Assembly: GCA_028279345.1 (NCBI GenBank)
Contig: JANQNY010000031.1
Location: 62,001-126,000 of the forward strand
DNA from: Geminicoccaceae bacterium
GTDB lineage: Bacteria; Pseudomonadota; Alphaproteobacteria; Geminicoccales; Geminicoccaceae
Direction of reading: 5' to 3'
DNA length: 64,000 nucleotides
Within the stretch, counting starts at the first letter, position 1. Every line of letters starts with the position of its first letter. The translations under genes and the position numbers were made by a program. The notes under the pieces were generated by a model that saw only the letters and a list, made by a program, of their open reading frames with translations, had not been told where the DNA came from and ran no database searches. This document shows, piece after piece, positions 1-64,000 of this stretch.

Positions 1-371
1 TCGCGCATGATCGGCGCAATCAGCCGCGTCGGTCGCACCACGTTCAGCAGATAGACCTCGAGGCCGCGGTGCCAGTCGTCGTCGGTGATGTCGAGCAGCG
101 GGGCGCGAGGGCCGTGGCCAGCGCTGTTGACGAGCACATCGATCCGGCCCCAGCGCTCCAGCGCGAGGCCGACGAGACGCTGCAGGTCTTCCGTGCGCTG
201 GTTCGAGCCCGTGACGCCAACGCCGCCCAGGCTCAGCGCGAGCGCCTCGCCCTTCCCCGAGGAGGAGAGGATGGCGATGCCATAGCCGTCGGCGGCGAGC
301 CGCCTCGCGCAGGCTGCACCCATGCCGCTGCCCGCAGCCGTGACAACGGCAACTCTTGTGCCCTCCACCAT
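1..371 (-). CDS. SDR family NAD(P)-dependent oxidoreductase (C-terminus beyond window)
   Basis: The minus strand translates from an ATG at 371 into the N-terminal ~123 residues of a short-chain dehydrogenase. A Rossmann start has a TAAGSGMGAA cofactor loop (a variant of TGxxxGxG), and further on IDVLVNSAG corresponds to the NNAG motif after beta-4. The catalytic Ser and YxxxK lie beyond the left edge, so the substrate cannot be guessed. A GGGAGA ribosome site sits about 10 nt before the ATG. The gene follows the M20 peptidase by 19 nt and is probably co-transcribed with it. It is truncated by the window edge, not broken. Confidence 0.85.
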   Translation of the reverse strand, partial: MVEGTRVAVVTAAGSGMGAACARRLAADGYGIAILSSSGKGEALALSLGGVGVTGSNQRTEDLQRLVGLALERWGRIDVLVNSAGHGPRAPLLDITDDDWHRGLEVYLLNVVRPTRLIAPIMR

Positions 372-390
372 CGCGCCGGTGTCTCCCTAT

Positions 391-1539
391 CTACTCCAAC
401 GTCATCAACAGGCCCGCAAGCAGCCGAGCGGCGCGCGGTAGGGTCGCCACGTGCAGGCGCTCTTCCAGTGTGTGGATGCCCTCGCCGGTGACGCCTAGTC
501 CGTCGAGGGTGGCGATACCGAGCGCGCCGGTGAAGTTGCCGTCGGAGCCGCCACCGGCGCTCCGGTGAGCCAGCTCGACGCCGAGCGCCGCGGCGATGCG
601 CTTCGCCTGCTCGTAGACCTCGAGAGTGCCGTCATCGGGCTCCCAGACCGGGCGGACCACGCCGCGCGTGACCACGAAACCGGTCCCGTCGGCTGCGATC
701 GCGCTGAGCCCCAGCATGCGCTCTACGCCTCGGTCGAGGTCATCCTGGCGTTTCGCCATGCTCAACGCTTCGCCCACACAGGTCGTGGCGACGCAGTTGA
801 CCCACTGGCCCCCTCGAACGACGCCGACGCTGAAGGTGCAGTCGTCGGTGGTCATGGCCTCGATGATGGGGATCTGCTCGGCCATGATGCGGATCGCGGA
901 ACGCCCCTCGTCGAGTGCGGCACCCGCATGGCTGGCGCGACCACGCGCCTCCAGGCTGAAGCGCGCGATGGCGTAGCGACCCGTCACACAGCTCCCGTCG
1001 GACCGCGTCGGCTCCGGCACCAGCACGTAGCGATGCTTCTTTGCGTCGGCCTCGATCAGCCCGCGGGTGCCGGGGCTGCCGATCTCCTCGTCGGAGGTGA
1101 GCAGCACGCGGATGGGCAAGGGCGTCTCCAGGCCGGCGGCCAGAATCTGCTTGATCGCCTCGAAGGCGGCGTACGTGCCGCCCTTCATGTCGACGACGCC
1201 GGGTCCGTAGCAGACCGCGCCTTCCCGCCGGAAGGGCAGGACGTCGAGCGTGCCTATCGGATGCACGGTGTCGAGATGCGCGAGGATCAGGACACCAGGC
1301 CTGCCCGGGTCTGGGTGGGGGAAGGAGGCGCGCAGGCAGTCGCCCAGGTCGCCGGGCCCTGCAATGTGCTCGATCTCGGCACCCAACGCCGCGAGCGTTT
1401 GCCCGGCGAGGCGCACCATGGCGCTGACCGCGGCCGCATCGTAGGTGGGGCTCTCGCGGCGGATCCAGGGTTCGAGGCCCTTGAGCATCGCCTCGGCGTC
1501 AACGGGGAGCACACTCAGATCGCAAGGCAGGTCGCGCAC
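391..1539 (-). CDS. M20 family metallopeptidase (glutamate carboxypeptidase-like)
   Basis: A 382-residue zinc-dependent amidohydrolase/peptidase of the M20 (ArgE/DapE/CPG2) clan. Visible motifs are ILAHLDTVH (first metal His and catalytic Asp), VVDMKGG (bridging Asp), TSDEEIGSPGTR (catalytic Glu pair), EPTR, and a late HRSAGGGSDGN metal-ligand region. A dimerisation domain with RASHAGAALDEGRSAI lies between the catalytic halves, as in glutamate carboxypeptidase. No signal peptide is evident, so it is likely cytoplasmic. The start is GTG at 1539; a GTG at 1512 is an alternative. It lies between the ABC-2 permease and an SDR on the same strand. Substrate is unknown. Confidence 0.88.
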   Translation of the reverse strand: MRDLPCDLSVLPVDAEAMLKGLEPWIRRESPTYDAAAVSAMVRLAGQTLAALGAEIEHIAGPGDLGDCLRASFPHPDPGRPGVLILAHLDTVHPIGTLDVLPFRREGAVCYGPGVVDMKGGTYAAFEAIKQILAAGLETPLPIRVLLTSDEEIGSPGTRGLIEADAKKHRYVLVPEPTRSDGSCVTGRYAIARFSLEARGRASHAGAALDEGRSAIRIMAEQIPIIEAMTTDDCTFSVGVVRGGQWVNCVATTCVGEALSMAKRQDDLDRGVERMLGLSAIAADGTGFVVTRGVVRPVWEPDDGTLEVYEQAKRIAAALGVELAHRSAGGGSDGNFTGALGIATLDGLGVTGEGIHTLEERLHVATLPRAARLLAGLLMTLE

Positions 1540-1557
1540 TGGTCCATCCGGTCGGGC

Positions 1558-2403
1558 TCAGGGCCTAAGCTTGTAGCCGATGCGGACGAGATAGAGGGTG
1601 AAGCGCCAGAGCGCCACGTTGAGCGCGATGAGGATGACCGCGCCGATCCACAAGGTGCCGTCGGTATAGCCGGTGAGCGCATAGCGCAGGCCGTCGATCA
1701 TGTAGAAGAACGGGTTCAGGTGCGCGACCCACCAGAACGCGGAGGGCAGGTCTTCGACCGCATAAAACGTGCCCGAGAGGAACGACAGGGGCGTGATGAC
1801 GAAATTGGTCACCGCTGCCATCTGGTCGAACTTCTCCGACCAGAGTGCGGTCAGGAGTCCCATCAACGATAGGGAGAGGCTCGCCGCCAGTACATAGAAG
1901 GGAATGAGCCACGCCGCGTGAACGCCGGCGCCGACGAACGGCACCATCGTCAGCCAGACGGTGAGGCCGACGAGGACGCCGCGGGTGACGCCGCCCATGG
2001 CGACGCCGGTCACTAGCTCGCCATGGCTCAGGGGCGGCATCAGATAGTCGACGATGTTGCCCTGCACCTTGGCGATGCCGATCGAAGAGGAGGTGTTGGC
2101 AAAGGCGTTCTGGATGATCGCCATCATGATCAGACCGGGCGCCAAGAACTCGACGAAGGACAGGTCGCCGATGGTGCGACCGCTGCGGCCGAGCGCCAGG
2201 GTGAAGACAGCGAGAAAGAGTAGCGTCGTCACCATTGGTGCCAGCACGGTCTGCGTCAGCACCTTGAAGAAGCGCTGCACCTCCTTCTGGTAGAGCGTCC
2301 AAAGCCCCAACCAGTTGACGTCGAACGGTGTGCCGAACGTGGGCGCCTGCGGGTCTGTTTCCGCCGTTGGGTCGGCCGGCAACTGATGATCTGCGGTGCT
2401 CAT
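1558..2403 (-). CDS. ABC-2 type transporter permease
   Basis: A 281-residue integral membrane permease with about six hydrophobic segments. Its layout is that of the ABC-2 exporter family (capsule, drug and heme exporters): FLAPGLIMMAIIQNAF near the first helices, then LSFLSGTFYAVEDLP and FWWVAHLNPFFYMIDGLRYALTG near the end. The last block is the typical conserved C-terminal signature. The start at 2403 has GAGGAA directly upstream; the longer frame reaching 2436 runs into the end of tamB. No ATPase partner is encoded nearby, so either the ATPase is elsewhere or the gene was separated from it. It trails tamB by 29 nt. Confidence 0.9.
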   Translation of the reverse strand: MSTADHQLPADPTAETDPQAPTFGTPFDVNWLGLWTLYQKEVQRFFKVLTQTVLAPMVTTLLFLAVFTLALGRSGRTIGDLSFVEFLAPGLIMMAIIQNAFANTSSSIGIAKVQGNIVDYLMPPLSHGELVTGVAMGGVTRGVLVGLTVWLTMVPFVGAGVHAAWLIPFYVLAASLSLSLMGLLTALWSEKFDQMAAVTNFVITPLSFLSGTFYAVEDLPSAFWWVAHLNPFFYMIDGLRYALTGYTDGTLWIGAVILIALNVALWRFTLYLVRIGYKLRP

Positions 2404-2432
2404 GGTTCCTCGGCCGCGCGCTCGCACGACCC

Positions 2433-5400
2433 TCAATAATCCCAGCGCCAGCGAAGGCCAACGCTGCCAGTCTGATCTTCGTTGACCCGCGCTTCAGCCT
2501 TGATGCGCGGCGACAGCTCCACTTCGACACGCGCCCCGCTATTGCCTTCCTGCAGCCCTTGCTCCAGCTCCAAGAAGACATCCTCCGTCACGTATAGGCC
2601 GCCGCGCAAGGTGGCGCTGTCGAAGTCCTCGCCGCCGATCTCGAAGGTATCGAGCCCCAGGCCCGAGCGAAACGTGCTGTCCAGGCCCCGTCCGCCGCGC
2701 AGCTCCCGAATGGCCGAGGCGAGTTTGAGCGTCTGGAAGGAGTTCAGGTTGTCGTAGTCCTGACCGAAGATGAGCTGCGACAAGACCTCGTCCTCCGGCA
2801 GCGGCGGCTCACTCGAGAAGGAGACCTCCGGATCGAGTGCCGGCCCCTGGACGCTCAAGATGGCGGTGTACTCGCCGGCCGGCACCGTCGCTTCGATGTC
2901 GAGGAAGGGATCGGGCGGGTAGTCGCCGGTGAAGCGGATCTCACCCTGGCGGAACTCGAAGCGGTTCTGCAGCAGGTTGATGTAGCCACGGCGATACTCG
3001 ATCAAGCCGACGACCTCGGGCTGGGTCGCCTCGCCGGTGACCTCGACACGACCCTCCCACTCCGAGGCAAGGCCGAGGCCGCGCACGAACAGGCGACCCG
3101 GGATCTCGACCACGACGTCGAGATTGACGAGGCCGGCTTCTTGGGTCGGCGCTTCTCCTTCCGCCTCTTCCTCAAGCTCCTGTTTGGTCACCACGTCCAG
3201 CGTCGCAAAGTCCGCAGCACCGCTGCCGGGCGAGATAGTGATGTCGCCGCTGTCGACCCTGAGCCGGCTGCGGACGTCGATGCCGCCCGTGTCGCCCGTG
3301 ACATCCGCATCACCACTCATCTGGATGAACACGTCCTCACTCTGCAGCACGGCGAATCGGGTCATCGTCGCTGCCAGATCGACGTCGAGGCCGCCGCCGA
3401 AAGAGACATCCCCCCGTCCCTCAATCCGGCCGCCGCGACCGTCGCCGGCGGCGAGACGCGCCAACTCGATCCGATCGGCCGTGCCGCGGACATCGAGCTC
3501 AATGCCCTCGACCAAGACGCCCGCGGTAACATCGACCAGCCGCGCGTTGCTGGTTTGTAGCTGGCCGTCGAGGACCGGCTGCGCGGTGGTCCCGCCGGCG
3601 CTCAGATTGACATTGATCGTGCCGGAGACCTCTTGGCCGTCGAGGCCGTACCAGTTCCCCGCGCGCGCCAGATCGATGTTCCCGGCGACGCGCGCATCGA
3701 GCGGCAGCGGGTCGGCGACGGTGAAGGCAAACGGTTCAAGCGAGAACTGTATCGGCAGCCGTGCTTCGGCCTGCAGGGGCGGCGAGCCCAGGCCGTCGAG
3801 CGCCACCGTCGCGTTGAGATCGCCGCCGCCGAGCCGCACATCCGCGTTGATGGCGACCGTCGCGTCCGCCTCATCCGTCTCCTCGTAGGGCTCCAGCCCT
3901 TCGACGCTGAGCCCGCCAACGATTTGGGGTGCTGCCGGCGTTCCGCTGAGCGTCCAGCGGCTTTCGACGGTCCCGTTGAGCGGTGGCGCGCCGAAGGGCT
4001 CGAGCGTGCTGAGCTGGAGCGCGGTGAGCTCCAGGCTGCCGTCGACGGCATTCTGGGTCTTGGTGCCCTGCGCCCGCAGGCGCGCGGTGTCGATCTCGAG
4101 TTCGAGACCGTCGAGCTCGATCGTGTCGCTCTCGAGCCGGACCGTCGCCGGTGCCGTCAAGCGCATCGGCACGTCGGCGACCTCGCCGGTGAGGCGTTCG
4201 AGGGTAGCGCGCGTCGACTGGGCGTCGCTGCTGACATTCGCGCGGCTTTCGACGCGGAACGGGTCGGGCAAGGTGCCATTGGCGGTGAGGTCGATGCCGA
4301 GGGCCGCCAGATCGCCGCTCACGCTCAGCCGCGCCGCTTCGACCTCTGTGGCCCCTTGAACGACGCCAGACGCGGTGAGGTCCCCATTCAATCGCATCGC
4401 GCCCGTGAGATCCTCGCCCCTCGCCTGGAGTTCTACGCGCGCGACCTCGACGCCCGCCGCCTCCAGGCCGCGGACGTTGAAGCTTGCCGTGGCTCCTTGC
4501 GTGGTGGTGCTGTCGAGTGCGAGCGCCAAGTCGACCGTGCCGCCGAGCGGGATGCCCAGCCAGGTTCCAAGACGCCCGAGGTCGGCATCGCCCTGCACTT
4601 GGCCGTCGGCGCTGGGGCCCGAAGGCACGAGGGTCAGCCCCCCCGCGAGCCGCGCGCCGGGCGCGTTCAGCGCCAGGTCGTCGAGCGTCACCTGCTCCGG
4701 CGAAGCCGCGTATTCGGCCCGGAGCGTGAGCGCTTCGCCGCTGTGCGCCAATCGAGCATCCAGATCACCCTCGACGCCGCTCGGGGTTCCCGTCGCGTTC
4801 AGCGCGACAGTCGTCTCCGCGAAGGTCACCTCGCCAACCCTGACGCCCGTGCCGTCAAGGTCCGCGCTGGCCTCGAAGCGCTCCACCCCTCCCTCTGCTT
4901 CTAGGTCCAAGCGCACCTCACCCGCGAGCGCTTGGCCGAGCTCGTCGCCGACCGGTACGAGCGACGGCACGACGACGTTGGCTTCGAGACGCCCTTCCTG
5001 GCTGTCGAGTGCGACCTCACCCGTGGCATCGACAGTGAGCCCCGCACCGGCAAGCGCGAAGCGCTCCAGCCGGACCTGCGGTAGCGGATCGAGTTCGACC
5101 TCGACGTCGAGTTCCGGGGCCGCGCCGAGCAAGGCCCCGGCCGGTACGGGGAGCTGGGCCAGCTCGGTACCCGTGAGCGAGAGGGTGACCTGCCCACGAC
5201 CGAAGCTGTCCTCCAAATCGGCCGCCACGTTCGCGCTGAGCGCACCCGACGGTGCGGCCGGGTTGAGGGCCTGAAACACCTCGAGCCGCGGCACGGCGAG
5301 CGTGGCTTGGGCATCGAGCGCACCGGAGCCCAGATCACCCTCCGCGGCGGCATCGAGATCGAGCATCTCGCCTTGGACGGCGAACTCGCGCAACGCGAAC

Positions 5401-6728
5401 GGCCCGCCGGGCTGGAGGGAGCCCGCGGCCCTGAGCGAGAGATCGTCTTCCAGGCGGCCGCTGCCCGTGCCGAGCGACAAGGCGTCTACGTCGCCGTCGA
5501 GCGCGAAGCGGACCGTTCCGTCCGGCTCGCCCTCGATATCCAGCTCCTGGCTCAGCTCGGCGATCTGCGCTGCGCCGATCGTCAAGCCGCGGCCGTTCAA
5601 GGTGACGGTGCCCGGCGGCAGCGGCAGCGGCCCGTCGAGGGTCGCCGTGAGATCGAGTTTGCCCGCGAGCGGCATGCCTGCCAGCGGCGTAAGAGCCGCG
5701 AGGTCGGGCGCGGCAGCGGCGAGATCCGCGCTCAGCGCACCGTCGGCGAGGCGCGCATCACCCTGGAGGTTCAGCCAGGCCGCCGTGATGGCGATGCGGT
5801 CGATGACGGTGGCGCCTTCGGCATGCCCGGCCCGCAGCTCGAAGGTGACCGGCTCTTCCACGAGCGGGGCCAGCTGGCTGGCACTGATGTCCGGACCCGC
5901 CGTCACGCGACCCTCGACGGCGACGCCCAGCGGCTCGGGATAGGTAAGGTCGATCTGCGTCGCGAGGTCCGCGAGGGTGCCCGCTTCGACCGCCAGATCG
6001 CCGTTCCAGTCGGCCAGAGGACCGCTGCCCGTAAGACCTAGTGTCAGGGGCTCGATCCGCGGCTCGCCGGTGAGCGCGCTGAGAAGGCCCGATCGCTCGT
6101 CGGCCGAGACGTCCAAGGTCAGCGACGATGCGGCCAGATCAAGCGCCGCGTCCAGCGATGCCTCCAGCCCGTCGCGGTCGGTTCGCTCGACGTCGAGCAA
6201 CGCTCGCGCGTTGGTCCCCGTCCCCGCATCGAGCGATCCGGCGATGTTGAGCGTGAGTGCTTCACCGAGGACCGGCTCGCCGAGTTCCAGCGCGTCGACC
6301 CGCAGCTCATCGACCACCACGGGGAACACGCGCTGGGGTAGCTCGAAGGGCGGCGCGTCCTCAGGCTCGGGCGTGTCCGAAGGTGCGGGCAGCCTTACGA
6401 CGGCCACCCGTTCGACCACGAGCGCGTCGATCTGGGCGCGCCCGCGCAACAAGTCGGCCGGTGTCCAGGCGAAGCGAAACCGCTCGACCTCGAGCCACGG
6501 ACCGTCGGCGTCGGCAACGACCACGCGATCGACCGCCAGCCGGCTGGGGAGGCCAGCGGACAACCCTTCCACTGTGACACCAGGCACCAGCCGGTTGACC
6601 GCATCTTCGGCGAGGGCACGCACCGAGGGGCTCTGCAGCGCAGCGAGGGCCAACACCACCACCGCGACCACCACCAGGACCAGACCGGCGAAGAGCCCGA
6701 GCAGCCGCAAGAGCAAGCGCGCGATCAT
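2433..6728 (-). CDS. tamB: Translocation and assembly module subunit TamB
   Basis: A 1431-residue AsmA-like periplasmic protein anchored by an N-terminal membrane helix (about residues 5-28). A very long, low-complexity beta-rich body is typical of TamB, with endlessly repeated LxGxLxLxxxGxxxxPxxxGxLxxxxL-like strands. The C-terminal DUF490/TamB domain is clear (YINLLQNRFEFRQGEIRFTGD, PPDPFLDIEA, LSQLIFGQD, ending in the DxxxG-x-LRWRWDY tail). TamB works with TamA in outer-membrane protein insertion and/or lipid transfer between membranes. The start lies one nucleotide beyond the tamA stop, so the pair is translationally linked. Length is normal for the family. Confidence 0.95.
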   Translation of the reverse strand: MIARLLLRLLGLFAGLVLVVVAVVVLALAALQSPSVRALAEDAVNRLVPGVTVEGLSAGLPSRLAVDRVVVADADGPWLEVERFRFAWTPADLLRGRAQIDALVVERVAVVRLPAPSDTPEPEDAPPFELPQRVFPVVVDELRVDALELGEPVLGEALTLNIAGSLDAGTGTNARALLDVERTDRDGLEASLDAALDLAASSLTLDVSADERSGLLSALTGEPRIEPLTLGLTGSGPLADWNGDLAVEAGTLADLATQIDLTYPEPLGVAVEGRVTAGPDISASQLAPLVEEPVTFELRAGHAEGATVIDRIAITAAWLNLQGDARLADGALSADLAAAAPDLAALTPLAGMPLAGKLDLTATLDGPLPLPPGTVTLNGRGLTIGAAQIAELSQELDIEGEPDGTVRFALDGDVDALSLGTGSGRLEDDLSLRAAGSLQPGGPFALREFAVQGEMLDLDAAAEGDLGSGALDAQATLAVPRLEVFQALNPAAPSGALSANVAADLEDSFGRGQVTLSLTGTELAQLPVPAGALLGAAPELDVEVELDPLPQVRLERFALAGAGLTVDATGEVALDSQEGRLEANVVVPSLVPVGDELGQALAGEVRLDLEAEGGVERFEASADLDGTGVRVGEVTFAETTVALNATGTPSGVEGDLDARLAHSGEALTLRAEYAASPEQVTLDDLALNAPGARLAGGLTLVPSGPSADGQVQGDADLGRLGTWLGIPLGGTVDLALALDSTTTQGATASFNVRGLEAAGVEVARVELQARGEDLTGAMRLNGDLTASGVVQGATEVEAARLSVSGDLAALGIDLTANGTLPDPFRVESRANVSSDAQSTRATLERLTGEVADVPMRLTAPATVRLESDTIELDGLELEIDTARLRAQGTKTQNAVDGSLELTALQLSTLEPFGAPPLNGTVESRWTLSGTPAAPQIVGGLSVEGLEPYEETDEADATVAINADVRLGGGDLNATVALDGLGSPPLQAEARLPIQFSLEPFAFTVADPLPLDARVAGNIDLARAGNWYGLDGQEVSGTINVNLSAGGTTAQPVLDGQLQTSNARLVDVTAGVLVEGIELDVRGTADRIELARLAAGDGRGGRIEGRGDVSFGGGLDVDLAATMTRFAVLQSEDVFIQMSGDADVTGDTGGIDVRSRLRVDSGDITISPGSGAADFATLDVVTKQELEEEAEGEAPTQEAGLVNLDVVVEIPGRLFVRGLGLASEWEGRVEVTGEATQPEVVGLIEYRRGYINLLQNRFEFRQGEIRFTGDYPPDPFLDIEATVPAGEYTAILSVQGPALDPEVSFSSEPPLPEDEVLSQLIFGQDYDNLNSFQTLKLASAIRELRGGRGLDSTFRSGLGLDTFEIGGEDFDSATLRGGLYVTEDVFLELEQGLQEGNSGARVEVELSPRIKAEARVNEDQTGSVGLRWRWDY

Positions 6729-6729
6729 C

Positions 6730-8589
6730 TCAGAAGGCCTGACCCAAACTCAAGTAGATCTGAAAACGGTCGTCGAAGGGGCGTGGATCGATCGGCACGG
6801 CGACGTCGAAGCGCACCGGCCCGACAGGTGTGAAGTAGCGCAGACCCAGTCCGGCGCCCGCCTCCAGCTCCGAGATGCTCTCGGGGAACGAGGGCTCGAA
6901 CGCACGACCGGCGTCGATGAAGCCGACGACGCCGATGGTCTCGGTAACGCTGTAGCGGACCTCGCTCGACAGCTCCAGGAGCGACCGACCGCCGATCGGC
7001 TCGTTGTCGTCGTCGAGCGGTGAGGCGAACTGGAACTTGATACCCCTGACGGAGCCGCCGCCGCCGGCGTAGAAGCGGCGATTGGCCGGGATCGCGTCGC
7101 GGTCCGCGCCGACGATGGAGCCGAGTGCGCCTCGAAAGGCCAGCACCACCCGGGGGCTCTCGGTGACCTTGAAGTAGGTCGACCCGTCGAGGCGGACGCG
7201 TTGGAAGGTGAGGTCGCGATTGAGGATGTCCCAGAACGGGGCGCCGCGGACGCGTGCGCGCACGCCGCGGGTCGCGTCGAGCGGGTTGTCGGTGTTGTCG
7301 TAGCGGAGCGTCGCCGGCAGGAAGAACAGGCCGAAGGTTTCTGTGCCTTCGTTGTCCGTCACCTCGCTGTAGTCGAAGCCGACGCCCAGCGAGCCGTCGA
7401 GACGCTCGTTGAAGCGCTTCTCCAAGCCGATCGACGCCGTTGCCGACTTGCTTTCGAAGGCATCGGTATCCTCGCGCGTCAGCGCCGCTTCCGAAAGCAG
7501 CGCGGTGTCGAGCCCGATGATGTCGGGTTGGCGCAAGCGCACCTCGCCGGTCTGCTCGAGGCGGTCGACGTCGGCGCGCACGCGGAACTGCTCGCCGCCG
7601 CCAAAGATGTTGCGGTGTTCCCAGGCTACGTCGGCGCCCGGCCCCGCATCGCTTTCGTAGCGGATGCCGCCGCTGATGGTTCGGTGTTTCCGCTGCTCGG
7701 TGACGATCGTTACGGGCGCCAGGCCGTCGGCCGGCGGCGTTTCCGGGAGATTGACGTCCACCAGGCGAAAGAGCCCGGTACTGACCAGCGCCCGCCGCGT
7801 GTCGATGACGAGTTCCGGGGTGTAGGCTTCGCCTTCCTTCCAGTCCACGCGTCGCTCGAGCAGCTTGCGGTCGATCCCCTCGGTGCCCTCGAAGGTGACC
7901 GCACCAAGCCGGACAGGCGGCCCCGGGCGCACTTGTAGCGTCACCTCCAGCGTCTTCGCCTCTCGATCGATGATCGCGCTGCGGTCATCGGCGGTGGCAT
8001 AGGCGTAGCTTGCGGCGAGCGCGTCCGAGATGAGCTTCGCTTCCGCGTCGAGTACCCGCTGCGCAATCGCCGGGCCGCCGATCTCCACGCCGAGCTCGGC
8101 GGGCGTCGGTGCGGTGTAGCCGGGCGCGTCACCGACCACGTCGATCGTGAGCGAGGTGAGCGTGTAGCGCTCGCCGGGATCAACCGTGAACGTCACCTCG
8201 GCCGGCCCGCCTTCAGTGCTGGGTGCGGTGACGTTGGGCTCGACCTCGCCGTCGTAGTAGCCCTCACCGCCGAGCGCTTCCACCAGGCGTTCGGAATCGG
8301 CTCGTGCCCTCCGGCGGAGCGCCAGGAACGAAGGTGGCTGGTCGGCCTCACCGGCGACGCTCTCGCTGACGGTCTGCAGATACTCCCGAAGCGCTTCGTC
8401 GGTGCCGGCGATGGTCACGGTGTAGGGGACGGGCTCGCCGGTCCGCACCTCAGCCGCCGCTTCGTCGAGCGGGTCAGTCCCCCGACGCCCGGTGCAGCCG
8501 CCCACCAGCAGCAGGACGAGCGCGCAGGCGATGAATATGCGGTACGGCGCGACGCCCGCAAGACGCTCGGATGTTGTGGGGCAATTCAA
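6730..8589 (-). CDS. tamA: Outer-membrane assembly factor TamA (Omp85/BamA superfamily)
   Basis: POTRA repeats in the first ~250 residues are followed by a 16-strand-type Omp85 barrel. The barrel carries YAGGGGSVRGIKFQF (the conserved loop-6 region with RG motif), SSEVRYSVTETIG, FIDAGRAF and a terminal aromatic strand ending in QAF. The reading frame stays open far upstream, but that part is the antisense of the phosphoesterase frame. No ATG precedes the hydrophobic leader, so I take a TTG at 8589. It overlaps the TGA of the phosphoesterase and gives 619 residues. The leader ends in LLLVGGC, a lipobox-like sequence unusual for an Omp85 protein. tamB follows directly. Confidence 0.9.
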   Translation of the reverse strand: MNCPTTSERLAGVAPYRIFIACALVLLLVGGCTGRRGTDPLDEAAAEVRTGEPVPYTVTIAGTDEALREYLQTVSESVAGEADQPPSFLALRRRARADSERLVEALGGEGYYDGEVEPNVTAPSTEGGPAEVTFTVDPGERYTLTSLTIDVVGDAPGYTAPTPAELGVEIGGPAIAQRVLDAEAKLISDALAASYAYATADDRSAIIDREAKTLEVTLQVRPGPPVRLGAVTFEGTEGIDRKLLERRVDWKEGEAYTPELVIDTRRALVSTGLFRLVDVNLPETPPADGLAPVTIVTEQRKHRTISGGIRYESDAGPGADVAWEHRNIFGGGEQFRVRADVDRLEQTGEVRLRQPDIIGLDTALLSEAALTREDTDAFESKSATASIGLEKRFNERLDGSLGVGFDYSEVTDNEGTETFGLFFLPATLRYDNTDNPLDATRGVRARVRGAPFWDILNRDLTFQRVRLDGSTYFKVTESPRVVLAFRGALGSIVGADRDAIPANRRFYAGGGGSVRGIKFQFASPLDDDNEPIGGRSLLELSSEVRYSVTETIGVVGFIDAGRAFEPSFPESISELEAGAGLGLRYFTPVGPVRFDVAVPIDPRPFDDRFQIYLSLGQAF

Positions 8590-9383
8590 TGGGCGCCGCC
8601 TGTCTGCAGGAAGCGGACGTCGTCGCCTTCGAGGACGGCAGCCGTCAGGCAGTTCGTCCAATGGGCGCCGGTGTCGATACCGATCCGATTGGGCCGCACG
8701 ACCGGCTGCTCCACGACCGTGTGTCCGTGCACGACGATGGCGCCCAGATCCTCGGTGCTCGAAAGGAACGGTTCGCGGATGCTCACCAGGTCGTGGAATT
8801 CCTGCTCGGCGATCGGCGTTCCGGGTCGCACGCCGGCATGGACGAAGAGGTAGGCACCTTGCCGGTGCATCGTGACTAGCTCCACGAGGAACCTGGTGTG
8901 TGCAGGCGGCATGCGACGCAGGAGCTGCCGGCGTACGGCGGCGACCCGTTCGGGCTCGGCGAGCAACGGCAGCTCGTTGACCCCGTAGCTGCGCAGGGTC
9001 GCATCGCCACCGGACTGGAGCCAGGCGCGCGCTAGGCGCCCGCCTCGGACAAATTCGCGCAGCCACCAGTCATGATTGCCGATGACGAACTGCCGCCGCA
9101 GCGGTGCTGGCGGCAGGCCTACCAGGAAGTCGAGCACGCGCTTGCTGTCTGGCCCCCGATCGACATAGTCGCCCAGATAGACAACCGTCACACGACCTTC
9201 GATGGGGCGCGCGTCGATGTCTCCAGCGATCCGCTTTTCCAGCTCGCGGACGAGGTCGAGGCGGCCGTGGATGTCGCCGATCGCATACACCCGTTCGTCG
9301 GGTGGCAGCCTGGGTGAGCGATGGGCTACATCGACCGATGTCGCGTGCGACGTGATCCCCAGTTGCCGCAGCCAGCTCAGCAA
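8586..9383 (-). CDS. Metallophosphoesterase (ApaH/PPP-like serine/threonine phosphatase family)
   Basis: A 265-residue calcineurin-type phosphoesterase with all signature blocks in order: YAIGDIHGRLD (GDxHG), VVYLGDYVDRGPDS (GDxVDRG), VIGNHDWW (GNHD), FVHAGVRPG and VVHGHT (GH). The blocks match the bacterial PPP/diadenosine-tetraphosphatase branch. Likely a cytoplasmic protein phosphatase or nucleotide hydrolase; the two cannot be separated by eye. It heads the minus-strand run that continues into tamA, sharing 4 nt with the proposed tamA TTG start. It diverges from the outer-membrane barrel gene across about 120 bp. Confidence 0.88.
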   Translation of the reverse strand: MLSWLRQLGITSHATSVDVAHRSPRLPPDERVYAIGDIHGRLDLVRELEKRIAGDIDARPIEGRVTVVYLGDYVDRGPDSKRVLDFLVGLPPAPLRRQFVIGNHDWWLREFVRGGRLARAWLQSGGDATLRSYGVNELPLLAEPERVAAVRRQLLRRMPPAHTRFLVELVTMHRQGAYLFVHAGVRPGTPIAEQEFHDLVSIREPFLSSTEDLGAIVVHGHTVVEQPVVRPNRIGIDTGAHWTNCLTAAVLEGDDVRFLQTGGAH

Positions 9384-9503
9384 GGCGCGTTTGCCTCAGT
9401 CATGTGGCCTGAATGACACGGGTTTTACCTTGGGCTAGGGCGAACTGTTGCGTTAAGAATGGTAAGGAAGCGTTTGAGCGTACTGAGGTTCCGGGATTGC
9501 GTC

Positions 9504-10928
9504 ATGTTCGATCAAGTGCTGCGCGCGAAGGGTGTGACCGGGCGATCGCTAGTGGCGGTTGCGCTGGTAACCGTTTCCTGCGCGTCGCTAGCACAGGACG
9601 TAGGCGAATTTGAACCGCTCGGATTGCGCACCGGTCAGCTCAACATCTTTCCCTCAATCACCTTCGGTGTCAGCTACAATGACAACGTGCTCGCAGTGCC
9701 GGACGACAACTTTCTGTTCGACCAAACCGCCGATGGTCTTGTGGTACTGCAGCCAGAACTGTTCATAGAAACCAATACAGAACGCCACTCGTTTTTCATA
9801 GATGCTACGGCCGATTTGGGACGTTATTTTGAATTGGATGATCAAGATTATAACGACGTGGGCGTGGTCACTGGCGGCACCTGGGATCTCTCACGGACAT
9901 TGGCTCTGAGCGGTCGGGCCGGTTTCTTCAACGACCACGAAAGTGCCGACGATCCCGATCGGCGAGCCGAGCAGCTGCTGGGGACGACCGAGATCGACCG
10001 CTATGTAGCCGACGTGTCGTTGACCAAGAACTGGGATCGTGGCTCAGTCCGGTTGGTTACCGCATTCCGTCGAAGCGAGTTCGACGACGTCAACTCGGAG
10101 GTGTTCCCGAACCTGGCGTCATTGTCTGCGCTGAGGCCGACTCGCTCGTTCAATGTCAACGCGGATCGAGACTTTTCCGCGTTTCCGACCGACTTGCGCG
10201 TGACATACGAAGCGGGGCGAACGTACGACGTCTTTTTCAATCTCGGGTATCGAGCGATCCGCTACGACAAGAACGCAGAGGGCATTCAGCGCTGGGCTGA
10301 GAACGGGCTGGAACTGGACTGCTCCGTTCTACTCGCCGCGGACGGCCCGGAGGAAATCAGGGGCTCGATCCCCGGCCGGGCGACGACGCGTGAGGATTGC
10401 TTCCGCACGCGCTCGACGTCGGAAGGCCGCAACCGGGACTTCGACACGTTCAACTTCACGGTCGGCAGCGATCTCGACATCGACGAGTTGGTCGCCGGCA
10501 GCTTCTCGGTCGGGCTGGCGTATGCGACCTTCGAGGAGCCGCCGCCGGATCGACGGAATCTCGGGTTTTCCTTCGACGCGGATCTGGATTGGCAGGTAAC
10601 GCCGCGCACCGTGCTGAACTTCAGTGGGGCTCAAGGCTTCGAGCCGAGGGCGAGCGGAGCGTCGCTGGTGACCGACCTCGGCTCCGAACTAACGTTCGCC
10701 TTGACGCGCCAAGCTCTTCTCGGCGGTCGCGTCTTTTATGGGCGCGACGATCGCGACGGCATCGACCGAGTCGACAACAACATCACAGCCGGTCTCTTCG
10801 CTGCCTACACGGTCAACCGTCATGTTTCGTTGGCCGCTAGCTACGACTATCGGCAGAGGCTGTCGAACGAACCTGAGCGCGAGTTCAAGCGAAACGCGGT
10901 CTTCTTGACTCTGACGGGACAATACTGA
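9504..10928 (+). CDS. Outer-membrane beta-barrel protein (putative beta-barrel porin 2-like)
   Basis: A secreted protein of about 474 residues. A signal peptide (RSLVAVALVTVSCASLAQD) is followed by alternating amphipathic strands rich in aromatic/charged pairs, ending in VFLTLTGQY, a typical barrel-terminating aromatic strand. The opening FPSITFGVSYNDNVLA matches the outer-membrane barrel proteins found in exopolysaccharide loci of alpha- and gammaproteobacteria. An upstream in-frame ATG at 9459 would add 15 basic residues before the leader; the ATG at 9504 gives a normal signal peptide. The SLBB export lipoprotein starts at the base after its stop. Role as a polysaccharide-associated barrel is inferred from neighbour and fold. 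Confidence 0.75.
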   Translation: MFDQVLRAKGVTGRSLVAVALVTVSCASLAQDVGEFEPLGLRTGQLNIFPSITFGVSYNDNVLAVPDDNFLFDQTADGLVVLQPELFIETNTERHSFFIDATADLGRYFELDDQDYNDVGVVTGGTWDLSRTLALSGRAGFFNDHESADDPDRRAEQLLGTTEIDRYVADVSLTKNWDRGSVRLVTAFRRSEFDDVNSEVFPNLASLSALRPTRSFNVNADRDFSAFPTDLRVTYEAGRTYDVFFNLGYRAIRYDKNAEGIQRWAENGLELDCSVLLAADGPEEIRGSIPGRATTREDCFRTRSTSEGRNRDFDTFNFTVGSDLDIDELVAGSFSVGLAYATFEEPPPDRRNLGFSFDADLDWQVTPRTVLNFSGAQGFEPRASGASLVTDLGSELTFALTRQALLGGRVFYGRDDRDGIDRVDNNITAGLFAAYTVNRHVSLAASYDYRQRLSNEPEREFKRNAVFLTLTGQY

Positions 10929-11495
10929 GTGGGGCCGAGGGGTAGCCGTCTGCTGCTGCCAGGGATGGCGTTGGCGGTTTTCGCGCTCGGCGGCTGTGCC
11001 GTAAGTAGCACCGAAACCGGTGAGGCTAGCCCCACGCCGGCGGCCGAAGACCTCAAACCAGGCGAGGCGATCGCCGTCACTGTTGCTGGCGAGCCCGAAC
11101 TTTCGGGGACCTACGAGCTGGACGGTGAAGGTCGCTTCACGATGCCGCGCCTCGGCGCGATCGACGCGGAGGCGCTGACGCCGGCACAGGTCGAGGCGCG
11201 GGTAGCGGCGCTGCTCGAGGGTGGTCCGCTGCTTGAGCCCGAGGTGCGGGTCGTGCGGGCTGCACCACTGCCGATCTTCGTCCATGGCGGCGTCGAGCGA
11301 CCGGGCAGCTACGTGTATCGAGCCGATCTGACCGTAGCGGCGGCGATCGCCGGCGCAGGCGGCGCCCTCGGTGATCTGGCCGGCTACGATGTCTTCGTCG
11401 CACCTGGCGGCCAGCCCTCGGCCGCCCGGGTCGTCCGCCCCGAAGCGGCTCTGGCACCCGGCGACGTGATCGAAGTGCGGAAGCGCGACATTTGA
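10929..11495 (+). CDS. Polysaccharide export lipoprotein (Wza/SLBB type)
   Basis: A 188-residue protein starting at a GTG immediately after the TGA of the barrel gene. It has a lipoprotein leader (FALGGC) followed by a Poly_export-type domain (LKPGEAIAVTVAGEPELSGTYELDGEGRFTMPRLG) and one SLBB-like segment (PIFVHGGVERPGSYVYRADLTV, then VIEVRKRDI). This is the architecture of short periplasmic/outer-membrane exporters of exopolysaccharide. It is shorter than Wza (about 380 residues) and probably needs the preceding barrel as its outer-membrane pore (inference). No glycosyltransferase or polymerase gene is nearby. Confidence 0.88.
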   Translation: MGPRGSRLLLPGMALAVFALGGCAVSSTETGEASPTPAAEDLKPGEAIAVTVAGEPELSGTYELDGEGRFTMPRLGAIDAEALTPAQVEARVAALLEGGPLLEPEVRVVRAAPLPIFVHGGVERPGSYVYRADLTVAAAIAGAGGALGDLAGYDVFVAPGGQPSAARVVRPEAALAPGDVIEVRKRDI

Positions 11496-12832
11496 GCAGC
11501 CCGACGGCGGTCGCACGGCCTCGTCGTCGCGGGTGGGGCGAGGCGTTTAGCGTCTACAGCGACCGTCGGGTGCTCGCCATCTTGTTTCTCGGCTTCGCGT
11601 CTGGCCTGCCGCTCATGCTCATCGCCGGCACGCTCAGCACGTGGCTGCGCGAGGCCGATGTGAGCCGCGCAGCGATCGGTCTGTTCGCCTTCGTCTTCGC
11701 GCCCTACACGTTCAAGTTCGCTTGGGCGCCGCTGATGGACCGGCTGCCGCTGCCGCCCTTGACCACATGGTTGGGGAGGCGACGGGGTTGGATGCTCGCC
11801 TCGCAGATCGGGCTCATGTTCGCGATCTGGGGCCTTGCGCAGACCGACCCGGCGACGGGCCTCTTCATGGTCGCCATGATGGCGCTCGCCGTCGCGTTCT
11901 TCTCCGCAAGCCAGGACGTCGTCATCGATGCCTATCGGGTCGAGAGCCTGCCGGAGAGCAAGCTCGGCGCTGGCGCCGGTGTCGTGGTGTTGGGTTATCG
12001 CGTGGGGATGTTTGTCGCTACATGGGGTGCACTGAGGCTCGCCGACGCGGCGAGTTGGGAGGTGGCCTACACCGTCATGGCGGCGCTCGTGACCGTCGGC
12101 ATGGCGACGGTGCTCGTGATCCCCGAACCCAAAGGGTCTAGCTTTCGCCTGCCAGGTCAGGCGCCCGGCTTTGCCGCGTGGCTCGAGAGTGCAGTGATCG
12201 AGCCCTTCAAGGACTTCTTCGCGCGAAATGGACTGCGCGTCGCTGTCGTAATCCTCGCCTTGATTTCGGTGTTCAAGGCGAGCGACGTCCTGCTGACCTT
12301 GCTCGCCAACCCCTTCTACATAGACGTCGGTTTCACCAAGACGCAGATCGCTGATGTCACCAAGCTGTTCGGCGTCTGGATGACCATTCTCGGCGGGCTC
12401 GTCGGCGGCGTCGTGGTTTTTCGCTTGGGGCTGCTCAAGTCGATGATCCTGGCGGCCGTCCTCATGGCGGGCTCGAACTTGATGTTCGCTGTCCTGGCGG
12501 TGACGGGGCCGCAGCTCTGGGTGTTCGTTCTCACGATCTCCGTCGAGAACCTGTCGTCCGGCATCGGCACGGCCGTCTTCGTCGCGTTCCTCTCGGCACT
12601 CTGCAATATCCACTACACGGCGGTGCAGTACGCGCTGTTGACGTCCTTCATGCAACTGTTCGGCAAGTTCATCATCGTGCCGTCGTCGGGCTTCTACGCC
12701 GACGCGGTCGGGTGGTTCTGGTTCTTCGTTACATCGACCCTGTTCGCGTTGCCCGCCTTGGCGCTGCTCGCTTGGCTCGTGCGCTATGGTCCGGAGATCA
12801 AGGTGGCGCGTCCGGAGCCTGTGCCCGAGTGA
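11492..12832 (+). CDS. ampG: AmpG-family muropeptide MFS transporter
   Basis: A 446-residue, about 12-helix major-facilitator permease. LGFASGLPLMLIAGTLSTWLRE at the first helix, FKFAWAPLMDR in the loop after helix 2, and FFSASQDVVIDAYRVE in helix 4 are the hallmarks of AmpG. AmpG imports anhydromuropeptides released from peptidoglycan for recycling and can feed AmpC beta-lactamase induction. The only start upstream of the first helix is a TTG at 11492 that overlaps the TGA of the SLBB gene (TTGA). Muropeptide specificity is inferred from family; other peptidoglycan- or acetyl-CoA-like substrates are known among relatives. Confidence 0.85.
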   Translation: MSSPTAVARPRRRGWGEAFSVYSDRRVLAILFLGFASGLPLMLIAGTLSTWLREADVSRAAIGLFAFVFAPYTFKFAWAPLMDRLPLPPLTTWLGRRRGWMLASQIGLMFAIWGLAQTDPATGLFMVAMMALAVAFFSASQDVVIDAYRVESLPESKLGAGAGVVVLGYRVGMFVATWGALRLADAASWEVAYTVMAALVTVGMATVLVIPEPKGSSFRLPGQAPGFAAWLESAVIEPFKDFFARNGLRVAVVILALISVFKASDVLLTLLANPFYIDVGFTKTQIADVTKLFGVWMTILGGLVGGVVVFRLGLLKSMILAAVLMAGSNLMFAVLAVTGPQLWVFVLTISVENLSSGIGTAVFVAFLSALCNIHYTAVQYALLTSFMQLFGKFIIVPSSGFYADAVGWFWFFVTSTLFALPALALLAWLVRYGPEIKVARPEPVPE

Positions 12833-13448
12833 GCGCGTCCTTCGCCTTGACAGCGTTGATCACGTCACGCCGCGCCGGGTGATCGGCGCGTCTGAGCCAT
12901 TCGAAGGCGACCATCTCGCTGGTCACGAGTTCGACGCCATGCGCGCTCGCTCGTCGCCAGGCGGTCTCCTCGTCGAGTGCGGCCCGGCTCAACGCCGCGT
13001 CCACGGCGAGGTGGACACGCCAACCCTGCGCCGCGAGGCCCAGGGCGGCCTGCAGCACACAGATATGCGCCTCCATGCCGCCGATGACGATGTCGGGCCG
13101 GTCGAAGCGTCCGAGGTGCTCGACGAAGCCGGACGCGGCGGTGGCGTCGAAGTGCAGCTTCTCGATGACCGTGGCGTCTGGGAAGAGCGTCCTCAACCAG
13201 GGCGCGGTCGGACCGATCGCATCAGGCACGTGCTCGGTGATGGTCGTCGGCACACCGAGCGCCTCGGTCGCTGCCGCCAATAGGCGAAACGCGCCTTCGA
13301 GGCGCGCTCGACCTACAGCTGGCATGGCATCCGCCAATTGCGACTGCACGTCAATTACCACCAGTTGACTTTCGCCTGCGGCGAGCAGTGGCGTGCCTTC
13401 GCCAAGCCCGGCGGCCGCGCCATTTTTCCGATGATTTGTGCGGGGCAT
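12798..13448 (-). CDS. Isochorismatase-family cysteine hydrolase
   Basis: About 216 residues with the isochorismatase-like alpha/beta fold. LVVIDVQSQLADAMP carries the catalytic Asp, PTTITEHVPDAIGPT follows, and IVIGGMEAHICVLQAALGLAAQGWRVHLAVDA contains the nucleophilic Cys in the GMEAHICV motif. YcaC-like or nicotinamidase-like amide hydrolysis is possible; substrate not determined. Three in-frame ATGs exist (13469, 13463, 13448); I use the shortest. The gene is convergent with ampG, overlapping its 3' end by 35 bp, and diverges from the helicase. Confidence 0.85.
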   Translation of the reverse strand: MPRTNHRKNGAAAGLGEGTPLLAAGESQLVVIDVQSQLADAMPAVGRARLEGAFRLLAAATEALGVPTTITEHVPDAIGPTAPWLRTLFPDATVIEKLHFDATAASGFVEHLGRFDRPDIVIGGMEAHICVLQAALGLAAQGWRVHLAVDAALSRAALDEETAWRRASAHGVELVTSEMVAFEWLRRADHPARRDVINAVKAKDALTRAQAPDAPP

Positions 13449-13527
13449 GTCACGCACCGTCATTGACATTGGCGCCCCAAATTGTACACCGCACGCGACA
13501 GTGCGCACTTCTTCTTGTGGACGATCT

Positions 13528-14993
<1,466 letters not shown>

Positions 14994-14994
<1 letters not shown>

Positions 14995-15236
14995 TGCAGA
15001 CCATCTTCGTCATGGTGAAGTGTGAACTCGGCCGTGCTTACGATGTCGCCGACGCCGCCGTGCAGTCGATCTCGGAGGTCTCCGAGGTGCATTCGACCTC
15101 GGGACAGTATGATCTCCTGATGAAATTCTATCTCGACGACGACGCGGACATCGGCCGCTTCGTCAACAGCCGTGTCCACGAGCTCGACGGCGTCAAGGAC
15201 ACCTTCACCCTCATCACTTTCAAGGCGTTCACCTGA
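14994..15236 (+). CDS. Stand-alone Lrp/AsnC ligand-binding (RAM) domain protein
   Basis: An 80-residue protein consisting only of the alpha-beta ferredoxin-like effector domain of Lrp/AsnC regulators (MQTIFVMVKCELGRAYDVAD, STSGQYDLLMKFYLDDD, VKDTFTLITFKAF). There is no helix-turn-helix. Such RAM-only proteins bind amino acids and form oligomers, and some modulate partner regulators or enzymes. Its ATG overlaps the helicase stop (TGATG) and a Nudix gene follows by 4 nt, so the three genes form one transcription unit. Ligand and partner unknown. Confidence 0.85.
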
Positions 15237-15240
15237 GCCC

Positions 15241-15843
15241 ATGCGCGACGACGTGCTGGACATCGTCGACGTCGAGCGTCGGCTCGACGGCTGGCTTGCG
15301 GTCGACCTCCTGAGGCTGCGGCATCGGCGGTTCGACGGCGACTGGACGCCGGTTCTGGACCGCTTACTGGTTCGCCGTGGCGAGGCGGTTGTGGTGCTGC
15401 CCTATGATCCCGTGCGGGATACCGTCGTGCTGATCGAGCAGTTCCGACCCGCTGCCGTCGAGGACGCGGACAACGCTTGGCTCATTGAGACGGTCGCCGG
15501 TCTGCGCGATCAGGCAGGTTCACCGGAAGAGACGGCACACCGTGAGCTACACGAAGAGGCGGGGCTGAGCTCTGACGAACTCGTGCCGCTCTGGGAGGGG
15601 TACAGCTCGCCAGGTTTTGCGGACGAGTATCTAAGAGCCTACGTGGCGCGCGTCGACGTCGAGGCCATCGACGGTCATCACGGGCTCGATGACGAGGGTG
15701 AGGACATTCGCCCATTCATCCTGCCCTTCGAGGAGGCGATGCGTTGGTGGCGCGACGGTCGCATTCGCAACGTGCCGCTTCTGACGACACTCCTGGCACT
15801 GGCCGCCGAACGACCGACACTGCGCGCCCGCTGGGCGACCTGA
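15241..15843 (+). CDS. Nudix hydrolase, ADP-ribose pyrophosphatase-like
   Basis: About 200 residues from the ATG at 15241, matching the NudF/ADP-ribose diphosphatase layout. N-terminal strands are followed by LLVRRGEAVVVLPYDPVRDTVVLIEQFRP, then a Nudix box beginning at Gly87 and ending in RELHEEAGL (residues 101-109). The family hydrolyses ADP-ribose to AMP and ribose 5-phosphate. The canonical Glu seven positions into the box (GX5E) is Gly93 here, while the metal-binding REUXEEXGU part is intact. The frame extends upstream to 15172, but that part overlaps the preceding gene. Co-directional with the AsnC-type gene. Confidence 0.87.
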   Translation: MRDDVLDIVDVERRLDGWLAVDLLRLRHRRFDGDWTPVLDRLLVRRGEAVVVLPYDPVRDTVVLIEQFRPAAVEDADNAWLIETVAGLRDQAGSPEETAHRELHEEAGLSSDELVPLWEGYSSPGFADEYLRAYVARVDVEAIDGHHGLDDEGEDIRPFILPFEEAMRWWRDGRIRNVPLLTTLLALAAERPTLRARWAT

Positions 15844-15871
15844 TGCGCAACGCTACCGCTGAGATCGCCTC

Positions 15872-18800
15872 TCAGGTCTCGACCGGTACCGTCGGTCGGC
15901 GACCGCGGATGTCGGCCGCGAAGCTCCTACAGACGACGTAGAAGACCGGGGTCAGCAAGAGCCCAAACACGGTGACGCCGAGCATGCCGCTGAAGACGGC
16001 CGTACCTAGCGACTGCCGCATTTCGGCACCAGGGCCGACCGCGAGCGCCAGTGGCAGGACGCCCAGGATGAAGGCGAAGGAGGTCATCAGGATCGGGCGG
16101 AGACGGGTCTTGGCGGCGACGACCGCGGCCTCGAACCGGTCGCGCCCTTGTTCCTCGGCCTGCTTGGCGAATTCGACGATGAGGATCGCGTTCTTCGCGG
16201 CGAGTGCCACCAGCACGACAAGACCGACTTGGCCCAGGATGTCGACGCTCATCCCTCGCGTCTCCAGCCCGATCACCGCAGGCAGCACGCAAAGGGGCAC
16301 GATGAGGACGATCGCGAGCGGCAGGAGCCAGCTCTCGTACTGTGCTGCGAGGAGGAGAAAGACGAACACGACCGCGGCGAGGAAGATCAGTGGCCCCAGA
16401 TCCCCCTCGAGCTTCTGCTGCAGGGAGAGCTCGGTCCACTCGTAAGCGAAGCCTGTGGGCAGCACGCTCGTCGCCAGCTCGTCCATGGCATCGAGCGCCT
16501 GGGCGGTCGAAACGCCCGGCGCGAGGCTGCCTTGCACCTCGGCTGCCGGGTAGAGGTTGTAGCGTGGCACGCGGTAGGCGCCGGTCAGGTTCTCGAAGTC
16601 GGCAACCGCCCCGAGCGGCACCATGTCGCCCAGCGTGTTACGTGTCTCGAAGCGCGCAACGTCTTCGAGATCGTTCCGGAACGGCCCGTCCGCCTGTGCG
16701 GTGACGCGGAAGGTCCGCCCGAGGAAGTTGAACTCGTTGACGAACACCGAGCCCAGATAGACCTCGAGCGTCTCGAACACCCGCTCAGTCGGCAGGCTCA
16801 GCTGCTCCGCGCGCAGCCGGTCGATGTCAGCGAAGATCTTGGGCGTTCGGGTGTTGTAGAGGGTGAAGACCTGCGCGAGCTGCGGGTCCTGGTTGGCGGC
16901 CGCGACGAGCGCATTGGTCGCCTCTTCGAGGGCTTCGAGCCCTCGACCTTCGCGGTCCTGAACATAGAGCTTGAAGCCGCCGGAATTGCCGATGCCGCGC
17001 ACCGGCGGGGGCGCAATGACGATGATGAACGCCTGCTGCACCGCCTGCAGCTTCTGGTTCAACACCCCCTGAAGATGCGTGGCCGACAGTCCGTTCTCGG
17101 CGCGGTCGGCGAAGGGCTCCATCACCGCAAAGATGGCGCCGGCGTTCGACGCGTTGGTGAATGTCGCCCCGTCAAAACCGGCGAACGGCACGACGTCAGC
17201 GATGCCTTCGGTCTCGAGGATGAGACGCGCAACCTCGCGGACGACGGCGTCGGTGCGCTCGAGCGAGGCCCCCGGCGGGAGCTGCAGCGCGGTGATCAGA
17301 TAGCCCTGGTCCTGGTCCGGAATGAACCCCTTGGGGGCGGCGCCGAAGCGGTCCACGGTGACCACCAGCAGCACGAGATAGATGCCGAGAACGAGCCCGG
17401 CGGTCCGGACGAAGCGCCGCGTCAGGCCGCCATAAGCGCCCGATAGACCGTTGAACCCCCGGTTGAAGGTGCGGCCGGCCCAGGCGAATGGGCGCAATAG
17501 CAGAGGTGCGCGCGCCGCATCGTCGGCGTGCCGCAGAAGGAGCGCCGCCAGGGCCGGGCTCAAGGTCAAGGAAACGAACAGCGAGATGACCGTCGAGACC
17601 GTCAGCACCACGGCGAACTCGCGGAAGAACTGGCCTGTAATGCCGGGGAGGAACATCGCCGGCACGAACACCGCGACGATCACCAGCATCGATGCGACGA
17701 GGGCGCTGCCCACTTCGTCCATCGTGCGATGCGCCGCTTTGTTGGGCCTGAGCCCCTGCGCGATGTTCCGCTCCACGTTCTCGACCACGACGATGGCGTC
17801 ATCCACGACGATGCCGATCGCGAGAACGAGCGCGAACAGGCTCAGATTGTTGAGCGAGTAGCCGAGGAGCGCCATGACCGCGAAGGTGCCGATCAACGAG
17901 ACCGGGATCGCGGCAATCGGGATCACCGCGGCGCGCCAGTTCTGCAGGAAGACGACGATGACGAGCACCACCAGCAGCACCGCCTCGAGGATCGTGCGGT
18001 AGACCGCATTGACCGATTCCTCAATGAACTCGGTCGGGTTGTAGATCACGTCATAGGCGACGCCGTCGGGGAAATCCTCCGCGAGCTCGGCCATTGTCTC
18101 GAGGATGCCGTCGGCCGTCTCGAGCGCGTTCGAGCCCGGCCGCTGGAACAAGAGGATCGGGATCGCCTCGCGGTCGTTCAGATAGCCGTTGGCGATGTAG
18201 CTCTCGGCACCGATCGCGACGCGGGCCACGTCGCCCAGTCGCGTGACGCGACCGGATTCGTCGGCCTTGATGATGATCTGCTCGAAGTCCCGCGGATCGG
18301 TGAGCCGCCCCAGTGTCTCGACGTTGAGCTGGAAGGCACCCGCTTGCGGCACCGGCGGCTGGTTCAGCACGCCCGAGGCGACCTGGACGTTCTGCTGACG
18401 AAGTGCTGCCACCACGTCGCCGGGCGTCAGCTCGAGCTGGGACGCCTTTTCGGGGTCGATCCAGATGCGCATCGCATAGTCGCGTGCGCCCACCACCTGC
18501 AGGCTGCCGACGCCATCCAGCCGCGCCAGCACGTCGCGGACCTGGAGCGTGGCGTAGTTCGAGAGGTAGAGCGGGTCGCGTGAGCTGTCGGGCGAGAAGA
18601 GGTGCACGACCATCAACATGTCGGGCGAGTTCTTCTCGACCGTGATCCCCAGGCGGCGCACCTCTTCTGGCAATCGTGGTTCCGCCCGGGCGACGCGATT
18701 CTGCACCAGCACCTGCGCGGCATCGAGGTCGGTGCCCAGCGCGAAGGTGACCGTGATGACGAGCTGGCCGTCACCCGTCGCCTGCGAGAGCATATAGAGC

Positions 18801-19030
18801 ATGCCCTCGACGCCGTTCACCTCCTGCTCGATGGGCGTCGCCACCGTGCGGCTCACGACTTCTGCGCCAGCACCCGGGTAGTTCGCGCGGATCTGGATGG
18901 TCGGCGGCGCAATGTCGGGATACTGCGCCACCGGCAGCGCGAAGTAGGACGCAATGCCGACGAGGCAGATGAGCACCGACAGCACCGTCGCGAAGATCGG
19001 GCGTTCGATGCAGAAATGGCTGAAGCCCAA
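15872..19030 (-). CDS. RND efflux transporter permease (HAE1/AcrB family)
   Basis: A 1052-residue inner-membrane pump protomer. It has the MxxFxIxRPIFATVLSVLI start, two large periplasmic porter/docking loops and 12 helices. The relay Asp pair lies in GIVVDDAIVVVENVERN (TM4), the second-half helices include FLLLAAQYESWLLPLAI, and the end region has AAKNAILIVEFAKQ and RLRPILMTSFAFILGVLPLA. It exports hydrophobic compounds and drugs by proton antiport in a tripartite complex. The adaptor gene lies 9 nt upstream on the same strand. No outer-membrane TolC-like gene or dedicated regulator is visible next to it. Convergent with the Nudix gene. Confidence 0.95.
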   Translation of the reverse strand: MGFSHFCIERPIFATVLSVLICLVGIASYFALPVAQYPDIAPPTIQIRANYPGAGAEVVSRTVATPIEQEVNGVEGMLYMLSQATGDGQLVITVTFALGTDLDAAQVLVQNRVARAEPRLPEEVRRLGITVEKNSPDMLMVVHLFSPDSSRDPLYLSNYATLQVRDVLARLDGVGSLQVVGARDYAMRIWIDPEKASQLELTPGDVVAALRQQNVQVASGVLNQPPVPQAGAFQLNVETLGRLTDPRDFEQIIIKADESGRVTRLGDVARVAIGAESYIANGYLNDREAIPILLFQRPGSNALETADGILETMAELAEDFPDGVAYDVIYNPTEFIEESVNAVYRTILEAVLLVVLVIVVFLQNWRAAVIPIAAIPVSLIGTFAVMALLGYSLNNLSLFALVLAIGIVVDDAIVVVENVERNIAQGLRPNKAAHRTMDEVGSALVASMLVIVAVFVPAMFLPGITGQFFREFAVVLTVSTVISLFVSLTLSPALAALLLRHADDAARAPLLLRPFAWAGRTFNRGFNGLSGAYGGLTRRFVRTAGLVLGIYLVLLVVTVDRFGAAPKGFIPDQDQGYLITALQLPPGASLERTDAVVREVARLILETEGIADVVPFAGFDGATFTNASNAGAIFAVMEPFADRAENGLSATHLQGVLNQKLQAVQQAFIIVIAPPPVRGIGNSGGFKLYVQDREGRGLEALEEATNALVAAANQDPQLAQVFTLYNTRTPKIFADIDRLRAEQLSLPTERVFETLEVYLGSVFVNEFNFLGRTFRVTAQADGPFRNDLEDVARFETRNTLGDMVPLGAVADFENLTGAYRVPRYNLYPAAEVQGSLAPGVSTAQALDAMDELATSVLPTGFAYEWTELSLQQKLEGDLGPLIFLAAVVFVFLLLAAQYESWLLPLAIVLIVPLCVLPAVIGLETRGMSVDILGQVGLVVLVALAAKNAILIVEFAKQAEEQGRDRFEAAVVAAKTRLRPILMTSFAFILGVLPLALAVGPGAEMRQSLGTAVFSGMLGVTVFGLLLTPVFYVVCRSFAADIRGRRPTVPVET

Positions 19031-19039
19031 GGCCGTTCC

Positions 19040-20248
19040 TCAGCTCGCGCCCGCTGACGGGTCGCCGTTGGGCCAGAGTTCGATCGTTGTGGTCTCGGGT
19101 GACACCGGCTGGCCGGGCCGGGCTCGCATGAGGCCCTGGACGATGACCCGGTCCTCGGGTTCGAGCCCGTCGCGGATAATCCTGAGCCCGTACTCGCGGG
19201 GACCAACCCGCACGATGCGCGGCTCGACCACGTTGTCGGCGTTGACGGTCAGGAGGATCTGGTTCGCCTGATCGCTGGCGATCGCCTCCTCCGGCACGAG
19301 GACCGCTGGGTAGTTCGGCGAGCCCGGGATGCGGATGTAGCCGAACTGCCCCGGTAGAACGAGCCCGTCGGTGTTGTTGAGAGTTGCGCGCACGCGTACG
19401 GTCCCGGAACCTGCGTCGACGACGTTGTCGACGAAGCTGATGCGCGCTGGGTAGGTCCAGGCCTGCTCGTCGACGAGGCGGACCGCGGCCCCGCCGCTCT
19501 CGTCCGCCAGCGACGGCAGCTCGCCCGTGGTGATGGCGCGCGTGTACGCGAGCAGCACGTCCTCGGTCACGTCGAACTCGAACTCGATGGGATCGGTCCG
19601 GACGATCGTGGTGAGCACCGTCGTGTTGTCGACGAGATTGCCCACGTCGACCCTGCTGTCGGAGAGCCGGCCCGGGAAGGGCGCCCGAATTTCGGTGAAT
19701 TCAAGGTCCAGCTCGGCGCGTTGCACGAGGACCTGGGCGCGTGCCACCGCCGCCTCGCTCGCCGCCAACTCGCGGATGCGCTCGTCGACGACGGAGCGCG
19801 ATACGGCATTGCGCTGGACCAGGTCGTTTGCGCGGTCGAGTTCGCGCCGGGCGAAGTCGACGTCCGCCTGGACACTCGCGAGGTCGGCCTCGGCCTGCTC
19901 GAGGGCAAGCCGGAAGGGCCGCTGGTCGATGACGAACAAGAGTTCGCCCTCATCGACATGGGCACCGTCGGAAACCTCGACCCGATCGAGATAGCCGCTG
20001 ACGCGGGCGCGCAGCTCCACCTGCTCCAGCGCCTCGAAGCGGCCGCTGAACTCGTCCCACTCGACCAGCTCGCGAACGAGCGGTGTGGCCACCGTCACCG
20101 TCGGCGCTGGCCCTGAGGTCGCGGCACCTGCCTGCTCGGCAGGCGTGCCGCCCGAACCGGCCATGAAAGTCGAGGTGAGCTCCGAGCGGAAGACATAGGC
20201 GGTCACGCCCACGGCCGCGACGATCACAAGCAAAACGAGCTGGCGCAT
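19040..20248 (-). CDS. RND efflux periplasmic adaptor subunit (membrane fusion protein)
   Basis: A 402-residue adaptor with an N-terminal membrane or signal helix (LVLLVIVAAVGVTAYVF), then the barrel/lipoyl half-motif VELRARVSGYLDRVEVSDGAHVDEGELLFVIDQRPF. An alpha-helical hairpin (about residues 110-170) leads to the second lipoyl half (IRAPFPGRLSDSRVDVGNLV), a beta-barrel and a membrane-proximal domain (LRIIRDGLEPEDRVIVQGLMRARPGQPV). It bridges the RND pump to an outer-membrane channel. GAAGGA lies upstream of the ATG at 20248. It forms a two-gene operon with the pump gene. Confidence 0.93.
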   Translation of the reverse strand: MRQLVLLVIVAAVGVTAYVFRSELTSTFMAGSGGTPAEQAGAATSGPAPTVTVATPLVRELVEWDEFSGRFEALEQVELRARVSGYLDRVEVSDGAHVDEGELLFVIDQRPFRLALEQAEADLASVQADVDFARRELDRANDLVQRNAVSRSVVDERIRELAASEAAVARAQVLVQRAELDLEFTEIRAPFPGRLSDSRVDVGNLVDNTTVLTTIVRTDPIEFEFDVTEDVLLAYTRAITTGELPSLADESGGAAVRLVDEQAWTYPARISFVDNVVDAGSGTVRVRATLNNTDGLVLPGQFGYIRIPGSPNYPAVLVPEEAIASDQANQILLTVNADNVVEPRIVRVGPREYGLRIIRDGLEPEDRVIVQGLMRARPGQPVSPETTTIELWPNGDPSAGAS

Positions 20249-20357
20249 GGGCCGGTCCTTCGCATGCGGCCCGCGCGCTCACGCCACCGCCGGATCGATA
20301 ACCAAAGCTATATGGAAGGTGCGCTGTCGCAGGCCAAGACCCGGACGCGCGATGCAC

Positions 20358-21491
20358 CTATTCCCTGAGGTCGTCCCAGAGGTCCTTCACCTTGGAGAAG
20401 AAGCCGGTGCTGTTCGGGTGGTGCCTGGCGCCGTCCTTGTGGCCGGCGCCTTCGAACTCGCGCAGCAGCTCCTGCTGGTGCTTGGTGAGGTTGACGGGCG
20501 TCTCGACGGTCACCTCGACATAGAGGTCGCCGCGGCGGCTCCCCTGCAGCTCGACGATGCCGCGGTCCTTGAGGCGGAACTGTTTCGAGGTCTGGGTGCC
20601 TGCGGGGACGGTGAGCTTGACGCGCTTCCCCTCGATCGTCGGCACGTCGATCTCGCCGCCGAGCGCTGCGGTGGCGAAGGTGATCGGCACCTCGCAATAG
20701 AGGTCCATCCCCTGCCGCTGAAAGAGGCGGTGCGGCTGCACCGAGATGAAGATGTAGAGATCGCCCGGCGGTGCGCCGCGCATGCCGGCCTCGCCTTCGC
20801 CGGCGAGCCGTATGCGTGTCCCGTCCTCGACGCCGGCCGGGATGTTGACCGCGAGCGACTTCTCCTTCTGGCGCCGGCCGCTGCCGTTACAGACGCGGCA
20901 CGGGTCCTCGATGATGGCCCCAGTGCCCTGGCATTTGGGGCAGGTGCGCTCGAGGGTGAAGAAGCCCTGCTGGGCGCGGACGCGGCCCGAGCCGCGACAA
21001 GTCGGGCACACGACCGGCGGGCTGCCGCCTTCGCTGCCGGTGCCGTCACAAGCGTCGCACGGCACGGCGGTCGGCACCTTGAGTTGGGCCTTCTTGCCGT
21101 TGAACGCATCTTCGAGGCTGATCGTCAGGTTGTAGCGGAGGTCGGCGCCGCGCGATGGGCCGGCGCGCCGTCTGCCGCCGCCGGCGAGATCGCCGAACAG
21201 ATCGTCGAAGACGTCGGCGAAGCTGGAAAAGTCGAAGCCGCCGGGCCTGCCGCCGGCACCGCCCTGCTCGAAGGCGGCATGGCCGAACTGGTCGTAGGCC
21301 GCGCGCTTCTGATCGTCGCGCAGGACCTCGTAGGCCTCGTTGATCTCCTTGAACTTGCGCTCCGCGGCGGCGTCACCCGGGTTGCGGTCCGGGTGGTACT
21401 GCATGGCGAGCTTGCGGAAGGCGCTCTTGAGATCCTGTGGCGAGGCACCCCGCCGCACCCCCAGGCTCTGGTAATAGTCGGGCTTGGCCAT
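20358..21491 (-). CDS. dnaJ: Chaperone protein DnaJ
   Basis: A 377-residue type I Hsp40. The J-domain has YHPDRNPGD (HPD tripeptide), followed by a Gly/Phe-rich linker. Four CxxCxGxG zinc modules follow ([32 protein letters not shown]), then the C-terminal substrate-binding beta-domains ([33 protein letters not shown]) and a dimerisation tail. It stimulates DnaK ATPase and delivers clients. It lies 85 bp downstream of dnaK, with a strong hairpin between the genes that may lower dnaJ relative to dnaK expression. Confidence 0.97.
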
Positions 21492-21528
21492 GCTGGTGTC
21501 GGTTCCCTAGAGCCAGGGCTCACAGACA

Positions 21529-21555
21529 AGGGACCGGGGCGCTGCCCCGGTCCCT
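21529..21555 (-). terminator. Perfect 12-bp stem hairpin between dnaK and dnaJ
   Basis: Arms 21529-21540 and 21544-21555 are exact reverse complements around a 3-nt loop and almost all G/C. The hairpin begins about 21 nt after the dnaK stop and is followed on the minus strand by TTGTCTGTG, a weak U-tract. It is therefore more likely an attenuator or RNA processing/stability element than a full terminator. Confidence 0.6.
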
Positions 21556-21576
21556 CGCGCGTCGTCGTTCAGTGGG

Positions 21577-23487
<1,911 letters not shown>

Positions 23488-23655
23488 GTAGCTCCTCTCG
23501 CCCGCCTATAGCGCGAAATGACGGTTCCGCCGCTCGAGCGCAAACCGGTTGACATGTTAGAGGTGCGGCTGGACCCGAAGCGCCGCGGCCGCACGTGCTT
23601 GAAGCGGATGTAGGTAGCCGTTCACGCGGCTGCAACCGCCGCGGTTGCATGAGGT

Positions 23656-25068
23656 TCAGGCGGTACTCTCGGGATGCTCCTCACGCATCAGCTCGAGCGA
23701 TCGTCGCCACCACTCGCCGATGTCCTGCGCGCGTGTCTTGGCCAGCATCCGCGCGTGCCGGTCCTGTCGCTCATCGAGCGGCATCGACAGACCCTCGGCC
23801 ATGGCTTTCGCCACCTGCGCCACGTCGTACGGATTGACGATCAGCGCGCCGTCGAGGTCGTCAGCAGCGCCGGCGAAGCGCGACAGCACCAGCGCGCCTG
23901 GGTCCGCGGGATCCTGCGCGGCCACGAACTCCTTTGCCACGAGGTTCATGCCGTCGCGGAGCGGCGTCACCAGGCCGATCCGCGCCAGCTCGAACATGCC
24001 GGCGAGCGCGGTCCTCGAGAAGCTGCGGTTCAGATAGCGCAGCGGTACCCAATCCGATTCGCCGAAGCGGCCGTTGATGCGGCCCGAGAGCCCTTCCACC
24101 TCCGCCCGGAGGTTCTGGTATTCTGGCACGTCGGAGCGCGACGGTGCGGAGATCTGGATGAACGAGACGTTGGCCTCGACCGGGTCCACGCTCTCGAGGA
24201 GCGCCTCGAACGCCTTGATCCGCTCGGGGATGCCCTTGGTGTAGTCGAGGCGATCGACACCGATGATGAGGCGGTGTCCGCCGAGGCTCTGTTCGAGCCG
24301 CTCGCGCTCCTGCACCGCCTCGGGCTGCTTGGCCATGCGGCGGAACTCGTCGGCGTCGATGCCGATCGGGATCGCGGCAGCGTGCAGCCATCGGCCGTCG
24401 ATCTGAACCCAGCCGTCGGGCCGGACCTGTCCGCCAAGCTCCAACTCGGCATAAGCCAAGAACTGGCGCAGGTCCGATGCCGTCTGGAAGGCGACGCGAT
24501 CGAACCGGCAGAGATCTGCGCCCAGCTCGGCCTGCCACGGAAGGGTTTCGAAGAGCTCGGGCGCCGGGAAGGGTGTGTGGAGATAGAACGACAAGAGGTT
24601 CTGGACGCCGAGGCGGCGGAGCTCCGCAGCCAGGGGCAAGAGATGGTAGTCGTGGACCCAGACGACGTCGTTGGGCTGGAGCAGGGGCGCGAGGCGCTCG
24701 GCGAACAAGCGGTTGACCCGGCGGTACGCCGCGTACCAGTCGGGATCGTAGGTCGCGAGGTCGATCCGGTAGTGAAACAGCGGCCAGAGCGTCCGGTTGG
24801 CGAAGTTGGAGTAGTAGCCCTCGAAATCCGCCTCGGCGACGTCCGTAAGAACGTACTCGATCGGGCCTGAGCGCTGCGTCTCCAACGGTCCCGGCGCGTC
24901 GGGCGTGATCTCGCCGCTCCAGCCGAACCAGACGCCTCCCACGTCGCGGAGCGCTGCGAGAAGCCCCACCGCAAGACCGCCGGCCTGGGCGGCCTTCTCG
25001 CCGGAGGCGACGGTCACGCGGTTGGAGACGACGACCAGTCGACCACCGCCAGGAAGCTCAGAGGGCAT
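23656..25068 (-). CDS. otsA: Trehalose-6-phosphate synthase (GT20)
   Basis: About 470 residues with the OtsA layout: LVVVSNRV start, GGLAVGLLAALR phosphate loop, VWVHDYHLLPL, YLHTPFPAPELFETLPW, PIGIDADEF, IIGVDRLDYTKGIPERI and FVAAQDPADPGALVLSRFAGAA(D)DLDGALIVNPYD near the end. It transfers glucose from UDP-glucose to glucose 6-phosphate, giving trehalose 6-phosphate (osmo- and desiccation protection). The frame is open to 25206, but the extra 46 residues run toward the CoA-transferase gene. The ATG at 25068 begins just before the first strand. No otsB phosphatase gene is adjacent. Confidence 0.93.
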   Translation of the reverse strand: MPSELPGGGRLVVVSNRVTVASGEKAAQAGGLAVGLLAALRDVGGVWFGWSGEITPDAPGPLETQRSGPIEYVLTDVAEADFEGYYSNFANRTLWPLFHYRIDLATYDPDWYAAYRRVNRLFAERLAPLLQPNDVVWVHDYHLLPLAAELRRLGVQNLLSFYLHTPFPAPELFETLPWQAELGADLCRFDRVAFQTASDLRQFLAYAELELGGQVRPDGWVQIDGRWLHAAAIPIGIDADEFRRMAKQPEAVQERERLEQSLGGHRLIIGVDRLDYTKGIPERIKAFEALLESVDPVEANVSFIQISAPSRSDVPEYQNLRAEVEGLSGRINGRFGESDWVPLRYLNRSFSRTALAGMFELARIGLVTPLRDGMNLVAKEFVAAQDPADPGALVLSRFAGAADDLDGALIVNPYDVAQVAKAMAEGLSMPLDERQDRHARMLAKTRAQDIGEWWRRSLELMREEHPESTA

Positions 25069-25180
25069 CGTCTCACCGCTTGTTAGGCTGGAGGGGCGCC
25101 GGGGCGCGACATCCTGGCCGCCCTTGGCGACCGACGACCTAAGGCCGTTGTCGCCGAAAGCCAACGCGGGATCGCTTACC

Positions 25181-26155
25181 TCACCTGTTCGACAATTGCG
25201 GGGCAAGCGGTAGGCCGGGTCCGCGCGCGTCTACCTGAAGAACGCCTTGGGCGAGCGCCGTTTCCACCGACGACAGAGGGCAGACGCAGCAGTCGAGCGG
25301 CCGCAGCCGTTCCCACCACTGGGCGAGCGGGGCTTCGGCCAGGCGCCCGGCCACGGCCTCCCGGCTCGCGTCGACGGTGAGGTCGAGCGCGCTCGTGAAA
25401 CGCCGCCAGAAGGCGTCCTCCAACGCTGCCACGGCCAGCAACTCGCCGTCGGCGCAGGGGTAGAGGCCATAGCGCGGGGACGCTCCCTCCAGCATCAGCT
25501 TGCCGCCCGGAGGCTCCACGCCGTCGGCCTCCAGCATTGCGAGCGGCCAGAGCAGGAACGGCGTGAGGCTTCCGGTCATCGAGATGTCGAGGTGACAACC
25601 GCCGCCGCCCTGCTCGGCGCGCCGGAGCGCCAAGAGGATATTGACCACGGCCGGATAGGTGCCGCCGGCGACGTCGGCGATCAGTGCTGTCGGCACGTGC
25701 GGGGTAGCGGCGCGGTTGAGTAGTCCGGCGCGTGCCTGATAGTTGAGGTCGTGTCCTGGCTCCAGGCTCGTCTGGCCATAGCCCGTGATCGAGCAGACGA
25801 CGAGGTTCGGGAAGCGCTCTAGTAGGTCTGCCGGTCCCAAGCCCAGTCGGGCCATCACGCCGGGTCGGAACTGTTCGACAACGACCGCGGCGCCGGAGAT
25901 CAGCTCCATCGCCTCCGCCAGCCCGGCGGGGTCCTTGAGGTCGAGTTCCACGATGCGCTTGCCGACGTTGAGCCAGGTCCAGTGCAGCGACACGCCGTCT
26001 CGAAACGGCGGGTAGCGCTTCATGTCCTCGCCGCCCGGCCGCTCGATCTTCACCACCTCCGCACCGGCGTCGGCGAAAAGCCTGGTCGCCAGCGGGCCGG
26101 GCAAGAGCGTGGTAAGATCGACGATGCGGACGCCTTCGAGCGGGCCTGCCGCCAT
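25181..26155 (-). CDS. CaiB/BaiF family (class III) CoA transferase
   Basis: A 324-residue protein with the family opening PLEGVRIVDLTTLLPGPLATRLFADAGAEVVKIERPGGED, then RFPNLVVCSITGYGQ. LEPGHDLNYQARAGLL holds the Asp that forms the acyl-enzyme anhydride in this family. It resembles the alpha-methylacyl-CoA racemase branch and is somewhat short. It moves CoA between carboxylic acids or racemises 2-methylacyl-CoA; substrate unknown. It starts 2 nt after the stop of the beta-propeller gene, so the two are co-transcribed. Confidence 0.88.
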   Translation of the reverse strand: MAAGPLEGVRIVDLTTLLPGPLATRLFADAGAEVVKIERPGGEDMKRYPPFRDGVSLHWTWLNVGKRIVELDLKDPAGLAEAMELISGAAVVVEQFRPGVMARLGLGPADLLERFPNLVVCSITGYGQTSLEPGHDLNYQARAGLLNRAATPHVPTALIADVAGGTYPAVVNILLALRRAEQGGGGCHLDISMTGSLTPFLLWPLAMLEADGVEPPGGKLMLEGASPRYGLYPCADGELLAVAALEDAFWRRFTSALDLTVDASREAVAGRLAEAPLAQWWERLRPLDCCVCPLSSVETALAQGVLQVDARGPGLPLAPQLSNR

Positions 26156-26157
26156 GA

Positions 26158-27237
26158 TCAGCGGCCGACCGCGCCCGGTACGAGCGCGTCGAAGCGGACG
26201 ATCTTGAACTCACCCTGGCTGCCGTCGGTGCCGTCGTTCAGTGGTGGCGAGCGGTGCAACTCGTTGACCGTGACGTAGATCTTGTCGTCGGGGCCGTAGG
26301 CGAAGCCGTCCGGCCAGGAGAGATCGTCACGTTGAAACAGCACCTCGTAGCTGCCGCCCGGGCGCACGACGCCGATCGCGTCGTGAGTAACGGCCGTGAT
26401 GTAGACATTGCCGCCACCGTCGACGGTGGAGCCGTCCGAGATCGGCTTGTCGCCATAGCGTTCGACGCGGCGCTCGAGTTCGTCGGGCGACAGCGTCTCG
26501 TCCAGCAGATCCGTCGTCCGGACCCGGTAGATCGCCGTGCCGGACATCGGCCCGAAGTAGAGCCACTGGTTGGCCGGGTCGATCGTGATCGGGTTGACGC
26601 CGACACGCGCCGGCGCGCCGCCGAGCGTGATGATGCGATCGTCGATGGCCATGTCGATGTCTTCGGGGCGGGTGAAGGCCGAGCCTTCGAGGACCCGGCG
26701 CGCCTGACCGGTCGCGAGATCGACAACGATCAGGGCCGAAGTCTCCGGTGATGCGGTGTCGGTGATGAAGACGGCATCGTGCGTGAGGTCGACGGCGAGG
26801 TCGTTGAGAAAGGCGTCGTCGCCGATGACCGGTGGCGCGAGGTAGATGACCCGATCGAGCCGTTCGGCCCCTGTGTCCCAGCCGATCAGGCGTCCTGCGT
26901 GCTCCGGGCCGCTGACGTCGAGGAGCCAGAGCACGCCGCGGCGGTCCACGTTGAGCCCCAGCACGCCGTTGAGGCCGACGCCGTCAGAGCCCGGCGCATG
27001 CGCCCAGTCGGCGTTGGGGTAGGGCGTGGTCGAGCCGTCTTCATGCACTTCGACGACGCGCGCCTCGGGGCCGTAGAACTGGTGCAGGCTGATGAACATC
27101 CGCCCGTCGGGACCGATGGCGATGTTGCCGGGCGGCGTCGAGCTGCCGAACGTCGCGACAGTTTCGAGTGAGCCCTGAGCGAGCGCTGCGCCAGCGGCGA
27201 GCCACGCAGCCAGGGTGACCTTCAACGCGTAGCGCAT
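26158..27237 (-). CDS. Secreted royal-jelly-protein-like (L-dopachrome tautomerase-related) beta-propeller
   Basis: A 359-residue exported protein with a clean signal peptide (residues 1 to about 20, ending AAGAALAQG). The six-bladed propeller features match the bacterial MRJP/yellow-related family: PPGNIAIGPDGRMFISLHQF, GVLGLNVDRRGVLWLLDVS, NDLAVDLTHDAVFITDT, ISDGSTVDGGGNVYITAV and LSWPDGFAYGPDDKIYVTVNELHR. The family is annotated by analogy to L-dopachrome tautomerase; true activity is unknown, and SMP-30-like lactonase activity is possible. A good ribosome site (GGAGAGGAG) precedes the ATG. The CoA-transferase gene follows. Confidence 0.8.
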   Translation of the reverse strand: MRYALKVTLAAWLAAGAALAQGSLETVATFGSSTPPGNIAIGPDGRMFISLHQFYGPEARVVEVHEDGSTTPYPNADWAHAPGSDGVGLNGVLGLNVDRRGVLWLLDVSGPEHAGRLIGWDTGAERLDRVIYLAPPVIGDDAFLNDLAVDLTHDAVFITDTASPETSALIVVDLATGQARRVLEGSAFTRPEDIDMAIDDRIITLGGAPARVGVNPITIDPANQWLYFGPMSGTAIYRVRTTDLLDETLSPDELERRVERYGDKPISDGSTVDGGGNVYITAVTHDAIGVVRPGGSYEVLFQRDDLSWPDGFAYGPDDKIYVTVNELHRSPPLNDGTDGSQGEFKIVRFDALVPGAVGR

Positions 27238-27698
27238 GCTCTCCTCTCCAGCCTTCCCGATGCGCGCGCAACCATAGGCCGGCGCGCCCGGTGCTCAAGC
27301 CAGTCGCTGATTTGTGTTGGTCGAGTACGCGACAGCAACGAACGCGACCCGCGAGCGCCGTCGCGCCGTTAAGGGATGCGGGGCGGTGAGGCCAATTCCC
27401 ATGCGCCTTCGCCAAAGCCCACCGATGTCATCGAAGGAAGTACTTCCGCCACTAGCAGCCTGGGCCGTGGTCGGCCTTTTGCGGTCATGCCACAGCCCAG
27501 GCGATAAGTCGGCTGCCCGAGGTTAGCGCGCCCAAAACCGCGGCGGCGACGCGTGCCAAAAGGGGTCCGATCTGGCCCGGCCATAAACGATCCAGCTTTG
27601 GCACATCCTACGCTGCGGAGAAGGTCCGCAGAGAGCCCGATTCTGCCGGTTCGACCACGGCCAACGCGGCTTGACCGTCGAAGCGCGCATACGTCGAG
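27238..27698. other. Gene-free gap of 461 bp with a 12-bp palindrome
   Basis: No credible gene is seen on either strand between the beta-propeller and marR genes; both flanking genes are on the minus strand, so the gap is upstream of the propeller gene. It contains a perfect palindrome GGAAGTACTTCC at 27436-27447. A short GGCCG/CGGCC hairpin at 27463-27476 is followed by TTTT on the plus strand. The gap could hold the promoter and an operator of the propeller/CoA-transferase pair, but no promoter is convincing by eye. Confidence 0.4.
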
Positions 27699-28283
27699 TT
27701 AGCCTTGCTCGAGAAGGCGAAGCAGCCGCCGGAGAATGGTGGATAGAGTGGCGATGTCCTCCTCCCCCAAGCCCTCAACGAGGTTATCCTCATGGGTGAG
27801 AAGCTTCTCGACGGTGGAATCGACGAGGTCCTTTCCTTGGGGCGTAAGTTCGATCCAGACAGCCCGCTGGTCTTTCGCTCCGGCGACCGGCATGCTTCTC
27901 GCCCCGTCGACCGAAACGGACCGCGAGCTTCGCACCAGCCCGGCGGCTTCAGCACGCGCCACGCGTTGGGTGATGGCGCTGTTGCTAACCCGGCACCGGA
28001 CGGCGAGTTCGCTCACCCTGAGACGGTAGGGCTCTCCTGATCGGCGAAGGTTCGCCAAGAGATCGCGAACCGCCGGCTCGACGCCCAATTCGTTCATCGT
28101 TTGGCGTCGGTCGTCGGACAGCAGCTTGGCGATCCGCCAAATGCGCGTGATCACGCCTATCGACCTTAACGGTAGATCCGGCCGGATGCGGGCCCATTCA
28201 TTCTGGATCTGGTCGATGGCGTCGGGCGCGTCTCGCCCGGCCGTTGCGTCCTGCGTCTCGCCGCTTCGGTCCGTGCTTGACAT
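27699..28283 (-). CDS. MarR family transcriptional regulator
   Basis: A 194-residue winged-helix regulator. A long N-terminal helical segment (IDQIQNEWARIRPDLPLRSIGVITRIWRIAKLL) is followed by the DNA-binding domain (LRVSELAVRCRVSNSAITQRVARAEAAGLV) and a wing region that reads VWIELTPQGKDLVDSTVEKLL. The first half matches the MarR subgroup that places about 80 residues before the helix-turn-helix. It is divergent from an SDR gene across about 57 bp, the usual arrangement for local control, so the SDR is a probable target (inference). Confidence 0.88.
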   Translation of the reverse strand: MSSTDRSGETQDATAGRDAPDAIDQIQNEWARIRPDLPLRSIGVITRIWRIAKLLSDDRRQTMNELGVEPAVRDLLANLRRSGEPYRLRVSELAVRCRVSNSAITQRVARAEAAGLVRSSRSVSVDGARSMPVAGAKDQRAVWIELTPQGKDLVDSTVEKLLTHEDNLVEGLGEEDIATLSTILRRLLRLLEQG

Positions 28284-28340
28284 AAGAGATGTTTAGGCCT
28301 TCACAACCATCGAGATCAACCCGCCATGGCTGGAGGCATG

Positions 28341-29093
28341 ATGCAGCGCTCAGTGGTCGTCACCGGCGGCGGCACCGGCATTGGTCGCGCCTGCGCCGAG
28401 CACTTCGTTGCCCAGGGCGACAGAGTCTTCGTCACAGGCAGGCGCGCCACGCTACTGGACGATGTCGCCGAGTTGATAGGGGCGACGTCGGTGGCGTTCG
28501 ACGCCTCCGACCCGCATGCCGTGGCCGGAGCCCTCGACCAGCTGCCGGATCAGATCGACGTTCTGGTGAACAACGCGGGCGGCAATGCCGATCACGCGGG
28601 CGCCGACCCTCAGCACCCGGTCGAGGCGGCGCAGGAATCAGCTCGTCTGGCCCGGATCGCGGCGCAGTGGACCGCCAACTTCGGGGCCAACGTGTTGACG
28701 GCCGTGTTGGTCACCAACGGGCTCGAGCCCCGCTTCGCCGACGATGCGCGCGTCGTGACGATCGGATCGATCGCGGGTCGCACGGGCGGGGGCGGCTCCT
28801 ACGGCGCAGCCAAAGCCGCGATCGAAGCATGGACTGCGGATCTGGCGCGCGGTCTCGGCCCGCGCCGGATCACTGCGAACGTCGTGTCGCCAGGGCTGAT
28901 CGAAGGCACCGAGTTCTTTCGCGGGAAGCTCTCCGACGAGCGCCGGGCGATGCTGACCGAGGCGACCTTCACCAAACGGGCGGGACACCCGGACGACGTC
29001 GTCGCGGTCGTCGCGTTTCTCGCGTCTCCTGAGGCGGGACATGTGACGGGGCAGGTCATTCCCGTCAACGGAGGCGCCCACCTCGCGCGCTGA
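28341..29093 (+). CDS. SDR family NAD(P)-dependent oxidoreductase
   Basis: About 250 residues of classical SDR: SVVVTGGGTGIGRACAEHF (TGxxxGIG), IDVLVNNAGG (NNAG), VVTIGSIAGRTGGGGSYGAAKAA (catalytic Ser and YxxxK) and VVSPGLIEGTEFFRGKL after beta-6. It ends in VTGQVIPVNGGAH. Likely a cytoplasmic 3-oxoacyl- or alcohol-type reductase; substrate unknown. In-frame ATGs lie at 28326, 28338 and 28341; a GGAGG at 28332-28336 is best spaced for the last. Divergent from the marR-like gene and convergent with the acyl-CoA dehydrogenase gene. Confidence 0.9.
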   Translation: MQRSVVVTGGGTGIGRACAEHFVAQGDRVFVTGRRATLLDDVAELIGATSVAFDASDPHAVAGALDQLPDQIDVLVNNAGGNADHAGADPQHPVEAAQESARLARIAAQWTANFGANVLTAVLVTNGLEPRFADDARVVTIGSIAGRTGGGGSYGAAKAAIEAWTADLARGLGPRRITANVVSPGLIEGTEFFRGKLSDERRAMLTEATFTKRAGHPDDVVAVVAFLASPEAGHVTGQVIPVNGGAHLAR

Positions 29094-29129
29094 CGCCGTG
29101 ACGCGGCCGCCGGTCCCGTCGACGACAAG

Positions 29130-29154
29130 GAACCGAAGCTCCCTAACTCGGTTC
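29130..29154. terminator. Hairpin after SDR gene
   Basis: A 7-bp inverted repeat (GAACCGA / TCGGTTC) around an 11-nt loop, 37 nt after the SDR stop in the convergent spacer. No U-tract, so it is weak as an intrinsic terminator. Confidence 0.3.
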
Positions 29155-29196
29155 GAATGAACGGAAAGTCCGCAACCCTGCAGAAAGCGCCGGCGG

Positions 29197-29219
29197 CGGA
29201 GACGACCGTAGCGTCTCCG
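29197..29219. terminator. Hairpin in convergent spacer before acyl-CoA dehydrogenase stop
   Basis: A perfect 8-bp inverted repeat (CGGAGACG / CGTCTCCG) with a 7-nt loop, midway between two convergent genes. It could stop transcription from either side, though a poly-U run is lacking. Confidence 0.35.
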
Positions 29220-29314
29220 AAACCGGACTTGCCCACCGCTTCTCGCCGTCCGCTCCCCGTCCAAACCGGAAGTGGGGCGACGCCGAGGGAGCATCGTCCG
29301 AACGTTTCGGCGCG

Positions 29315-30445
29315 CTAACGCAGCAGTGACCGGGCGATCAGCAGCTTCTGGATGTCCGAGGTGCCTTCGTAGATCTGGCAGACCTTGGCGTCGCGGTAGA
29401 TGCGCTCGACGGGAAAGTCGTGGAGATAGCCGTAGCCGCCGAGCACCTGGATGGCCTGCGAGGCCACCCACTCGGCGGCCTCCGAGGCAAAGAGCTTGGC
29501 CATCGCCGCGCGCTCGAGCGCCGGCTCACCTGCGTCCTTGAGGCGTGCGGCCTCGAGCGTCAGCGCGCGGGCGGCCTCGACGCGGGTCGCCATCTCGGCT
29601 AGCCGGAAGGCCACCGCCTGGTGCTCCTTGATCTTGACGCCCATGCTGTCGCGCTCGCCGGCATAGCGAAGCGCGTGGTCGAGCGCTGCATGGGCCAAGC
29701 CCACCGACTGCGCGGCGATGCCGATGCGCCCCGCCTCCAGCGAGGCGAGCGCGATACTATAGCCCTCGCCGATGGCGCCGATCACCGCGTCGTCGCCCAC
29801 CTCCATCGCCTCGAAGGCGAGGGCGCAGGTGTCGGATGCCTTCTGGCCCATCTTCGCCTCGACCGACGCTACCCGGTAGCCGGTCGTATCGGTCGGCACC
29901 GCGAAGGCGGAGATGCCGCGCTTGCCGGCACCCGGATCGGTGACCGCGAAGACGACGGCCACGCCGGCGATCGCTCCGGACGAGATGAACTGCTTCGTGC
30001 CGTCGATGCGCCAGCCCTCGTCGACCCGCACCGCACGCGTCCTGAGGGCGGCCGCATCCGAGCCCGCCTGCGGCTCGGTGAGCGCGAAGGCGCCGATCAT
30101 CTCGCCTGTGGCGAGCGGCCTCAGCCAGCGTGCCTTCTGCTCTGCGGTGCCGAAGCGCTCGAAGATGGCGCAGACGGGCGCATTCTGGACGCTCATCACG
30201 GTGGACACCGAAGCGTCGCCCCGGGCGATCTCGCTGAGCGTCAAGGCATAGGTCACGTAGTCGAGGCCGGCACCGCCCCACTCTGGATCAACGGTCATGC
30301 CGAGAAAGCCAAGCTCACCCATCTCGTGTAGCAGCTCGCGGGGCAGCTTGCCGGCCGCCTCCCAGCTCGCCGCCTGCGGCATGAGGCGTTCCTCGGCGAA
30401 GCGGCGCGCCGTGTCGCGGACGAGGATCTGATCTTCGTTGAGCAT
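29315..30445 (-). CDS. Acyl-CoA dehydrogenase
   Basis: A 376-residue FAD enzyme. The helical N-domain (LVRDTARRFAEERLMPQAASWEAAGKLP) is followed by the conserved EMGELGFLGMTVDPEWGGAGLDYVTYAL. The FAD-binding strand reads GAFALTEPQAGSDAAAL, then KQFISSGAIAGVAVVFAVTD. The C-domain holds RIGIAAQSVGLAHAALDHALRYAGER and IQVLGGYGYLHDFPVERIYRDAKVCQIYEGTSDIQKLLIAR, including the catalytic Glu in YEGTSDIQ. Typical short/medium-chain acyl-CoA dehydrogenase for beta-oxidation or branched-chain catabolism. The start at 30445 has GGAGG five bases upstream; the frame extends 15 codons further. Confidence 0.93.
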   Translation of the reverse strand: MLNEDQILVRDTARRFAEERLMPQAASWEAAGKLPRELLHEMGELGFLGMTVDPEWGGAGLDYVTYALTLSEIARGDASVSTVMSVQNAPVCAIFERFGTAEQKARWLRPLATGEMIGAFALTEPQAGSDAAALRTRAVRVDEGWRIDGTKQFISSGAIAGVAVVFAVTDPGAGKRGISAFAVPTDTTGYRVASVEAKMGQKASDTCALAFEAMEVGDDAVIGAIGEGYSIALASLEAGRIGIAAQSVGLAHAALDHALRYAGERDSMGVKIKEHQAVAFRLAEMATRVEAARALTLEAARLKDAGEPALERAAMAKLFASEAAEWVASQAIQVLGGYGYLHDFPVERIYRDAKVCQIYEGTSDIQKLLIARSLLR

Positions 30446-30539
30446 GTCCGCCTCCACGGGGTCGCTGACCTGCCTTCGCCAATCTGTCATGTTGCGCGGT
30501 TGGGGTCACGCTGGTCCGCTGTGCCCGATCGGAGGAGGA

Positions 30540-31352
30540 ATGCGGCACGAAGCTGAAACTATCGAGCGCGCGGCCGAGGAAGCGCTACACGACGTTGCCG
30601 ACGCCGACCTGCGCGCCCGCCTCGGGCTCGCGAGCGTACCCGTCGCCGGCGGAGTCGCGCTAATCGCGGCGGCGCTGCCGCCGACGGCCGTCGTCGCCAA
30701 TCGCGTCCTCGGTCTCGGCCTGGATCTGCCGCTCAGCGAAGCCGCTATCGAGGAGGTATCAAGCCTTTATCGTGAGGCGGGCGTCGAGCGATACTTCGTG
30801 CAGCTGCTAACGCCGTCGCTCGATGCGGAGCTGGTGGCGATGTTGCATGCTGCCGGGCTGGAGCGCGCCCGCGGCTGGCAGAAGTTCACGCGCAATGCAG
30901 CGTCGCCACCGCCGCCGGTAGCGACGCGCGGGCTCGAGATCCGTGAGATCGACGAGGCCGACGGCATCGCCTTCGCGGAGATCGTCTGCGCGGCTTTTGA
31001 TTTGGGTGATGCGGCGGTGCCTTGGCTCGCGGGCCTGCCGCGGCACCCCGATTGGCGAGCTTTCATGGCGTTCGAGGGAACGACCCCGGCCGGTGCGGGT
31101 GCGCTGTTCGTTCAGGGTGATGCCGGCTGGACGGACTGGGGCGCGACGGCGCCAGCGTTTCGACGGCGAGGCGTGCAGCGTGCGCTCCTTGCCGAGCGTA
31201 TCCGCGCTGCGGCCGAGGCCGGTTGCCGGCGCCTTCACACCTGCACGGGTGAGGCCGTGCCGGGCGATCCGCAGCATTCCTACAACAACATCCTGCGCTG
31301 CGGATTCGAAGAGACCTATGTCCGCGAGAACTGGGCGCCGCCGAAGCGCTAG
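30540..31352 (+). CDS. GNAT family N-acetyltransferase
   Basis: About 270 residues from an ATG preceded by a very strong GGAGGAGG. The N-terminal ~140 residues form a degenerate domain (VANRVLGLGLDLPLSEAAIEEVSSLYREAGVERYFVQL). The C-terminal GNAT fold (about 145-265) carries FRRRGVQRALLAERIRAAAEAGCRRLHTCTGEA, the Q/RxxGxG/A acetyl-CoA loop, and ends NNILRCGFEETYVRENW. Substrate not identifiable. The start region is divergent from the acyl-CoA dehydrogenase gene. Confidence 0.85.
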   Translation: MRHEAETIERAAEEALHDVADADLRARLGLASVPVAGGVALIAAALPPTAVVANRVLGLGLDLPLSEAAIEEVSSLYREAGVERYFVQLLTPSLDAELVAMLHAAGLERARGWQKFTRNAASPPPPVATRGLEIREIDEADGIAFAEIVCAAFDLGDAAVPWLAGLPRHPDWRAFMAFEGTTPAGAGALFVQGDAGWTDWGATAPAFRRRGVQRALLAERIRAAAEAGCRRLHTCTGEAVPGDPQHSYNNILRCGFEETYVRENWAPPKR

Positions 31353-31432
31353 CCGCTACCGGTCCAGCAAGACCGATCAAGCGGGCGCGTGGCCGTCGCG
31401 CTAGCATCTGATCGAAGCACGGGATCGGGTCG

Positions 31433-32275
31433 ATGGGCGTTGTCGAGAAAGCGGTATGGTTGATCGAAACGCGCCTAAGCGACGCATTGCCAGCGGCGGA
31501 GATCGCCATGGCCGCAGGTGTATCGACGTTTCATCTGTCCCGTGTCTTTCGCGACGCCACCGGCTTGCCGCCCGCGGCCTATGCCCGTGCACGCCACCTC
31601 ACTCAGGCGGCCATGTGGCTCACCGGCGGCGACGAGGACATCCTCGGGGTGGCTCTCGCATCCGGATACGGCTCGCACGAGGCGTTCACGCGCGCCTTCC
31701 GCGAGCACTTTGGCGTCACCCCAGCGGCTGTCAGGACCCAAGGTCGCTTCGACAGCTTGCGCATCACCGAGGCCTTCGTCATGACCACCTCGCAGCAAGC
31801 CGATCTTCAGCAACCCCGCTTCGAAGAGCGCCCCGCCTTTCACGTCGCCGGGTTCGCCGAACGCTGCACCTCAGCGACCAACGGGCGCATTCCGGCTCTT
31901 TGGTCACGCTTCGCGCCGCACATCGGCAGCATTCCCGGCCAAGTCGACGACATCGCCTATGGCGTCTGCTACAACAGTGCCGAGGACGGCAGCTTCGACT
32001 ATCTCGCCGGCGTCGAGGTGCATTGGCCCGATGAGGTTGCACGCGATTTCGTGAAGCTGACGGTGCCTGCGCAGCGTTACGCCATCTTCGCCCACACGGG
32101 TCACGTTTCCGACATCCGCCAGACCTATGTGCTGATCTGGAACCTCTGGCTGCCGAGCGCGCAGGTCGAACGGGTCGACGGGCCTGACTTCGAGCGCTAC
32201 GACGACCGCTTCGACGCGGAGACGGGTACGGGCGTAGTCGAGATCTGGGTGCCGGTCCGCGTCTCGACGCGCTGA
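31433..32275 (+). CDS. AraC family regulator with GyrI-like effector domain
   Basis: A 280-residue Rob/SoxS-type regulator with the DNA-binding domain first. Two helix-turn-helices ([27 protein letters not shown] and [32 protein letters not shown]) occupy residues 20-105. A C-terminal SHS2/GyrI-like effector-binding domain follows ([16 protein letters not shown] ... [29 protein letters not shown] ... [20 protein letters not shown]). Such proteins sense small lipophilic or cationic compounds and activate export or detoxification genes. No obvious target lies next to it; the preceding GNAT gene is a candidate. Confidence 0.9.
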
Positions 32276-32436
32276 TCCCCCGGCACAGCGCCGACGGCAG
32301 ATCCTGTCGTCGCCCGTGCCGCCCACTACGACGACCGCATGGCTGCCAAACGCTGATCGGTCATCGAACGGCTGGTGTACTCGCGCGGGCTGCGATAGAC
32401 CGCTGGGTCCTTGAGGGTTCGGCCAGGAGAAGGGGG

Positions 32437-33807
32437 ATGGAGTCGAGCTGGCATCCGGCGAGCTGGCGAGCGCGTTCTGCCGCCCAGTTGCCGGTCTACG
32501 CCGACGCCGAGGCGCTCGCCGCGGTGGAGCGCGAGCTCGCCGGCTATCCGCCGCTGGTGTTTGCTGGTGAGGCCCGGAACCTGAAGCAGCAGCTCGCAGA
32601 GGTGGCGGCGGGCCGGGCGGTCCTCCTGCAGGGCGGCGATTGCGCCGAGGCGTTCGCCGACTTTCAGGCGGACAAGATTAGAGACACGTTGCGCGTGCTC
32701 CTGCAGATGGCGGTCGTCTTGACCTACGGCTCCGGCCTGCCGGTCGTGAAGGTCGGCCGCATGGCCGGGCAGTTCGCCAAGCCGCGCTCCGAGCCGACCG
32801 AGCGTCAGGGCGAGGTCGAGTTGCCGAGCTACAAGGGCGACATCGTCAACGGTTTGGCGTTCGACGCGCGGCTGCGTGCTCCAGCGCCCAAGCGCCAACT
32901 CAAGGCCTATGCGCAGGCGGCAGCGACCCTGAACCTGCTCCGCGCCTTCACCGAGGGTGGCTATGCCTCGCTCGAGCGCGTGCACACTTGGAATCTCGGT
33001 TTCTGCGAACGCTCGTCACAGGGCCAGCGCTATCAGGCGTTCGCCGATCAGATCACCGACGCGTTGGCGTTCATGAAGGCTTGCGGCGTCTCGCATGTGA
33101 GTACGCCTGCGATCCAGCGGACCACCTTCCACACGAGCCACGAAGCGCTCCTTCTGGGTTTCGAGGAGGCGCTGACCCGGATCGATTCCACCTCCGGTCA
33201 GTGGTACGCGACCTCGGCGCACATGCTGTGGGTCGGCGACCGGACGCGCCAAGTCGACGGCGCCCATGTCGAGTTTTGCCGCGGTGTCGCCAACCCGCTG
33301 GGCCTCAAGGCGGGGCCGACGCTCGAGCCCGATGAGCTGTTGCGCTTGCTCGACATCCTCAATCCGACGAACGAGCCCGGCCGGCTCACGGTGATCGGCC
33401 GCTTCGGCGCCGATCTGGTCGAGAGCAAGCTTTCGCGCCTCGTTCGTGCCGTCGAAAGCGAAGGGCGGACCGTCGTCTGGGCCTGTGATCCCATGCACGG
33501 CAACACCATGAAGACGGGCTCGGGCTACAAGACGCGGCCCTTCGAGCGGGTGCTGACGGAAGTGCGGCGGTTCTTCGACGTGCACCAGGCCGAGGGCACC
33601 CACGCCGGCGGTGTCCATATCGAGATGACCGGCGAGGACGTGACCGAGTGCACGGGCGGGGCGCAGGCCATCACCGACGAAGGGCTCGCCGATCGCTACC
33701 ACACCCACTGCGATCCCCGGCTCAACGCGCAACAGAGCCTGGAACTCGCGTTCCTGATCGCCGAATCGCTGCGCGCCGACCGCGCTCAGCTACGCGAAGC
33801 CTCCTAG
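32437..33807 (+). CDS. 3-deoxy-7-phosphoheptulonate synthase, class II (DAHP synthase)
   Basis: A 456-residue plant/mycobacterial-type DAHP synthase, first step of the shikimate pathway (PEP + erythrose 4-phosphate). Matching blocks are the opening [15 protein letters not shown], the phosphate-binding [95 protein letters not shown] and [21 protein letters not shown]. Metal ligands of the class (Cys in GGDCAE, His in DPMHGNT, Glu in IEMTGE, Asp near the C-terminus in CDPRLNA) are all visible. AGGAGA precedes the ATG. Confidence 0.96.
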
Positions 33808-33820
33808 GCGGCGAAGGCGC

Positions 33821-34942
33821 ATGAGCGACGAGACCGCGCCGTTCACCGACAAGTACTTCCTGAAGACGCGCGAGATCGTCACCAAGTTCGGTGACACGGA
33901 CGTCACTTACGCGATCTTTATGCGACGGCCGGTGATTTTCTGCCCGCGGCTTGCTGTGGCGTGGCTCGAGCGCATCGCCGAGCAGCGTGGCGTCCGTTTC
34001 GAGATCGACCTCTGCTATCCCGAAGGCGCTTGGGTCGGTGCGGGCGAACCGTTGATGTACATCAGCGGCTCGTTCCGCGAGCTCTCCGATCTAGAGACGC
34101 TGCTCTTGCAGCAGATCGGTCCGCCGTGCGTGGCGGCGTTCAACGCTTACACCATGTGCACGGATCTTCCCTATGTCAGCTTCCTCGCGATGGACGCACG
34201 GCACTGCGCCGGCCCGCCCATGGCGGACCTCATGGCCTATGCCGCGAGTGTAGGTTCCGAGCGCGCCAAGCGCGAACGTGGCGCCAAGGGCTTCATCGGT
34301 TCCGCAAACGACGCGACGGCCCACTATTTCGGCCGCGACAAGGGCCTTGGGACGATGCCGCACGCGTTGATCGGCTACGCCGGCAGTACGCTACGCGCCG
34401 CTGAGATGTACCATCAGACCTATCCTGACGAGCCGCTGTTCGTGCTTGTCGACTATTTCGGCCGTGAGATCACCGATGCGCTGGAGGTTTGCCGCGCCTT
34501 TCCCGAACTCGCGGCCGACGGGCGGCTGAGCATTCGGATCGATACACATGGGGGCCGCTTCATCGAAGGGCTCGACACCGCCTTGTCCTACGCCGTGCTC
34601 GAACGCCACGCACCGGATGCTATCCGGACCTATCGCACCGAGCGTGAGCTCCGTTGGCTGACCGGCACGGGCGTCACGGCGGCGGCGATCTTCCACGCGC
34701 GCGAGCGGCTTGACGCAGCAGGTTTCGATCGTGTGCGGATCATTGGAAGTTCGGGTTTCGGTCCTGAAAAGTGCAAGCTGATGGCAAGTGTCCGCGCACC
34801 GGTTGATTTCATCGGTACCGGCTCCTACCTGCCGGAACGATGGACGGAGACTTATGCGACGGCGGACGTCATCGCCTACGCCGGCGCTGCGCGTGTGAAG
34901 CTTGGTCGCGAGTTTCTGCTGCGTACGGGGGGCCGGGAATAG
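33821..34942 (+). CDS. Nicotinate phosphoribosyltransferase
   Basis: A 373-residue NAD-salvage enzyme of the shorter, archaeal-like NAPRTase branch. The N-terminal swapped domain has FTDKYFLKTREIVTKF and VTYAIFMRRP. It is followed by YISGSFRELSDLETLLLQQIGPPCVAAFN, GSANDATAHYFG, GTMPHALIGYAGSTLRAAE, VLVDYFGREITDALEVCR, RIDTHGGRFIEGLD and the phosphate-binding IIGSSGFGPEKC ... FIGTGSYLP. It converts nicotinate and PRPP to nicotinate mononucleotide. It starts 13 nt after the DAHP-synthase stop and is probably co-transcribed. Confidence 0.9.
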   Translation: MSDETAPFTDKYFLKTREIVTKFGDTDVTYAIFMRRPVIFCPRLAVAWLERIAEQRGVRFEIDLCYPEGAWVGAGEPLMYISGSFRELSDLETLLLQQIGPPCVAAFNAYTMCTDLPYVSFLAMDARHCAGPPMADLMAYAASVGSERAKRERGAKGFIGSANDATAHYFGRDKGLGTMPHALIGYAGSTLRAAEMYHQTYPDEPLFVLVDYFGREITDALEVCRAFPELAADGRLSIRIDTHGGRFIEGLDTALSYAVLERHAPDAIRTYRTERELRWLTGTGVTAAAIFHARERLDAAGFDRVRIIGSSGFGPEKCKLMASVRAPVDFIGTGSYLPERWTETYATADVIAYAGAARVKLGREFLLRTGGRE

Positions 34943-34988
34943 ACCTGTCGATACGCCGTCTGCACTTTACACGTCGGGGCGAGGGCGC

Positions 34989-35543
34989 GTGCAAAAAGAC
35001 CAGGGTTCACCCATCGATCCCAAGGACGCGCTAGAACAGGCTATCATTGCGCATATCGCGGGACTCCGTCGCTATGCGCGGGCGCTGCTGGGAGGCGGTG
35101 TTGGCGATTCGGAAGACTTGGTCCAGGAGAGCCTGGCTCGAGCGCTGGCGCGACTGCGGCCTTGGACGGAAGTCCGAGACCTTCGATCGTACTTGTTCAC
35201 GATCTTGCACAACCTCTACGTCGACGAATACCGAAGTCGGCGGGCCGCGCCCATCATCTTCGATCTCGAGAATGTTCTGCACCACCCCGCCGCACCGCCG
35301 AACCAGGACCGGCGGCTTGAGCTACGCGACCTCGCCCGTGGCCTTGACCACCTTGCTGATGAACAACGCGAAGTTCTGCTGCTCGTCGGTTTGGAAGGGG
35401 TCTCATACGCCGAGGCCGCACGCATTTTGGACATACCGATCGGGACCGTGATGTCACGTCTATCGCGTGCCCGGCGCCAGCTCCGGATTCTTATGCAGGC
35501 CGATGAAACCCCCACACCCGTTGCCAAGCGGAAACCGTCATGA
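34989..35543 (+). CDS. ECF-type RNA polymerase sigma factor
   Basis: A 184-residue sigma-70 family factor with regions 2 and 4 only. Region 2 is ALEQAIIAHIAGLRRYARALLGGGVGDSEDLVQESLARALARL, with RDLRSYLFTILHNLYVDEYR as its 2.4 helix. Region 4 is LADEQREVLLLVGLEGVSYAEAARILDIPIGTVMSRLSRARRQLR. The GTG at 34989 follows a GGCGAGG ribosome site; the frame extends 29 codons into the preceding gene's end. The anti-sigma gene overlaps its stop (ATGA), so the two are translationally coupled. Confidence 0.9.
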   Translation: MQKDQGSPIDPKDALEQAIIAHIAGLRRYARALLGGGVGDSEDLVQESLARALARLRPWTEVRDLRSYLFTILHNLYVDEYRSRRAAPIIFDLENVLHHPAAPPNQDRRLELRDLARGLDHLADEQREVLLLVGLEGVSYAEAARILDIPIGTVMSRLSRARRQLRILMQADETPTPVAKRKPS

Positions 35544-36499
35544 TTGATCGCCGCGACAAACATGATCCACAGGTCGTCGATTTCACCCTCAACCGGTTCG
35601 TCGATGGCGATCTGCGCCCCGATGAGCGCGCTACCGTAGCGGCGCTGCTCTCCGCCGACGCTGACGCCATGGCGCGCGCCAGCGACTATCAGCGGCAGAA
35701 CGTGCTGTTGCAGGCCCTCTATCCAAGCCTCGCCGACGACGCCGCGCTGCCCTCGGCGGGTGCCGAGCTGGCCGCGGGCGTCCGACGTGGCCGGCGCACG
35801 CGGCAGGCGTTGGCGGCATCGGTCGCGCTGTTGGCGCTGGTGGGCGCTGGGGTGTCCGGCTGGCAGGCGCAACAGTTCCTGCACCCCTCACAACCGCAGG
35901 CGCCGATTGTCGCCGTGCTTCCGTCGGTGGTTCCCGGAAGCACTGCCTCGACGATCACGACATCGGTGCCCAGTGTGCCTGGTCCCGACGCCGAAGTCGT
36001 GAAGACGGTAGCGCCGAGCCTTGCGATCCCGCAGGGCGCCTCGCAGGTGCCGGTACACCCGCCGAACCTGCGCGCCGTCGGCTATCAGCTGGTGGACGGC
36101 CGTGCGGACGTCACGTCCTATGGTCCGGTGATCCGCTTTGCCTACGAGCCAGTGACTGGCACCGAGGGCACGCATCTGAGCTTGGCGGTCGCAGCCTTCG
36201 GTGGCGATCGCCAGAGTCTCACCACGAGCATCAACCCGCAACACACCTCCCTGTTCTGGCGGAGCGGATCGCTCATGTATGCCCTTTCCGGCAACGCCGA
36301 TCCGGCTGGTCTGTTGCACGTGCTTGGTGCCGTTCGTGGATTGGAGGCGTCGTCGAGCGGGCCCGATGCAGCGCCCGTGGTGACGGTTTCGCCGCAAGCG
36401 CCCGGAGTGGTCGAGCCGGCCGTCGAAAGCCCGGTTGATCAGGCACCGGTGCCGGTATCGCCTGCGGTCGAGGTCAGCGATCCACCGAAGGATACCTGA
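35540..36499 (+). CDS. Anti-sigma factor, single-pass membrane protein
   Basis: A 319-residue protein. The cytoplasmic N-terminus (about 1-88, VVDFTLNRFVDGDLRPDERATVAALLSADADAMARASDY) matches the small helical domain of anti-sigma proteins. A single membrane helix (QALAASVALLALVGAGVSGW, about 91-110) is followed by a periplasmic Pro/Val-rich region. A folded segment (RAVGYQLVDGRADVTSYGPVIRFAYEP ... LSLAVAAFGGD) resembles the extracytoplasmic part of similar anti-sigmas. No zinc-type HxxxCxxC is present. It presumably holds the adjacent ECF factor until an envelope signal releases it (inference). Confidence 0.85.
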   Translation: MIDRRDKHDPQVVDFTLNRFVDGDLRPDERATVAALLSADADAMARASDYQRQNVLLQALYPSLADDAALPSAGAELAAGVRRGRRTRQALAASVALLALVGAGVSGWQAQQFLHPSQPQAPIVAVLPSVVPGSTASTITTSVPSVPGPDAEVVKTVAPSLAIPQGASQVPVHPPNLRAVGYQLVDGRADVTSYGPVIRFAYEPVTGTEGTHLSLAVAAFGGDRQSLTTSINPQHTSLFWRSGSLMYALSGNADPAGLLHVLGAVRGLEASSSGPDAAPVVTVSPQAPGVVEPAVESPVDQAPVPVSPAVEVSDPPKDT

Positions 36500-36511
36500 G
36501 GCGCTATCCAG

Positions 36512-37009
36512 CTAGGCCAGGGGCCAGCGACCCGTGAGGTCAAACGGCAGGAGGTCGGCCCCTAGGCCCACGACCTTGGCGTAGCCGTGGAGGTGAAAGC
36601 CGATGCCCCGCGGCGGCGGTGAGCGGTCCAGGAGGGCCGCCATCGCCGGGCTCGGTTCGAACGGCAGGACAATCTCGACCGTTCGCCGGCCGCGCGCCGG
36701 CAGGAACCGGTCCTTACCAGCGGTCGTGCGTCCCAACAGCGTGCCGTTGAGCACGAACGTGCACGTCACGGCGTCCACGGCGAGACGCCAGTCATTGGGA
36801 TTGCTGAAGCCCAGCACCGCGCGGGCCATTGCGCCGACACGGCGCTTGCGTCGGATCGTGAGTTCGTCGAGCTCGACGCTGGGCGCCAACGCCAGACGCC
36901 ACTCGTCGTCGATGGAACGGCAGCTACCGAGGACGGCCGCCAGCCCCAGGCAGAAGCCGCGTCGGCTGGTCGGCGCGTAGGCCATCGTCGTCCATCCGGG
37001 GCGATCCAT
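36512..37009 (-). CDS. LEA type 2 (WHy domain) family lipoprotein-like protein
   Basis: About 165 residues. The leader TSRRGFCLGLAAVLGSCRS combines a twin-arginine-like motif with a possible lipobox (LGSC). The body (LAPSVELDELTIRRKRRVGAMARAVLGFSNPNDWRLAVDAVTCTFVLNGTLLGRTTAGKDRFLPARGRRTVEIVLPF) has the WHy/LEA-2 beta-sandwich pattern with the N-P-N turn (SNPNDW). LEA-2 proteins are associated with desiccation or stress; bacterial roles are poorly known. The start at 37009 has AAGGAA just upstream; ATGs at 37024 and 36985 are alternatives. Divergent from the acetoacetyl-CoA synthetase gene. Confidence 0.75.
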   Translation of the reverse strand: MDRPGWTTMAYAPTSRRGFCLGLAAVLGSCRSIDDEWRLALAPSVELDELTIRRKRRVGAMARAVLGFSNPNDWRLAVDAVTCTFVLNGTLLGRTTAGKDRFLPARGRRTVEIVLPFEPSPAMAALLDRSPPPRGIGFHLHGYAKVVGLGADLLPFDLTGRWPLA

Positions 37010-37082
37010 TGTTCCTTTTCGCATCGATCCGTTAAGAAGTGATTGCGAGCCCGCTGGTGGAGGTTGCGCCGGGAGACCCGCC

Positions 37083-39032
37083 ATGAATCCCATTCTTTGG
37101 CAGCCCACGTCGGACGCACTGGCGACGAGCGCGATGGGCCGTTTCCAGCAGCGTTTCGGTGACCGCCTCGGTCGTCCCCTTGGGGATTGGCCTAGCCTGT
37201 GGCGCGCTTCCGTTGATCATCAGGAGGACTTCTGGGCCCTGGTCTGGGAGGACTTGGGTGTGATCGCCGACGCACCCTACACGGAGGCGCTTCGCGACGG
37301 CGCGCTGATGCCGGGGGCGACCTGGTTTCCCGGCACTACGCTCAACTTCGCCAGGAACTTACTCCGCCTCGACAACGCTAGACCGGCGATCATTGCCTAT
37401 GGTGAGGACGGTCGCCGCGAGGAGGTGACGTGGGCTGGCCTACAGGCACGGGTGGCGGCGTTGCAGGCCGTGCTCGCCGATGCCGGGGTGGGCCCGGGCG
37501 ATCGCGTCGCCGCCGTGCTACCCAACGTGCCCGAAGCCATCATCGGCATGCTCGCGACCGCTACGCTGGGTGGGACCTGGTCTTCCTGCTCTCCCGATTT
37601 CGGTATTCAGGGGATTCTCGATCGCTTCGGACAGATCGAGCCCAAGGTGCTCATGGCCGCCGACGGCTACCACTATGCGGGCAAGGCGATCGACATCCGC
37701 GACAAGGTCGCCACGGCCAGGCGCGCGCTCCCCTCCGTGCGCCAGCTCGTCCTCGTGCGCTATCTCGACTCCGCCGCCAGACTGGAGAGCATCGACGACG
37801 CCATCGCCCTGGACACGGTCGCGGTCGATCCCGAGGCGCGACCGAGCTTTGCCTCCGTCCCCTTCGCGCAGCCCCTCTACGTACTCTACTCCTCGGGCAC
37901 CACGGGCAAGCCCAAGGCGATCGTGCATGGCGTCGGGGGCACGCTCCTCCAGCACCTCAAGGAGCACAAGCTGCACGGCGACCTGAAGCCGGGTGAGCGG
38001 CTCTTCTACTTCACCACGTGCGGCTGGATGATGTGGAACTGGCTGGCCTCCGGTCTGGCATCGGAGGCGACGCTCGTGCTCTTCGACGGCTCGCCCTTCC
38101 ATCCTGGCCCCGAGCGTCTCTTCGATCTCGTGGCCGAAGCCGGCGTCAACATCTTCGGGACGAGTGCCAAGTATATCGATGCCGTCAAGAAGTCGGGCCT
38201 CCGACCGCGCGACCGCTGCAATCTCTCTGAGCTACGCACGATCCTCTCGACCGGCTCGCCGCTGCTGCCCGAAAGCTTCGATTTCGTCTACGACGCGATC
38301 AAGCCCGAGGTACAGCTCGGCTCGATCTCCGGGGGGACGGACATCGTCTCCTGCTTCGTGCTCAACAACCCGCTCCTGCCCGTCCGCCGCGGCGAGATCC
38401 AGGGCCCGGGCCTAGGCATGTCGGTCGACGTTTGGGACGAGACCGGCGGGTCAATCCGCGAGGCCAAGGGCGAGCTCGTCTGCACCCGCCCGTTCCCGGC
38501 GATGCCTCTGTGTTTCTGGAACGATGTGGACGGCCGCCGCTACCACGATGCCTACTTCGAGCGCTTCCCCGATGTCTGGTGCCATGGCGACTTTGCCGAG
38601 ATCACGGACAGCGGCGGCTTTGTCATTCACGGTCGTTCGGACGCGGTCCTCAATCCCGGTGGGGTGCGGATCGGAACGGCGGAGATCTATCGGCAGGTCG
38701 AGCAGATCGACGAGGTGCTGGAATCGCTGTGCGTCGGCCAAGATTGGCAAGGTGACGTGCGGGTGGTCCTGTTCGTACGGCTGCGCCCGGAGCTGAAACT
38801 CGATGACGAACTGGTGGCGCGCATCCGCTCACGCATCCGCGAGAACACCACGCCGCGCCACGTGCCCGCGCGCGTCGTCCAAGTCGACGACGTTCCCCGG
38901 ACGCTCTCGGGCAAGATCGTCGAGCTGGCGGTGCGCGACGTCATCCACGGCCGCCCGGTGAAGAACACCGACGCGCTCGCGAACCCGGAGGCTCTCGATC
39001 AGTACCGCGATCGGCCCGAACTCGGCGCGTGA
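37083..39032 (+). CDS. Acetoacetate--CoA ligase (acetoacetyl-CoA synthetase)
   Basis: A 649-residue member of the ANL adenylate-forming superfamily, full length for AacS. N-terminal [21 protein letters not shown] and [16 protein letters not shown] match the AacS/ACS N-domain. P-loop [118 protein letters not shown] and the C-terminal Lys motif RTLSGKIVE are all present. It activates acetoacetate with ATP for ketone-body or polyhydroxybutyrate carbon use. A GGGAGA site precedes the ATG. Confidence 0.95.
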
Positions 39033-39048
39033 GCGCCTGACCCGTCGC

Positions 39049-40467
39049 TTGCCCGCCATCGGCGAGATCCCGCGCGCAAGGGCCCGGCGCCACCCGTTGC
39101 GGCTTGCCCGCGAGGTTCTGCTCTGGTCGGCTCCGGCCTGGTTGGCACTCGCCTTCGGCATGCTGCTCGGCTGGTGGTCCGCCGAGGCGACGCTTGCCGC
39201 CGGCGGTGTCGGGATCCTCGCCGCTCTGCCGCTGGCCGTCGCTCGACGCCGCCTGATCGAAGAGCTGACGGAGCTCGTGGAGAGCTGGCCGCAGGGGCTC
39301 GATCGCGAGCCACCTTTGCGCGGCGGCTGGGTGATCGATGCCGCTTTCGTCGCGGCGCTCTGGCGATTCTTCCGCTGGCTCAAGCAGCGCGCCGACCGCG
39401 AAACCGCGGAGATCGCTTTGCAGGAGCGGTTGATGGAGGTCCTGCCCGATCCGCTCCTGCAGGTCGACCTCCGCGGCAGCGTGGTCTACGCCAATCGAGC
39501 GGCGCTCGAACGCTTCGGCGCCGACCTCAGGGGCCGGCCGCTACGCCGCGTGCTTCGCGCCCCCGAACTGCTGGAGGCGGTGGCGTCCGCACTCGATGCA
39601 GACCTCGCCAGCCAGGTCACGCTCGCCGAGCCGCGCGCGCACGGCCGCCGCTTTCAGGTAGAAGTCCAGCCGGTGAGGATCCCTGGCCAGGAGCCACTGG
39701 CACTGATGGTGCTCCGCGAACGAACCTCGGAGCATCTCAGCCAGCGCATGATGAGCGACTTCGTGGCCAATGCGAGCCATGAGATCAGGACGCCGCTCAC
39801 GGCGATCCGCGGCTTCATCGACACGTTGCGCGGACCCGCGCGCGACGATGCCCAAGCGCGCGAGCGCTTTCTCCAGACCATGGCGACCGAAGCCGACCGC
39901 ATGGCGCGACTGGTCGGCGAACTGATGACGCTTTCACAGGTCGAACTCATGGAGCTGCATCGGCCCGATGCGCCGGTCGCGATAGGGGAGGTACTCGACG
40001 CCGTGGTCTCGGCCCAGGCCGGTGTCGCCGCGAGCAATGGTGTCGAGTTGCGCCTAGATGTCGCGGATCGGCTGCCGACTGTGCCCGGCGACGCGGACCA
40101 GCTGCAACAGGTGTTCACCAACCTTGTCGACAATGCCCTGAAATACGGCAGCGCCGGCGGACGCGTGGACATTCGGGCGAAGACGCTCGCTGCAGCGCCA
40201 CCGCGCGCGAGTCGGCTTTCGGGACTGGCCGCCGTGGCGGTCGACGTCATCGACTATGGTGATGGCATTCCTGCCGACGCCGTGCCGCGAATCACCGAGC
40301 GCTTCTTTCGCGTCGACAGCTCGAGATCGCGCCTGCTCGGTGGCACCGGCCTTGGCCTCGCCATCGTCAAGCACATCGTCAATCGCCATCGCGGTCACCT
40401 CGCGATCGACAGCGCGCTAGGCGAGGGTTGTCGCGTCACCGTCTACCTGGAGATGGTCGGCGAGTGA
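39049..40467 (+). CDS. Sensor histidine kinase, PhoR-like
   Basis: A 472-residue kinase with two membrane helices (about residues 23-43 and 49-66). A PAS-like segment follows (LMEVLPDPLLQVDLRGSVVYANRAALERFG), then HisKA with the phospho-acceptor His244 in FVANASHEIRTPLTAIRGFIDTL. HATPase motifs are QVFTNLVDNALKYG (N box), DYGDGIPADAVPRITERFFRVD (G1/F) and GGTGLGLAIVKHIVNRHRG (G2). Layout and sequence resemble PhoR of phosphate control. The start is a TTG at 39049, the only start before the first helix. No phoB, pst or phoU gene is adjacent, so its partner is encoded elsewhere. Confidence 0.88.
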   Translation: MPAIGEIPRARARRHPLRLAREVLLWSAPAWLALAFGMLLGWWSAEATLAAGGVGILAALPLAVARRRLIEELTELVESWPQGLDREPPLRGGWVIDAAFVAALWRFFRWLKQRADRETAEIALQERLMEVLPDPLLQVDLRGSVVYANRAALERFGADLRGRPLRRVLRAPELLEAVASALDADLASQVTLAEPRAHGRRFQVEVQPVRIPGQEPLALMVLRERTSEHLSQRMMSDFVANASHEIRTPLTAIRGFIDTLRGPARDDAQARERFLQTMATEADRMARLVGELMTLSQVELMELHRPDAPVAIGEVLDAVVSAQAGVAASNGVELRLDVADRLPTVPGDADQLQQVFTNLVDNALKYGSAGGRVDIRAKTLAAAPPRASRLSGLAAVAVDVIDYGDGIPADAVPRITERFFRVDSSRSRLLGGTGLGLAIVKHIVNRHRGHLAIDSALGEGCRVTVYLEMVGE

Positions 40468-40568
40468 CAGCCGGACAGTCTGCGCTACTTGCAAGTGAGG
40501 CGGTCCAACGCCAACGATGCGTTCAGAGCAAAGCACTGGCGCGCAGATCGAGCCGAGGGAGGCCGCAG

Positions 40569-40859
40569 ATGAGGATCGTGGTGATCGCCCGGGTCGAGGC
40601 ATTGCCCGGGCACGAGGCGGAGGTTGCAGACCTCTTGCGCAATCAGCTGGCCCCGACCTTGGAAGAGAAGGGGTGCCTCAACTACGACCTGCACCGCGAT
40701 CGTGCGGATCCGCGGGTGTTCTGGTTCCATGAGACCTGGGCGTCCGAGGCTGATCTCGAGGCGCACAGCCGAGCGCCGCACTTGGTTGCCAATCGCGAGC
40801 GGCTACGCCCGCATCTCGCCGGCCCGACGCAAGTACATCGCCTGCAGAAGCTCAGCTGA
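40569..40859 (+). CDS. Antibiotic biosynthesis monooxygenase (ABM) domain protein
   Basis: A 96-residue dimeric ferredoxin-like protein (MRIVVIARVEALPGHEAEVADLLRNQLAPTLEEKGCLNYDLHRDRADPRVFWFHETWASEADLEAHSRAPHL, split here across strands and helices). The pattern is that of YgiN/quinol monooxygenases: a cofactor-free oxygenase fold with the E-x-W and H-x-x-A-P-H region. GGGAGG is well placed before the ATG at 40569. Actual substrate unknown. It stands alone between the kinase and GNAT genes. Confidence 0.85.
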   Translation: MRIVVIARVEALPGHEAEVADLLRNQLAPTLEEKGCLNYDLHRDRADPRVFWFHETWASEADLEAHSRAPHLVANRERLRPHLAGPTQVHRLQKLS

Positions 40860-41006
40860 GCGGCGGCAATCGCACCGCATGCTTGACGTGATGCAGTCAC
40901 CGCCCTAGCGACCTTCAGATGACCCGGCGCACGCACCGAATCGAGCGACGACGACGCTGACCCTCCGTCAGCTTCCCCCGTCTTTGCCCGCTTCGGGACT
41001 ACCCGC

Positions 41007-41525
41007 GTGTTTCAGATCGACATCGAAAGGCCGGCCGACGCGCCGGCGATCGAGCGGCTGCTCGATCTCACCTTCGGGCCGCATCGGCATCGGAAGGCCT
41101 CCTACCAGTTTCGCTGCTCCGTGCCGCACCGCGCCGACCTCGCCCGTGCCGCACGCCGTGGCGGCGACCTCGTGGGCACGATCCGCTACTGGCCGATCCT
41201 TATCGATGGGCACCCGGCGTTGCTGCTGGGGCCTTTGGGCGTCGAGCCGGCCCTGCGCGGGCTAGGCATCGGCCGCGAACTTGTGCGGACGACGTGCAGC
41301 CTTGCCGCTCAGGGTGGCACGCCCGTGCTGCTAGTGGGTGATCTCGCCTACTATGGGCCGTTGGGCTTTGTTCCGGCGGATACCCGCGTCGTCATGCCGG
41401 ATGAACGCCCGGAGCGGGTCTTAGCGCTCGGGCCGTTGGCACGGGTGCCGACCGGCAGATTGGCGCCGCTGGTCAGTACCGGTGAACGTGCGACGGTGGC
41501 CTTGCCGCCCGCGCTTGAAGGGTGA
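41007..41525 (+). CDS. GNAT family N-acetyltransferase (YhbS-like)
   Basis: A 172-residue acetyltransferase starting at GTG. It has IERPADAPAIERLLDLTFGPHR, the strand VGTIRYWPILIDGHPALLLGPLGVEP and the acetyl-CoA loop ALRGLGIGRELVRT. VLLVGDLAYYGPLGF is typical of YhbS-type enzymes with the YYxxxGF signature. Substrate unknown. The end overlaps the open frame ahead of the TAXI protein but not its likely start. Confidence 0.85.
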   Translation: MFQIDIERPADAPAIERLLDLTFGPHRHRKASYQFRCSVPHRADLARAARRGGDLVGTIRYWPILIDGHPALLLGPLGVEPALRGLGIGRELVRTTCSLAAQGGTPVLLVGDLAYYGPLGFVPADTRVVMPDERPERVLALGPLARVPTGRLAPLVSTGERATVALPPALEG

Positions 41526-41556
41526 CGAACGCCGACCGTGCACGCTATGCACGGAC

Positions 41557-42582
41557 ATGGTGAGCTCCGTCACATGCACGCGTCGCGACCTGTCTGCTTG
41601 GCTGGGTGCCACGGCCATGCTGCTCGCGCGGCCGTCGCGCGCGGCCGGGGTTCGGAACTTCGTGATCGGAACAGGTGATCCGACCGGGACCTACTATCCC
41701 GTCGGTGGGGTCATCGCCGACATCGTCAGTGCGCCTCCCGGCGGCAATCCGTGCCCTCCCGGAAGGGTCTGCGGGGTTCCGGGTCTCGTTGCGTTCGCGC
41801 AGAGCTCAGCGGGTACGGTCGCCAACCTGGAATCGCTGGCGGCGCGGCGTGTCGACAGTATCTTCGCCCAAGCGGATGTGGCGCATGAGGCTTGGCAGGG
41901 CCAGGGCCCTTTCGTCGACGCGCCGTTTGAGGACTTGCGCGCGCTCGCCAGCCTCTACCCGGAGGTCGCTCAGCTCGTGGTGCTGGAGGAGGCACCCTGG
42001 CCGCCGCGGCGGCTTGCCGTCGGCGGAGAGCTCTCTGGCACCAGTGTCAGCGCACCGGTCGTCCTGCCGGCATTCGGCTTCGAGCCTGATGGCGTCGAAC
42101 TCGTGCTGCTCTCGCCTGTTCTCGGGCTCGATGCGATGGCCGCCCGCGAGGTTGACGGCTTTCTGACGATCGCCGGTCTACCGACGTCCACCGTCGGTGA
42201 GGCGTTGGCGGGCGTTGGTGCGCGGCTGATGCCGGCGTTGATCCCGGGTGCCCGCGCGGTTGCCGGCAGGCGCCCCCACTGGCGGCTCGCCGTCGTGCCG
42301 CGCGGTACCTATGGCTTGAATATGGCTGTGCATTCGCTGGCGGTACCAGCGCTATGGCTCGTACGCGCTGACCTGGAGGTGGAGCTGGCCGAAGCCTTGG
42401 TGGCGGCGCTCTGGGCGCCATCGTCGCGGGAGCGGCTCGATCGAGGACATCCTGCGGGGTTGAGCATCGCGGAGGTCACGGCGCTCACCGGCATCAGCGT
42501 GCCATTGCACCCCGGTGCCGAGCTCTACTATCGCGAGAATGGGCTACTCGCCGGTCCGCACCGCATGGCCGCGCCCGACTGA
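41557..42582 (+). CDS. TAXI family TRAP transporter solute-binding protein
   Basis: About 341 residues. A twin-arginine-like leader (TRRDLSAWLGATAMLLARPSRAAG) is followed by the TAXI signature FVIGTGDPTGTYYPVGGVIADIV. Next come a PCPPGRVCGVPGL disulfide-type loop, FAQSSAGTVANLESLAARRVDSIFAQADVAHEAWQG, and a C-terminal lobe ending in HPGAELYYRENGL. These proteins deliver carboxylates such as glutamate or 2-oxoglutarate to a fused DctQM-type permease. No TRAP membrane gene is in the window, so it is an orphan binding protein. The upstream frame reaches 41482, but the ATG at 41557 fits the leader. Confidence 0.87.
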   Translation: MVSSVTCTRRDLSAWLGATAMLLARPSRAAGVRNFVIGTGDPTGTYYPVGGVIADIVSAPPGGNPCPPGRVCGVPGLVAFAQSSAGTVANLESLAARRVDSIFAQADVAHEAWQGQGPFVDAPFEDLRALASLYPEVAQLVVLEEAPWPPRRLAVGGELSGTSVSAPVVLPAFGFEPDGVELVLLSPVLGLDAMAAREVDGFLTIAGLPTSTVGEALAGVGARLMPALIPGARAVAGRRPHWRLAVVPRGTYGLNMAVHSLAVPALWLVRADLEVELAEALVAALWAPSSRERLDRGHPAGLSIAEVTALTGISVPLHPGAELYYRENGLLAGPHRMAAPD

Positions 42583-42622
42583 GGACGGTGGCCGCGCCGT
42601 TTCCCTTTGGCTGGAAGCGTTC

Positions 42623-42675
42623 GCACACTCCACCCAACCGCCCACGAGCATGCTGTCCTAGGTGGGTGGGTGTGC
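42623..42675. terminator. Long hairpin between convergent TAXI gene and ctrA
   Basis: Arms 42623-42636 and 42663-42675 pair over 13 bp with one bulged T, around a 26-nt loop that itself contains AGCATGCT. The hairpin lies between the stops of two convergent genes. It has no U-tract, so it may be a bidirectional Rho-independent-like barrier or an mRNA 3'-end stabiliser. Confidence 0.4.
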
Positions 42676-42725
42676 GGGCGGCTCGGCGTCGCCGAGTGAG
42701 CGTATGGGACGCCGGTCGAGACAGC

Positions 42726-43481
42726 TCAGGCGAGCGCGTGCTCGACGGGCGCCAACTCAGGCAGGCGGCTCGCCGCTGCGAGGTCCGCGGCATCGACGGT
42801 GCCGGCATCGGGATCGCGCAGCATGTAGCCTCGGCCCCACACCGTCTCGATATGATGCTCGCCCTCATTCACCTGGGCGATCTTCTTGCGGAGCTTGCAG
42901 ATGAAGACGTCGATGATCTTCAGCTCGGGCTCATCCATGCCGCCATAGAGGTGGTCGAGGAACATCTCCTTGGTGAGCGTGACGCCCTTGCGCAACGAAA
43001 GGAGTTCGAGGATTCCGTACTCCTTGCCGGTGACGTGCAGCCGGCGGCCGCCAACCTCCACCGAGCGCTTGTCGAAGTTCACCGTCAGCTGGCCGGTCCT
43101 GATGACCGATTCCGAATGACCCTTGGAGCGCCGGACGACCGCTTGGATGCGGGCCGTCAGCTCGTTCGGGTGAAAGGGCTTGGTGACGTAGTCGTCGGCC
43201 CCGCAGCTGAGGCCGTGGATCTTGTCCTCGACCTGGAGCCTGCCGGAGAGGATCAGCACGGGCGTGCGAACCTTCGCCGCGCGCATCCGGCGGACGACCT
43301 CGTAGCCGTCGATGTCCGGGAGCGTCAGGTCCAGGAGGATGATGTCGAAGTCGTAGAGCTTGGCCAGCTCCAGCGCGTCCTCACCGTAGGACGTCGGCTC
43401 GTGGATGATGCTCTCCCGGTCGAGAGCCGTCGCAATCAGCTTCAACGAAACCGGATCGTCTTCGACTACCAGCGCGCGCAT
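42726..43481 (-). CDS. ctrA: Cell-cycle response regulator CtrA
   Basis: A 251-residue OmpR-family regulator. The receiver domain has MRALVVEDD at the start, phospho-acceptor Asp51 in [15 protein letters not shown] after beta-4 and KPF. The winged-helix output domain has [26 protein letters not shown] and [34 protein letters not shown], which is close to diagnostic for CtrA. CtrA controls cell cycle, flagellar and motility genes in alphaproteobacteria. The start at 43481 follows GGAGAAG; the open frame extends 35 codons further. It is divergent from fliI, a classic CtrA target class. The C-terminal ~20 residues are an Ala/Asp/Glu-rich extension. Confidence 0.95.
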
Positions 43482-43584
43482 CGTCTTCTCCAGCGAATGT
43501 CTTCGCGATCGCCGTCGGACCCTTGCGCGCTCTGCTTCGAAGGCGCCGGGCGAGGCCGTCCGCGAACTTCGAAGCCAGTCATGC

Positions 43585-43609
43585 AACCTTAAGGTTTATA
43601 TGTTCTTAA
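43585..43609. promoter_or_regulatory. Candidate CtrA-type operator in the ctrA-fliI intergenic region
   Basis: A perfect 12-bp palindrome AACCTTAAGGTT (43585-43596) contains a TTAA core, and a second TTAA lies at 43606-43609. CtrA boxes are built from TTAA half-sites, canonically TTAA-N7-TTAA. Here the cores are 13 nt apart, so the match is partial. The block is A/T-rich in an otherwise G/C-rich region and lies 37-61 nt upstream of the fliI start, within promoter distance. Confidence 0.45.
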
Positions 43610-43645
43610 TGATGCTCGCTCTACGAGTGTATCCGGAGGTGAGCC

Positions 43646-44983
43646 TTGCAGGCTTTGGACGCCGTCCTTTCCGATCTTCCCCGTTGGACGGTCGCCGGCA
43701 GGATCGTCGCCGCGCGCGCCCAGGCCCTGCACGCAGCAGGGCTCGGCGGGCTCGTCGGCGTGGGTGACTGTTGTCGTGTACTGCGTGGCGGCGGACAGCC
43801 GCCCCTCCTCGCCGAAGTGGCTGCCTTTCGGGACGATGTGACGATCCTCTTGCCGTATGGCGACAATCGCGACGTGACCCTAGGTGCGCGGGTCGAGGTG
43901 GTGCCCAGCCTCGCCACCGTCTGCCCCGGTGAGAACTGGCTCGGGCGCGTGCTCGACCCTTTCGCCCGGCCGCTCGACGGCTTGCCGGTGCCACTTGCCG
44001 GCGGTGAGCCACGCGCGGTCTACGGTGCCCCGCCCGTGGCCACCGAGCGAGGCCCGCTCGGTGCGCCAGTGACCCTCGGCGTGCGGGCGCTGGACCTATT
44101 CGTCCCCTGCCGTCGCGGCCAGCGTCTGGGCATCTTCGCCGGCTCCGGTGTCGGGAAATCGACGCTGCTCTCGATGATCGCGCGCCACGCCGACGCCGAC
44201 GCGTTCGTCATCGGGCTGATTGGTGAGCGCGGCCGCGAGGTGAACGAGTTCCTGCACGAGACGCTCGACGCCGAGGCGCGTCGCCGCGCGGTGATCGTGG
44301 TGGCCACCTCCGACCAGCCGGCGATGCTGCGGCGCCGCGCGGCGTGGCTTACGCTCACCATCGCCGAAGCGCTCCGCGACCGGGGCCGCTCGGTGGTCTG
44401 CCTCGTCGACAGCCTGACGCGCTTCGCGACGGCGTTGCGCGAGGTCTACCTGTCGGCCGGCGAGCCGCCGGCCACCCGCGGCTATCCGCCGAGCGTCTTC
44501 GCCGAGCTGCCGCGCCTCCTGGAACGCGCCGGACCTGGGACGGGGCGCGGCGAGATCACCGGGCTTTTCACCGTCCTCACCGAGGGCGACGACACCGAGG
44601 AGCCCGTTGCCGATCAGACCCGATCGATCCTCGATGGCCATGTCGTGCTCGACCGGCGCATTGCTGAGACCGGGCGCTACCCGGCGATCGACGTCACGCG
44701 CAGCCTGTCGCGCACCGCGGCGAGCGTCTATGGGCCGACCGAGGCGGCGCTCGCCCGGCATGCACGCGCACTCTTCCAGGCGCATCAAGAGAGCGCCGAC
44801 CTGCTCCGGCTCGGTGCGTACGTCACCGGCAGCGATCCGCTCGTCGACGAGGCGGTGGCCCGCATGCCCGCGCTCCAGCGGCTGCTGGCGCAGACGCCCG
44901 GCGAGCCCGCCGACGTGGCACCGTTCGGGAGCCTCGCCGGCGTGCTCGGCGTCGTGTCCGAGGCGGTCGCGGAGGCCGCTTGA
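43646..44983 (+). CDS. fliI: Flagellum-specific ATP synthase FliI
   Basis: A 445-residue F1-beta-like ATPase of the flagellar type III export apparatus. It has Walker A GIFAGSGVGKSTLLSMIA, VIGLIGERGREVNEFLHE, RSVVCLVDSLTRFATALREV (Walker B), the GEPPATRGYPPSVFAELPRLLERAG signature and GDDTEEPVADQTRSILDGHVVLDR. It starts at a TTG at 43646 with a strong GGAGGTGA site at normal spacing. fliJ overlaps its stop. These are the only flagellar genes in the window. Confidence 0.95.
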   Translation: MQALDAVLSDLPRWTVAGRIVAARAQALHAAGLGGLVGVGDCCRVLRGGGQPPLLAEVAAFRDDVTILLPYGDNRDVTLGARVEVVPSLATVCPGENWLGRVLDPFARPLDGLPVPLAGGEPRAVYGAPPVATERGPLGAPVTLGVRALDLFVPCRRGQRLGIFAGSGVGKSTLLSMIARHADADAFVIGLIGERGREVNEFLHETLDAEARRRAVIVVATSDQPAMLRRRAAWLTLTIAEALRDRGRSVVCLVDSLTRFATALREVYLSAGEPPATRGYPPSVFAELPRLLERAGPGTGRGEITGLFTVLTEGDDTEEPVADQTRSILDGHVVLDRRIAETGRYPAIDVTRSLSRTAASVYGPTEAALARHARALFQAHQESADLLRLGAYVTGSDPLVDEAVARMPALQRLLAQTPGEPADVAPFGSLAGVLGVVSEAVAEAA

Positions 44984-45405
44984 TGCGGGCCAGCTCCTTG
45001 GGACAGCTGTTGCGCGTGCGCGAGCGGCAGCGGGATGCGGCACGCGAAGCGCTTGGCGCGGCTCGTGCCGCCGAACGTCGTTTCGACGAGCAGCGCCGTG
45101 GTTGGCGAAGGCTTGTCGCGCCGGAGCAGCAGGTGGCGCTCGAGGACCAAGCTTCGTTCGCAGGCTGGCTGGAGGCTTGTCGCGTCCGTGAGTGGGGCAC
45201 GGCAGAGCGCGCCGCCGAACTGGCGCGCCGTGTACGCGCGGCCGAGGACGTTCAGCGCCACGCGGACTTGGCCGTCGAGCGCCTTGCCCGTTTGACGAAC
45301 GAGGCCCATCGGCGCGAGCGGCGCGCGGCGGAGGCGAAGACGCAGCGCGCCTTGGACGACTTCAGGCGGCCAACCGAAGAAGGCGCTACGCTAGTGGATT
45401 GCTGA
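44983..45405 (+). CDS. fliJ: Flagellar export chaperone FliJ-like
   Basis: A 140-residue protein, almost entirely a long charged alpha-helical coiled coil (LGQLLRVRERQRDAAREALGAARAAERRFDEQRR ... ERRAAEAKTQRALDDF). This is the shape of FliJ, which engages FliI and FlhA during export. Its ATG overlaps the fliI stop (TGATG). Sequence conservation is low in FliJ, so identification leans on the FliI neighbour and the coiled-coil pattern. Confidence 0.75.
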   Translation: MRASSLGQLLRVRERQRDAAREALGAARAAERRFDEQRRGWRRLVAPEQQVALEDQASFAGWLEACRVREWGTAERAAELARRVRAAEDVQRHADLAVERLARLTNEAHRRERRAAEAKTQRALDDFRRPTEEGATLVDC

Positions 45406-45423
45406 CGCTTCAATCGTAGTCGC

Positions 45424-45717
45424 TCAGAACCAGTTGGCGAAGAGACCCCACAGCATCGGCAACAGCAGCGCCGTCGCCAGGGCGTTGAGCCCCATGGCAA
45501 TGCCGGCGAAGGCGCCCGCCACCTGGCTCGATAGCAGCGCGCGTGCTGTGCGGATGCCGAGCCGCTTCAGGTGGTCGGGCACGCGGCCATAGAGCGCAAG
45601 CGCCACGAACAAGAGCGCCATGCCGAGCACGGGCCCGGGCAGAGGCAATGCGACCATGCGCACGGCAACGTCGCCCAATAGTTGAAAAACCAGCAAAGCC
45701 GTGAATGCCAAGAGCAT
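45424..45717 (-). CDS. Small LrgA/LrgB-like chimeric membrane protein
   Basis: A 97-residue hydrophobic protein from an ATG at 45717 with a strong GGGAGG site. Residues 1-50 read as the N-terminal half of the LrgA/CidA holin-like family (FQLLGDVAVRM, LPLPGPVLGMALLFVALALYGRVPDHLKR). Residues 53-92 instead match the C-terminal end of LrgB/CidB (GIRTARALLSSQVAGAFAGIAMGLNALATALLLPML). lrgA and lrgB are normally separate adjacent genes of about 120 and 230 residues. The chimera therefore looks like an in-frame deletion that removed the middle of both. It could be a remnant or a functional miniature. Convergent with fliJ. Confidence 0.7.
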   Translation of the reverse strand: MLLAFTALLVFQLLGDVAVRMVALPLPGPVLGMALLFVALALYGRVPDHLKRLGIRTARALLSSQVAGAFAGIAMGLNALATALLLPMLWGLFANWF

Positions 45718-45851
45718 CAGGACCCTCCCGCTGTCCGAAAGTCTAGGTTTAGGGCGTGCGCGTCGCATTGCCGTGGGCGCTTGATGCATGACAACACGCC
45801 AAGACGGACGGCGCGCTGACGGTGCGCCGCATTTCTTGGGAGAAACACAGC

Positions 45852-47441
45852 ATGGCGACCGGACATCTCAAGACGGTGCTTCTGGCGGCAGCGCTGAGCG
45901 TGGGCGTGGCCACCGCCGGACTGGCCCAGGTCGTTTATCATCGCGGCAACACGACGGAGCCCGAAACCCTCGACCAGCACCTGACGTCGACGATCTACGA
46001 ATCGATCATCCTGCGTGATCTCTACGAGGGGCTGGTCGTGCACGGCCCCAAGGCCGAGGTGACGCCTGGGGTCGCGGAGAGCTGGACGGTCTCGGACGAT
46101 GGCCTCGTCTACACCTTCACGTTGCGTGAGGACGCGACCTGGTCGAACGGTGACCCCGTCAAGGCCGACGACTTCGTGTTCTCCTATCGCCGCATCCTCG
46201 ACCCGGCCACCGGTGCCAAGTACGCCGACATCCTCTACCCGATCGCCGGGGCGGAGCCCGTGAACAAGGGTGAGGCGCCGGTCGAGGAGCTCGGCGTGCG
46301 CGCCGTCGACGAGCGGACGCTCGAGATCACGCTCGGCAGCGCCACGCCATACTTCATGGAGCTCTTGACCCACCAGACCAGCTTGCCGGTGCATCCGCCG
46401 AGTGTGGGTGAGCACGGGATGGCCTTCACGCGGCCCGGCAACATGATCTCCAACGGTGCTTACACGCTCGTGGAGTGGGTGCCGAACGCCCACATCAAGG
46501 CGGTCAAGAACGAGAGCTTCCACGACGCCGACAATGTCGCCATCGACGAGGTCTACTACTACCCGACCGAGGATCGCTCGGCAGCGCTCCGGCGCTTCAT
46601 GGCGGGCGAGCTGCACTCGAACAACGACGCGCCGACCGAGCAGATGGACTTCATCCGCGCCGAGCTCGGCGACCAGCTCCGCATCGCGCCCTATCTGGGC
46701 ACCTACTACTACGCGGTGAATACCGAGAAGGCGCCGTTCGACGACGTGCGCGTGCGCCAGGCGCTGTCGATGGCGATCGACCGCGAGTTTCTCGCCGACG
46801 AGATCTGGGCCGGCGCCATGGTTCCCGGCTACAGCTTCATCCCGCCCGGTATCGGCAATTACGGCGAGCCCGCCATGGCGGACTATGCCGACCTGCCGAT
46901 GTTCGATCGGGAGGAAGAAGCCATCGCGCTCTTGGCCGAGGCCGGCTTCGGCCCGGACAACCCGCTCCAGGTCGAGATCCGCTTCAACACGTCGGAAAAC
47001 CACCAGAAGACCGCGACCGCCATCGCCGACATGTGGAAGCCGCTCGGCGTTCAGACGACCTTTTTCAACACCGACCTCAAGACACACTACGCGCATCTGC
47101 GCGACCGAGGTGATATCGACATCGCCCGGGCCGGCTGGATCGGCGATTACTCGGACCCGCAGAACTTCTTGTTCATGGTGGAAAGCGACAATCTGGGGTT
47201 CAACTACGCGCGGTACGCAAACCCCGAGTACGACGCGCTGATGGACGAGGCTGCGGTGACGACCGACCTCGAGGAGCGCGCCCAGATCCTGCTCGAAGCC
47301 GAGAAGATCTTCATGCGCGATCTGCCGTTCATCCCACTCATGTACTATGGCTCGATTAACTTGGTGAGCCCCGAGCTGCAGGGTTGGGAGGACAACATCC
47401 AAAACGTACACGCCACCCGCTGGTTGTCGCTTGGCAACTGA
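45852..47441 (+). CDS. Peptide ABC transporter substrate-binding protein (OppA-like)
   Basis: A 529-residue periplasmic binding protein. A signal peptide (VLLAAALSVGVATAGLAQ) is followed by the family-5 pattern: EPETLDQHLTSTIYESIILRDLYEGLVVHGPKAEVTPGVAESW, DGLVYTFTLREDATWSNGDPVKADDFVFSYRRILDPATG, the NGAYTLVEWVPNAHIKAVKNESFHD core and FDDVRVRQALSMAIDRE. It closely resembles OppA/MppA oligopeptide or murein-tripeptide binders. A GGGAGAA site precedes the ATG at 45852. It is first gene of a complete importer; a hairpin separates it from the permease genes. Confidence 0.93.
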   Translation: MATGHLKTVLLAAALSVGVATAGLAQVVYHRGNTTEPETLDQHLTSTIYESIILRDLYEGLVVHGPKAEVTPGVAESWTVSDDGLVYTFTLREDATWSNGDPVKADDFVFSYRRILDPATGAKYADILYPIAGAEPVNKGEAPVEELGVRAVDERTLEITLGSATPYFMELLTHQTSLPVHPPSVGEHGMAFTRPGNMISNGAYTLVEWVPNAHIKAVKNESFHDADNVAIDEVYYYPTEDRSAALRRFMAGELHSNNDAPTEQMDFIRAELGDQLRIAPYLGTYYYAVNTEKAPFDDVRVRQALSMAIDREFLADEIWAGAMVPGYSFIPPGIGNYGEPAMADYADLPMFDREEEAIALLAEAGFGPDNPLQVEIRFNTSENHQKTATAIADMWKPLGVQTTFFNTDLKTHYAHLRDRGDIDIARAGWIGDYSDPQNFLFMVESDNLGFNYARYANPEYDALMDEAAVTTDLEERAQILLEAEKIFMRDLPFIPLMYYGSINLVSPELQGWEDNIQNVHATRWLSLGN

Positions 47442-47446
47442 GCTCA

Positions 47447-47478
47447 GGCGGCGCCGGGCCTACGGGTCCGGCGCCGCC
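47447..47478 (+). terminator. Strong hairpin between binding-protein and permease genes (attenuator)
   Basis: Arms 47447-47457 and 47468-47478 are perfectly complementary (11 bp, all G/C). Pairing continues inward through G-U, C-G, C-G to a UACG tetraloop closed by C-G, a UNCG-type loop known for high stability. No U-tract follows. It starts 6 nt after the binding-protein stop. Such hairpins commonly protect the upstream mRNA so the binding protein is made in excess of the permease. Confidence 0.65.
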
Positions 47479-47495
47479 GCGCTGGACCCCCGGCA

Positions 47496-48416
47496 ATGCT
47501 GCGCTACGTCCTTCGCCGCCTCTTGGGCGCGCTACCGACGCTTTTGGTCATCGTCACCGTCGCGTTCTTCCTGATCCGCGTAGCACCCGGCGGCCCATTC
47601 AACCTCGAACGACCGCTACCGCCGCAGATCATGGAAAACCTGCTGGCCTACTACCAGCTCGACCAGCCACTTTGGCGGCAGTATTTCAACTACATCGGAG
47701 GACTGCTGACGGGTGATCTCGGCCCGTCCTACGTCTACCGCGATTTCACCGTCGACCAGCTACTCCGCCAGGGCCTGCCGGTGTCGATCCAGCTCGGTGG
47801 CACGGCGCTTCTCCTGGCGATCGGCGTCGGCACGGCGCTCGGCACCTTCGCAGCACTGCGCCAGAACCGGGCCGGCGATGTCGGCGTTATGACGGTGGCG
47901 ATGGTCGGCATCACTATCCCCAACTTCGTCATGGCGCCGGTTCTGACGCTGATCTTCGCGATCTGGCTTGGCTGGCTGCCAGCGGGCGGTTGGGGCGAAG
48001 GTGCCCTCATCAACAAGCTCTTGCCAGTGTTCACCCTGGCGCTGCCGCAGATTGCCGTGATCGCGCGTTTGACCCGCGGCTCGATGATCGAGGTGTTGCG
48101 TGCCGATCACGTCCGCACGGCGCGCGCCAACGGGCTGCCGCCGCGTGTTGTCACGCTGCGCGCGCTCAGAGGCGCGCTACTGCCGGTGGTCTCCTATCTC
48201 GGCCCCGCCGCTGCGGCGCTGCTAACGGGTTCGGTGGTGATCGAGACCATCTTCGGCATTCCCGGCATCGGCCGCTACTTCGTCCAAGGTGCCCTGAACC
48301 GCGACTACACACTGGTGATGGGGACGGTGGTCACGATCGCGCTCTTCATCGTCGTCTTCAATCTGCTGGTCGACCTGCTCTACGCCGTCCTGGACCCGAA
48401 GGTGCGGTATGACTGA
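47496..48416 (+). CDS. oppB: Peptide ABC transporter permease OppB
   Basis: A 306-residue inner-membrane permease with six helices, starting MLRYVLRRLLGALPTLLVIVTVAFFLIRVAPGGPF (the classic OppB/DppB opening). It has the cytoplasmic EAA-type loop (RADHVRTARANGLPPRVVTLRALRGALLPVV) and ends FIVVFNLLVDLLYAVLDPKVRYD. It pairs with OppC in the channel. Its last codons overlap the oppC start by 8 bp. Confidence 0.94.
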   Translation: MLRYVLRRLLGALPTLLVIVTVAFFLIRVAPGGPFNLERPLPPQIMENLLAYYQLDQPLWRQYFNYIGGLLTGDLGPSYVYRDFTVDQLLRQGLPVSIQLGGTALLLAIGVGTALGTFAALRQNRAGDVGVMTVAMVGITIPNFVMAPVLTLIFAIWLGWLPAGGWGEGALINKLLPVFTLALPQIAVIARLTRGSMIEVLRADHVRTARANGLPPRVVTLRALRGALLPVVSYLGPAAAALLTGSVVIETIFGIPGIGRYFVQGALNRDYTLVMGTVVTIALFIVVFNLLVDLLYAVLDPKVRYD

Positions 48417-49530
48417 CGCGGTCGTGCCGACCGAGCAGGTCGCCGGCAAGAGCCTCTGGCGCGACGCCTGGCTCCGGCTCCGCGCGAACCGCGCGGCGAT
48501 GACCAGCCTCTTTCTCTTGGTGATCATCGCGCTCGCCTGCGTCTTCGGCCCGATGCTGAGCCCGCACCCCTACGACCGGGTCTACCAAGCCTACGTCAAA
48601 GTCCCGCCATCGGTGAGCCCGAGACCCAGCGATGCCGAGGTGGAGCGAGCGCTTGAGACGGCGCTGAGGCGCGGCGGTGTGGAGATCGAGGGCGCGGTGG
48701 TCGAGGGCGGCGTCGTCCAGGTCACGCTCACCAGCGAGCGCGAGATCGATCCGCGCGTCACCCGTCTGATCGATCGCAGCGACGTGTTCAGCGAGGCGAG
48801 CGTCTTGAGCCAGTCGACGGACGGCCGGCGTCTCGTCCTGAGCGCGATGGTCAACCAGAACCGCTTCCTGATGGGAACCGACCAGAACGGCCGCGATCTG
48901 CTCACCCGCATCCTCATCGGCGGGCGCGTCTCGCTGACGATCGGCATACTCGCGACGCTCGTGGCGCTCGCGATCGGTGTCACCTACGGCGCCATTTCGG
49001 GCTATATGGGTGGCCGCGTCGACAACATGATGATGCGCATCGTCGACGTGCTCTATTCGCTGCCGTTCATGTTCTTCGTCATCATGCTGGTCGTGTTTTT
49101 CGGGCGGAACTTCGTCTTGATGTTCATCGCCGTGGGCGCGATCGAGTGGCTCGACATGGCGCGTATCGTCCGCGGCCAGACCTTGTCGCTGAAGCGGCGG
49201 GAGTTCGTCGAGGCGGCCCAGGCGATGGGCGTGCGTACGCCCGCCATCATCCGCCGGCACATCGTGCCCAACACGCTCGGCCCCGTCGTCGTCTACATGA
49301 CGCTGATGGTGCCGAAGGTGATCCTCCTGGAGAGCTTTCTCTCGTTCCTCGGCCTCGGTGTCCAGGAACCACTGACGAGCTGGGGTGTGCTGATCAGCGA
49401 GGGAGCGAAGAACATCCAGGGTGCTTCCTGGCTCTTGATCTACCCGTCCTTGTTCCTCGCGGTGACGCTTTTCTGCCTCAACTTCATCGGCGACGGGCTG
49501 CGTGATGCGCTCGACCCGAAGGATCGCTGA
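48409..49530 (+). CDS. oppC: Peptide ABC transporter permease OppC
   Basis: A 373-residue permease with the OppC_N start (SLWRDAWLRLRANRAAMTSLFLLVIIALACVFGPML). A long loop follows, then LMGTDQNGRDLLTRILIGGRVSLTIGILATLVALAIGVTYGAISGY, the EAA loop REFVEAAQAMGVRTPAIIRRHIVPNTLGPV and the terminal FIGDGLRDALDPKDR. It is about 70 residues longer than a typical OppC. The extra residues lie between the first helix and GTDQNGRD and form a charged, predicted periplasmic insertion. It overlaps oppB by 8 bp and abuts the ATPase gene. Confidence 0.93.
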   Translation: MTDAVVPTEQVAGKSLWRDAWLRLRANRAAMTSLFLLVIIALACVFGPMLSPHPYDRVYQAYVKVPPSVSPRPSDAEVERALETALRRGGVEIEGAVVEGGVVQVTLTSEREIDPRVTRLIDRSDVFSEASVLSQSTDGRRLVLSAMVNQNRFLMGTDQNGRDLLTRILIGGRVSLTIGILATLVALAIGVTYGAISGYMGGRVDNMMMRIVDVLYSLPFMFFVIMLVVFFGRNFVLMFIAVGAIEWLDMARIVRGQTLSLKRREFVEAAQAMGVRTPAIIRRHIVPNTLGPVVVYMTLMVPKVILLESFLSFLGLGVQEPLTSWGVLISEGAKNIQGASWLLIYPSLFLAVTLFCLNFIGDGLRDALDPKDR

Positions 49531-51153
49531 ATGACCGGCCCGATTCTGGAGGTCCACGATCTCCACGTCCGCTTCCAGACGCCCGACGGCGAGGTGCATG
49601 CGGTTCGAGGCGTCGACCTTGAGGTTGCGAAGGGTGAGACGATCGCAGTCGTCGGCGAAAGTGGCTCGGGCAAAAGCCAGATCATGCTGTCGGTTATGGG
49701 CCTCTTGGCGAGCAACGGCCGGGCGACAGGCAGTGTCCGTTTCGACGGCAACGAGCTCATCGGCCTCTCGCCAAAGGCGCTCAACCGCTATCGCGGCGTA
49801 CGCCTGGCGATGATCTTCCAGGAGCCGATGACCTCGCTCGACCCGCTGCAGCGGATCGAGACGCAGATCGGCGATCCCTTGGTGTTTCACCAGGGCATGA
49901 GCCGCGCCGCCGCGCGCACGCGCGTGCTTGAGCTGCTCGAGCTGGTGGGCATCCCGCGCGCCAAGGATCGACTCACCGCCTACCCGCACGAGCTGTCCGG
50001 CGGTCAGCGCCAGCGGGTGATGATCGCCATGGCACTCGCGAACCGCCCGGACGTGCTGATCGCCGACGAGCCTACGACGGCGCTCGACGTCACCATCCAG
50101 GCGCAGATCCTTCAGCTGCTGCGCGATTTGCAGCAGCGCCTCGGCATGGCGATCGTCTTCATCACGCACGACCTCGGCATCGTCCGTCACGTCGCGGATC
50201 GGGTCTATGTGATGCAGGGTGGGGAGGTCCGCGAGCACGGCCGCGTCCGCGAGATCTTCGAGCACCCGCGCCATGCCTACACCAAGCTGTTGCTCTCTGC
50301 GGAGCCTGAGGGCACGAAGCGCCCCCCACCGCCCGGCGCGCCGATGCTCTTGGAGGCGAAGCAGGTCGAGGTCGTCTTCGAGCTGCCGAAGGGCCTATTG
50401 GGCCGAAGCAAGGAAGCGATCCGCGCCGTCGACGATGTGAGCTTGAGCCTCCGCGAGGGTCAGACCGTGGGCGTGGTCGGCGAGAGCGGCTCCGGCAAGT
50501 CGACCCTCGGTCGAGCCATGTTGCGCCTGCTGCCCGCCGCGGGGCGGATCGCCTATCTCGGCCGGGACCTGACCGATCTCGACCAGGAGACGTTGAGGCC
50601 CTTGCGCCGCGAGCTGCAGGTGGTCTTCCAAGATCCCTTCGGCTCGTTGAGCCCCAGGCTCACCGTGGGTGAGATCGTCGGCGAGGGTCTCCGCGTGCAC
50701 GAAGCGGCTCTGGGTGCGGCCGAGCGTGACCGCCGGGTCGTCGAGGCGCTGAACGAGGTGCAGCTCGAGCCGCGCTTCATGCGCCGCTTTCCGCACGAGT
50801 TCTCGGGAGGGCAGCGGCAGCGCATCGCCATCGCCCGCGCACTGGTCCTGCGGCCGCGCTTCGTCCTGCTCGACGAGCCGACCTCGGCGCTCGATCGGAC
50901 CATCCAGAAGCAGATCGTCGAGCTCCTGCGGGCGCTGCAGCAGCAGCACAAGCTCACCTACCTCTTCATCAGCCATGACCTGGCGGTGGTCCGCGCCATG
51001 GCCGATACGGTCATGGTGATGCAGAACGGCAAGGTCGTCGAGCAGGGTCCCACCCAGCGGATCTTCGAGGAGCCGCAGGAGGACTACACAAGAGCGCTTC
51101 TTGCCGCGGCGCTCGACCTGATTCCCGTCAACGCCGCCGCTACCGCGAGCTGA
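49531..51153 (+). CDS. Fused OppD-OppF ATP-binding protein
   Basis: A 540-residue protein with two complete ABC ATPase domains in tandem. Domain 1 (about 1-265) has Walker [13 protein letters not shown], signature LSGGQRQRV, Walker [14 protein letters not shown] and the H-loop ITHDLG. Domain 2 (about 275-535) has [37 protein letters not shown] and ISHDLA. Each is followed by the oligopeptide-type tail. It powers the oppA-oppB-oppC importer encoded immediately upstream; its ATG follows the oppC stop with no gap. Fused DF proteins are common in alphaproteobacteria. Confidence 0.94.
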
Positions 51154-51180
51154 CGCGCTCCTGCGCCGCGCCGTCTGTGC

Positions 51181-51792
51181 CTATCGCTCGGCCAAGGCGA
51201 GGCGCAAGCCCAGGAGGCCGAAGGCTCCGGCGAAGCTGCGTCTGAGCCAGAGCATCACCCGCGGCCGCGCGATCACGTAGCTGCGTGCGGCGGCCGCACA
51301 GATCCCGTAGCCGACGAAGACGACGAACGTCAGTGCCATGAAGGTTGCCGCGAGCCCGAGCATCTGCGCTGTGGGGTCCGCTGTACCTGCCGGGACGAAC
51401 TGCGGCAGGAAGGCGAGGAAAAACAGGGAGAGCTTGGGGTTGAGGATGTTGAGGAGAAAGCCGTCGGCAATGATCCTCCTGGCCGGCCGTCCCGAACGCT
51501 CCTCGGTCACCTCCAGCGTGCCGCGCTCGCGGAGCATGCTCCAGGCCATGTAGAGCAGGTAGATCACCCCCAGCACCTTCACGACCTGGAAGGCGAGTGC
51601 GCTCGTGTGGAGAAGTGCTGCGAGCCCCGCCAGGCTCGCCGCGATATGCGGCACGATCCCGAGCGTGCAGCCGAACGCCGCGAAGATGCTAGCGCGCCAG
51701 CCGCGGCCGAGCCCGAAGGCGAGGGTGTAGAGGACGCCCGTGCCGGGCATCAAGATGACGATGAGCGAGGTCAAAAGGTAGTCGAGCGTCAT
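51181..51792 (-). CDS. LysE/RhtB family translocator
   Basis: A 203-residue membrane protein with about six helices. It starts with LLTSLIVILMPGTGVLYTLAFGLGRGWRASIFAAFGCTLGIVPH, the LysE/RhtB signature. It then has the second-half hallmark FLLNILNPKLSLFFLAFLPQFV, with its NPK motif. These export amino acids such as lysine, threonine or homoserine lactones; substrate unknown. It lies 15 nt downstream of the FAH-family gene on the same strand, so the two are probably co-transcribed. Confidence 0.9.
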   Translation of the reverse strand: MTLDYLLTSLIVILMPGTGVLYTLAFGLGRGWRASIFAAFGCTLGIVPHIAASLAGLAALLHTSALAFQVVKVLGVIYLLYMAWSMLRERGTLEVTEERSGRPARRIIADGFLLNILNPKLSLFFLAFLPQFVPAGTADPTAQMLGLAATFMALTFVVFVGYGICAAAARSYVIARPRVMLWLRRSFAGAFGLLGLRLALAER

Positions 51793-51807
51793 CGTTGCGG
51801 CTCTCGT

Positions 51808-52662
51808 TTAGTCGTCGGCGCGGATCTCGTTACGCATCTCGCCGAGCCGTTCGACACCGGTGACCATCGTCTGGCCGGGCCGAAGGAAGACCGGTTCGGG
51901 CTTGATGCCCATGCCCACGCCGGGCGGCGTGCCGGTGGCCACGACATCGCCCGGCTCGAGCGCGAACATCTGGCTCAGATAGGAGATGATCGTCGGCACC
52001 CTGAAGATCATCGTTGCTGACGAGCCATTCTGCCGACGCTCGCCGTCGATGTCACACCACATCTTCAAGTGGTCGTAGTCGCCGACCTCGTCCTTGGTGA
52101 CGAGCCAGGGGCCCATCGGGGCGAAGGTGTCGCAGCTCTTGCCCTTGGTCCACTGCCCGCCGCGCTCGGTCTGGAAATGGCGCTCGGAGACGTCGTTAAA
52201 GGTCATGAAGCCCGCGACGTGATCGAGCGCTTGAGCCTCGCTCACATACTTGGCACGCGTGCCGATGACAAAGGCGAGCTCGACCTCCCAGTCGCTCTTC
52301 ACGGAGCCCCGGGGGAGAACCACGGGATCGTATGGTCCGGTGATGGCGCTCGTCGCCTTGAGGAAGAGGATCGGCTCTTTGGGAATGCGGCTACCCGTCT
52401 CCTTGGCGTGATCCTCGTAGTTCAGCCCGATGCAGACGAGCTTGCCGACGCTCGCGGGCGCGACGGGTGGTCCGAGCCGCGGGCCGCCACCGATCTCGGG
52501 CAGGTCCGTCGGCGCGAGGCGCTGCAGCTCCTGAAGCTTCTCCGGTGCGATGGCCGTACGATCGATGTCCGCAACGTGCGCGCCCAGGTCGCGGAGCTTG
52601 CCTTCTCCATCGATGAGCCCCGGACGCTCTTCGCCTTGGGGGCCATACCGCACGAGCTTCAT
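51808..52662 (-). CDS. Fumarylacetoacetate hydrolase family protein
   Basis: A 284-residue FAH-fold enzyme. The N-terminal cap (MKLVRYGPQGEERPGLIDGEGKLRDL) is followed by VCIGLNYEDHAKETG, EPILFLKATSAITGPYDPVVLPRGSVKSDWEVELAFVIG (metal ligands E-x-E and the downstream D), FMTFNDVSERHFQ, KSCDTFAPMGPWLV and a TGTPPGVGMG loop. It hydrolyses or hydrates beta-diketone-like or ureidoglycolate-like substrates in catabolism; the exact reaction is open. GGGAGG precedes the ATG. Confidence 0.9.
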   Translation of the reverse strand: MKLVRYGPQGEERPGLIDGEGKLRDLGAHVADIDRTAIAPEKLQELQRLAPTDLPEIGGGPRLGPPVAPASVGKLVCIGLNYEDHAKETGSRIPKEPILFLKATSAITGPYDPVVLPRGSVKSDWEVELAFVIGTRAKYVSEAQALDHVAGFMTFNDVSERHFQTERGGQWTKGKSCDTFAPMGPWLVTKDEVGDYDHLKMWCDIDGERRQNGSSATMIFRVPTIISYLSQMFALEPGDVVATGTPPGVGMGIKPEPVFLRPGQTMVTGVERLGEMRNEIRADD

Positions 52663-52722
52663 CGAGCATCCTCCCTTGGTTCACGTCCGGCGCGTAGCTG
52701 AAAGCCGCGGCCGTTGGAAGCC

Positions 52723-54243
52723 TCATTGCCCGAGATCGAGCGCGAACAGGACGACCCGTCGGTCGCGATAGGCCTCCTCGAGAAACGGGCAGGGTGCTTG
52801 CGCGACCTGGTCCGCGGGCCAAAGCACATGGCTCACCCGCGTGCGCTTGTGCTCCTCTTGCAGGCGCGCGCAGTTCTTCTCGGGTGCCCGCTGAACACGC
52901 CGCGCGACCTCGACGCGCCGCCACCACTCGCGCACCTCCTGGTCGCGGTAGGGATGCGTCTTGAAGCTTACGTACTGCGGCACGCCGGTGGCGAGGCGGA
53001 AGTCGCTCTCCCCGATCGGCGTGAGCACGACGAGCCCCGGTCGGGCGTGTTTGCGAAGCCAAACATGGTGAGCCGCCGGCGGCGCCGCATAGCGCTCTGC
53101 CTTGTCGGCCAGGTTGAAGCCGCCGATGGCGACGGTCGCGAGGGCGAGGCCGACCGCCAACCCCTGACGAAGACGCACCGAGCGGCGATCGAGCACCGCC
53201 ATGAGGTGGCCGAGCGCCCAGGTGAGCACGACGATGTTGGCGATCGGCACAAGCACGACCGAGGTTCGCCAGGGGGCGACCAGCCGCAGCTTCGCCGCTT
53301 CGGGGGCGAGCGTTGCGAGGCTCGAGACGATGGTGATGATGAGTGCTGCCGCCAAGAACCTGCCGATCGGGTGATGGCGCAGCAGCGCAGCGGCGAGCCC
53401 GACCATGACCAGCTTGAAGGCGGCGTCCACGTCGAACCAGCGGCCGATGTGGCTGTGGTCGGGAATGCGCCGGTCGGTCAGGATCTCGGCGGCCGAGGGG
53501 CCGGCCTCGCCCGCACCTTGTGGCAGGGCAAAGGCGAGCCAGAGAATGTAGGCGCCGAGTGCCGTGCCGGCCGTGACGATCGTCGGCCAGCCGCGCCGCC
53601 GCTCGTCAGCGGGAACGAGGGCCAGGGCCGCGGTGAGGAGCATGCCGCCAGGGATGGCGTAGGCCGGATGAAGCAGCGCTGCGATCAGCACAGCGAGCAC
53701 GCCGAGCACGTAGCGCCCGGCTGCTATGGCGGCGAGGCCGAGGAGGATCAGTACCCCGAAATTGGCGGGCTCGAAGGCGCGATCGATCAGATATTGCGTC
53801 GCCACACCCTGAAAGAGCTTACCGCCCGCCTGGTTGGTGTGAAGGAAGGCGAGCACGAGGACCAGCGCCCAGAAGCAGGGCGCCGGACCCACGCCCGCCT
53901 GCCGCGCGAGCCGGTACCAGACGAGCAGACCCAGGGCCATGGCGAGGAAGCTCAGCGCCTGGAGCCCGTAGAACGCGTCCATGCCCGAGGTCTGGAAGAC
54001 GAACGTCACCAGCGTGCGAAAGACGGGGATCGGGTCGTGGGTCTGGACCTGCCAGTCCTCGGCCAGGTGGCCGAAGCCGGCGGCTGCGAGCCCGGGCAGG
54101 AGCTTCGTGTGCTGATTGCCGAAGAAGAGCGGCTCGGTCGGCAGCGCGAGCGCCATCACCAGCGCCAGCAGGACCGTTGCGCCCCAGAACGGGGCGGGGC
54201 GCGCTAATGGCTTCGACGAAGTGGCGGTGCTCGCGTGAGACAT
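52723..54243 (-). CDS. Polytopic membrane protein of unknown function (DUF6798-like)
   Basis: A 506-residue integral membrane protein with about ten hydrophobic helices. It has an N-terminal extracytoplasmic motif EPLFFGNQHTKLLPGLAAAGFGHLAEDWQVQTHDPIPVF. After the last helix it has a soluble C-terminal segment (RPGLVVLTPIGESDFRLATGVPQYVSFKTHPYRDQEVREWWRR ... VSHVLWPADQ). The helix-loop plan resembles GT-C glycosyltransferase-like membrane proteins, and the FGNQ...DW...DPxP pattern recalls DUF6798 (from memory, not checked). The ATG at 54243 is preferred; the frame runs 46 codons further. Divergent from the URC1-type gene. Confidence 0.7.
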   Translation of the reverse strand: MSHASTATSSKPLARPAPFWGATVLLALVMALALPTEPLFFGNQHTKLLPGLAAAGFGHLAEDWQVQTHDPIPVFRTLVTFVFQTSGMDAFYGLQALSFLAMALGLLVWYRLARQAGVGPAPCFWALVLVLAFLHTNQAGGKLFQGVATQYLIDRAFEPANFGVLILLGLAAIAAGRYVLGVLAVLIAALLHPAYAIPGGMLLTAALALVPADERRRGWPTIVTAGTALGAYILWLAFALPQGAGEAGPSAAEILTDRRIPDHSHIGRWFDVDAAFKLVMVGLAAALLRHHPIGRFLAAALIITIVSSLATLAPEAAKLRLVAPWRTSVVLVPIANIVVLTWALGHLMAVLDRRSVRLRQGLAVGLALATVAIGGFNLADKAERYAAPPAAHHVWLRKHARPGLVVLTPIGESDFRLATGVPQYVSFKTHPYRDQEVREWWRRVEVARRVQRAPEKNCARLQEEHKRTRVSHVLWPADQVAQAPCPFLEEAYRDRRVVLFALDLGQ

Positions 54244-54333
54244 ACAGAGCTTGATCTCGCGTTCTCGCTGTGCGTGCGTAGAAGGCTCTTGAGGCCGGAG
54301 CAACGGGCCGCTTCGAGACTTGGGGTATCGCGC

Positions 54334-55596
<1,263 letters not shown>

Positions 55597-55657
55597 GTGA
55601 ACGTGACACGCGGCCGCCAACTGAAGTCTCCCGGCGCCTCAAGCGAAGGATCGCGGC

Positions 55658-56116
55658 ATGAGCCTGCTGCACGTGTCGATCAGCGCCGTGGAACCCGAAC
55701 GCGTCGCGCGTTTCCTCGCCGAGGTGCTCGGCGGACCGGCGTTGCCCTTTCCGCCGTTCCCGAACAGTTGGATCGCATTCACCCAGGCAGACGCCGGAAC
55801 GGCGATCGAGGTCTATCCACTGACGCATGTTCTCACCGTCGGCGAGCGGCAGGTTGCGTGCGACGTTCGCAATGAAGACCCTGAGCCAAGCTTCGCCCAT
55901 GTGAGCATCGCGTCGTCGCTCGACGCTGGCGAGATCATCGGGTTGGCAGAGCGAGAGGGCTGGCTTGCGCGTATCTGCGACCGGGGCCCTTTCGCCTGTG
56001 TCGAGGTCTGGCTCGAGGGTCGGCTGTTGGTCGAAGTACTGGATCCCGCTATGCAGCGCGACTACCGCGCGGGGATGACCGCCGAGAACTGGGCGGCGAT
56101 GTTCGGGCTCGACTGA
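55658..56116 (+). CDS. VOC (glyoxalase-fold) family protein
   Basis: A 152-residue vicinal-oxygen-chelate fold protein: MSLLHVSISAVEPERVARFLAEVLGGPAL at the first beta-alpha-beta unit, then SFAHVSIASSLDAGEIIGLAEREGW and FACVEVWLEGRLLVEVL. His5, His in FAHVS and Glu in LLVEVLD are plausible metal ligands. Small VOC proteins are lyases, dioxygenases or resistance proteins; nothing assigns a substrate. It sits between the URC1 homologue and uracil phosphoribosyltransferase on the same strand, which may hint at a role with them. Confidence 0.8.
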   Translation: MSLLHVSISAVEPERVARFLAEVLGGPALPFPPFPNSWIAFTQADAGTAIEVYPLTHVLTVGERQVACDVRNEDPEPSFAHVSIASSLDAGEIIGLAEREGWLARICDRGPFACVEVWLEGRLLVEVLDPAMQRDYRAGMTAENWAAMFGLD

Positions 56117-56297
56117 CTCTGGCCCGGCGTTCTGGTGAAGCGTCGCGCAGCCTCTCGGCCAATCCGCGCTACGTGCGTTGTGCGCGGCCACCGCGGCATC
56201 GCGTCGGTCGCTGGCCGTTTAGCCCGTGGAGGCGCTGGACAGCGGCGTAGCGCCGGTCCTAGCTACGCAGCTGCCGCCCGATCTCGGAGCGATCCGC

Positions 56298-56951
56298 ATG
56301 ACCGACGCCTCGACTGACCGCTTCCCGAACTTGCATGTCGTCGAGCATCCGTTGGTGGAGCATAAACTCACGCTGATGCGCGAGGTGTCGACGCCGGTGG
56401 CGCAGTTCCGTCAGCTCGTGCGCGAGGTGGCGATGCTCCTCGCCTACGAGGTCACCCACGACCTGCCGCTCGACGAGGTGGAGATCGAGACACCGTTGAT
56501 GCCGATGCGCGCGCGCAAGCTGTCGGGCAAGAAGCTCTGCCTTGTCTCGATCCTCAGGGCCGGCAATGGCCTCTTGGAGGGCATGCTCGATCTGATGCCG
56601 TCGGCGCGGGTGGGCCATGTCGGGCTCTATCGCGACCCCAAGACGCTCATTCCGGTCGAGTACTACTACAAGGTGCCGCACGACATCGACGAGCGTGAGG
56701 TGATCGTCGTGGACCCGATGCTGGCGACCGCCAACTCGGCGGTGGCCGCCGTGAGCCGCGTCAAGGAGGACGGCCCGCCCAATATCCGCATCGTTTGCCT
56801 CCTGGCGGCGCCCGAGGGGGTCGAGCGCTTTCATGACGCGCACCCGGACGTGCCGGTCTACACGGCGGCGCTCGATGAGGCCCTGAACGAGAAGGGGTAC
56901 ATCGTGCCGGGCCTCGGCGACGCCGGCGATCGGATCTACGGAACGAAGTGA
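56298..56951 (+). CDS. upp: Uracil phosphoribosyltransferase
   Basis: A 217-residue salvage enzyme (uracil + PRPP to UMP). It starts [41 protein letters not shown], then has the substrate loop [43 protein letters not shown]. The PRPP-binding motif is [16 protein letters not shown], and the C-terminus [14 protein letters not shown] makes the uracil-binding turn. The frame is open to 56226; the ATG at 56298 gives the normal family length. In URC systems (yeast URC6) this enzyme provides the first step, which fits the URC1 homologue two genes upstream. Confidence 0.95.
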
Positions 56952-56964
56952 CGGGGGGAGCGGC

Positions 56965-57696
56965 ATGCGCGAGGTCTCGGCGCCCGAGGGGACGAGCCCC
57001 CTCCATCAGCCCTCGGTGTTGGTGTGCGACATCGGTGCCGCGAGCCTCAAGCTGTGGTGCTCGCGCACGGGCGAGACGGCGCGGACGCCTACCGGGCCCG
57101 ACTACACGCCGTCCCAGCTCCTGAGCGACATCGCGACCAAGAGCGCGGGTTGGCCCTTCGACCGAATTACGCTCGGCATTCCGACGGGCGTCAGTCGCGG
57201 CCGCTGCTACAGCGAGCCGCACAACATGGGCGTCGGCTGGCTGCAGCTCGAGGTCGAGGCGGCGTTCGACCACCCGACCAAGCTCATCAACGACGCCGTC
57301 ATGCAGGCGCTCGGCAGCTATGCGGGCGGCGTCATGCTGTTCTTGGGGCTCGGCACGGGGCTCGGCACCGCGCTGGTCCACGATGACCACCCGGTGGGCC
57401 TGGAGATCCAGCACCTGCCCTACCGTGACGGCCTCACCTACGAGGACTGGACCGGGACGCGCGGCATCGAGCAGTTCGGCGTCGAGCGGTGGCGCCACGC
57501 GGTCGCTGACGTGGTCCGCCTGATGAAGGACGCGACGGTCGCCGAGTATGTCGTCCTCGGTGGGGGCAACGTCCGCCTGCTGGACGACCTGCCGCCGCAC
57601 TGCCGCCTCGGCGCCAACGCCAACGCCATGCTCGGCGGCTACCGGCTCTGGGCGGGTGCCGAGGCGGAACTTGTCGGCGGGCTGGAGGGAGCCTGA
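56965..57696 (+). CDS. ROK family protein (polyphosphate glucokinase-like)
   Basis: A 243-residue member of the ROK/PPGK sugar-kinase fold. Phosphate-1 loop VLVCDIGAASLKLW replaces the usual DIGGTxxK, with A for one of the conserved glycines. ITLGIPTGVSRGRC and HPTKLINDAVMQALG (the catalytic-Asp region, NDA) follow, then GGVMLFLGLGTGLGTALVHDDHPVGLEIQHLPY. It lies 13 nt after upp. Its final ~38 codons contain the sequence repeated 5.5 kb downstream at the far edge of the island. Kinase activity is not certain because of the altered loop. Confidence 0.8.
   Translation: MREVSAPEGTSPLHQPSVLVCDIGAASLKLWCSRTGETARTPTGPDYTPSQLLSDIATKSAGWPFDRITLGIPTGVSRGRCYSEPHNMGVGWLQLEVEAAFDHPTKLINDAVMQALGSYAGGVMLFLGLGTGLGTALVHDDHPVGLEIQHLPYRDGLTYEDWTGTRGIEQFGVERWRHAVADVVRLMKDATVAEYVVLGGGNVRLLDDLPPHCRLGANANAMLGGYRLWAGAEAELVGGLEGA
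57619..57656 (+). repeat. Left copy of 38-bp direct repeat (ROK gene 3' end)
   Basis: Matches 63162-63199 in the same orientation with one mismatch; 29 bases (57628-57656) are identical. It encodes ANAMLGGYRLWAG of the ROK protein. The two copies bracket the acquired block. Confidence 0.8.
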
Positions 57697-60600
57697 GAGA
57701 ACGTGTTGGTGCACGGAAGGTCGCCCGGCTTCCGCGCCACGAACGGCAACAGCCGCACGCCCAGGCTCTCCGTACGTCCCTCTGCCGTCCATACCGTTAC
57801 CGTGGTTGGCAGTTGTCCTGTTCCGGTCGGTTTTGCCTCGCCCGATGACTGGGCTTGCCTGGTCACCCACGAACGTTCAGCCTTGGGCCAGAGGCTCGAA
57901 AACTCCTCTCCAGCAGGTGGTTCGACGCACTCGAACTCGGCGACCACGCCCTTCATGTCAGGCAAGACAGTGATGCGCTCTGCAGGTCGGTTGCCGAGTG
58001 TCACTACAGTACCACGCCACAATCGCTCGCCGACCAGCACTAGCTTGCCCGGCCGGCCGACCTCGAGCTGCGCGGCTGGATCCTTGTGAAGCTCCCGTTT
58101 CCATTCGAAGTCGAAATAGGGGTGCTTCACCACTTCAAACTTGAACCGCGCGGTCACATCCTCGACGCGCCGAGGCAACGGCACGGGGTAGGTTCGGGAG
58201 AGGAACGGCTTGTCCAACGCAGGCCCGTCGGCGTTCTGGCCAGCCGGAGAGTTGGTGCCTACCCGCAGGAGCGGCGGGTCCGTGGGCGCCGACGGCTCAC
58301 CGTCGGGGTCGTGCTCAGCACCGCAGACCGAAAGGGGCTTGTCGAACAGCGTCCGCCCCAGTCGGCGCAGCTCGTTCGCGTCCACCCAGCACGCCGTGAC
58401 TTTAACTTGTACCTGTTTCCACCAGCTCGGTACGGAAAGAACGGCTGAGAAGCGGTGATGGCTCGGCGGAAATGCCGCATCGGACGCCGATCCGCCGCGC
58501 GGGCGGACGGCCCAGCCGAAGGTGGTGCTGGTGGGGGCTGCGTGGACGTCAAGCTCATCGCCATCCCCATCCTGAGTGCTGACACCCTCCATCTGGCTGA
58601 AGCCTAGAACGAAGGGCTCGGCCTTGACCTCGTCGGCCAACTCCTCGATCGCCTGTTGGAGCCGCATCGCACTGGTGTTGTCCCCGGCCTTGATGGCGGC
58701 GTTGACGGCGGCCTGCCACTTCTTCCGCTCGGCGGCGGTCTTGACACGCGTTTGGGAGCGCGGGCTCACGGCGTAGACGGCGACGCCACCGTGCTGGTCC
58801 TCAAGCATGCGCGCCAGCCGACAGGCTGCGAAGGCTTCCGCGGGATTGACCGCGCCCACCGCCCGCGACCTCGCCTTGGGTGTCCATGCACGCCCGAGCA
58901 GTTCCTCGAGCTGGTTTTCACGTTGCGCGAGCTCCTCCGCGGTTTGGTTTGAAGAATGGGAAGGCGCCGAGGCCGTATGTATCTTAATTCTGTTTAATCC
59001 ATCCAAGCGGGCGCGCAAATACTTGGCGACGCATTCTGCGCTCCTGCAGCTCCCTAGCTCCTTTAGGGAACCACCTACCGCATGAATATCGACGACAGTC
59101 GCGTCGCCTGGCGGCTCAGAGAAAGTGTCGACAAGGTGGGCGACGTCGAGGGCGTCGATAAGGCCCCGGACCGACAACTCGTCCAGGCATTTTTCTTCGG
59201 CGTTGCGCTCGTGCTCCCACGCTGCGGCGGCAAGCTCGAACCCCGTGACATCCACCCGCGGGCCCACCGCGATCCGGCAAGCCGTGAGTTGACAACCCTC
59301 CCTGTCGACCGACAGATACTCGCTCACCGGCGATTCGGGTCGGTACCCTGGCACATGTGTCTTTTCGAGACGCACGATCACGAACTCGGCGAACAAGTCC
59401 GCCACGGCACCCGATGCCGCATGGTCCAAGAACAGAAAGCGCGCGAGCCTGAACAGACACGCGTCGACCGCCTGTCCCACGTCTTCGCCCTTACCGACAT
59501 CCCTAAACCACTTGGAAATCTCGTCCGAGTCCGTTCTTCCTGGATGCGGACATTTGGAAGTGTCCGGCAGTTTTACTAGACTTGTCTCTACTGTATTTTG
59601 TGGTACATCAGAATTCCGAACCTCTTCCAGCTCGAAGAGAATCTTTTGGATATTTTCAAAAATCAATGGAGTTGTGTTAGCTTCTTGCGATGCTGAGCGT
59701 TCGGCTCGAACTCTTCTCCATTCCAACACGGCATCTTGGGCATCCTTCCGCGCAAAGAAAACTTTTTGAGTCAAATGCCACGCCGAGTGAGCGCCTTGAT
59801 TATTCTGTGATTTCGCAACGTTTCGTTGATCTTGTCGCAATTCGGTGTCGTTTTTCTGAATTTTTTGCCATTCAGAAAGGTTTTCTTGAGCTTTTCGCCA
59901 TTTCAGCAGATCTCGTTGAGCTTGTCGAGATGTCCGGAGTTCTTCGTGAGCTTTCTGCCATGCCAAAAGCAGCTCCGAGTCCGGCACGAACTTGGCAAAC
60001 GACTGAACTAGCGGCCGGAACCCTAAGCCCAGCAGGTCGAGGACTTGCTTGTCACCGTCGCCCCGCGTGGGCAAGATGACTTGAAACCGCGGCTGTCCTT
60101 GTGGCAGGACTGCAGACAGCTCTTGAAGTACGCTGATCATCCGCACGAGCGCTCGCTGACCGCTATCGTCGGGCGACCACGGGGGCGAGCATGCCTGCCT
60201 CGCACCCTTGATCGTTTCTGCATCGACCGGCCTCGCCAGACCAGTTCGAATCGAGTATTGGACGCACGGCTCTTCAGCTTGCTCGCCAATGATGAAGTTC
60301 TGATTGGCGTAGGTGCTCGTTGCTTCTCGCACCTCGTCGATGCGACGCACACGATCGATTGCATCGCGGAAACGGCGCCTCAGATCGTCGTCAAGAATAT
60401 TGGGCGAGGGTGCGTCGGGGCGCCACTCGAGGCCCAACGCCTTAGCGAGCACGCCTTTGCGGGCGCCCTTTTTGAGCTCTATGTGCGTGCTCGGCGAAAC
60501 ACTCGCCACGCTTGGTGGGCAAGAAAAGACATAGTCGTAGTCATCGTAACAAAGGATATCGACTCTGTCGTCGAGAAAGTCGAGAAAAGCTTCGATCACC

Positions 60601-61517
60601 TTGACGCGTAAGAACCAGTCGAAGGCTAGAGACTCTTTAGGGTCTGTCGGATTGTCTAGCCCGCCTGCTTCTTTAAACGTCCGTGTCCGATGATGCAGTA
60701 CCTTTCCGAGAAACACTTGTAGCTCGCGCTCCCAAGAGCGAAGCAATTCGAGGTCGTCAGCCAGGCTTCCCAGCTTCCCATTCTCCGATTCAGTCCGAGG
60801 CTGCTGACTAACCTGGAACAGAAAGACGGCAGACGAGCGAGGGTCGCGTGCGCCAAAGAACGGAACGACGGTCGCATCGAAGTTCATGCGGTAGAGCGTG
60901 TTGCCTGCGAGATCGTGCCCGTCGTCGAGCAGCGTATCCATCAGCTCCTTGCGTACCTGGTCGCGGTAGGTGACCAGACGCCCGAACGTCTCGAGCTGGT
61001 CGAGCGCCTGTTCCCCCAGATCAGGGCTGCTGGATGTCTGATCACCATCGGTCGTTGCCGGCATCGCATCGCCGCCTATTGCCGCTTGAAGATTTGTCGC
61101 CACGGCATGCTGTTCGGCGACCGACGCTTGCTCGAGGGCCTTTCGAAACTCGGGTTTGGTGCTGTTCTGCAGCTCGCTCTCCAGCCAGTTCGCCTGGCGG
61201 AACCGGTCGTTGACGAGGCGCTCGCGGGTGTAGACCTGCGGCGCCTCCAGATAGAGAAAGCCGGGTAGCGGATCGGATCGGAGTTCTCGCACCTCGTCGC
61301 CGGCGATCTCGACATCGCGGCCTTGGTCGTCGTGGGCCGTCCACGCGAACAGGTGCGCTGCACCCCAGTTCACGTTGTCGGTTACAACCCTCTCCACCGT
61401 TGGAGCGATCGCGATCGCACCAATGCACGCCAGCGTGATCAGCGCGACGAGCGCGGGCCAGAGGATCAGCCGGCGGACCAAGGGTGTGGCACTGCTCAGC
61501 GCACTAAGGGTGAACAT
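57639..61517 (-). CDS. Large membrane-anchored protein of unknown family (RiPP-operon partner)
   Basis: About 1292 residues, unrecognised. It starts MFTLSALSS with a single membrane helix (about 17-38, LILWPALVALITLACIGAIAIA); the bulk lies outside the cytoplasm if N-in. Residues 40-515 are globular with acidic and helical stretches. Residues about 516-605 are nine tandem 10-residue repeats, consensus xLxxWrkaQx, predicted helical. The C-terminal third contains beta-rich segments (GKLVLVGERLWRGTVVTLG). The ATG at 61517 overlaps the maturase end by 14 bp and has AGAGG upstream; an ATG at 61532 is also possible. It ends antisense inside the ROK gene (58-bp overlap). Base composition in its middle is much richer in A/T than neighbouring genes, suggesting transfer. 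Function is not inferable beyond co-transcription with the precursor and maturase. Confidence 0.75.
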   Translation of the reverse strand: MFTLSALSSATPLVRRLILWPALVALITLACIGAIAIAPTVERVVTDNVNWGAAHLFAWTAHDDQGRDVEIAGDEVRELRSDPLPGFLYLEAPQVYTRERLVNDRFRQANWLESELQNSTKPEFRKALEQASVAEQHAVATNLQAAIGGDAMPATTDGDQTSSSPDLGEQALDQLETFGRLVTYRDQVRKELMDTLLDDGHDLAGNTLYRMNFDATVVPFFGARDPRSSAVFLFQVSQQPRTESENGKLGSLADDLELLRSWERELQVFLGKVLHHRTRTFKEAGGLDNPTDPKESLAFDWFLRVKVIEAFLDFLDDRVDILCYDDYDYVFSCPPSVASVSPSTHIELKKGARKGVLAKALGLEWRPDAPSPNILDDDLRRRFRDAIDRVRRIDEVREATSTYANQNFIIGEQAEEPCVQYSIRTGLARPVDAETIKGARQACSPPWSPDDSGQRALVRMISVLQELSAVLPQGQPRFQVILPTRGDGDKQVLDLLGLGFRPLVQSFAKFVPDSELLLAWQKAHEELRTSRQAQRDLLKWRKAQENLSEWQKIQKNDTELRQDQRNVAKSQNNQGAHSAWHLTQKVFFARKDAQDAVLEWRRVRAERSASQEANTTPLIFENIQKILFELEEVRNSDVPQNTVETSLVKLPDTSKCPHPGRTDSDEISKWFRDVGKGEDVGQAVDACLFRLARFLFLDHAASGAVADLFAEFVIVRLEKTHVPGYRPESPVSEYLSVDREGCQLTACRIAVGPRVDVTGFELAAAAWEHERNAEEKCLDELSVRGLIDALDVAHLVDTFSEPPGDATVVDIHAVGGSLKELGSCRSAECVAKYLRARLDGLNRIKIHTASAPSHSSNQTAEELAQRENQLEELLGRAWTPKARSRAVGAVNPAEAFAACRLARMLEDQHGGVAVYAVSPRSQTRVKTAAERKKWQAAVNAAIKAGDNTSAMRLQQAIEELADEVKAEPFVLGFSQMEGVSTQDGDGDELDVHAAPTSTTFGWAVRPRGGSASDAAFPPSHHRFSAVLSVPSWWKQVQVKVTACWVDANELRRLGRTLFDKPLSVCGAEHDPDGEPSAPTDPPLLRVGTNSPAGQNADGPALDKPFLSRTYPVPLPRRVEDVTARFKFEVVKHPYFDFEWKRELHKDPAAQLEVGRPGKLVLVGERLWRGTVVTLGNRPAERITVLPDMKGVVAEFECVEPPAGEEFSSLWPKAERSWVTRQAQSSGEAKPTGTGQLPTTVTVWTAEGRTESLGVRLLPFVARKPGDLPCTNTFSQAPSSPPTSSASAPAQSR
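59703..59972 (-). repeat. Nine degenerate 30-bp tandem repeats in the large protein
   Basis: Translated on the minus strand, the segment falls into nine rows of ten residues with no indels. The pattern is hydrophobic at positions 2-3, Trp or another residue at 5, basic at 6-7 and Gln at 9. Examples are LLLAWQKAHE, DLLKWRKAQE and NLSEWQKIQK. The antisense frame shows the same periodicity (FLELFAIS-like units), so the repeat exists at DNA level. Confidence 0.7.
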
Positions 61518-62664
61518 GGCCAGCCTCTGCATGGCGAATGTCTCGCAGATCGGCTTCGAACTCGGGCAGCAGGGCGTCGACGACCGCCTGGGTCGTTAGC
61601 CGGCAATAGAGCGTCTCCGTGGCCGCGAAGTCGCCGTGCTCGAAGAACTTGTTGCCCGGCGCGCCGCCGCCGCAGACGTCGAAGTACCGACAGCTTGACC
61701 GGCAGCGCTCGACGCCCTCTCGGATCAGGCGGTGGAGTCGGCGGAAGGAAGGGTTCTGGAGGATCGCCTCGGATCCCGCCTCGTGCACGTCGGCGAAGAC
61801 GAACCCGCCGAAGTCCGGGGCCGACGCGCCCAGGAGTTCGGGCGAGAAGGTCGAGAGCCCGCCCCTGACGTCGATTGTCACCATGGCGAGTGGCGTTGTC
61901 TGATGATTGCGGCGACGCTCGTCGGGGCTAGCGGCGACGCGGCCCGCGAACCCGTCGATCTCTCGACAGCGAAAGCCCGGCCGAGCAGTGCGAAGGCGCG
62001 CCACCACCCGGCGCAGGAAAGCCGTATACGCGGCCTTGGCGTCGTAGCCTGCGAGCGAGGACGTCGTATTGACGCCCTCCAGTTCTTCGATGTTGAAGCA
62101 GACGTCGGTGATCCCGTGCTCCAGGTAGAAGTCGACCATCTGGTCAGGATCATCGAGTGCCTCGCGGCTGAGGACCGAGATGACGTGGAACGGGTAGTCT
62201 TGCTGCTGCAGGCGCCTGATGCCGGCTAGGACCGCATCGAACGTGCCCTTCCCGTGGCGCGTGACCCTGTTCCGGTCGTGCAGGTGGCGGGGGCCGTCGA
62301 GGCTGACGCCGACGATCACGTCCCAGGCGCGAAAAAGCTCGACCCACCGGTCGTCGATGAACATGCCGTTGGTCTGGAACGCGTGGCGGAGCCGCTTGTC
62401 CGCGGGAATGTGCCGGCTCAGCTTCGTAAACGCCTCTGCGTACCAGTCTGGTGGCAGCACCAACGGCTCGCCCGCATGCCAGACGAGCGTCGTCTCTTCG
62501 GCGAGGAGCCGGCTGCCCAACACGTTGCGGCCGATGGCGTCGATAGTTGCGGCCGTCATGCGCCGCCGATCGCTCCGCTGCGGGAGATAACAGTAACGAC
62601 AATCGAGGTTGCAGAACGGCGTCGACTGGACGACGACGAGCTGTATCGGGCCTACGTCGTCCAT
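61504..62664 (-). CDS. Radical SAM/SPASM peptide maturase, GrrM/OscB-like (cyclophane-forming)
   Basis: A 386-residue enzyme. The [4Fe-4S]-SAM site is Cys18-x3-Cys22-x2-Cys25 in TPFCNLDCRYCYLP. Partial TIM-barrel motifs are VWHAGEPLVLP, FQTNGMFID and VIVGVSLDGPRHLHDRNR. The C-terminal SPASM/twitch region has Cys321, Cys325, Cys331 and Cys354, including YFDVCGGGAPGNKFFEHGDF and TETLYCRLTTQA. This C-terminal block strongly resembles GrrM/OscB, the maturases that crosslink an aromatic residue to a nearby residue in three-residue cyclophanes. The start lies 5 nt after the precursor-peptide stop. The large-protein gene overlaps its end. Family assignment rests on motif memory. Confidence 0.87.
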   Translation of the reverse strand: MDDVGPIQLVVVQSTPFCNLDCRYCYLPQRSDRRRMTAATIDAIGRNVLGSRLLAEETTLVWHAGEPLVLPPDWYAEAFTKLSRHIPADKRLRHAFQTNGMFIDDRWVELFRAWDVIVGVSLDGPRHLHDRNRVTRHGKGTFDAVLAGIRRLQQQDYPFHVISVLSREALDDPDQMVDFYLEHGITDVCFNIEELEGVNTTSSLAGYDAKAAYTAFLRRVVARLRTARPGFRCREIDGFAGRVAASPDERRRNHQTTPLAMVTIDVRGGLSTFSPELLGASAPDFGGFVFADVHEAGSEAILQNPSFRRLHRLIREGVERCRSSCRYFDVCGGGAPGNKFFEHGDFAATETLYCRLTTQAVVDALLPEFEADLRDIRHAEAGHVHP

Positions 62665-62669
62665 TGCGC

Positions 62670-62936
62670 CTACCAGTTGTACCAGTTACGCCAGTCGTTC
62701 CAATAGTTCGGCCAATTTGGCCAGTTCGGCCAGTTGCCCCACTGCGCGCGCGTGCCGGCATCGGTCTTTGTGTGCTGTTCGACGAGCGGGCGAAGCGCAT
62801 CGAGCCGCGCGCTCAGCTCGGCACGCTCAGCCTCCAAGCGATCGACCGCCTCCGCGCGAGCGGCCACTTGCGGTAGCATGGTCAGGGCCAACGCGCAGAA
62901 TGCGCGAAGGAGAGCCAGCGAATGGCGCATGATCAT
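62670..62936 (-). CDS. Precursor peptide with W-x-N repeat core (GrrA-like RiPP precursor)
   Basis: An 88-residue peptide. Residues 4-28 are a Sec-type signal (LALLRAFCALALTMLPQVAARA, AxA-type cleavage before Glu29). Residues 29-57 form a charged amphipathic helix suited as a leader. Residues 66-88 are an array of three-residue units: W66-G-N68, W69-P-N71, W72-P-N74, W75-P-N77, Y78-W-N80, then Asp81, W82-R-N84, W85-Y-N87 and terminal W88. Aromatic-x-Asn is the substrate pattern of three-residue cyclophane maturases, and such an enzyme is encoded 5 nt downstream. GrrA-type precursors also carry signal peptides. Start may be M1 (62936) or M3 (62930). Encoded as near-perfect 9-bp repeats. Confidence 0.85.
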   Translation of the reverse strand: MIMRHSLALLRAFCALALTMLPQVAARAEAVDRLEAERAELSARLDALRPLVEQHTKTDAGTRAQWGNWPNWPNWPNYWNDWRNWYNW

Positions 62937-62970
62937 TCGGGTATTCCGGCATCTCCAAAATTATTCCATT

Positions 62971-62999
62971 ATTTTAGCGAAATGTGACGATCGCTTCAA
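62971..62999 (-). promoter_or_regulatory. Sigma-70-like promoter of the RiPP operon
   Basis: On the minus strand TTGAAG (-35, plus coordinates 62994-62999) and TAAAAT (-10, 62971-62976) are separated by exactly 17 bp. Transcription would begin near 62964, about 28 nt before the precursor ATG. The region is unusually A/T-rich for this genome. This is the clearest promoter seen in the window. Confidence 0.6.
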
Positions 63000-63137
63000 G
63001 GTTGGTTCAGATCGTGCGGGTCGACTGCTTGAGGTGGAGCGCGCTGGGCCGTGATGGTGTCAACCTGACGCGAGCGGTGGCATGGGTTGTGTCGTGATCG
63101 AGCTGCTTGCGCCCAGCGGGGCGCTCCACTTGAAGAG

Positions 63138-63227
63138 ATGCAGGGGGGCTCACTCGTCGGCGCCAACGCTATGCTCGGCGGCTACCGGCTCTGGGCGGGC
63201 ACGGAGGCCGAGCTGGAGTGCGGGTAG
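63138..63227 (+). pseudogene. Remnant of a ROK gene 3' end
   Basis: An in-frame tail reads GANAMLGGYRLWAGTEAELECG and stops with TAG. It matches the C-terminus of the intact ROK protein (GANANAMLGGYRLWAGAEAEL) except for synonymous and late non-synonymous changes. Only about 22 codons are preserved; the sequence before GAN is unrelated. It is too divergent after the shared 38 bp to be a fresh duplication and is best read as the displaced end of a ROK homologue. Confidence 0.75.
63162..63199 (+). repeat. Right copy of 38-bp direct repeat
   Basis: Same sequence as 57619-57656 with one mismatch (T for C before the ATG codon). It lies within the ROK-tail remnant, 5543 bp from the left copy and in the same orientation. 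Confidence 0.8.
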
Positions 63228-63279
63228 AGCCGCCGCCAACAGACGACGCCCGCGGCGACCCCGGCGCGCCAAGCCGGGG

Positions 63280-64000
63280 CTAAGCCAAGGTTCTGTGATG
63301 ATGGGTTAGCGGTGTCGCGGGTGTCCTGGGCGACGTGAAGCGGTAGTAGAGGAGCTTCACGATGTCGGTAGCGATCGTCCAGACGATGACATAGGCCCAG
63401 ACGATGCCGATGAGCTCCCATGAGATACGCGGCATCAGGACACCGTAGGCGCACATCAAGACGGCGACGATCTGCGTGCCGACGATCGCCAGGAACAATG
63501 GCGCCGACGGCCATGGTCTCGAGAAGATCGAGCCCCGCGCGCGCACGACGAAGAGCAGCATATGGCCGCCGGCGGCGAGCTGGAGAAACAGCATCGTCTG
63601 AAGGTGCTGAGCATCCAGGCTGAACTCGGCCATGCGCGCCGGGTCGTTCATCCACTCCATGCCGATGAACACGAGCCCGAAGCTCTGCGCGGTCGCCATG
63701 AGCCCCATGAGGCACGAGAAGATCAGAATGTGGTGCATGTCCCACCTGACCGGTCTGGGCGCCGTTCGCACGCGGTCGTAGGCGATGGTCATGATCGGAA
63801 TGTCGTCGAGGAGCGCCAGCACGACGATCATGATCGCCGTCAGCGGGCGGTTGCCGAAGATCACGTCGGCGAGGACGACCACGAACATGATCGCGATCGT
63901 CATGGCGATGCGGTAATAGACGTAGCTCGTGATGCGCGCGAAAATGTTGCGCGCTTCGACGATCGCGTTGGTGATGGTCGACAGGCCTGGGGCCGTCAGG
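63280..64000 (-). CDS. Plasma-membrane H+-ATPase-like P-type ATPase, C-terminal part (N-terminus beyond window)
   Basis: About 239 residues of the C-terminal membrane domain are in the window. The frame enters at the right edge as LTAPGLSTITNAIVEARNIFARITSYVYYRIAMTIAIMFVVVLADVIFG, the hallmark run into helix M5 of P3A proton pumps. It continues through LTAIMIVVLALLDDIPIMTIAYDRV, with the Asp pair of M6, and further helices to TSPRTPATPLTHHHRTLA. No stop interrupts it. It pumps protons or other cations at the cost of ATP. Truncated only by the window edge. Confidence 0.88.
   Translation of the reverse strand, partial: LTAPGLSTITNAIVEARNIFARITSYVYYRIAMTIAIMFVVVLADVIFGNRPLTAIMIVVLALLDDIPIMTIAYDRVRTAPRPVRWDMHHILIFSCLMGLMATAQSFGLVFIGMEWMNDPARMAEFSLDAQHLQTMLFLQLAAGGHMLLFVVRARGSIFSRPWPSAPLFLAIVGTQIVAVLMCAYGVLMPRISWELIGIVWAYVIVWTIATDIVKLLYYRFTSPRTPATPLTHHHRTLA

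Follow-up and report, generated by a model that had tools for sequence, protein, structure and literature searches.

We found a three-gene cassette that is probably (about 0.6) an operon for a triceptide, a three-residue cyclophane RiPP, of the GrrA-GrrM/OscA-OscB kind with an added envelope protein, acting by the steps set out below. It lies in a stretch of 64,000 nucleotides (the window), part of contig C80 of a 4.4-Mb genome. The three ORFs, whose coordinates were checked, are all on the minus strand and encode an 88-aa precursor peptide (62670-62936), a 386-aa GrrM/OscB-family radical SAM/SPASM maturase (61504-62664) and a large single-pass protein of 1297 aa (57639-61532), probably periplasmic and of an undescribed family. 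The maturase ORF starts 5 nt past the end of the precursor ORF, and the large-protein ORF overlaps that of the maturase by 29 nt, in agreement with the first-pass annotation of three minus-strand genes with 5-nt gaps or overlaps. The upstream promoter that it described was also recovered, as a promoter-like region with two overlapping sigma-70-type matches at 62960-62999 (minus strand); two were found in 62600-63300 against 0.1 expected. At its 3' end the large-protein gene runs antisense over the last 58 nt of a polyphosphate-glucokinase-like gene (56965-57696, plus strand). Rfam gave 0 matches within the window. Another radical SAM ORF, NifB-like by eye, lies ~8.5 kb past the right end of the window (L071:16504-17001). 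The trio of precursor, maturase and large protein looks like a real working unit.

Assignment of the maturase to the GrrM/OscB family, proposed at first pass, is upheld by the curated NCBIfam model TIGR04261 (394.8 bits, cutoff 310). The second-best model, AmcB, scored 300.5 bits, below its cutoff of 425. XncB, MscB, FxsB, YxdB, HaaB and YhhB are likewise radical SAM/SPASM enzymes that cross-link residue i to residue i+2, but on the models that NCBIfam has for such cyclophane enzymes the window maturase scored far lower than its GrrM 395 bits (FxsB 118, YhhB 137, XyeB 85). The CxxxCxxC motif and four SPASM cysteines recognized earlier correspond to CNLDCRYC (C18, C22 and C25; 62590-62613, minus strand) and to C321, C325, C331 and C354 (61603-61704, minus strand). 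None of these seven FeS cysteines varies among six GrrM homologues, which include the plasmid copies of Nostoc and Phaeobacter. OscB (IPR026357) links Trp C7 to the C-beta of Asn or Asp, at residues i and i+2 (review, PMC11002830). Formation of Trp-to-Asn/Asp three-residue cyclophanes is the expected chemistry of the window maturase, well supported by its family. A scan of the genome contig collection with the maturase returned one distant Verrucomicrobiales locus.

The precursor opens with a signal-peptide-like segment with a putative cleavage at ARA/EA, as read from the sequence (residues 1-28; 62853-62936, minus strand). A leader motif, RLDALR, follows at residues 44-49 (62790-62807, minus strand), and the core reads WGN WPN WPN WPN Y WND WRN WYN W (62673-62741, minus strand). 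All seven W-x-[N/D] triplets of this core are permitted by the OscB rule and are predicted cross-link sites. Aromatic-x-[ND] matches cluster far more densely than chance would allow, with 8 overlapping matches in 26 residues; among the 643 ORFs of the window the next one down holds 4, and shuffling the precursor 5000 times never gave a cluster above 5. The leader motif, in the form R[LI]xx[LI]R, is common to all eight GrrM-linked precursors compared (8/8: window, G216, G415, G311, G385, G308, Phaeobacter and Nostoc) and turns up in 1.2% of shuffled versions of the window peptide. RLDALR is likely the maturase recognition helix. The window precursor aligns over its full length with that of genome G216 (z = 22 against shuffles), whose core, AQWYNWPNWRNGWNDWRNQRWFNYRR, is recognizably the same. 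The G216 precursor matched the GrrA/OscA1 model TIGR04260 at E 6.5e-5 and 23.5 bits, under the cutoff of 31, and the window precursor gave no match to it. We have therefore filed the window peptide as a functional counterpart and not as a TIGR04260 member: it has an aromatic-x-Asn/Asp core adjoining a GrrM gene and the shared leader motif, and by homology and context it is a predicted GrrA/OscA-type precursor. The view that the W-x-N peptide is the maturase substrate is thus borne out by homology to other GrrM-linked precursors.

The large protein matched no Pfam, NCBIfam or PADLOC family. A hydrophobic segment preceded by RR spans residues about 22-46 and holds the transmembrane anchor (residues about 22-44; 61401-61469, minus strand), with a best 19-mer hydropathy of 2.49 at residue 22. 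Past residue 80 the hydropathy maximum is 1.28, so that this single hydrophobic segment is followed by ~1250 mostly soluble residues. Such a profile fits an N-in, single-pass topology that would place the protein in the periplasm. The first-pass label of a giant membrane protein is overstated: with one N-terminal segment the protein is not polytopic. Two modules are conserved in an alignment of six family members. The N-terminal module (residues 91-240; 60813-61262, minus strand) carries the pattern Q-V-Y-x-R-E-R-L...Y-R...L-D-D-x-H-D-x-x-G-N-T-L-Y-R, in which R103, E104, R110, Y189, R190, D203, H206, D207 and G210 are invariant. The C-terminal module (residues about 905-1262; 57747-58820, minus strand) carries F-G-W, P-x-W-W, L-W-R and L-P-D-M-x-G followed by an IPT/TIG-like end, and the invariant residues of both modules are present in all six members. 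Likeness to IPT/TIG envelope proteins lies in this C-terminal motif pattern, as judged by eye, and in a sub-threshold TIG match (E 0.012) found only in a Vibrio member. In contrast, Pfam TIG gave no match to the window protein even at E 10, and its N-terminal module matches nothing. Five cysteines are kept in the three GrrM-linked large proteins, a pattern that would be compatible with an oxidizing compartment. Single-sequence models reached a mean pLDDT of 44 for residues 85-330 and 34 for residues 912-1275, and no fold was assigned. A profile of the large-protein alignment gave one match among PDB sequences, at E 0.54, as expected by chance.

The linkage anticipated at first pass recurs: the large protein follows GrrM and a W-x-N precursor in G216 and G415, two further genomes that belong to one order. 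Both have the gene order precursor, GrrM, a 251-aa protein and large protein. Among the 15 genomes of that order, the full-length large protein is confined to these two, and so is a high-scoring GrrM; G422 has a diverged C-terminal homologue of the large protein and G419 a remnant. A class-wide draw of 385 genomes gave a strong GrrM match in 5 and the large protein in 2 (the window genome and G216), and the large protein was missing from 30 relatives searched in the window organism's own order. No match was found in the genome contig collection searched with the large protein, in viral contigs searched with its alignment, or in plasmids searched with the window and G415 proteins. The three GrrM-linked large proteins, each with one N-terminal transmembrane segment, form one clade (support 100/99), and their linkage to GrrM therefore probably has a single origin. 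The GrrM tree is unresolved, and the three maturases linked to the large protein are not grouped together in it.

The conserved 251-aa protein between GrrM and the large protein in G216 and G415 (L011:7613-8368 and L024:7970-8725) has no family match, and no homologue of it was found in the window. A resemblance, drawn by eye, to the gene that grrM is followed by in Nostoc sp. TCL26-01 did not hold up against shuffles.

Base composition sets the cassette apart from its surroundings. GC3 of the large-protein gene is 0.69 (0.47-0.49 over residues 501-700) against 0.78-0.92 in neighboring genes, and the G216 and G415 cassettes have lower GC than dnaX of the same genomes. Copies of a 64-nt direct repeat flank the whole cassette on both sides. 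The left copy (57618-57681) is the 3' end of the glucokinase-like gene, and the right copy (63161-63224) is an isolated 18-codon fragment of that end, 84% identical with a 29-nt exact core. Since the cassette is bracketed by this gene's 3'-end repeat, insertion at that point fits, and the repeat is possibly an integration scar. No integrase was recognized among the cassette genes. The cassette's neighboring genes were sought in relatives G011 and G027 for an empty site, and the same neighbors were not found there. Its composition, the flanking repeat and its scattered distribution suggest that the cassette was horizontally acquired and is inherited as a unit.

In the mechanism that we propose, the 88-aa precursor would be synthesized in the cytoplasm and its leader recognized by GrrM via the RLDALR helix, as the family suggests. 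If the family chemistry applies, GrrM would then link every Trp of the core with the Asn or Asp at i+2, for a maximum of seven cyclophanes. The signal peptide, as predicted from sequence alone, would take the modified peptide over the inner membrane by Sec export. There the anchored large protein would most likely bind or dock it at the envelope; this is the weakest step, suggested by linkage and predicted periplasmic location. Roles as exporter adaptor, receptor, protease partner or display scaffold, as listed at first pass, are guesses, and the role that we infer is one in the periplasm, as a docking, display or receptor partner.

Relatives of the large protein exist beyond these three loci. 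A C-terminal-module profile found them in G760 and in a genome of another class, G781, and tblastn found one on a plasmid of Vibrio sp. MAO6. Lipoprotein N-termini replace the transmembrane anchor in these relatives (LSGC and LAGC; YGC in Vibrio, by eye), with clear lipoboxes in the family proteins P0011 and P0012. No GrrM was found nearby in the stretches examined of G760, G781 and the Vibrio plasmid. Because the wider relatives are lipoproteins away from GrrM, recruitment of an envelope protein to the peptide system accounts for the large protein better than a dedicated role in maturation does, and an obligatory role in maturation or export is argued against. In G781, a 2OG-Fe(II) oxygenase gene (PF13640) directly follows the gene for the large-protein-family lipoprotein (L042:5742-10343).

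The same relatives count against our proposal, as the primary function of the large protein may be unrelated to the peptide. So do the ungrouped maturases in the GrrM tree, the many GrrM loci without a large protein and the failure to assign a fold. A serious alternative, though one we consider clearly less probable, is that the triceptide pair needs no partner and that the large protein, an envelope protein with a function of its own, is simply carried along on the same mobile cassette. The GrrM-free relatives, the absence of the large protein from most GrrM loci sampled and the single origin of the linkage would all agree with this. However, the genes are overlapping or translationally coupled in all three loci, and gene order and strand have been kept while the large proteins diverged to ~25% identity between lineages, a long stay for a passenger. 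The large proteins are also under purifying selection, with dN/dS of 0.19-0.36 for each of the four genes in the G216-G415 comparison. Docking of an exported triceptide by the large protein remains our preferred reading. An unlikely variant is that the modified peptide, ribosomally made and cross-linked, is not secreted as a natural product but stays with the large protein in the periplasm or at the outer membrane, where it would serve as a rigid polycyclophane ligand or structural element and so form part of an assembly in the envelope.

FxsA-type cyclophane peptides travel with NTPase conflict systems. The cross-linked peptide could correspondingly be a toxic or signaling effector, with the large protein as its immunity protein, receptor or delivery partner; we consider this unlikely. 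FxSxx peptides with radical SAM/SPASM enzymes have been described in NTP-dependent conflict systems, and the FxSxx-COOH systems resemble the window operon in that a peptide modified by a radical SAM/SPASM enzyme goes together with a larger protein (PMC7159879). A scattered, mobile distribution also points this way, as does the GrrM locus of G311 (L014:101-7387), where an F-P-N precursor (FPNFPNFNNFPNF...) lies directly downstream of genes for a trypsin-like protein, a 620-aa unknown protein and an nSTAND1 NTPase. That locus may be a conflict system that employs a cyclophane peptide. In contrast, FxSxx-COOH partners are ATPases, peptidases and effectors, whereas the window partner is an envelope protein lacking any such domain. 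The window operon likewise has no toxin, NTPase or defense family, and the large protein has no PADLOC counterpart.

A dedicated role for the large protein in serving the peptide, as exporter adaptor or as leader protease, is improbable. The large protein is anchored, probably periplasmic and encoded directly after the maturase, in an operon holding no other export gene, as such a role would have it. Against this, it has a single transmembrane segment and belongs to no recognizable peptidase or transporter family, the precursor has its own signal peptide, and relatives occur apart from GrrM. We rejected the reading of the maturase as an ordinary sulfatase maturase next to a spurious W-rich ORF: sulfatase maturase models give weak cross-matches (TIGR03942, 140.2 bits, cutoff 349.45) against the TIGR04261 score, and precursors with the shared leader motif are kept beside GrrM in other genomes. 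Both outcomes named at first pass as refuting, a maturase grouping with unrelated SPASM enzymes such as sulfatase maturases and the lack of any other genome linking a W-x-N peptide or the large protein to it, were checked and did not occur.

Other GrrM loci showed further arrangements. In G385, two W-x-N precursors alternate with two near-identical ~240-aa secreted proteins around one GrrM (L012:3085-6786), an apparent tandem duplication. The secreted proteins encoded next to GrrM in G385 and in Phaeobacter showed no detectable kinship to each other or to the large protein. On a plasmid of Streptomyces sp. ADI95-16, grrM is flanked by lanthionine synthetase C-like and lantibiotic dehydratase/thiopeptide-type genes (L074:1446-9128), possibly a hybrid RiPP cluster.

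Taken with the OscA/OscB and GrrA/GrrM triceptides (TIGR04260/TIGR04261; IPR026357), the window pair shares the maturase family, leader motif, aromatic-x-Asn/Asp core and gene adjacency; it differs from them in its W-x-N, glycine-poor core and in its peptide falling outside TIGR04260. Relative to the other GrrM loci examined, the window operon adds the large anchored protein. The peptide-maturase pair is a further case of the known GrrM/OscB type, and what appears to be new is its conserved link to an undescribed envelope protein family. This link was found nowhere described in the literature covered, mostly open papers outside the primary triceptide reports. To our knowledge, no biological role has been established for GrrM/OscB peptides, and a co-inherited envelope partner gene offers a concrete handle on it. 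The exported polytryptophan core, with its seven predicted rings, would also serve well as a substrate on which to test iterative cyclophane formation.
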